Source of the DNA: a virus
Reading direction: 5' to 3' (one strand)
Length of the DNA stretch: 27,336 nt
IMG/VR virus record: IMGVR_UViG_3300044802_000026
Location: 1 to 27,336 of that record
The notes below the pieces were generated by a model. That model did not search any database, was not told where the DNA came from, and saw nothing but the letters and a program-made list of their open reading frames with translations. A program made the position numbers and the translations under genes. Shown here piece by piece: positions 1-27,336 of this stretch; position 1 is the first letter of the stretch; each line of letters starts with the position of its first letter.

Positions 1-998
1 GTCTGGAATCCCTGCATGTCAGCATCCCCAGAGGCCATCGTCGCCTGGATGCTGAGAGGATCGCTACTTGCGTGCTCGCTGGAGAGCTGCGGCCCGGTCA
101 GAAGCTCGTAGGCATTGGCGGGGGTAAACCCTGCTGCGGCGGTGAAGCTGAGTAGAGTGGTGTCAACCACGATTGGATCAGCTGTCCCTAGCGTGAATGA
201 ATACCCGGCGTATGCCGCTGTTCCGTTTGCCACACTCCAGACGCTCCCATGGCATAGACCTGTGGGTGCGTTCGCAGTCGTGACCCGAGCGATCATTGGT
301 ACGGTGTTGATGGGTGCATGCATCGGGTTACCGTCCCAGTGGTGCCCACAATCAAGTACCTTGTACAGTCCGAGATGAGCGCGCGTTGGTGAGCTTGGAA
401 CTAGGCCAGGAAGCCAGTATCCAACCAGGTCGCCGTCGTTAGCAGGAATCGTAGGGTCTGCGCTCGAATCGCGCAGGTACAATTGCCCATTTCCTCCCCC
501 AACGAACCACGTCGATATGCCAGTGGTCTGGGTAAGAACGGCGCCGTCCTCTCCATACTGCAAGAGCCCCTTAGCCTCTCCACGATAGAGCGGATTGTCA
601 ATCCTTGCAGGGTAGAGGGTCGATGCCACAGTTCCAGGCGAAGCCTGAACCGTGTTCGTGACCACATTGGTAATGGTCTGGACGGTCACCGGGTTGTTGA
701 CTATGTTCGTTACGATGGTCCCAGTGTCGGCCGAGAAGGTGAGCTGGCGGTTGCCATCCGATCCTGTCTTTGTGATGAATACTCCGGAGCCTGGATTCGC
801 CTTGTCGACCAGGGTTCCCGGAGTGTCAGTCGCATCGACCTGTATGAGACCAATCCATGAGGCTGCCCAGTTCACGGCCCGGCGTACCTGTTGAAAGAAC
901 GGCCAAAGCTCCTTCTGAACGACGTCGAGCAGCGATTTCTCCTCCGGCTGGCGTGGAGAAATCGGAGACGCGATATTTGTTCTCGGAAGGAACGCCAT
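1..998 (-). CDS. Partial fibre-like or tail structural protein, C-terminus beyond the window
   Basis: The frame is open from an ATG at 998 to the left edge, giving about 332 residues with no stop, so the C-terminus is missing. I do not recognise a family. The N-terminus (MAFLPRTNIASP, then an amphipathic stretch with LLDVVQKELWPFF) could be a virion-attachment segment. It is followed by Thr/Val/Asn-rich beta-like sequence around residues 85-115, with short repeats such as TIVTNIVNN and TITNVVTNTV, and then Gly-rich beta-type sequence. This composition is typical of phage fibre or appendage proteins. The gene is last in the leftward structural cluster, directly after the Kelch-like gene, where receptor-binding proteins often lie. 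An AGGG-containing SD lies about 10 nt before the ATG. The reading frame is well supported; the role is inferred from composition and position. Confidence 0.7.
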   Translation of the reverse strand, partial: MAFLPRTNIASPISPRQPEEKSLLDVVQKELWPFFQQVRRAVNWAASWIGLIQVDATDTPGTLVDKANPGSGVFITKTGSDGNRQLTFSADTGTIVTNIVNNPVTVQTITNVVTNTVQASPGTVASTLYPARIDNPLYRGEAKGLLQYGEDGAVLTQTTGISTWFVGGGNGQLYLRDSSADPTIPANDGDLVGYWLPGLVPSSPTRAHLGLYKVLDCGHHWDGNPMHAPINTVPMIARVTTANAPTGLCHGSVWSVANGTAAYAGYSFTLGTADPIVVDTTLLSFTAAAGFTPANAYELLTGPQLSSEHASSDPLSIQATMASGDADMQGFQ

Positions 999-1089
999 GT
1001 TTGTTTACCCTAGCTCTTCCGTACCTTTAAAACGTGGACCTTGGCGTCATTGGCGCTTGCACTCTACCCGGTGCTGCTCGTTACAGTGC

Positions 1090-2325
1090 TCACGGAGTGA
1101 AGAGTCGTGCAGTATTCAGCCACTCGGCTACGTCTGACCCAGCGGCCATGAGTACCTGGTGATTTGGCAATTCCTCGATAATTCCAGATGTCCACGGGCG
1201 ATGTGGCATTGTAGCAATAAATGCCTGATTTGCTGGGTAATACACTTGCATCATTGTCTGCATTGATCCATTCACGCCTGACCCTCCAGAGTATCCTCCA
1301 GCGATCACAATCCGGCCTGTACCGTCAGAGAGTGTTAGGGATTTAGCCCCATACCCAGCGAACGTTGCAAGATTGTTGGTTGTCTGGGCTACGGCCGAAG
1401 TGTACTCGGTATACAGGTATGCTGTTAGAATGGGGGTGTAAGATCCGCCGCTCCATCCTCCAGCAATTAGTATTTTCCCGCCACCTGCAAGTGCAAGCGA
1501 TGGCTCCGTGCGTGCTGTTGGGATATTAGCGTCTGTTAACCATGTGCCAACATTCACACCATCAAGGCAGTAAACTTCACTGCTAATACCGGCGCCTCCG
1601 ACCACGAATACTCGCGCACCGTCGCTGTACAGAATTGCACTATGTTTTACGCGCGCAACGTGCATGGACCCGGTTGCTGAAAAAGTCTTTGCCACAGGGT
1701 CATATAGCCAACAGGTTGCGACAGCAGTAGGTCCTGTTGTTGATCCTCCGAGTATCAGCACTCTACCATAAGGATTGCCCCCATTAACTGGTACAGCGAT
1801 GGCGGCGTGCATGCACACTGCTGGCAACGTGCCAACACCAACCAAAGTCCAGATTCCAGTCGTCGGATCCCAATCCTCGGCGCTAGCTATAGGAGCAGCT
1901 TGATCTACATTTTGCCCTCCCACTACCAACACGTGCCCATTGCGCATTGTGGTCTGTGTGTGGTAGGCGCGTCCGGTATTGAGTCCGTTCGCCTGCACGG
2001 TCCATTGTCCAGTGGAAGGATCGTAGATCTCTACGTCTGTCCACGCTACTCCGCTATTCTCGGCTGGGTTCCAGCCGCCTGTAACCATGATCCTTCCGTC
2101 GGCCAAAACCGACGAGCGGCACGTCTCGCGCTTCCGCAACAGGCTTCCTGTGGACGTAAATTCCCCCTGCCTAGCCGCGACTAGAGTAGATAATGCGCCG
2201 TTCCCGAGCAACTGCATCTGCGCCAACGTGACGGCCGATGTCTTGGCCATCTCGGTGGCGGGCATTAACCCTTTCGAGGTCGATGTCGCAGGGCTATTCC
2301 TGTCTGGTATCGTTGATACTGGCAT
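1090..2325 (-). CDS. Kelch-like beta-propeller protein in the tail/fibre cluster
   Basis: A 411-aa protein with about seven Kelch-type blades, each with a hydrophobic strand ending in a Gly-Gly pair. Examples are GRIMVTGG (about 77-84), HVLVVGG (131-137), GRVLILGG (187-194), ARVFVVGG (237-244), GKILIAGG (283-290), GRIVIAGG (337-344) and a degenerate QVLMAAG (390-396). Spacing is 46-57 residues, as expected for Kelch blades. Several blades also carry YDP or WDP followed by a Trp about five residues later (YDPSTGQW, DWDPTTGIW). Residues 1 to about 65 are not propeller and may be a virion anchor. Kelch propellers usually bind proteins or glycans, so a receptor-recognition role is plausible; galactose-oxidase copper ligands were not identified. 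An AAGGAG SD sits just upstream of the ATG. The gene looks more AT-rich than the ejection-protein genes to its right, which may indicate separate acquisition. Confidence 0.85.
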   Translation of the reverse strand: MPVSTIPDRNSPATSTSKGLMPATEMAKTSAVTLAQMQLLGNGALSTLVAARQGEFTSTGSLLRKRETCRSSVLADGRIMVTGGWNPAENSGVAWTDVEIYDPSTGQWTVQANGLNTGRAYHTQTTMRNGHVLVVGGQNVDQAAPIASAEDWDPTTGIWTLVGVGTLPAVCMHAAIAVPVNGGNPYGRVLILGGSTTGPTAVATCWLYDPVAKTFSATGSMHVARVKHSAILYSDGARVFVVGGAGISSEVYCLDGVNVGTWLTDANIPTARTEPSLALAGGGKILIAGGWSGGSYTPILTAYLYTEYTSAVAQTTNNLATFAGYGAKSLTLSDGTGRIVIAGGYSGGSGVNGSMQTMMQVYYPANQAFIATMPHRPWTSGIIEELPNHQVLMAAGSDVAEWLNTARLFTP

Positions 2326-2337
2326 TTACTCTCCTTG

Positions 2338-2760
2338 TTATAGCGAGGATTGTGGGTGCCCCGCCTGAAGCGTAATTACAGGCGCCCACACGGTAGGTCC
2401 CGTGGCGCCGGCCGTGAAGGTGAATTTCACGTCAGAGGCGCTGGCAATCGCGATGTCGTAGCTACTGGAATCGGAGCCAGTGTCTGCCGCGACGGTCGCA
2501 GGAAGAGTGGCCAAGCTTCCGTTGTACGCAAACGAGCATGGATGCCACGTGGCGCCCTTGTCACTGCTCTTATACCCGACGAGTCCGTTCGTCGCGCTCG
2601 CCTGGTTCAGCCCGGCGAAGTCGAACCTGATGCGCGTTATTTGGTTGGCCTGCAACCCCATCTTGCTGAAGGTCACGGTTGAATCGAACAGGGTAACGGT
2701 GGCGTTGTTGCCGGGGGCCGCGGGCGCGCCAACTCCAATTTGTCCAGACATCCCGATCAT
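2338..2760 (-). CDS. Small beta-rich virion protein, function unknown
   Basis: A 140-aa protein, not assigned to a family. It is rich in Ala, Thr, Ser and Gly with alternating hydrophobic residues (TVTLFDSTVTF, ITRIRFDFAGL, DVKFTFTAG), suggesting a beta-sandwich. The segment GYKSSDKGATWHPC resembles the Asp-box pattern (S-x-D-x-G-x-T-W) seen in sialidases and many beta-propeller or fibre proteins, but only one copy is visible. The start ATG overlaps the stop of the preceding gene as ATGA, with an AGAGGTG SD a few bases upstream, so translation is probably coupled to the large ejection protein. Position between ejection proteins and fibre genes suggests a minor tail or fibre-associated component. 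There is no sign of enzymatic residues. Confidence 0.7.
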   Translation of the reverse strand: MIGMSGQIGVGAPAAPGNNATVTLFDSTVTFSKMGLQANQITRIRFDFAGLNQASATNGLVGYKSSDKGATWHPCSFAYNGSLATLPATVAADTGSDSSSYDIAIASASDVKFTFTAGATGPTVWAPVITLQAGHPQSSL

Positions 2761-5237
2761 GGGTTCACCTCTTCTTTGGGTTTTTTCTTCTCCGGGACAC
2801 GCTTCTTGGCGTCACGTGCCTGCTGGATCAGCTCTTCGGCGTTGTTCTTCGCTGCGACCATGCCCATGAGGCCAGGAATGCTGGCCTGGAGAGCGGCGAC
2901 GTCCGGGGCGCGCAAGGCGAGTTGCGAGGCCAGTGGCTGCGCCAGTCCGCCGCCTAGGCGTTCGCCCGAGTACGCGCCCAGAGACGCGGCATGCGCCGGC
3001 GAGTGGGTGGTCGCCGCCACGGCCGCCAAGGTGAGCGGATGCAGTAGACGCTTGAGCCTAGGCTGGGACGCCTCGATGGCCTCCTTGTTCAGAAGCACCT
3101 GGTCTGTTTCGCTCCCAAGTTCGCGGGCGATCTCCAGCTTCTTCCGTGCAACCTCTGCCTCGACCTTGGCCACGGCTTCGTCGTGCTTGGCCTGGGTCTC
3201 GTAGGTTGCGTTCCTGACGTCGGCGAGCTTCTGCTCCAGAGGCTCGATGACCTGGCCTAATCCCTGGTCGAGCATCTCCTGGCGCTGCGGTGAGCGTGCC
3301 CCGGCGGCCAGCGTCTGGTCGCCGAGTTGGGCAAGTCGCTGGGCGCCGCGCGCTTCCTGGCTTGGCAGCATGCGCCGGTGGACGAGCGGCTCGCCGGCCT
3401 CGGGGACGTCGAGCGGGCCTGGCGCAGCGCTGGTGCCGAGGTCGTGCAGGTCGGGGTTTCCATAGACGGCGTCCTTCACCCGCTCCAGGCCGTCCATTCG
3501 TTCCGAGTACTCGGCGTTTGCTTGGGCGATCTCTGGAACGGCGTCTCCAAGGTGCTCGCGTACGGCGCCAACGAATTTCTTGTAGGGGAACGACTTCTCC
3601 GGCGTTCCCGATTCGGCCATGGTCTTCAGGTAGGCCAGGATGTTCCGCCAGTCGCGGACGCTTCCGTCATCCTTGATGAATCCGCGGATACCCTTCTCGA
3701 TGTTGGCGAGGTGGGCTCCAAGTGGGGTATGTACCTCGCCGGTGCCAGGTTCTCCCGGTGGCAGCTCCCGCTCGATTGGGCGCCCGTAGTCGTCCTGGTA
3801 TCCCGTGTTCTCGATTCTTCCAGGTGCCTGCGAATTGGCAGTATCCTGGCGCGCCTTCTTGGCGACGATGCCACGAATCTTCTCGTAGAAGCTCTGGGTA
3901 ACAGGGTTCCCATTTTCGTCAGCAATTGGGTTACCCTGCTCGTCCCTGATCGGGAACCTCGCATCTGGTGATACCTGCGTCTGGGCCTGCTCGTGCTTGT
4001 CCAGGACCTTGACGAGGCGCTTCGCTCCCTCCGCCCTGCCAACTTGAAGGAGCTTCTGGGCCTGCTGCTCCGCCTCCGCCCCGTATCTCCCCTTGGCCTC
4101 ATCTGCGCTGCCCTTGGCCTCGGTGAGGTCGCGCTCCAGCGCCGCCTTCGCCTGCCGCTCGCCAGCGAGCACGGGCGCTTCGAGTCCTGGTTTGCGGTCC
4201 TCGAACTCACGGTTCGCCAGCTCCCGAGCTTCGTCGATTCCGATCTGGCCCTCGGGCAGGCTGCGAAGAGGCTCCTCCATGTGCAGGCCGCGGTTGCGCA
4301 CGTTCGCGAAGCGGTTGGCGATTCTCCCAGTGACCGTGTTCGGATCCGTTGCCCAGGCCGGCAGGCCGGCCGTCGCGCCGTACAGCGCGCCGCCAAGTAG
4401 CGCTGGCGCTCCGATCTCTCCGGCGATGTCCACGGGAGGAATCTCCTGGGCTGGCTCGTCCGTGGCTCCAACGGCGCGAGATAGGTTCGCGGCTGCCCCT
4501 GGCAGACGGCGGATGGTGGCCTCGCCCGCGCCGATGGCAGCCCCCGTGCCGGCGCCAGCGCCAACCGTACGCATGAGCCCTGGGGCCTTTCCGGCCAGGT
4601 TCCGGTAGATGTTGGTAACCGGCGCGAGGAGCGCGCTCCCGGCAGCCTCGGCCGATTCTCCGAGCTTCCCGGCGGCGCCGAGCGGTGCGATGAGACCTCC
4701 GATGGTCCTTGATGCAATTGGTCCCTGCGGAGACTCTTCGACGGCCTGGTTGATTTCTCCTGGCCGCGGAACGACGTTCGGCAAGCGGCGTATCATCCGC
4801 GAGATGGGACCTCCTCCGGCCGTGAGCTGGTCAGAGCGCTGGCCGATGGCCTCCAGTGTGGGCGCAAGTCCTGGCACGCCTTGGTAGAAGCCGCCGGCAA
4901 TTCCAGCCGCCGCCGCGGGTAGACCACCCGCGGAGTCCGCGACTGCTCCGCCGATGGTTGGCTTTGTCTCGTCCAGCGGCTTGGCCGTGGTCTGAAGCTC
5001 TCGGTCGATGTGCGCCTGCTGCTCTGGGCGCAGGGGTAGTGCCGTCGATGGTTCCGCCTGACGAGCTATTGACGAAGTGATCGCCTCTGGTGGACGGGCG
5101 AGGTCGCCAGGGACAGGATGCTTCAGCGCCAGCGCATTGGACAGTAGGGAATGGTCAGCACCGGTTAGACCGGGGGCTTCCTGTAGCGCCCTGATGTCGC
5201 TCTCATCAAGCTGTGCGATTTGCTCGGCAGTTATCAC
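2757..5237 (-). CDS. Large candidate DNA-ejection (internal virion) protein
   Basis: An 826-aa protein starting at GTG, overlapping the previous stop as GTGA, with a GGGAG SD seven bases upstream. It has several Gly/Ala-rich hydrophobic stretches in the first 300 residues (about 95-120, 180-205, 220-240 and 272-292) that could insert into membrane. Long charged helical/coiled-coil regions lie at about 350-425 and 665-720. A further hydrophobic Ala-rich stretch near 735-800 precedes a Lys-rich C-terminus ending KKKPKEEVNP. Large, low-complexity, amphipathic proteins encoded after the tail hub are the ejection proteins in P22-type phages (gp7, gp20, gp16), which leave the capsid with the DNA and form a channel across the cell envelope. 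Assignment here rests on position and composition; no peptidoglycan hydrolase motif was seen. It shares the short string ARDAKKR with the protein at 16132-16524. Confidence 0.75.
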   Translation of the reverse strand: MITAEQIAQLDESDIRALQEAPGLTGADHSLLSNALALKHPVPGDLARPPEAITSSIARQAEPSTALPLRPEQQAHIDRELQTTAKPLDETKPTIGGAVADSAGGLPAAAAGIAGGFYQGVPGLAPTLEAIGQRSDQLTAGGGPISRMIRRLPNVVPRPGEINQAVEESPQGPIASRTIGGLIAPLGAAGKLGESAEAAGSALLAPVTNIYRNLAGKAPGLMRTVGAGAGTGAAIGAGEATIRRLPGAAANLSRAVGATDEPAQEIPPVDIAGEIGAPALLGGALYGATAGLPAWATDPNTVTGRIANRFANVRNRGLHMEEPLRSLPEGQIGIDEARELANREFEDRKPGLEAPVLAGERQAKAALERDLTEAKGSADEAKGRYGAEAEQQAQKLLQVGRAEGAKRLVKVLDKHEQAQTQVSPDARFPIRDEQGNPIADENGNPVTQSFYEKIRGIVAKKARQDTANSQAPGRIENTGYQDDYGRPIERELPPGEPGTGEVHTPLGAHLANIEKGIRGFIKDDGSVRDWRNILAYLKTMAESGTPEKSFPYKKFVGAVREHLGDAVPEIAQANAEYSERMDGLERVKDAVYGNPDLHDLGTSAAPGPLDVPEAGEPLVHRRMLPSQEARGAQRLAQLGDQTLAAGARSPQRQEMLDQGLGQVIEPLEQKLADVRNATYETQAKHDEAVAKVEAEVARKKLEIARELGSETDQVLLNKEAIEASQPRLKRLLHPLTLAAVAATTHSPAHAASLGAYSGERLGGGLAQPLASQLALRAPDVAALQASIPGLMGMVAAKNNAEELIQQARDAKKRVPEKKKPKEEVNP

Positions 5238-7543
5238 TGCGCCGCTCCCTGGTCGGATTTCTTGGCCTTTAGGAGCTGCTGGACGGCCTGCTCAAGTCCA
5301 GAGCTTGCCCCCTGCCCGCTATCCTGGCTGGGCGCAGGATTCTCTGTTCGCAGGTGTCCCGAGCCGCGCAGCTTCGTGTCGTTGAACGGGTTGAAGTCAT
5401 GCGGTAGGCCAGCCGACTCCAATTCCGCATTGACCTGAGAGACGGCTCCTTGCCGCAGAACCTGCGCTCCGGGGCCGTTCATGTCCACGTACTTCATGAC
5501 GAATGGTTGCAGGGTTTGCGCCACCTGGAACTGCATGACCCTCTTCGATTCGACGATGCCCTCTCGGATGCGCGACTGCTCTTCCGGCGACATGACATTC
5601 CTGGCCCTGTTCGCCTCTTCCTCGGTAAGGTTGCCGCCGTTCTGCACCTTCGCGATCAACTCACCAATGCCGGCCCTTGCCATGAGTCCATGTAGGCTGT
5701 CGGCCCATGTCCTTCGATGATCGATCATCTCCTTGGTCTCGTTCTGGACTGGGACACCTCCGCGTAGGAACCCGAGGTAGTTGAATGCCGCCTCTATGTT
5801 GAGCGTGCCGGAGTTCGGGCCGTTCGCATCGATGTTGTTCTGTGCGAGAGCGAGTCGGCGAAGTCCTTTGAATTGCGTCTTGATGTCCTGTTCTGATGCC
5901 CACGAACGCCAGTCGGTAGTTACCTCTTTTAGTAACTGGTTCGGCTGGGGGATACCCTTGTTGTTGGTTGGAATGCTGATGAATGACCCTTCTTCTCCCT
6001 TCGGAATCTTGATTCCGCTTAGGGTGGCACCTCCGCCGTGCTTGGTCTTCACGATGGCGATCCTGGTGGCATCGTGGCCGGCCTGGACCTTCTCGTTTGA
6101 GGCGAGTCTCTCCTCGGTGCGCTTCTCGTTGCTCGCGAGCTGGTTCCCCTGGAGCGTCTCGCGGCCCTCTTGCGCGTAGACCTGGCTTAGTTCCTTGGGC
6201 GACATGCCGGCCATGAGCGCATGCTTCTTCGATGATAGGTACGCCACCTCGGCCGCGGTTAGGCCGGGGCTGGCCAGTGCTAGATTGACATCTCGAAGTG
6301 ACAGCGCGTCTTCCGCGGCGCGGGCGGCGCGGGCCTGGCCAGGGTCGATCTCTCCGTACACGTTGCCCTCGTCGTCCTTCTCTACCCACTTGCCGCTCTG
6401 CCCTGCCTGCGGTGGCATCCGAGCGGACACCCCGCGGATCTGAGACCCTGGAACGAACGTGCTCGATGCCTGCGGTTCTGCACCGGCGAACGGGTTGCCC
6501 TTTCCCCCCGTGAGATTGACGTCGGCCTGGTCGAAGCGCTGTCCCTCGCGTGCGCCCGGAGGCAGGGCATCGAGAGGAAGCTGGCGGCGCTCGGTCTCTC
6601 CTGGTCCCATGAGCACGTTCGCGTTGCCCTCGTCGGTCTCGTCCACGAAGACCTTGCCACCAGGGGGCGCCTCCGGTGCGACAGTTCCGTTCGGGCCGGC
6701 GAACGGGTTGCCCTTCCCGCCTGCCAGGTTCACATCCTCCGGAGCGAAACGCTGCCCCTCTTTCGCCCCTGGCGGGAGAGCATCGAGAGGAAGCTGGCGG
6801 CGCTCTTCGCCGTTCTGCCCCATGAGCACGTTTGCCGTTCCGTCGTCTGTCTCATCCAGGAATACAGAGTTGTCAGACGGCTGCTCGTTCCCGTGCGACG
6901 CCGCCATGAGCGCCTCAAGTTCCTGGTCGCTCGGAGCCGTGACCTTGCCATCTGGAGTCGCCGAGGCGACCGGCTCTGGCATGCGGGCAGAGCGCTCGAC
7001 CGCGGCTGGAGCTCCAGGAAGCGCCTGGGGCGTCCCCTGGGCCTGCGGATCCGTGAGCGGACGCCCCATCATCGTTCCCGTGATTGCCGCTCCGCCTGGG
7101 AGCGCAGGCTGCTCCGTAGGGGAAGGTTCAGGCTGGGTTGCGTCATCGGCTGGAGCGGCGCCGACGTCAGCAGGAGCGCCACCGCCTATCCACTCGTGGT
7201 GCGTGCGCACGACCTTCCCGTTCTTGATGCGGACGCTCGGCAGAGGCGGCAAGCCGCGTGACACTCGGTCGGCGTTCTTCTGCGCCTGATCCAGCTCCAG
7301 CTTGCTCTGCTGGAATTCGTTCTGCGTGTCGATCTTCTTCTCGGCTATGTCCTGCCGGCGGCGTCCGTAGGCTTCCTTCTCCTTGTCCCACGCGAGCCTG
7401 CGGTCGTTCTCGGCCTGTGCCGCTTCCGCGTCCGCCTGATCCTTGGCCATCTTCATGCGACGCTGGGTAAAGGTGTCGATCATCTCCCCGAGGCTGTTGA
7501 TCTGCGGAACGAAGCTCGGCGGGGCTACGACCATGTTGCTCAC
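5234..7543 (-). CDS. Large candidate ejection protein with two DUF3006-like repeats
   Basis: A 769-aa protein starting at GTG, overlapping the previous stop as GTGA, with a GGAGG SD six bases upstream. The N-terminus (about 20-95) is a charged coiled coil; 120-220 is Pro/Ala-rich and probably disordered. Residues 227-283 and 298-354 are near-identical repeats, each with DETD, a short NVLMG strand, RRQLPLDALPPGA, a KEGQRF/REGQRF segment and GGKGNPFAG. The order of strand, LP, PPGA and EGQRF resembles the small DUF3006 domain. The rest is mostly helical and polar, ending in a Gln/Lys-rich tail (EQAVQQLLKAKK). Its place between two other low-complexity giants downstream of the gp10-like hub suggests a virion-internal protein ejected with DNA. 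The reading frame is certain, the role inferred, and the DUF3006 relation is a resemblance seen by eye. Confidence 0.75.
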   Translation of the reverse strand: MSNMVVAPPSFVPQINSLGEMIDTFTQRRMKMAKDQADAEAAQAENDRRLAWDKEKEAYGRRRQDIAEKKIDTQNEFQQSKLELDQAQKNADRVSRGLPPLPSVRIKNGKVVRTHHEWIGGGAPADVGAAPADDATQPEPSPTEQPALPGGAAITGTMMGRPLTDPQAQGTPQALPGAPAAVERSARMPEPVASATPDGKVTAPSDQELEALMAASHGNEQPSDNSVFLDETDDGTANVLMGQNGEERRQLPLDALPPGAKEGQRFAPEDVNLAGGKGNPFAGPNGTVAPEAPPGGKVFVDETDEGNANVLMGPGETERRQLPLDALPPGAREGQRFDQADVNLTGGKGNPFAGAEPQASSTFVPGSQIRGVSARMPPQAGQSGKWVEKDDEGNVYGEIDPGQARAARAAEDALSLRDVNLALASPGLTAAEVAYLSSKKHALMAGMSPKELSQVYAQEGRETLQGNQLASNEKRTEERLASNEKVQAGHDATRIAIVKTKHGGGATLSGIKIPKGEEGSFISIPTNNKGIPQPNQLLKEVTTDWRSWASEQDIKTQFKGLRRLALAQNNIDANGPNSGTLNIEAAFNYLGFLRGGVPVQNETKEMIDHRRTWADSLHGLMARAGIGELIAKVQNGGNLTEEEANRARNVMSPEEQSRIREGIVESKRVMQFQVAQTLQPFVMKYVDMNGPGAQVLRQGAVSQVNAELESAGLPHDFNPFNDTKLRGSGHLRTENPAPSQDSGQGASSGLEQAVQQLLKAKKSDQGAAQ
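6482..6865 (-). repeat. Two tandem 57-residue coding repeats, period 213 bp
   Basis: Within the gene at 5234-7543, nucleotides 6695-6865 and 6482-6652 encode near-identical 57-residue blocks separated by a 14-residue Pro/Gly linker. The blocks share runs such as RRQLPLDALPPGA and GGKGNPFAG at protein level and long identical stretches at DNA level, so the duplication is recent or maintained by recombination. Differences are conservative (DDGTAN/DEGNAN, AKEGQRF/AREGQRF), consistent with selection on both copies. Confidence 0.9.
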
Positions 7544-9033
7544 TTGGTTCCTCCACCCTTGGCCGCGGAGATCTTACTTGTGGCCCAGGCGTTGATCGCA
7601 GAGTTACCCGCCACACCGAGAGCCGACATGAGTTCTTGTGCGTTATTATATGCCTGCGTCGCCGAGAGGGTTCCCGACTGCACCTGCGCCTCCCATGCCG
7701 TCATCTGGGTCTGGAATTTCTGCGCGTCCGCGGCCTGCATTCCATTTAGGGTCAACGTCGCCTGGTCGTTCGCGAGCGTGGTGGCCGAGTTCACCATGCC
7801 AGTTCCACGTGAAATCGCGAGTCCCTCCGCCGAGTTTGCGGCGTTCTGTCCAGCGACGGTCTGGTTCAGGTTGGCGGTGTCGGCCGATGTGCCGAGCGCC
7901 CCCCTGGTCTGCGTCTGCGCGTTGTTGGCCGAGTCCGCCCCTGTAGCCATGCCCTGGCCAGTGGTTGCGAATCCCTCGGTAGCGGCGAGCTTGGACAGTG
8001 CCGTCTTGAAGTCGATGTCCGCCGTCGCCCGAGCCGTGGCACCGCTGTCCCCGAAGCCACCAGCGGCCCCCTGAGACATGAGATTCGCGCGCCCCTGCCT
8101 TCCTGCCGTGTCGTAGATGCTATCGAGGTAGCCAGGGTTACCAAAGATTCCCGAGTACGCGTTCCAGTTCTGCTGCGCGTTCGTTGGCTGGTTCGGCGTC
8201 TCGTTGAAGACCTTTTGAGCGTTCGTCTGTCCGTTGTACTTTCCTGCGTTAGCGGCCTGGGCGGTCTCTCCGACGCCAGGGTTCGCGAGAAAACCACCCG
8301 CCGACGTCTGCGCTGATGTGTCAGCAGTGGCCGACGCGGGTGTAGCCGGTGCCGCGGCAGGAGCGTTCTTAGTGGTCTTGATCCATTGGTTGTATTGGTT
8401 GACGTCGTTCTGGGCAGCGGCGAGATTGGTCTCCCTGGCAAAGCCGCCACCAGACGTCGGAGCCAGGTAGATGCTCACCTGCCCAGATGAGTTGTGCTCG
8501 ATTGGGATGATGCCGAGGGCGGCGGAGCCGAGGCCGTAGTCGGCCGTAACGTCGTACTGGTACTTGGGAGTGTTGTTCCCAATTCCAGGATCACCCTTGG
8601 TCGTCGTCGTGATTATTCCGGTCGTCGGGTCGATGTTCCCAGTCTGCAAGCCAGAGCCGGTGTTGATCTGAAAACCGAAGTCATTCCCCTGCGGCTGATA
8701 CCAGTTACTGTCTCCTTGATGCTCTCCCTGGTAATCGATGTTCCAGCCAGTCTTTCCCCAATCGATGGCGCTGGACCCATTGTTCGACAAGGTAGTTCCG
8801 GTGCTACTCAATGCGGGAGGTGCAGATCCAGTGGACGAGCTCGTCGTCGTTGGTGTGGTGGAGGTAGTGGTCGTCGCTGGACCGTAGCTAAAGTGCCCAA
8901 GTCCGCTCTTGGAAGGCTGCCCGGAAGACCACGCGGAATACTGGTCTTTTGTCATCGGCGTTCCATCGGGTCCGTAGACGTAGAGCCCGGTGGAATCGGT
9001 TGGCTGGCCAGTCTGGCTCGAATCCCAGGCCAT
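7540..9033 (-). CDS. Ser/Thr/Ala-rich candidate internal virion protein
   Basis: A 497-aa protein. The ATG at 9033 was chosen over an upstream in-frame codon because a GGGGGAAG SD precedes it and it follows the stop of the previous gene by one base. The N-terminal 40 residues contain GLYVYGPDGTPMTKDQYSAW; a Thr/Ser tract follows around 55-85 (ATTTTSTTPTTTSSST). Residues 85 to about 210 are Gly/Asn-rich beta-type sequence. The C-terminal half is Ala/Gln/Asn-rich and likely helical (SKLAATEGFATTGQGM, AWEAQVQSGTLSATQAYNNAQ). The helical C-terminus and position after the glycine-zipper gene resemble P22-type ejection proteins, but no direct homology is recognised. Thr-rich tracts are also common in linkers of tail proteins. 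Reading frame is secure; role is inferred. Confidence 0.75.
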   Translation of the reverse strand: MAWDSSQTGQPTDSTGLYVYGPDGTPMTKDQYSAWSSGQPSKSGLGHFSYGPATTTTSTTPTTTSSSTGSAPPALSSTGTTLSNNGSSAIDWGKTGWNIDYQGEHQGDSNWYQPQGNDFGFQINTGSGLQTGNIDPTTGIITTTTKGDPGIGNNTPKYQYDVTADYGLGSAALGIIPIEHNSSGQVSIYLAPTSGGGFARETNLAAAQNDVNQYNQWIKTTKNAPAAAPATPASATADTSAQTSAGGFLANPGVGETAQAANAGKYNGQTNAQKVFNETPNQPTNAQQNWNAYSGIFGNPGYLDSIYDTAGRQGRANLMSQGAAGGFGDSGATARATADIDFKTALSKLAATEGFATTGQGMATGADSANNAQTQTRGALGTSADTANLNQTVAGQNAANSAEGLAISRGTGMVNSATTLANDQATLTLNGMQAADAQKFQTQMTAWEAQVQSGTLSATQAYNNAQELMSALGVAGNSAINAWATSKISAAKGGGTK

Positions 9034-9034
9034 G

Positions 9035-9436
9035 TTACTTCCCCCAACTTGGCGAGCCGACCATCGGCGTCGTACTCTGCTGTGGGGCAGCCTGCGGCGT
9101 GGAAGGAGCGCCATAGACGCGGTCCCATGCCTGCTGGGCCGGGGCGTAGAAAGAGAGCGCCTTGTTCAGATTGTCGATGTGCTGCTGGTAGTCGGCATTG
9201 CTTGTCTGGTTGAGCTGGGCCACGAGTGCCGCCATCTGGTTCTGCTGGTTCTTCGTGGCCTGGGAGCGGAGCGAATTCGCCTCCCCCCCCGTGAACAGGC
9301 CGACCAGACCTCCTCCAACAGCTCCGATTGCCGTCCCCCATCCTGGCGCAACCATACTGCCAAGGGCCGCGCCAGAGACCGCGCCCGAGCCGGCGCCAGA
9401 AAGTGCTGCTCCGCTGTAGAGATCGTCACCGCTCAT
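9035..9436 (-). CDS. Glycine-zipper small virion protein, candidate ejection protein
   Basis: A 133-aa protein. The second of two nearby ATGs (9436) was chosen because GGGAG lies at good spacing before it; the ATG at 9442 overlaps the previous stop as ATGA but is too close to the SD. Residues about 8-50 form a Gly/Ala-rich zipper with the pattern GxxxG (GAALSGAGSGAVSGAALG, then GTAIGAVGGGLVGLF), long enough for one or two membrane passes. A polar helical segment (QATKNQQNQMAALVAQLNQ) and a Pro/Gln-rich tail follow. Glycine-zipper proteins at this position are common among short-tailed phages and are thought to enter the cell envelope during ejection. No enzymatic motif is visible. Confidence 0.75.
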   Translation of the reverse strand: MSGDDLYSGAALSGAGSGAVSGAALGSMVAPGWGTAIGAVGGGLVGLFTGGEANSLRSQATKNQQNQMAALVAQLNQTSNADYQQHIDNLNKALSFYAPAQQAWDRVYGAPSTPQAAPQQSTTPMVGSPSWGK

Positions 9437-9438
9437 GG

Positions 9439-10947
9439 TCATGCTCCCAGGGTTTCATATTCCTCTTGTGCGCCAACAAATTCAAGTTGGTCGCTGCCGG
9501 TATATTCAAGCATCCATTGCCGCGTTCGGTAGACGCCCAGGCTTCGCAGCGTGATGACCGCGTACGGGTCAGCCCCGAGTTGGATGTCGCGCACCAGCGT
9601 CCATGCCCCTTCGTAGTTCCGGTACGAGAGTCGCACGTGACCGCTCGATGCCGTTGGGATGAAGGTGCGCCGGAACGTGAGTAGGAGCGTGTGGCAGTGC
9701 TTCCGCGCCGCGACCCCATGACTCGTGAACCCGCTCACCAGCTTGATGTTGATTGGGTTTCCGAGGTCGGTGGTCGCATCGTCGGTGAACAGGGCGATTT
9801 GCCCGTTGCTCAGGCCAACGACGGCGAGATCGCTCTCGGCCCAGTCGTAGAAGCTCGTGATGGAGACATTCAGCGGCCCCGATGGCCCCCACGCCCGCCA
9901 TTCTGACCAGTTGCCTGACGCAGTGTCGAAGATGAGCCCATAGCCAACCGAAGGGAACATCCATGCCAGGAAATCGTACCTGCCAAAGCGAATCTTGAAC
10001 CCGAGCGCTGTCTCGATACCGTCGATCTGGCGTAGGACCCTGGCCACGGACTTCCCAATTTCTTTGAACGACCTCGCATCGGTGAGCAGCACGCGTCGGT
10101 AGCGGTCCACCAGGGCGAAGGTGTTGTCAACCGAGATGATGGAGTCCGGAGCCAGGACTCCAATATCCAGTGCTCGGTTGGGCATGAAGTCCTGCACTAC
10201 CGCTACATCTGTCACTGGGTCGGTCGAAATCTGCGTGCTCGATGGGTCGAACACCTGAAGGGTGAGCGGCCCGAAGGCGAAGATCTCGTTCGTGTTATCG
10301 AACATCGCGACGAGCGGGTCAGGCTTACCCGACGCCTGGATGAACCCGGCGTCTCCCCCGGATGACGAGTTCATATCCCAATCCTCGTACATGTCCAGCG
10401 GACCGCTCCACCAGAATTGCCCGCTCGTGTTGGCGACCTTGGCCACCAACCGTTGGGCAACTCCGCATATGTGCGTGGCTGCCGGGGGCGGCCCACCTGG
10501 GTTAGGATCGCCTCCAAGGATGGGAGCGCCAGTGTTCAGAAGCCTAGCCGACAGCCCCGTCCCGAGCCACTTCTGCATCTGTCCGCCGCCTGCGATTACG
10601 AGCATCCTAAGGCCCTGGACGAATGAAGGCCTCCCGCCGCCATCAAGCCAAGTCGTCGGATCGCCAGGGTCCGACAGCTCAAGCGTCGTCCCTCCCGAGC
10701 TGATGGCATGGACGAGGCGGTCCGCGGTCACGTAGACCAGCCAGTCCTGGAAGCTGCACATCCCAATGACGGCGCTCGAAGACACCTGCGTGAACGCTGG
10801 CCATGGGACCATCCCTGGTCGTGCGCGCATCGTCCCCGTAGCGTCAACGATGACGTTCGTCACCTGTGGCATGGCGCCGCCCAGCTCCGATGATCCCTTG
10901 TCCTCGGTTCCGGCGAACGATATTGCTCCGAGTTGCGTTTGCCCCAT
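9439..10947 (-). CDS. P22 gp10-like tail hub / packaged-DNA stabilisation protein
   Basis: A 502-aa beta-rich protein resembling the phage stabilisation protein family of P22 gp10 (about 470 aa), the hub joining the gp4 ring to tailspikes and tail needle. Features are an N-terminal region naming a set of values and a mean (VTNVIVDATGTMRARPG), strands with LVYVTADRLVHAI and LRMLVIAGGGQMQKWLG, an SGPLDMYEDWD segment, and the characteristic late motif YGLIFDTASGNWSEWRAWG (about residue 350), very like the D-x-x-x-x-x-W-S-E-W pattern of gp10-type propellers. The ATG at 10947 lies two bases after the preceding stop; an in-frame GTG at 10989 lacks an SD. The gene directly follows the tailspike-like gene and precedes the internal proteins, as expected for a hub. 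Family assignment is by eye. Confidence 0.75.
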   Translation of the reverse strand: MGQTQLGAISFAGTEDKGSSELGGAMPQVTNVIVDATGTMRARPGMVPWPAFTQVSSSAVIGMCSFQDWLVYVTADRLVHAISSGGTTLELSDPGDPTTWLDGGGRPSFVQGLRMLVIAGGGQMQKWLGTGLSARLLNTGAPILGGDPNPGGPPPAATHICGVAQRLVAKVANTSGQFWWSGPLDMYEDWDMNSSSGGDAGFIQASGKPDPLVAMFDNTNEIFAFGPLTLQVFDPSSTQISTDPVTDVAVVQDFMPNRALDIGVLAPDSIISVDNTFALVDRYRRVLLTDARSFKEIGKSVARVLRQIDGIETALGFKIRFGRYDFLAWMFPSVGYGLIFDTASGNWSEWRAWGPSGPLNVSITSFYDWAESDLAVVGLSNGQIALFTDDATTDLGNPINIKLVSGFTSHGVAARKHCHTLLLTFRRTFIPTASSGHVRLSYRNYEGAWTLVRDIQLGADPYAVITLRSLGVYRTRQWMLEYTGSDQLEFVGAQEEYETLGA

Positions 10948-10949
10948 TT

Positions 10950-12569
10950 CTACGTCCAGGCGTTGACTCCAGAGGATAGGATTTCCCACTTCGTTGTCTG
11001 TTGCAGGTATCCGCCCGATGTCCAGACGAACTTGGCCGAATATATGTACGATCCGTATACCCTTCCGCTGCCGTCAGCAAGTGCTGGTTCCCATAGCATC
11101 TGAGATGGAACAATGGTTGCCGTCCCACTTGGATAGGTCGAAAACGTAGCGGCCGTGCGGATGATGATCGTGTACTCGGTCCCGGGGACAATGCGCGGGG
11201 ACGCCGGCCATGCGATGGTAATAGCTCCAGTGCTGAAGGATCCGTTGCAGACGTACGCGTTCACGAGAGCTGACGGGTCGAACGTGAACGTCGGACTAGC
11301 TACCGACAGTGTTTGGAGCGAATACGCCTTCGGAGACCATGAGTTCCCCGAGTTCAGCAATGGGGCGTTCCCTGCGTAGCTCCAGTTGGCCGTCGTGGAT
11401 CCGGTGGCGGAGCATCCAATTGCGCCTGTGTTGGCACCCAAAAATGAGAATCCTGTCGTGCATCCGGAAGCGTCGCATGACAGGGTGGTGTTGACAGCGT
11501 GGGATCCAGGAATGACGTTGTATCCAACGGCCGCTCCCGACACATTGCATTTCTCTGCGAAGCAACCTTCTCCGCTGAGAACTATTCCGTTTGTGTACTG
11601 AACGGTACCGGACGATGGGTTGCAGTTGATGGCGCAGTTGACCGCTGAACACGCATCTCCGAGCACGACTCCGACGCCAGTCGTTCCACTGCTTCCCTGC
11701 ACGGCAATCGAGCAGTCTCTCGTCGCAATGTTCTGGCACCCACCCGTCACAACTCCGAAGGTTCCACTCAGGTTCATGTCGCGGATGGATCCGGCGCTCG
11801 CGGCCTGGACGCGGATTGCTGCGTTGCCAGTGCCGTTTGTGTAGGCAAGGAGCACCGAGAAGTCGCACAGCGAGAATGGGAACAGGAGCTGTCCGCCTGG
11901 TGCCGAAATCTGGATGCCATCGAACGAGTCGGCCACCGAGATGATCTGCGACTCGTAGGCCCCGCAGCCGTACATCCTGATGGATCCGTTGGCCGTGAGG
12001 GCGGATGTGATCTTGTACTTCTTTGCATCCAAGTACAGCGGAACATTAGCCGTGATGGCTGCATTGATGGCCCGCTGGAGTGGTACCGTGTCGTCAGCGG
12101 AGCCGTTCCCGACTGCGCCAAAGTCGAGCGGGCTTACCTTGTCCAGCAGGACGTTGTGGATAGATCGCGAGACGCATCCGGTGGCGTTCGACTCTTTGTA
12201 CTGGGCTCCGGGGCCGATGGTCGATTCCAGTGCGGTCAGTGCGCTCTGCACGTCAGTGTCGGCGCCATTGAACGTGACGTCGACGAGCGGGCCGGCAACG
12301 CTAGTTCCATTCAGGGTCGTGCGCTTGAGCGCCCCGAAGGCATCGAAGACCTGCATCTCGCACTGGTTTACGACGTACACCTCGACCCGGCCCGCGGCAT
12401 CAAGCGGTACGGGCTGCGTACACGGCTGCGTCTGCGCGGCGTCTATGTAGACCGTCACCTGCTGGGACGTGCTTCCCAGGACCGTGAAGAGGACGTGGCC
12501 GCTGGCAATTGGATTACCAGTGACGTCACGCGCTCCGCAGAAGAAGAGTTCACGACATAGGCTTGCCAT
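10950..12569 (-). CDS. Tailspike with beta-helix (pectate-lyase-like) domain, Cys-rich
   Basis: A 539-aa protein. Residues about 15-70 resemble the podovirus tail-attachment segment (ASGHVLFTV, VTVYIDAAQTQP, PVPLDAAGRVEVYV). Residues 146-171 carry the hallmark start of pectate-lyase-3-type beta-helices (SPLDFGAVGNGSADDT, then PLQRAINAA). The next 250 residues show repeated short strands and Gly/Asn/Cys turns typical of right-handed beta-helices, and the C-terminal 100 residues form a separate beta domain that may trimerise or bind glycans. It probably binds or cleaves host surface polysaccharide; catalytic acids cannot be assigned by eye. The protein has 18 cysteines, most in the helix, which is unusual. 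The start follows the previous stop directly (TAGATG), with an AGGA element upstream. It lies between gp4-like and gp10-like genes rather than at the end of the tail cluster. Confidence 0.8.
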   Translation of the reverse strand: MASLCRELFFCGARDVTGNPIASGHVLFTVLGSTSQQVTVYIDAAQTQPCTQPVPLDAAGRVEVYVVNQCEMQVFDAFGALKRTTLNGTSVAGPLVDVTFNGADTDVQSALTALESTIGPGAQYKESNATGCVSRSIHNVLLDKVSPLDFGAVGNGSADDTVPLQRAINAAITANVPLYLDAKKYKITSALTANGSIRMYGCGAYESQIISVADSFDGIQISAPGGQLLFPFSLCDFSVLLAYTNGTGNAAIRVQAASAGSIRDMNLSGTFGVVTGGCQNIATRDCSIAVQGSSGTTGVGVVLGDACSAVNCAINCNPSSGTVQYTNGIVLSGEGCFAEKCNVSGAAVGYNVIPGSHAVNTTLSCDASGCTTGFSFLGANTGAIGCSATGSTTANWSYAGNAPLLNSGNSWSPKAYSLQTLSVASPTFTFDPSALVNAYVCNGSFSTGAITIAWPASPRIVPGTEYTIIIRTAATFSTYPSGTATIVPSQMLWEPALADGSGRVYGSYIYSAKFVWTSGGYLQQTTKWEILSSGVNAWT

Positions 12570-13277
12570 CTACCAATTCCTCGCTCTGTGGCCGACTCTA
12601 AGTCGGATGTTGCCCTTCTGAGTGTCCCCTGCCTCACACCTCCTGCGCTGCTCATCGGCCATGGCCTTGAAGGTCATCGCCAGGCCGTCCTTGCTGTTGT
12701 CGAAGGCTACGCCCATGGCCACGAAGTAGGTCATGTACAGCGTCCATGTGCGCCTGATGTCCAGGGTCACGGCGCCAGTGTCTCCGCCACGCAGTAATCG
12801 GACGCGGGTGTACTTGAACGTGATCGTCGATGAGTTCGGAACCGGCCAGAAGATGATGCTGACGGTCCCCTGCTTCTCGACGTAGGCCCGCGATGGGTTC
12901 CCGGTCAGGGTGCTCTTCGAGGCGATGTTCATGTACTCGCCACGGGACATCGTCTTGACCTGGGTCTCGACGCTCGATCCGGACGCCAGAATGGTTCCGA
13001 TGGTGTCGTCCTGCCCAAGCTCGACATCGATGGTGTCCGCTGCGAGGGCGTAGGCCACCTGGTTCGCCACCAGCGAAAGACTTGTGCGCTCGGCGGTGGT
13101 GAGGATGAGCCCTACGGATTGAAGATTCTGGAGTGCCAGGTTGAAGTGAAATGAAGCGTTCGCAAGCTGCTCGGGGCTCGGCTCCTGCGCTTCTTCCAAG
13201 AGGCCGCACATGCGAATGGCCGCGGTCAGAATCTGGTCGCGTTGGAAGTCCGGGGTTGGGTTGGCTGATGTGCTCAT
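12570..13277 (-). CDS. P22 gp4-like head-completion / tail accessory factor
   Basis: A 235-aa protein similar in layout to P22 gp4 (about 166 aa), which docks under the portal, closes the packaged head and provides the platform for gp10. Visible family-like features are an N-terminal helical region (DQILTAAIRMCGLLEEAQ, with LANASFHFNLALQNLQ), the AYALAADTIDV segment, a central SRGEYMNIASKSTLTGNPSRAY stretch split by the usual basic residues, the strand IIFWPVPNSSTITFKYTRVR, and a C-terminal helical part (YFVAMGVAF, then MADEQRRRC). The ATG overlaps the stop of the zinc-ribbon gene (ATGA) and has a GGAGGG SD. Encoded beside the gp10-like and tailspike genes, it fits a portal-to-hub connector. 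Assignment by eye is fairly strong. Confidence 0.75.
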   Translation of the reverse strand: MSTSANPTPDFQRDQILTAAIRMCGLLEEAQEPSPEQLANASFHFNLALQNLQSVGLILTTAERTSLSLVANQVAYALAADTIDVELGQDDTIGTILASGSSVETQVKTMSRGEYMNIASKSTLTGNPSRAYVEKQGTVSIIFWPVPNSSTITFKYTRVRLLRGGDTGAVTLDIRRTWTLYMTYFVAMGVAFDNSKDGLAMTFKAMADEQRRRCEAGDTQKGNIRLRVGHRARNW

Positions 13278-13501
13278 GGTCCCTCCCGAGTCTTTCCCTT
13301 CACTGGCTCGATGTACCCTACCTCTGCCGCCGACTCCTGCGCCAGCTCGAAAAGCGTCTTTCCATTGAAGCAGTCATGGCAGCGAAGGAGCCCATCGGTA
13401 TCGAGGCGCATCTTCGTGCGGTGCCAGAAGCACCCGCAGTAGTCGCACATGTCCGTGTAGTTGTACCGCGGACCTATGTAGCGCCTTCCGATGGTTTGCA
13501 T
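13274..13501 (-). CDS. Small zinc-ribbon protein, function unknown
   Basis: A 75-aa protein with two CxxC knuckles (MCDYCGCFW and LRCHDCFNG) about 20 residues apart, the spacing of a structural zinc ribbon. The rest is charged, ending EPVKGKTREGP. I chose the ATG at 13501 because an upstream in-frame GTG at 13561 lies inside a strong hairpin that looks like a terminator; neither start has a clear SD. The gene overlaps the gp4-like gene by ATGA and sits between capsid and connector genes. Such small zinc proteins are common in phage structural clusters, often uncharacterised. It may be a head-joining or assembly factor, but that is only positional inference. Confidence 0.6.
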   Translation of the reverse strand: MQTIGRRYIGPRYNYTDMCDYCGCFWHRTKMRLDTDGLLRCHDCFNGKTLFELAQESAAEVGYIEPVKGKTREGP

Positions 13502-13504
13502 GAG

Positions 13505-13559
13505 AAAAGGCGGGGAAGCGGGAATGAGGGGAGTGAAGCCACCGCCCCACTCCCCCGCC
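13505..13559 (-). terminator. GC-rich hairpin plus T-run, probable terminator/attenuator
   Basis: On the minus strand a GGCGGGG arm (13553-13559) can pair with CCCCGCC (13509-13515), followed directly by TTTTCTC. An alternative inner pairing is GGGGAGTG (13548-13555) with CACTCCCC (13528-13535). It lies just after the stop of the beta-helix capsid-associated gene and before the zinc-ribbon and tail genes, so it could lower transcription of tail genes relative to capsid genes. The T-run is short (four), so termination is probably partial. Confidence 0.5.
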
Positions 13560-13567
13560 ACAAATGG

Positions 13568-14560
13568 TTACGCGAGCGTGGAGCCGGTGCCGAAAGCAAC
13601 GGCTCGCTGTCCGTCGGTGTTGCAGGCCATGACGTTCGGCCCGAACGCCATCCCGGCAACGGTGCCCCAGGCAGTCGCGCCGCCCGAGTTGACCTTCATG
13701 GTCACGAAGTCAGCCTCTCCCGTGACCCCTGCCATGCCCGTAACCGCGGCGGTCGAGCTGGCCAGGTTGTTCCGGAAGACGCAGTCGTAGACCTGGATGA
13801 AGGTTGACGCCGTGGTCAGGAATCGGATCACGCCGACGCCAACGGCCGAGGTGGCCATCGAGATCGAAGTCCCGTTCAGGTTCAACCGGTTGGCAGCGAC
13901 GAACTGGAAACCAGTCGTCGGTGTGCCGGCGGTTGCCCCGTAGACGACCGGAACCGAGATGGTCAAGTCGTCTGCTCCTGCCGCGGTGGTGACGCCGATG
14001 GTGCAGAGGGTCGTCGCGTCGGTCGACATCCTGATGATCCCGCCAGCAATCGTGCATCCAGCCGCGCTGATGGTGATCGGAGCCGCCACGGTGACGGCGC
14101 CGCCAGCATTAGGCGACAGGAAGAGATTGAGGTTGAGGAGCTTGACGTTGGCCTTGTTCATGAGAACGGTTGCCGCCGCCGCCGTCCACGTGAACGTGGG
14201 CCGGTCGTTCGGACCATTCTCGATCCCGACGATGTTCACCCCTGCCACCAGCGGCCACGCGTTCGCAGTCGCGATGTTCTCCGTGTGGCCGGGGAGACAG
14301 ATGATCTTGTCTCCTCGGTTCGCAGCGCAGAACGGTAGAGCAGCGGCCACCGACGGGAAGAGCAAGCGCTCTTGGTCAGTCGCGATGGAAGAGTACTGAT
14401 CGTCGTAATTCAGCACCTTCCCCGTGGCCGCGCTCCCCCTGACGATGAACGTCCTCCCTGCCGGTGGCATGACGTAGGCCCCACCGATGTCGAGAGTGTC
14501 GTTGATCGCCAACGCTGCGGGAGCGTGACCAGCGTATGCGCCGATTTGTGTTACTTGCAT
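13568..14560 (-). CDS. Beta-helix-like capsid-associated protein, candidate decoration or head fibre
   Basis: A 330-aa protein encoded directly after the major capsid gene, with an AAGGAG SD that overlaps the end of that gene. The sequence is Ala/Thr/Gly-rich with regular short strands. It contains AALPFCAANRGDKIICLPGHTENI (split by a turn), then VNIVGIENGPNDRPTFTW, VKLLNLNLFLS and repeated TISAAGCTIAGG-type turns, a layout expected of a right-handed parallel beta-helix of about 200 residues. Proteins with a PGHTE motif and a beta-helix beside the capsid gene occur in many phages and are usually annotated as hypothetical or head decoration. No catalytic motif is visible. The following hairpin suggests that it closes a highly expressed capsid transcript. 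Confidence 0.7.
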   Translation of the reverse strand: MQVTQIGAYAGHAPAALAINDTLDIGGAYVMPPAGRTFIVRGSAATGKVLNYDDQYSSIATDQERLLFPSVAAALPFCAANRGDKIICLPGHTENIATANAWPLVAGVNIVGIENGPNDRPTFTWTAAAATVLMNKANVKLLNLNLFLSPNAGGAVTVAAPITISAAGCTIAGGIIRMSTDATTLCTIGVTTAAGADDLTISVPVVYGATAGTPTTGFQFVAANRLNLNGTSISMATSAVGVGVIRFLTTASTFIQVYDCVFRNNLASSTAAVTGMAGVTGEADFVTMKVNSGGATAWGTVAGMAFGPNVMACNTDGQRAVAFGTGSTLA

Positions 14561-14569
14561 GGCGTCTCC

Positions 14570-15475
14570 TTAGACGTTGCCCTGGAGCCAATGGCGCCAG
14601 TTGGACCAGCCAACCGAGCAGCGGTAGCTCACGCCGTGGTGGGCGACCATGCCGTCGTTGTCGACCCACGTGTTGCCCTTGATCTTGCGCCTCTGCAAGA
14701 ACTTGAGGCCATCCTTGGCGTCAGTGATGCAGCCCCAGAACGTCGTCGAGACGGCGTCGAACCACTTCACCGGGTGAAGCGCAAGACCGTAGCTCTTCAC
14801 GGTGTTGAGGTCGTTGTAGTTGCTGCCAACGGCCTTCTCGGTTCCAGTGATGACCTTCCACAGGTCGAGCTGGATTTCCGGGAAGACGATGCCTTCCAGC
14901 TCCAGCGAGTCGACCAGGCCGTTCGGCCCAGGCATGAGCGTCGCCAGGGAGCGCATCTGGATGAGCGCCTGCGGGCTCGGGGTCATGCCGACACCAGCGT
15001 TCAGGTAGTTGCTGGTGGTGCCACCCGCAACCAGGGTGTGAGACGTGCTCGCCAGGGCCACGTTATCGTAGCCACCGAGCTGAGTCGTCGAAGCCAGAAG
15101 CATGTTGGCGAAGTCGATGTCCTGGGTCTTGTACGCCGAGGCCATGAGCCGCTTGGACGGCTGCAGGACCTTCTCGTACTTGTTGTCCTCCAGCGTTTCC
15201 TCGGAGATGCTGACCTTCTTGGCCATCGTCTTCGGGATGTAGCGCTTGGTTCCACCGAGGATGATGTCTTCGGCGGACATCGTCTGACCCTCGGCCTTCT
15301 CTTCGAGAAGAGTCGTGCCGGCGACTTCGATGTCGTCAGCGTAGCCATCCTCCATGTTCTCGATTTGAACGATCTTTCCCTTGCCGATGCAGACCTGGGC
15401 TTTTTCCAGGCTCTCCGTCGTAATGCCATCGATGGTCGGCTTCAGGAGTCTCCAGAGCGGGTTGCTTGTAATCAT
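14570..15475 (-). CDS. Major capsid protein, HK97 fold, Mu gpT-like
   Basis: A 301-aa protein, matching the length of Mu gpT (about 305 aa). An N-arm (NPLWRLLKPTIDG) and acidic E-loop-like segment (about 35-65, EVAGTTLLEEKAEGQTMS) lead to KRYIPKTMAKKVSISEETLEDN. The middle region DFANMLLASTTQLGGYDNVAL, SHTLVAGGTTSNYLN and the TPSPQALIQM helix follow the usual order of phage major head proteins. IVFPEIQLDLWKVITG and a closing LKFLQRRKIKGNTW resemble the P-domain. An AAGGAG SD precedes the ATG. It is the central gene of the cluster, after scaffold and before connector genes. It does not look like the P22 coat protein (430 aa with I-domain), so this phage combines a P22-type tail with another coat type. 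High confidence for capsid role; moderate for subfamily. Confidence 0.85.
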   Translation of the reverse strand: MITSNPLWRLLKPTIDGITTESLEKAQVCIGKGKIVQIENMEDGYADDIEVAGTTLLEEKAEGQTMSAEDIILGGTKRYIPKTMAKKVSISEETLEDNKYEKVLQPSKRLMASAYKTQDIDFANMLLASTTQLGGYDNVALASTSHTLVAGGTTSNYLNAGVGMTPSPQALIQMRSLATLMPGPNGLVDSLELEGIVFPEIQLDLWKVITGTEKAVGSNYNDLNTVKSYGLALHPVKWFDAVSTTFWGCITDAKDGLKFLQRRKIKGNTWVDNDGMVAHHGVSYRCSVGWSNWRHWLQGNV

Positions 15476-15487
15476 GACCTGGGCTCC

Positions 15488-16114
15488 TTAGCCGAGAGTG
15501 GTGATGCGGTTGTAGGAGAAGATTCCGGTCCAGAACGCCTGGGTCGGATCGTTGGGAAGGCCGTTGAAGCCGTATCGAGGAATGCGGCGAAGCTGAACAT
15601 CTGCCTGTGTTCCGCTTCCGGCGAAGTTGGCCACGGTGTCCGTGGTGACCCCGCTCCATCCCGTCAAAGTGGAACCACCTGTGCTCCACAACAGGTTGAC
15701 GGCCTGGCCTACCAGGGCCTCGGCCGCGGCAGCGCTGGCGGCTCCGGTCGGAACCACGATTTCAAAGAGCTGGTTGGTGTCCAGTGGAATGACCAGGACG
15801 CGGCTCGCGAACGGGTTCGTGAAGTCCTGGTTGCCGGTGTAGGTCGTTCCCGCGGGAAGGTACTGTCCCTTTCGTGGAATCGAGTCCGGGCCGAGGTAGT
15901 TCGAGCAGCTCTGCATGACGAAGGCTGCCGCCGTTCCCGCTGTGGTCACGTAGACCGATCCATCCGTCTGCTGGAGGAGCGCGTCTCCGCAGAAGAGTCC
16001 TGCCGATTGACCGGACACGACGAGTTTTTCGACGATTGGCGGGGTGCCAAGACCGGCCGCGGCGAGCGTTCCGATCCAGCGTAGCCCGTTTCGTCTGGGT
16101 TGCTGTTGGGACAT
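15488..16114 (-). CDS. Capsid-associated structural protein, candidate decoration protein
   Basis: A 208-aa protein. Basic N-terminus (MSQQQPRRNGLRWIG) is followed by beta-type sequence with VSGQSAGLFCGDALLQQTDGSVYV, ending in RRIPRYGFNGLPNDPTQAFWTGIFSYNRI-like strands. The pattern of an N-terminal unstructured arm and a small beta domain, encoded immediately before the major capsid gene with a good AGGAG SD seven bases upstream, fits a capsid decoration or cement protein. No known family motif was recognised. The gene follows the 130-aa protein within 20 bases and precedes the capsid gene by 12 bases, so all three are probably on one highly expressed transcript. Confidence 0.65.
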   Translation of the reverse strand: MSQQQPRRNGLRWIGTLAAAGLGTPPIVEKLVVSGQSAGLFCGDALLQQTDGSVYVTTAGTAAAFVMQSCSNYLGPDSIPRKGQYLPAGTTYTGNQDFTNPFASRVLVIPLDTNQLFEIVVPTGAASAAAAEALVGQAVNLLWSTGGSTLTGWSGVTTDTVANFAGSGTQADVQLRRIPRYGFNGLPNDPTQAFWTGIFSYNRITTLG

Positions 16115-16131
16115 TGGATTCTCCTATTGGG

Positions 16132-16524
16132 TCAGATGTTGGACGCCGGGACACCCTGCGCGTCCACGATTCCATCGATGCCGCCGGGGGCTCGCTTCTT
16201 CGCATCTCGCGCCCGAATGAGCGCATCGCGATCCTTGGCCCTCTGATCGAACTCTTCCTTCTCCAGCCAGATGAGAACGTTGCCCTGGAAGGTAATCCGC
16301 CCGTTGGCGTCTTGCCTTCCGCTGTTGGCCCGCTCCTTGTCCTTCGAGGCGTTGATCTCATGCCACCCGTTGTCAAGGTGGAACGAGAGCCCCTGAAGGT
16401 CATCATTCGGATTTGCGTAGAGGTAGGCCCTGTCGTCGCGCTTGTTTTTCACAAGCCCTGCCGACGCCGGGTTCACCCCGCGGACTCGTGCTGGTACTGG
16501 TTCAAGTGTCGTGCTCGCTGCCAT
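16132..16524 (-). CDS. Small protein between scaffold and capsid, function unknown
   Basis: A 130-aa protein. The ATG at 16524 was chosen because a GAGGAGGAG purine run lies about 10 bases upstream; an in-frame ATG at 16581 lacks this. The core (about 32-92) has AYLYANPNDDLQGLSF, GWHEINASK and GRITFQGNVLIWLEKEEFDQR, a mixed beta pattern that resembles small uncharacterised proteins often found just before phage capsid genes. The C-terminus is basic then flexible (RARDAKKRAPGG). The ARDAKKR string is also found near the C-terminus of the ejection protein at 2757-5237. A capsid-assembly or minor head role is inferred from position alone. Confidence 0.6.
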   Translation of the reverse strand: MAASTTLEPVPARVRGVNPASAGLVKNKRDDRAYLYANPNDDLQGLSFHLDNGWHEINASKDKERANSGRQDANGRITFQGNVLIWLEKEEFDQRAKDRDALIRARDAKKRAPGGIDGIVDAQGVPASNI

Positions 16525-16644
16525 GGATCGCTCACTCCTCCTCGTGTGAGGTTGTGAGCGCTCGGTTCCGCGCCACGGCACGAGGACCGCGGGGAATGGA
16601 GCACCTCTAGCCTGGAGACTCAGACCCGAACAACGCGGCTAGAA

Positions 16645-16694
16645 CGTCTGGGATGGAGTCAAAATAAATCGTCTGGGATGGAGTCAAAATAAAT
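16645..16694. repeat. Perfect 25-bp tandem duplication
   Basis: The unit beginning CGTCTGGGATGG and ending AAAATAAAT occurs twice without change, at 16645-16669 and 16670-16694. It lies in the gap between the scaffold gene and the 130-aa gene, and its right end runs into a 12-bp inverted repeat. Nothing codes across it on the minus strand. Confidence 0.95.
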
Positions 16695-16742
16695 CGTGCG
16701 CCATGTGGAGTTTTTTGTCAACACCATTCCTGGCGCACGATT
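16692..16742 (-). promoter_or_regulatory. 12-bp perfect inverted repeat with 27-nt loop, terminator or processing hairpin
   Basis: AATCGTGCGCCA (16692-16703) and TGGCGCACGATT (16731-16742) are perfect inverse complements around a 27-nt loop that holds an A/T run. On the minus-strand transcript the stem starts six bases after the scaffold stop codon and is followed by TATTTT, so it could be a weak rho-independent terminator, an RNA-processing or stability hairpin that sets the scaffold-to-capsid ratio, or a protein-binding site. The loop also contains TTGACA on the minus strand, but no convincing -10 follows at 16-18 bp. Confidence 0.6.
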
Positions 16743-16747
16743 GACGG

Positions 16748-17689
16748 TTACTGATCCTTGAAGTAGTTCGGGTCTTGCTTGAGCATCATCTTCGTCCACC
16801 CTGCGATAGCCGTCTCGCGCTCGACGCTTGGACCTGCCCAGGCAACGGCCACGCGCTCTTCCACCTTGGTGAGAGGTCGCGAGAACCCGCCGCTGGAGCT
16901 GGTTGAGTTGGGCGTCGGCGAAGAGAAGCGCGCACGCTGGGCATCCGATGGCCGCGCGCTCGGCCTCTGCCGAATTCCAAGGTCATGCGCCGCCTGGGTG
17001 AGAGATGCCCGGTGTCCCTCGAACTCATTGAACACCCTGCGCTCTCGATTCGCCTTGGCCCGAGTCTGCTGGAAGAGTCCCCATGCGTACTCGCGAGCAC
17101 TATCGTCTCCAAGCACGTCGGCGAATTCCTGCTTGAGCGTCCGCACTTCGTAGCTCTCTTGCGGCGGATTTGCCTTTGCAAATGCCTCCTGCGATTTCTT
17201 CGCAACCTGCTCGGCCACGAGTACCTGCTTCTCCTTTTCCAGGCGCAGGTATTCTCCGCGGTGTTTTTGCAAGGCCTCGGGAGTCTTCGCGTTTCGCATC
17301 GACTCGATCAACTCTTCCTGGCGTTCTGTCTTCGCCGTCCACTCGTCGGCATCAGCCGGAGGCGTTCCCGGCGGGACATACGGTCCCTGGGATGGCCGCT
17401 GTTGCTGGAGAAGCTGACCTAGATTTTGAATGGTCCGCTCGAACTGGGACAGGCGTTCGTGGAACGGCCGGTTCTGCTCCTCGATGGCCTTGCGGATGCG
17501 CTCGGCCTGCTCTTCCTGCCGGCGCTCCCTCCTCGACTTTCCGTCGAGTTGGCCCGAGACGACATGCTGTCCGCTCTCGTTTTTACTGACCTCTACGTCT
17601 GGACCCTGGTCATCGTCGCCATCGGACATCGCGTCCGAACCTTCGCGCACCTTCGGTTCAGTCTCTGCGTTTTCTCGAATTTTGCTCAT
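16748..17689 (-). CDS. Candidate scaffolding protein
   Basis: A 313-aa protein of typical scaffold composition: an acidic, disordered N-terminus (MSKIRENAETEPKVREGSD, then DGDDDQGPDVEV), a long Arg/Glu/Gln-rich coiled coil at about 50-100 (KSRRERRQEEQAERIRKAIEE, LGQLLQQQ), a Pro-rich break, a second charged helical region to about 235, a Ser/Pro linker, and a compact C-terminal helix pair (VEERVAVAWAG, TAIAGWTKMMLKQD). Scaffolds guide coat assembly and leave the procapsid before or during packaging; the C-terminal helices usually bind coat. The gene sits between portal and coat genes as in P22. The ATG overlaps the previous stop as ATGA and has an AAGGAG SD at ideal distance. No protease domain was seen. 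Confidence 0.75.
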   Translation of the reverse strand: MSKIRENAETEPKVREGSDAMSDGDDDQGPDVEVSKNESGQHVVSGQLDGKSRRERRQEEQAERIRKAIEEQNRPFHERLSQFERTIQNLGQLLQQQRPSQGPYVPPGTPPADADEWTAKTERQEELIESMRNAKTPEALQKHRGEYLRLEKEKQVLVAEQVAKKSQEAFAKANPPQESYEVRTLKQEFADVLGDDSAREYAWGLFQQTRAKANRERRVFNEFEGHRASLTQAAHDLGIRQRPSARPSDAQRARFSSPTPNSTSSSGGFSRPLTKVEERVAVAWAGPSVERETAIAGWTKMMLKQDPNYFKDQ

Positions 17690-18012
17690 TGTCCACTCCT
17701 TCCAATGATTAGGGCCGCGACTCGAATTGGAGCGTCTTCCTCCTCTTCAGTCGTTCCCTTTCCAAAGGTTCTGTTTGCATCATCTAGACCTTCTACGTTA
17801 GGAAACTTGCATGCCCTATCCCTAAGAGCTTGTCTCAGTTTTATTTCCCACCTCCTGTATCTGCGAAGCAGTGCCATTGCAAACGCCAGTGCGCTCTCGC
17901 CTTCCCTGATGTCGAATAGGTCCCTGAGCGCATCCCTGAACTGAGACAGCTCATTGGCTACGTTTTCGTGGAAGATTTCGTCTTCCATGCGTCTCTCTGA
18001 TTTCTCGCACAT
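17686..18012 (-). CDS. Putative nested 108-aa product from the internal start
   Basis: An in-frame ATG at 18012 inside the duplicated gene retains the same GGGAG Shine-Dalgarno and six-base spacing as the primary start. Translation from here would give only the second half of the protein (MCEKSERRM onwards). Whether it is used cannot be told from sequence, but the SD is as good as the primary one. Confidence 0.5.
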   Translation of the reverse strand: MCEKSERRMEDEIFHENVANELSQFRDALRDLFDIREGESALAFAMALLRRYRRWEIKLRQALRDRACKFPNVEGLDDANRTFGKGTTEEEEDAPIRVAALIIGRSGQ

Positions 18013-18300
18013 GGTGCGCTCCCTCATGTGTGCAATCAGTTCTGCTGCGACAAGGATTGGGACGTTTTCCGCCCTCTCTTCCATGTCCCTATGCTCTGGC
18101 CACTTTTCAACGTACGCAGCGAGAGCTTTCTTCAGCGCAATCTCCCAGCGCCTGTATCTCGACAGCATCATAATGGCGTACAATTGGGCGCTCTCACCCT
18201 CTCGCAAATCAAACGCCCCCTTTAGATATATTGCCAGCGGCATCTCCCCTGTGGCCAGACGGGCATGTGATAGCTCATCCATTGTTTTCCGTTCGCACAT
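17686..18300 (-). CDS. Internally duplicated protein of unknown function with a preserved internal start
   Basis: A 204-aa protein made of two homologous halves. Each begins MCE(R/K) and carries FD(L/I)REGESA, then (S/R)RYRRWEI and a helical KAL/QAL segment, and ends with P-I-x-V-A-A (VPILVAAELIAHM; APIRVAALIIGR). The first start (18300) lies 10 bases after the stop of the GroES-like gene and has a GGGAG SD. The second half begins at an in-frame ATG at 18012 preceded by the same SD, inside an identical 20-bp block (18005-18024 and 18293-18312). The frame reads through without a stop, so both a 204-aa and a 108-aa product are likely. Helical, highly charged, no known family. Position between GroES-like and scaffold genes suggests an assembly role, which is inference. 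Confidence 0.75.
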   Translation of the reverse strand: MCERKTMDELSHARLATGEMPLAIYLKGAFDLREGESAQLYAIMMLSRYRRWEIALKKALAAYVEKWPEHRDMEERAENVPILVAAELIAHMRERTMCEKSERRMEDEIFHENVANELSQFRDALRDLFDIREGESALAFAMALLRRYRRWEIKLRQALRDRACKFPNVEGLDDANRTFGKGTTEEEEDAPIRVAALIIGRSGQ

Positions 18301-18310
18301 GGTGCGCTCC

Positions 18311-18841
18311 CTAGATGTCGTCGGGGTATGCGGTTGGTGACTTTCGGTCGATGACCTTGCCGTTCTTTGCGTAGGCGTGCCGGCCATCGGCCGTGTGGCT
18401 GAGGACGATGGAGCCATCGACCACGCGCACGAGCGTGTCCTCGTCGAGAATCACATCTCCGACGTTCATGAAGAAGAACTCGATAGGCCCGCGCTCATCC
18501 CGCCCTGTCTCGAACCTGTACGGGACGTGCGGCGCGAACCACACGAGGTCTCCGATGTCCATCCCGCTGCCGAGGAGGACGTCCAGCGCCTGGAGCCCGG
18601 AGGACACGATGATCCCGCGTGGGCTGCGGGCAACGTCTACGGCCTTGCGCGAGTCGGGCTTGTAGAGGAGGCTTTCCTCACCGAACTTCTCGTTGGCCGC
18701 GCCTTCGTCTGGAATGCGATAGACGAGGATGCGCTCGAATTGAGCTTGCCCAGGCCACGGTGGAATTTTGAACTCGGCAATGCGCGCCTGGAGTAGCGCG
18801 AATTGCTTGGTCAGCTTCGCCGCCGCCTTCTTACTTGGCAT
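18311..18841 (-). CDS. GroES-like co-chaperonin-type protein
   Basis: A 176-aa protein. After a basic helical N-terminus (about 1-33), residues 35-140 follow the GroES plan. ERILVYRIPDEG matches the first strand of GroES, a mobile-loop-like polar stretch comes next (EKFGEESLLYKPDSRK), then RSPRGIIVSSG (like the GxVVAVG strand), a short insert, MDIGDLVWFAPHVPYRF (like VGDRVLF), and a final VGDVILDEDTLVRVV (like the EDILAV strand). GroES is about 97 aa, so there are extra N- and C-terminal segments. Phage GroES analogues (T4 gp31) work with host GroEL to fold coat protein. The ATG at 18841 overlaps the end of the previous gene (ATGCCAAGTAA); two upstream in-frame ATGs lie inside that gene. It sits in the portal-scaffold interval. 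The resemblance is by eye. Confidence 0.6.
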   Translation of the reverse strand: MPSKKAAAKLTKQFALLQARIAEFKIPPWPGQAQFERILVYRIPDEGAANEKFGEESLLYKPDSRKAVDVARSPRGIIVSSGLQALDVLLGSGMDIGDLVWFAPHVPYRFETGRDERGPIEFFFMNVGDVILDEDTLVRVVDGSIVLSHTADGRHAYAKNGKVIDRKSPTAYPDDI

Positions 18842-19088
18842 AGTCTTTTGCCCCATCGAGAAGAGCACCGATCGCTTCCTTCTCCAAGAGTGCCATGCGC
18901 AGGGAGTTAAGGCCTAAAGGTTGCTCTGCGCCACAAAGCATCACCATGTCGACGATCTTCCTTTTCTCCAATGCGACCGCCTTGGTGTTCAGCTCTTCAA
19001 TCCTCTGCGTGACGGGGTGGACGAGCCACTCCTGAACTGATGCCTTGTCTATCCCGTTGAACGGGCTCTCCAATTCCTTCAATGCCAT
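18831..19088 (-). CDS. Small helical protein after the portal gene, unknown
   Basis: An 85-aa protein, predicted mostly helical and amphipathic (ESPFNGIDKASVQEWLVHPVTQ, IEELNTKAVALEKRKIVD, LRMALLEKEAIGALLDG). The start lies 19 bases after the portal stop with an AAGGGG purine run a few bases upstream, and its last codons overlap the GroES-like start. Small helical proteins at this place are common in phages with this layout. No family is recognised. Possibly a portal- or scaffold-interacting factor, on position only. Confidence 0.65.
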   Translation of the reverse strand: MALKELESPFNGIDKASVQEWLVHPVTQRIEELNTKAVALEKRKIVDMVMLCGAEQPLGLNSLRMALLEKEAIGALLDGAKDYAK

Positions 19089-19107
19089 GGTTCACCCCTT
19101 GGTATGG

Positions 19108-21345
19108 TTACTGGTTCTGTGCTGCTTGCGCCGGAGTACCCGGCGGAATCGTGTGCTGTGGTGGCTGGGCACCAGGCGCCGTTGTCGGCTGTCCGTTCGG
19201 CACGGATGGCGGGTGAGGCGCTCCATTCGGCGGCGGGCCACCCGGATGCGGAGGCTGCGCGCCGGGTGGAGGCGCGGCCTGCTGCTGGGCAATCTTGGCT
19301 TCGATTTCCTCGTTGGTGAGGACCATCTTAGCCATGGCGTACTCGCCGCGGGCGCGAAGGCAGTTGCGTGCCGCCTCTGCGTAGATCTGAAGCTTGAAGA
19401 TCATCGGCGCAATCTGCGGAGGAATGCCCTTTGTGAGCATGGCCAGCACGTCGTCCTTCTCGGCGATGTTCGCGACCCTGCTCTTGAAGCTTAGGTCTGC
19501 CGAGAAGATGATGGTGAAGTCGTCCTTGTACAGGTCGCGCCCGATGGTGATCTTCTGGGTCTGCTGCGTGGCTGGATCCAAGACATCCTGGAGCTGCTCG
19601 TCGTGCATGAACTGGAAGTCCAGCATGGCGTTGTTCTTGGCCACCTGCGAGAGAACGAGGATGAAGTTTGCTGCGAAGACGCTGAGCTGCTGGACGGCCT
19701 GCTCGACGCGCGTGGCCTGCCCGCGGTACGTCTCGTCGCCGCTCTTCTCGCCCGAGAGGATATCGGGGGCGCTGCTCACTCCATCCGCCGACTGCTGGGC
19801 CAGCGTGACGGCCTCCAGGAGCTGGGTGTTGGCCTGCGGTGGGCGCCACTGGTAGAATGCCTTCTCCACCCCATCCGGCGGGATACCATCGACCGTCACC
19901 AGCTCGTTCGGGTTGATGGTCGTCGTCCCCGTCGGAAGCTTGACCATCTTGTGAATGAAGCCGGTGAAGCTGTTGGAGAGCGTGGCCTGGTCGATGAATT
20001 GGTTGAGGGCGATGTTCGCCTGCATCTGGAACGGCACCAGGAGCATCCCCACCCCGAGGCCATGGGAGCCGTCCGGGTTCCAGATGCAGCATCCGTGGGA
20101 GAATGGCTCGATGATCCGCTGCTTGCACGGCTTCGTAGGCTTGGGCATTCCGGTCTCATCGGTCTCCATCCACTGCGGAGGCACGGGCGGCGGCGGGCGG
20201 TCCCGCTGCACCTGCTGGGCCACGGCCAGAGACTCGTCATTCGGGATAGATGGGTGCTGAAGCGTCGATAGGAGCTGGCTCTCAAGGCCCATCATGTGAG
20301 AGTACTGGGCGACGTTTGCGTGGTAGGTGGTGAACTCCTGCGACTGCTGGTCGAACCGCGCCCGATCTTTCGGGTCGTCGTAGTACCTGCTGAAGATACC
20401 TAGGATGACCTTGCTCTTAGTCTCCATGACCACGCGCACTGGAATTTCGTCGGCACCTGGAATCTTCGCCCACCCGTAGTACTCGTAGAGACGGTACGGT
20501 ACGTCGGAAGTGTGAGCAGTCGGGTCCACGCCCTCGTATCTGTCCGTCGTCTCCTTGATGACCTCTCCATCATCGGCCTCGAACGATCCCTTGCCGTGGG
20601 AAATGACCTTGTCCACCTGCTCGTAGATGCCGGCGTCCTGCATGCGGAGGAGGTCGCGCCGGTAGAGGAACATCACGCGGGTCTTGTGGGGCACATCGGA
20701 CATGTCAGGAGCCATCGAGCGCCGGGTGTAGGGGTAGATGAACTCGTCGACAGATAGGTGAACGTGTCGGTTGACGTTGTTTTCCTGGTCGCGCGTGCTG
20801 AAGAACACCACGTCGCCATCGCGAATGAATTCCATGAGGCCGCAGTGAACGTGGCTCGGGAAATCCGGTATCTCCTTGCGGAATTGCCAGTTTTGGTGAA
20901 GCGTAATCAGCTCCGCTCTCTCCTCGCTCACCGCCGAGCTTGGCTGGGCCGAGAAAACGGGCTCCCCGTCCTTGAAAATCTGCCCCCAAATTCGCGATTC
21001 GAGCCGCAGGGTGCGTTCGAGCAAGATGGGCAGGTGCATGTTGGCGCAATTGGCGAACGGCTCGGCCTTGGGCTCCAAATCCCCGAGCCAGAGCTTCATG
21101 CGCTCGGCGCGCTTATCGATCCACTCGCTGCGCCCCTCCAAGTCTTCGCGCACGTCCTTCTCTATTTGCTCCGGAAGGGTCACTTCTACGAACTTCTTGT
21201 ACTTGTCGCCCTTGCCGAGCATGAACGTCAGCAGGTTGATGACGTTGTCGGGCAGCGCATCATCTCCTGCGCCGGGCTGCTCTGCCATTTCCTCGGACGG
21301 TGGGTCCATTGCCTCTGTCGCTGGATTGTTCTCATCATCTTGCAT
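19108..21345 (-). CDS. Portal protein, P22-like large portal family
   Basis: A 745-aa protein, close to P22 gp1 (725 aa). The ATG at 21345 has a GGGAG SD eight bases upstream; in-frame ATGs at 21381 and 21360 overlap the preceding gene and lack this. After an acidic N-terminus comes TLPEQIEKDVREDLEGRSEW with WLGDLEPKAEPFANCANMHLPI, a typical start of large portals. Then follow a wing-like region (HVHLSVDEFIYPY, LYEYYGWAKIPG), FSHGCCIWNPDGSHGLG, LNQFIDQATLSNSFTGFIHK, then SGEKSGDETYRGQATRVEQAVQQL and a helical stem/barrel-like end. The C-terminus from about 680 is extremely Pro/Gly/Gln-rich and probably disordered. The dodecameric ring sits at one capsid vertex, is the DNA gate, and contacts the terminase encoded just upstream. 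High confidence. Confidence 0.85.
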   Translation of the reverse strand: MQDDENNPATEAMDPPSEEMAEQPGAGDDALPDNVINLLTFMLGKGDKYKKFVEVTLPEQIEKDVREDLEGRSEWIDKRAERMKLWLGDLEPKAEPFANCANMHLPILLERTLRLESRIWGQIFKDGEPVFSAQPSSAVSEERAELITLHQNWQFRKEIPDFPSHVHCGLMEFIRDGDVVFFSTRDQENNVNRHVHLSVDEFIYPYTRRSMAPDMSDVPHKTRVMFLYRRDLLRMQDAGIYEQVDKVISHGKGSFEADDGEVIKETTDRYEGVDPTAHTSDVPYRLYEYYGWAKIPGADEIPVRVVMETKSKVILGIFSRYYDDPKDRARFDQQSQEFTTYHANVAQYSHMMGLESQLLSTLQHPSIPNDESLAVAQQVQRDRPPPPVPPQWMETDETGMPKPTKPCKQRIIEPFSHGCCIWNPDGSHGLGVGMLLVPFQMQANIALNQFIDQATLSNSFTGFIHKMVKLPTGTTTINPNELVTVDGIPPDGVEKAFYQWRPPQANTQLLEAVTLAQQSADGVSSAPDILSGEKSGDETYRGQATRVEQAVQQLSVFAANFILVLSQVAKNNAMLDFQFMHDEQLQDVLDPATQQTQKITIGRDLYKDDFTIIFSADLSFKSRVANIAEKDDVLAMLTKGIPPQIAPMIFKLQIYAEAARNCLRARGEYAMAKMVLTNEEIEAKIAQQQAAPPPGAQPPHPGGPPPNGAPHPPSVPNGQPTTAPGAQPPQHTIPPGTPAQAAQNQ

Positions 21346-21350
21346 CGAAG

Positions 21351-22049
21351 CTACTCCCATCTCTGCGTGCGTGGGTTCCACGTCTGGTCAGCATTACCCC
21401 AACCAGAGCCAGCATTGGGTGGTATGATGCCAAGGCGGTTTGGGTTTTTCGGTTTCCGATAGGTTTTGGGATTGGCAAAGCCTGAACCTGCGGATTGACT
21501 GCTTGCCATCAGTGATCCATCCCCCATGCCGTCTCTGGCATCAACGAACGCGGCTTCGTCCTGTGCCGTCCATGCACCACCTGGCCCAGAGCCACCTTTC
21601 CCGCGTTTGTAGGGAGGACTGGATCCGCCCGTTACGCCGGCCAGCCCATGGGTGAAGTATCGATCCATATCGCCCCCCTGAATTCCGCTGTTGCGGATGT
21701 TGTACTCATCCAAGGCGCTTCTGACCTGGTAGTCATCATCGCCACCGCCGAAGCCACCTCCACCTCGTTCGCCTTCGTCGGCTGCCTTGGCGAGTCGCCA
21801 TGTCTGTTCGAGGGCACCAGGAGGCGCCGCGGATAGCTTTTGGTGGTCCATGATGAAGTCCTTCTCTGGGTCGTGGCCCTCGATCCACTCTTTCGGGACC
21901 GTGAAGTTGACGCCATCAGGATCTTCGAGCACGACCTGGCCGTCTCTTGTCTCGACCACCTGAAGAGGAATGCCAGTGATGCCTTCTGAGGCGGTCGGCA
22001 CGCCAGATCGTGCAATCTCGGCCATTGCTCCTGGAAGTGAGTCATTCAT
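21351..22049 (-). CDS. Unknown protein between terminase and portal, disordered C-terminus
   Basis: A 232-aa protein. Residues about 25-60 look like a small beta domain (GIPLQVVETRDGQVVLEDPDG split by a turn, VNFTVPKEWIEG). The middle is helical (LSAAPPGALEQTWRLAKAAD), followed by a Gly-rich tract (GERGGGGFGGGDDDY) and a Gly/Ser/Pro/Asn-rich, probably disordered tail ending NPRTQRWE. The start overlaps the terminase stop as ATGA and the end overlaps the portal ribosome-binding region, so its translation is coupled to both. No known family; a packaging-motor accessory or head protein would fit the position but is not shown. Confidence 0.65.
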   Translation of the reverse strand: MNDSLPGAMAEIARSGVPTASEGITGIPLQVVETRDGQVVLEDPDGVNFTVPKEWIEGHDPEKDFIMDHQKLSAAPPGALEQTWRLAKAADEGERGGGGFGGGDDDYQVRSALDEYNIRNSGIQGGDMDRYFTHGLAGVTGGSSPPYKRGKGGSGPGGAWTAQDEAAFVDARDGMGDGSLMASSQSAGSGFANPKTYRKPKNPNRLGIIPPNAGSGWGNADQTWNPRTQRWE

Positions 22050-23608
22050 AGACCGTACCCGTACTTTCTTTGCTGGCGCAGCATGCGCGCGTCGCGAAGG
22101 TCGTCGCGGTCTTCCTCATCGACGTACTTGCGCGCGCTCTTCTCGGCGTCTGGCATTGCGTGCATAGCAATATACATCAAAGTCTCAAGCCAGTGACCAT
22201 TGTCATCCTTCTTGGGCTCCTCGGGGTTGTCTTTGTCCACCTCGATGAGCGGCATCGTCCGGATGAGATGCTTGCACCCCTCGAACACCATGAGGGCCGG
22301 ATGGGCACCTGGGCGAGAAGGCACGTCGGACATCCTGCGGATGATTTCCGCCGTCGCTGCGCCCCTGCCCTTGATGCTCGGGAGCCAGTAGACGCCCTCC
22401 TGGGCCATGGTCTGCTCGATGGTGGGGCCCGTGCCTCCGTCTCGCATGCGAATCTGGTAGTCGGCCGGGCCGGTGAGCATCGAGCACTTCCCGCGTACGT
22501 CCCACTCCCCGTGCTCAATCTCGATTTGCTTGATGGCGAGCGCGACCATCTGGGCATCCTTGCGCTGCCGGTCGGGAACGTCGTGGTTGAAGGTCACCTC
22601 GCGGTAGATGATGAGATCGCCGTCTTCGTTCTTCGCGAACCACATCACCGGGCAGGAAACCTTGTAGCCCCAGTCCATCGCGCGTCCGCGCGGCCAGTGG
22701 TCTGGAATGCCATCGGTCATCCGGCATTCTCGGCACGTTGAGCGTTTGTGCTGGCAGGTGAATGGCTTCACCACGTGGGCGGACGGAGTCCACAGGTTGG
22801 CGAAGAAGGCGCCCTCGACAGCATTCCAGTCTCCGAAGAGGCGGGCCTGGACGATGTGGCGCGGCTGAGTGCGCAGGTCGATTTCTGTCTGTCGCGCCAG
22901 CTCCTTGTTCGGATTGTCGGTCAGGAACGCGGGAATGAAAATGCGCGAGTATTGCTCAGTCGTCCCGTCGAACATGGTGACCGTATCGACCAGCATCTTG
23001 CGCCCCTCCGGTGCAGGATCCACGAAGCGCTCTTTCACCCACCGGCCCGAGGCCGGCGCATCCGGGTTCGACGCCAGCACACACCTGCGCTTGCCATTTA
23101 GGATGGAGTCTTCGGAGCGGAGACGGCGCCTGATGCCATCGAACTGTGACTTGGTGAACTGGATCACCTCGTCGAAGGCGATGTGGGAGTATTCCGACGT
23201 GTCGTAGGCTCTCCAGTCATCTTCCTTCTGGCAGTGGCCGAACTGCCACTTGTACCCACATGTGAACGTAATGAGGTAGAGCTTCGAGTTGTAGACCGCA
23301 CCGGGATCTACCTTGTAGACGAAATCTAGCACCTTCGAGATGGTCTGCATGAGCATCGGGAACGTGCGCCGCAGGTGCAGCGCCCACCCCTTCGACCGCC
23401 AATCAATCCCACGCGCACGCGCCGCAAGATACCGAGAATGCTCGCCTGGGCTCCCATTCCAGTCGTAGAGCTGGGTGATAATGCAATCCCACCGCAGAAA
23501 AAAGGTTTTCCCCGAGTTCTGCGTACCGCCATAGAGAATCTCGCGCGCCTCGCACGAGTGGGCCTCGTGCTGGACCTCCGAAGGCTTGTAGAGGACCGTC
23601 GGCTCCAT
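22046..23608 (-). CDS. terL: Terminase large subunit (ATPase and nuclease)
   Basis: A 520-aa DNA-packaging motor protein. N-terminal ATPase: Walker A GGTQNSGKT at residues 27-35, Walker B HIAFDE at 142-147 with the catalytic Glu, and a coupling-type segment (RCVLASNPD). C-terminal RNase-H-like nuclease: AMDWGY around D312, and TGPADYQI around D383, with a later acidic HWLETLMY region. Between the domains lies an unusual Cys/His knuckle (C285, H287, C292, C295) just before the nuclease. The protein pumps DNA through the portal and cuts it at headful or unit length. It starts directly after the stop of the preceding small gene (TAGATG) and overlaps the next by ATGA. No adjacent gene is a clear small terminase. 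Confidence 0.92.
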   Translation of the reverse strand: MEPTVLYKPSEVQHEAHSCEAREILYGGTQNSGKTFFLRWDCIITQLYDWNGSPGEHSRYLAARARGIDWRSKGWALHLRRTFPMLMQTISKVLDFVYKVDPGAVYNSKLYLITFTCGYKWQFGHCQKEDDWRAYDTSEYSHIAFDEVIQFTKSQFDGIRRRLRSEDSILNGKRRCVLASNPDAPASGRWVKERFVDPAPEGRKMLVDTVTMFDGTTEQYSRIFIPAFLTDNPNKELARQTEIDLRTQPRHIVQARLFGDWNAVEGAFFANLWTPSAHVVKPFTCQHKRSTCRECRMTDGIPDHWPRGRAMDWGYKVSCPVMWFAKNEDGDLIIYREVTFNHDVPDRQRKDAQMVALAIKQIEIEHGEWDVRGKCSMLTGPADYQIRMRDGGTGPTIEQTMAQEGVYWLPSIKGRGAATAEIIRRMSDVPSRPGAHPALMVFEGCKHLIRTMPLIEVDKDNPEEPKKDDNGHWLETLMYIAMHAMPDAEKSARKYVDEEDRDDLRDARMLRQQRKYGYGL

Positions 23609-23974
23609 CTACCCCATGTCCATGAGCCCGCACTCGGCGGCAATCTCCGGGTGCAGCAGCTTGAGTTTTGCCACCCTCTCGGCAATCACCTTCAGCTCCT
23701 CCAGGCGGTCAAGCGCCGCCGCTGCAAGGATTTCCTCCGGCCCGAGCGTGTGATCGTACCAGTGAGACTCAAGCAATCGCCCGAGCTCTCCACCTGCCTT
23801 CGCAGGAGAAGACTCAAATGACTGTAGCCTATCCTCAAGCTCGGCAATGCGACAGAAAAGCTTTTCCTGCTCCTCCGCCCTATCGGCTCTCAACCTGTGC
23901 CACCTCTCCTCATACCTCCTCGACGACGCCACGGCCGCGGCCAGCGAATTATGCAGAAATTCCTCGCATCCCAT
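23609..23974 (-). CDS. Small coiled-coil protein upstream of terL, unknown
   Basis: A 121-aa protein, mostly charged helix. RRYEERWHRLRADRAEEQEK and LFCRIAELEDRLQSFES form a likely coiled coil at about 18-57, and LDRLEELKVIAERVAKLKLL a second at about 88-107. The ATG at 23974 has AAGGAG five bases upstream, better than the GTG at 23980 that overlaps the SD. It sits directly before terL, where the small terminase subunit often lies, but no helix-turn-helix is seen, so a small-terminase role is only possible, not shown. The end overlaps the terL start region, implying coupled translation. Confidence 0.65.
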   Translation of the reverse strand: MGCEEFLHNSLAAAVASSRRYEERWHRLRADRAEEQEKLFCRIAELEDRLQSFESSPAKAGGELGRLLESHWYDHTLGPEEILAAAALDRLEELKVIAERVAKLKLLHPEIAAECGLMDMG

Positions 23975-23976
23975 GT

Positions 23977-24405
23977 TCACTCCTTCTCAGTCGGCTCCAC
24001 GTTCACCGTCTCGTACGCCTTCTTCTCCACCGTCATCACCACGTACCCCGCAATCGGCGGCAACTCATCCCGCCGCGCACCCGCCAGCTTCTGCGCCAGC
24101 TCCACCCGGTTGAAATGGCTCACGAGGTATCCCGGCATGTCCTTCATCGGCTTCATCGCGTCGTTGTGGATGTTCCAATCCGCATCGCTCATCCCCGCCG
24201 GCCTGACTAGCTCAACCCTCCTACTGACAATCTCACCAGTCTTTTCGTCAAAAACGTCAATCACCTCGCGCTTAACCTCATGCGTTCTATCTGCCACCTC
24301 GACGACCGCCATCGACTTCGCCACCCGACGCCCAAACTGCTTGGCCATCTGGTCGATGGGCGCCTTGTCGAGTGCCGTCTCTTCAGCCACGTTTGAGAAT
24401 CCCAT
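23977..24405 (-). CDS. Small unknown protein of the pre-terminase block
   Basis: A 142-aa protein with a helical N-terminus (DQMAKQFGRRVAKSMAV), a beta segment (VKREVIDVFDEKTGEIV), then SDADWNIHNDAMKPMKDMPG and a final strand (AGYVVMTVEKKAYETVNV). No family recognised. It overlaps its upstream neighbour by about 23 bases and its stop overlaps the next gene's SD, so it is part of a coupled unit. The start could instead be a GTG at 24390, five codons downstream, which has a GGGA element. Position suggests packaging or late-gene control, without direct evidence. Confidence 0.6.
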   Translation of the reverse strand: MGFSNVAEETALDKAPIDQMAKQFGRRVAKSMAVVEVADRTHEVKREVIDVFDEKTGEIVSRRVELVRPAGMSDADWNIHNDAMKPMKDMPGYLVSHFNRVELAQKLAGARRDELPPIAGYVVMTVEKKAYETVNVEPTEKE

Positions 24406-24565
24406 CCACGCGGTCAGCGACGACGGACGCTACCTCGCTCCAATACTTCTCGAATTTGCCAGCGTACTCGGAAACGTCGAAGATGAACTTCATTCTCTGG
24501 TCGACAATCTTCCGCACAGCCAAATTCATCTCGTCGCGCATCCTGTCGTCTGCAGTTTCAGCCAT
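24383..24565 (-). CDS. Very small helical protein, unknown
   Basis: A 60-aa, mostly helical, charged protein (MAETADDRMRDEMNL start; EKYWSEVASVVADRVDG near the end). Its ATG overlaps the stop of the zinc-ribbon gene upstream as TAATG, so it is probably translated by reinitiation; the SD is weak. No family recognised. Confidence 0.55.
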   Translation of the reverse strand: MAETADDRMRDEMNLAVRKIVDQRMKFIFDVSEYAGKFEKYWSEVASVVADRVDGILKRG

Positions 24566-24741
24566 TACAAGACGCCGCCTGCATCGCCATCAATCACGCA
24601 TTCAAGCTCGGGGGGAGCCGAACACCTAGGGCACACCTTCGACATATCCCCTTCGACCAACTTCTCCCCACAGCGCACGCACGCCTCCTGCGAATTCAAC
24701 GCCTCCACCTGAGCACGTCTCAATTCATCTCGGTCAAACAC
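24565..24741 (-). CDS. Tiny zinc-ribbon protein (GTG start)
   Basis: A 58-aa protein. The start is GTG at 24741, preceded by AAGGG and GAGGGG purine runs; the GTG overlaps the stop of the upstream 51-aa gene as GTGTTTGA. It has a polar helix (FDRDELRRAQVEALNSQ), then two knuckles, CVRC (21-24) and CPRC (37-40), 12 residues apart, the spacing of a small zinc ribbon, followed by an acidic tail. Such small zinc ribbons are common in phages and may bind DNA, RNA or partner proteins; no specific function is known. Overlaps on both sides support it as a real gene. Confidence 0.7.
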   Translation of the reverse strand: MFDRDELRRAQVEALNSQEACVRCGEKLVEGDMSKVCPRCSAPPELECVIDGDAGGVL

Positions 24742-24889
24742 GACCCTTCTTCCCCTCGTTCGCGTACAGCGCCTTGAGCTGCCGGTACGCCCGCGCCAGC
24801 GGTATCGGCTTCTTCGACATCGGCTGCCTCGTAGCAGACTTCACCACCTGCCCCTTGTCACCGTCGTGAGTCACAATGTGATATGGCAT
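24734..24889 (-). CDS. Very small basic protein, unknown
   Basis: A 51-aa basic protein (MPYHIVTHDGDKGQVV start, then a helix with RAYRQLKALYANEG). It has an AGGAG SD nine bases upstream and its stop overlaps the next gene's GTG. Proteins starting MPY and ending in a QL-ALY-N helix recur in phage small-gene clusters, but I know of no established function. Confidence 0.65.
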   Translation of the reverse strand: MPYHIVTHDGDKGQVVKSATRQPMSKKPIPLARAYRQLKALYANEGKKGRV

Positions 24890-24969
24890 TCGTCACACTC
24901 CTGTAGTTTAGCCGGCAGCCACCGGGCTGCGCGCTGCTCGCAGTACCGGCAGCCACCGTGGATTCGGAG
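24871..24969 (-). other. Open zinc-ribbon-like frame lacking a usual start
   Basis: This 32-codon open frame encodes GCRYC and ECDEC knuckles, an arrangement like a zinc ribbon, and ends with TGA overlapping the next gene. There is no ATG, GTG or TTG at a useful place; an in-frame TGA lies just upstream. It could be a decayed gene, a frameshifted one, or chance. A 13-bp direct repeat (CCGGCAGCCACCG at 24912-24924 and 24946-24958) lies within it. Confidence 0.3.
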
Positions 24970-25032
24970 TCACCTACTACCCAAATCCATGATGCCACAT
25001 CACAGTCCCGCCGTCTACTGCCTTGCCAGCTT

Positions 25033-25185
25033 TCAGGATGGCGCCTCCCCGAAGGCACGAGCAAGACTTCTGTCAGCCAGCGCAAGTCTCCTCCGCTGAG
25101 CCCGCGTCAGCTTTCCGCGAAACCTCACAGTAGTATCCCAGCCAAACACAAACTTATCCTTCCGAGTCAATTGCACGCTCTTCAT
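25033..25185 (-). CDS. Very small basic protein, tentative
   Basis: A 50-aa, strongly basic frame (MKSVQLTRKDKFVFGWD start, then KLTRAQRRRLALADRSLARAF). It lies on the minus strand in the small-gene block, 36 bases after the stop of the helix-turn-helix gene. No clear SD precedes the ATG. The regular amphipathic basic helix and lack of better alternatives favour a real gene, but chance cannot be excluded. Confidence 0.45.
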   Translation of the reverse strand: MKSVQLTRKDKFVFGWDTTVRFRGKLTRAQRRRLALADRSLARAFGEAPS

Positions 25186-25221
25186 GGTGAAAGTCAGAAT
25201 GCCTGAAAATCCGCTGAGTGG

Positions 25222-25611
25222 CTATAGCGGGGATTTGAGCCAGGGTGTCTCCGCCCCGGTACCCCCTACTGGTACGTGCTCTATCCTGCGCGTGCTGTCC
25301 TCCAGGCGCCGCGCCTGCTCCCTGAGCTGCTCACGCGCGCGCGCCCTTGCCTTTCGGTCGACCAGCCTAGGGAACAGGGCATCGGTCAAGGCGTAGGCGC
25401 CTTCCAGAGTCACGTAGGCAGGCGACGACCCTCGGGCCGAACGCCACGCGGTTGGCGCCCGGATGACCTCGTAGCCGATGCGGCCAAGCCACGCGCGTGC
25501 CGTCTTTCGGTCGCAGTGGAGAGCCCGAGCCACCGTTGTCACCCGAACCAATCCGACGAGCGCCATCAGGTCAAGGTACCACCGAGGGCTCGCGCGCGCA
25601 AGGCGTCGCAT
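25222..25611 (-). CDS. Helix-turn-helix DNA-binding protein, candidate regulator or small terminase
   Basis: A 129-aa basic protein. Residues about 24-50 (VTTVARALHCDRKTARAWLG then RIGYEVI) read as a helix-turn-helix with a winged strand; residues 66-85 (AYVTLEGAYALTDALFP) form another helical part, and 85-110 is a highly basic helix (DRKARARAREQLREQARRLED). It is the first gene of the leftward block, next to the control region, which fits either a late-gene regulator or the DNA-recognition (small) terminase subunit missing elsewhere. An alternative ATG at 25566 (MALVGLVRV) is possible; neither start has a strong SD. DNA binding is likely; the specific role is open. Confidence 0.65.
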   Translation of the reverse strand: MRRLARASPRWYLDLMALVGLVRVTTVARALHCDRKTARAWLGRIGYEVIRAPTAWRSARGSSPAYVTLEGAYALTDALFPRLVDRKARARAREQLREQARRLEDSTRRIEHVPVGGTGAETPWLKSPL

Positions 25612-25636
25612 CGCAAGTCCACGTAGTCACTCGCGT

Positions 25637-25666
25637 GATGTAGGTCGATGTAGTGCGTATTGTTAA
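25637..25666 (-). promoter_or_regulatory. Possible minus-strand promoter for the leftward block
   Basis: On the minus strand TTAACA (25661-25666) is followed after 18 bases by TACATC (25637-25642), a weak sigma-70-like pair upstream of the helix-turn-helix gene. The -35 matches five of six bases; the -10 is poor. Position supports it more than sequence. Confidence 0.25.
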
Positions 25667-25708
25667 CAGAAACCCGGGATTTCAGGGGTATTGTTTCCAA
25701 AGGGTCAC

Positions 25709-25918
25709 ATGTGCGTATCTGTGTGGATTGACCTTGGCGCACGTGACCGCGCCAGTGCGTGTCAAGTGAATGATTACATGGACTTGACGCGAAAGTTTGG
25801 TAACAAGTTGTTACTTTGTGGTCTGGCTTACATTACTGCACGCTGTTCCGCCGCAAAACGCCGAGACCGGCCGACCGGAAACTGTAGCCATTCCGGCCAA
25901 TTCGGCCTGAAAGCCTGA
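25709..25918 (+). CDS. Doubtful small ORF in the control region
   Basis: A 69-codon frame with ATG at 25709 preceded at short distance by AAAGGG. The product (MCVSVWIDLGARDRASACQ start, then KFGNKLLLCGLAYITARC) has no recognisable family and covers the 15-bp palindrome. It may be chance; listed because it has a plausible SD and lies in a region otherwise empty. Confidence 0.2.
   Translation: MCVSVWIDLGARDRASACQVNDYMDLTRKFGNKLLLCGLAYITARCSAAKRRDRPTGNCSHSGQFGLKA
25800..25814. promoter_or_regulatory. Perfect 15-bp palindrome, operator-like
   Basis: GTAACAAGTTGTTAC consists of 7-bp arms around one central base, perfectly symmetric. Size and symmetry are typical of a dimeric repressor site. It lies in the divergent control region, so it could serve both transcription directions; the helix-turn-helix protein next door is a possible ligand. 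Confidence 0.5.
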
Positions 25919-26326
25919 CACTAGCGTCGCGCCCAAGATGCCGGAGCGGTTAAGGATGGCGCCTGACGGCGCCCGGAACGGAGCGGATCGGAGCGGACAT
26001 CACGAGTCCTGTACCGAGTCCTCATGCTCACTCATGGGAGATGCGAGAGTGATGGGTTAGGTGTTGAGCTGCTGTGAAGCTCGGATGCGGCTTGGAGCTT
26101 GCGCTGGATTTGGGCTTGGTTCTGGGGTGACGTTTACGGGCCATCGGCTACGCAAATATTGCACACCAATGCTGAGTCATTACGGACACTTGCGTTGGTG
26201 ACAATTCTCGTCCATAGGACGGTGCCGTGTTTGGTCGCTTTGCGTGTGTCATTCTGGAAAAGCTGACGTGATTGCTTGGGCGAAACCCATGTCTGGATTG
26301 GCACGAGCCATGCTTTACTATTCAGC

Positions 26327-26551
26327 ATGGAAATCAAAGGCATCATCGGTAGACTCTCTCTCTGGTACCGCCGGGCGCGGGCATGGGATCGCTTGGTGGT
26401 AGCGTACCGATTCCGAGCTCACGCCCAGCGATTGCTTGCAGAAGCAAATGCCGAGCTTGCCGACGCGGCAGAGGAGTATTACGCGAGCAACGGCGACCTT
26501 TCCGCCTGTCAGGACGTGTGGTCTGACGATCCGTCGAAGGCGGGTGCGTGA
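26327..26551 (+). CDS. Small rightward protein, unknown
   Basis: A 74-aa helical protein (MEIKGIIGRLSLWYRRARAWD; AHAQRLLAEANAELADAAEEYY). An in-frame TTG at 26276 could extend it by 17 residues; the ATG is taken as more likely although its SD is weak. Its stop overlaps the next ATG as TGATG. First gene of the rightward block; role unknown. Confidence 0.55.
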   Translation: MEIKGIIGRLSLWYRRARAWDRLVVAYRFRAHAQRLLAEANAELADAAEEYYASNGDLSACQDVWSDDPSKAGA

Positions 26552-26844
26552 TGGCCAGCGAGACGGCTACGGTAGTCGAGAGTGAATCTCCTGCCTGCAA
26601 TGATTTCGACTCCGCAAAGACGACCGCCTACCAGGGCGACGTACGGCAGAGTAGGCACTTCATCGTCAACCTAATGCATTGCCAATCGCACAAGTTCATC
26701 CTGACAGCGCGGACTGAAGTAGGGCGTGCGTTCATGCAGCGTCATTTTGGTCACGTTGGATCGTCTGTCGAGCTGCCTAAGACATTCGCCGTCGCGTGTA
26801 TCAACACGATGTGCAAAGAGGGTTGTTTGGACGGGGTAGAGTAA
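26551..26844 (+). CDS. Small rightward protein, unknown
   Basis: A 97-aa protein, translated by TGATG coupling from the previous gene, with an AAGG element upstream. It has a basic middle (VRQSRHFIVNLMHCQSHKFI) and cysteines at about 16, 44, 83 and 88, which are too scattered for a clear zinc finger. Function not recognised. Stop overlaps the next tiny ORF as TAATG. Confidence 0.6.
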   Translation: MASETATVVESESPACNDFDSAKTTAYQGDVRQSRHFIVNLMHCQSHKFILTARTEVGRAFMQRHFGHVGSSVELPKTFAVACINTMCKEGCLDGVE

Positions 26845-26936
26845 TGAGCCCGAGGCCCTCGTGCGGCGACTACACACAGTGGACAGACTGCCACTGCTCT
26901 GAGGGTCATGAAATTGAGGTCTTGGTAGGAAGGTAG
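26844..26936 (+). CDS. Tiny Cys/His-containing ORF, tentative
   Basis: A 30-aa frame with ATG overlapping the previous stop (TAATG) and a GGGG run nine bases upstream. It contains C7, then CHC (16-18) and H22, so it could bind a metal, but the size makes chance a real option. It lies within the rightward gene run and is followed eight bases later by the next gene. Confidence 0.4.
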   Translation: MSPRPSCGDYTQWTDCHCSEGHEIEVLVGR

Positions 26937-26944
26937 GATACATC

Positions 26945-27304
26945 ATGAAAACGCTCACGTTTGGAACCATTCCACCGCTCGAAGAAATCGAATCCGCCCT
27001 GGCAGAGCGACCCTTCACCTGGTCGATCACAGGCTCACTAGAGATTGCCCTGGACTACGCTCTGGTTGCATGCAAACGCGCCATCTATCTCAACTTGTCA
27101 AAGCCAGAAGGTTTCGTCGATGTAGTGCAGGCACTACTAGATGCGCCTGACGTTGCCGCCATGGCGGACGAGCGAGACCGGGTTCGCGTGGGCATCATCG
27201 TCTCTCGCTGGATTCGCCGACACGGCAATGCCACGGGCATCGCCGACGCGGCGCAGTCCCTGGCATCCTCGATGATGCTCTGCCTAGGTTGGGAGTGGGT
27301 TTAG
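26945..27304 (+). CDS. Small rightward protein, unknown
   Basis: A 119-aa protein with a good purine-rich SD (AGGAAGG) before its ATG. The sequence alternates helix and short strand (LEIALDYALVACKRAIYLNL; PEGFVDVVQALLDAPDVAAM; VRVGIIVSRWIRRHG) and ends ASSMMLCLGWEWV. No family recognised. It is the best-supported gene of the rightward block; its end is followed directly by the next start. Confidence 0.7.
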   Translation: MKTLTFGTIPPLEEIESALAERPFTWSITGSLEIALDYALVACKRAIYLNLSKPEGFVDVVQALLDAPDVAAMADERDRVRVGIIVSRWIRRHGNATGIADAAQSLASSMMLCLGWEWV

Positions 27305-27306
27305 CC

Positions 27307-27336
27307 ATGGCAAACGAACCCAAGAAAGAGGACTTC
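27307..27336 (+). CDS. Start of a further rightward gene, cut by the window edge
   Basis: An ATG two bases after the previous stop, with GGGAGTGGG upstream, begins MANEPKKEDF and runs off the end. Only ten codons are visible, so nothing can be said about function. Confidence 0.5.
   Translation, partial: MANEPKKEDF

Follow-up and report, generated by a model that had tools for sequence, protein, structure and literature searches.

An orphan, putatively accessory gene in an uncultured tailed phage is an old fused tandem duplication with a second, in-frame copy of its start signal

In phage lambda, the nested product of the Nu3/C locus corresponds to the C-terminal portion of a longer protein that is not repeated. 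The 204-aa gene described here resembles lambda C/Nu3 in having an in-frame nested start within a phage head gene region; however, the lambda gene has no internal duplication, and its protease and scaffold functions are known. We regard the parallel as a loose analogy, and no homology is claimed. Internal in-frame translation also produces Cas11 from cas8b (PMC11899642; PMC13199841). There, as may be the case in our gene, an internal SD and start allow the C-terminal domain to be translated by itself, and both forms are in some cases required. However, the short form of cas8b has been demonstrated and is a complex subunit, whereas that of the 204-aa gene is a possibility, and descriptions of the long cas8b gene mention no tandem repeat with a duplicated ribosome-binding site (RBS), such as ours has. 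A predicted internal start in T. maritima failed in E. coli (PMC13199841), which calls for caution about the internal start discussed below. In pIGRK, one locus has been shown experimentally to give two in-frame products, RepR and RepR', through an internal start (PMC6854812), but RepR' is an N-terminally truncated RepR with no duplicated domain. A further likeness is to the insertion of small genes at phage gene borders, with moron-like cargo and mosaicism at boundary sequences (PMC3029335): here, too, an orphan of odd composition is flanked by conserved head genes and has an RBS box at either border, the difference being that it is internally duplicated and fused. In the open-access literature we found no report of a fused tandem duplicate that retains its RBS.

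The window, i.e., the whole stretch of 27,336 nucleotides analysed (IMG/VR record IMGVR_UViG_3300044802_000026), carries this gene on the minus strand at 17686..18300, where the ATG occupies 18300-18298, the stop ends at 17686 and 204 codons form a single uninterrupted frame. Copy 1 comprises codons 1-96 (18013..18300, minus strand) and copy 2 codons 97-204 (17689..18012, minus strand), the latter being a possible separate product of 108 aa beginning with MCEKSER. The preliminary description had proposed two homologous halves in one open frame, and this was borne out: their local BLOSUM62 score was 149, while shuffled sequences gave a mean of 26 (sd 4.5, maximum 57, n = 5000), and tblastn with one half as the query matched the other half (E about 1e-14). 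The homology covers most of the length of both halves and is far above chance, with REGESA, YRRWEI and VAA common to both and an identity of about 38-43% that varies with the treatment of gaps.

Identity between the halves at codon positions 1, 2 and 3 was 0.62, 0.56 and 0.31, respectively (positions 1 and 2 versus position 3, P = 9e-6, Fisher test), which shows that both halves have evolved as coding sequence in their present frame. The nonsynonymous divergence was about 0.6, and dS was not computable because synonymous sites are saturated. Since third positions are near random, the two sequences duplicated, or split, long ago. The 204-aa gene is thus a real case of an old tandem duplication that has been fused.

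The two copies also share their start signal. A 20-bp block of SD and ATG, AGGGAGCGCACCATGTGCGA on the minus strand, is identical at all 20 bases between 18293..18312, where the SD and the upstream gene's TAG stop overlap, and 18005..18024, where the block encodes RERTMC. The copies are 288 bp apart, and no further copy was found in the window even with three mismatches allowed (0.03 expected). The second ATG, at 18012, is codon 97 and in frame. All 12 bases 5' of the ATG match, even though those preceding copy 1 are non-coding and those preceding copy 2 encode RERT, and identity drops to chance immediately 5' of AGGGAG, so the recognisable duplicated unit starts at the SD. The preliminary description was therefore right about the identical blocks, about the second in-frame start and about the inclusion of a translation signal in the duplicated unit. 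A match at 12 of 12 bases has a chance probability of about 2e-4 if the overall site identity is used and a lower one with the third-position rate; for the 6-nt spacer alone the values range from 0.015 to 9e-4. Because synonymous sites are saturated, 12 identical bases 5' of the ATG are unlikely leftovers unless they have been selected. An unrelated phage contig, L026, also has a block of the form GGAGCGCACCATGTG at the start of one gene, but the protein encoded there is different and the match was set aside as a shared RBS type or coincidence. As a separate observation, both ATGs lie inside a 5-bp inverted repeat, CGCAC-CAT-GTGCG (18293-18306 and 18005-18018), which could mask the start. An RNA operator is not claimed for this hairpin; stems of at least 5 bp occur at 6 of 110 SD-ATG starts, a count that should include both starts of the 204-aa gene.

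Whether the second start is used bears on what the duplication does. The predicted anti-SD energies of the first and second starts are similar (-8.0 and -7.7 kcal/mol), and the second SD is predicted to be at least as open (0.83 unpaired versus 0.53 for the first). Judged on these sequence features and on the retention of the block at saturated divergence, use of the internal start and production of the short form are plausible, with the chances about evenly divided. With one sequence available, any selection on the internal start is inseparable from the role it once had when it opened a free-standing gene. A different reading, which we hold to be possible though somewhat doubtful, accepts the duplication and fusion but treats the internal start as a relic, so that the 204-aa protein alone matters and the second SD-ATG was kept by chance or by weak constraint on the linker. 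More than half of 21 genes in the window contain an in-frame internal SD-start pair, so that one more needs no function, and internal ATGs preceded by GGAG are not enriched (3 observed versus 7.1 expected from codon shuffles). Protein constraint on the linker RERTMC would also account for part of the identity. Against this reading, all 20 bases of the block match, spacer included, whereas third positions elsewhere agree at the low rate given above.

The fusion was attributed in the preliminary description to loss of the first stop, a step that proved unnecessary. Since 288 bp is a multiple of three and the unit ended just before the stop, a duplication of this length fuses the copies in frame at once. 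Both copies in the window read GGAGCGCACCATG, which leaves the frame open, and the spacer is also free of the in-frame TGA found in the RBS box of related phages. In those relatives the box GGAGTGAACCATG at gene starts contains a TGA in frame with the following ATG, so any frame entering the next start in phase would end there. A TGA in the +1 frame does touch the second SD (CACATGAGGGAG); it could be a fossil stop, but the case for this is weak, as by our estimate chance alone would place a stop across the SD in one of the other frames in about one case in three. The same TGA would be the true end of copy 1 if the locus held two separate tandem genes and the fused frame came from an indel error in metagenome assembly. 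Upstream stops that overlap the next SD are common in the relatives (e.g., TAGGAG and TGAGGAG), but the error would have to be an indel of one or two bases within about 25 bases, and the +1 TGA is of the kind that chance supplies readily; we consider an assembly error highly improbable.

The surroundings of the fused gene were compared with those in 13 related phage contigs (portal protein identity about 40-56%). The gene order is mostly common to them: portal, an 85-aa gene, a 185-aa gene, a scaffold-like gene, further head genes and the major capsid protein, except that in the most distant of the 13 the 85-aa and scaffold-like genes escaped detection. In the window, the upstream neighbour of the orphan is the 185-aa gene kept in relatives (18311..18868, minus strand), and the downstream neighbour is a putative scaffold gene (16748..17689, minus strand), so named from position and composition only, the ATG of which overlaps the TGA stop of the orphan (ATGA). 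None of the 13 contigs has the 204-aa gene, and in 12 of them the stop of the 185-aa gene runs into the SD of the scaffold gene, which is the next head gene. One relative, L018, carries a different orphan ORF of 67 aa at this junction (13270-13500), with the box GGAGTGACCAATG at its start and again at the start of the scaffold gene. The 13-nt box GGAGTGAACCATG recurs in contigs L002-L025, mostly at the starts of the 85-aa and scaffold genes and far above the shuffle expectation, and a box of this type lies at 19089-19101 of the window.

Several other features of the window were noted. The 185-aa protein is present in the whole phage group and has no Pfam or PDB family match. For two ORFs the listed start is probably too early: the ORF at 16132-16581 has a strong SD before the ATG at codon 20 (AGGAGGAGTGAGCGATCCATG), and that at 19108-21381 has a good SD before the ATG at codon 13. 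Beyond the terminase gene, 23600-25200 departs from the rest of the window in its strongly negative GC skew (to -0.32).

No credible homolog of the 204-aa protein or of its halves was found in phages, plasmids, viral contigs, genome contigs, Pfam, NCBIfam, PHROGs, PADLOC or PDB. The label orphan holds for the sensitivity reached: one profile search had no positive control, and the back-translation searches reach only fairly close relatives. Profile comparison gave no support to an origin in the 85-aa gene nearby or in the scaffold gene. The predicted secondary structure is all helix at low confidence, the structure models were poor (mean pLDDT 40.5 and 68.9), and a fold search with the single-domain model against solved structures gave no convincing match. 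The GC3 of the gene is 0.556, compared with 0.754 for the other genes pooled (P = 9e-10), the pool excluding the gene at 1090-2325, which is itself low (GC3 0.519). The low GC3 suggests foreign cargo from a source of lower GC content. Two features expected of a moron-like gene are present, namely absence from relatives at the junction and a composition unlike that of the neighbours. The SD lying over the upstream stop and the stop lying over the downstream ATG argue for cotranscription with the operon, and late co-expression is predicted from the place of the gene in the head operon and from its stop-start overlap with the neighbour on either side.

The halves themselves differ in GC3 (0.615 and 0.505), and this is among the observations that would fit a recent recombination, at a gene border, of two already diverged alleles that each had a genuine start. 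If two such alleles were joined, the identity of the block would reflect selection on their starts while they were separate genes and would be uninformative about the fused gene. Saturated synonymous sites between the halves would be expected, the same junction has gained another gene in L018, and recombination near gene borders has been proposed for phages (PMC3029335). However, no single-copy allele was found in the searched collections, and the GC3 gap is small for about 100 codons each; we think such a joining of alleles distinctly unlikely.

We return to tandem duplication within the gene, for which the simplest history would run as follows. An accessory gene of about 95 codons may have entered the head operon between the 185-aa gene and the putative scaffold gene, and may have brought, or taken over, the local type of RBS box, its own box already being without the TGA before duplication. 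A tandem duplication of 288 bp, beginning at the SD and ending just short of the stop, would then have given a two-domain in-frame gene immediately, there being no stop in the spacer. The copies would have diverged under selection at the protein level while both translation starts were kept intact. From the first start a two-domain helical protein of 204 aa would be made, and some initiation at the second would yield the single-domain form of 108 aa; the ratio of tandem to single-domain protein could then be tuned, for example if the domain acts as an oligomer. Taken as a whole, this account of acquisition, tandem duplication, fusion and two products seems to us as probable as its failure in one part or another. 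A broader proposal would make the RBS box at the 185-aa/scaffold junction a portable gene-border module, with small genes entering or duplicating together with a copy of the box; loss of the built-in TGA (from GGAG-TGA-ACC-ATG to GGAG-CGC-ACC-ATG) would have made the dual-product two-domain gene, and selection would have kept the internal start. This we offer as speculation that is rather unlikely to hold in full.

The processes involved are known kinds of gene evolution, of which the 204-aa gene is a modest example. It illustrates how a duplicated small phage gene can turn into a two-domain gene while the old start persists, and it points to one junction in this phage group where new small genes enter with an RBS box. 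If the short form is made, the gene would be a compact natural case in which fusion and internal initiation together set the ratio of single to tandem domains.
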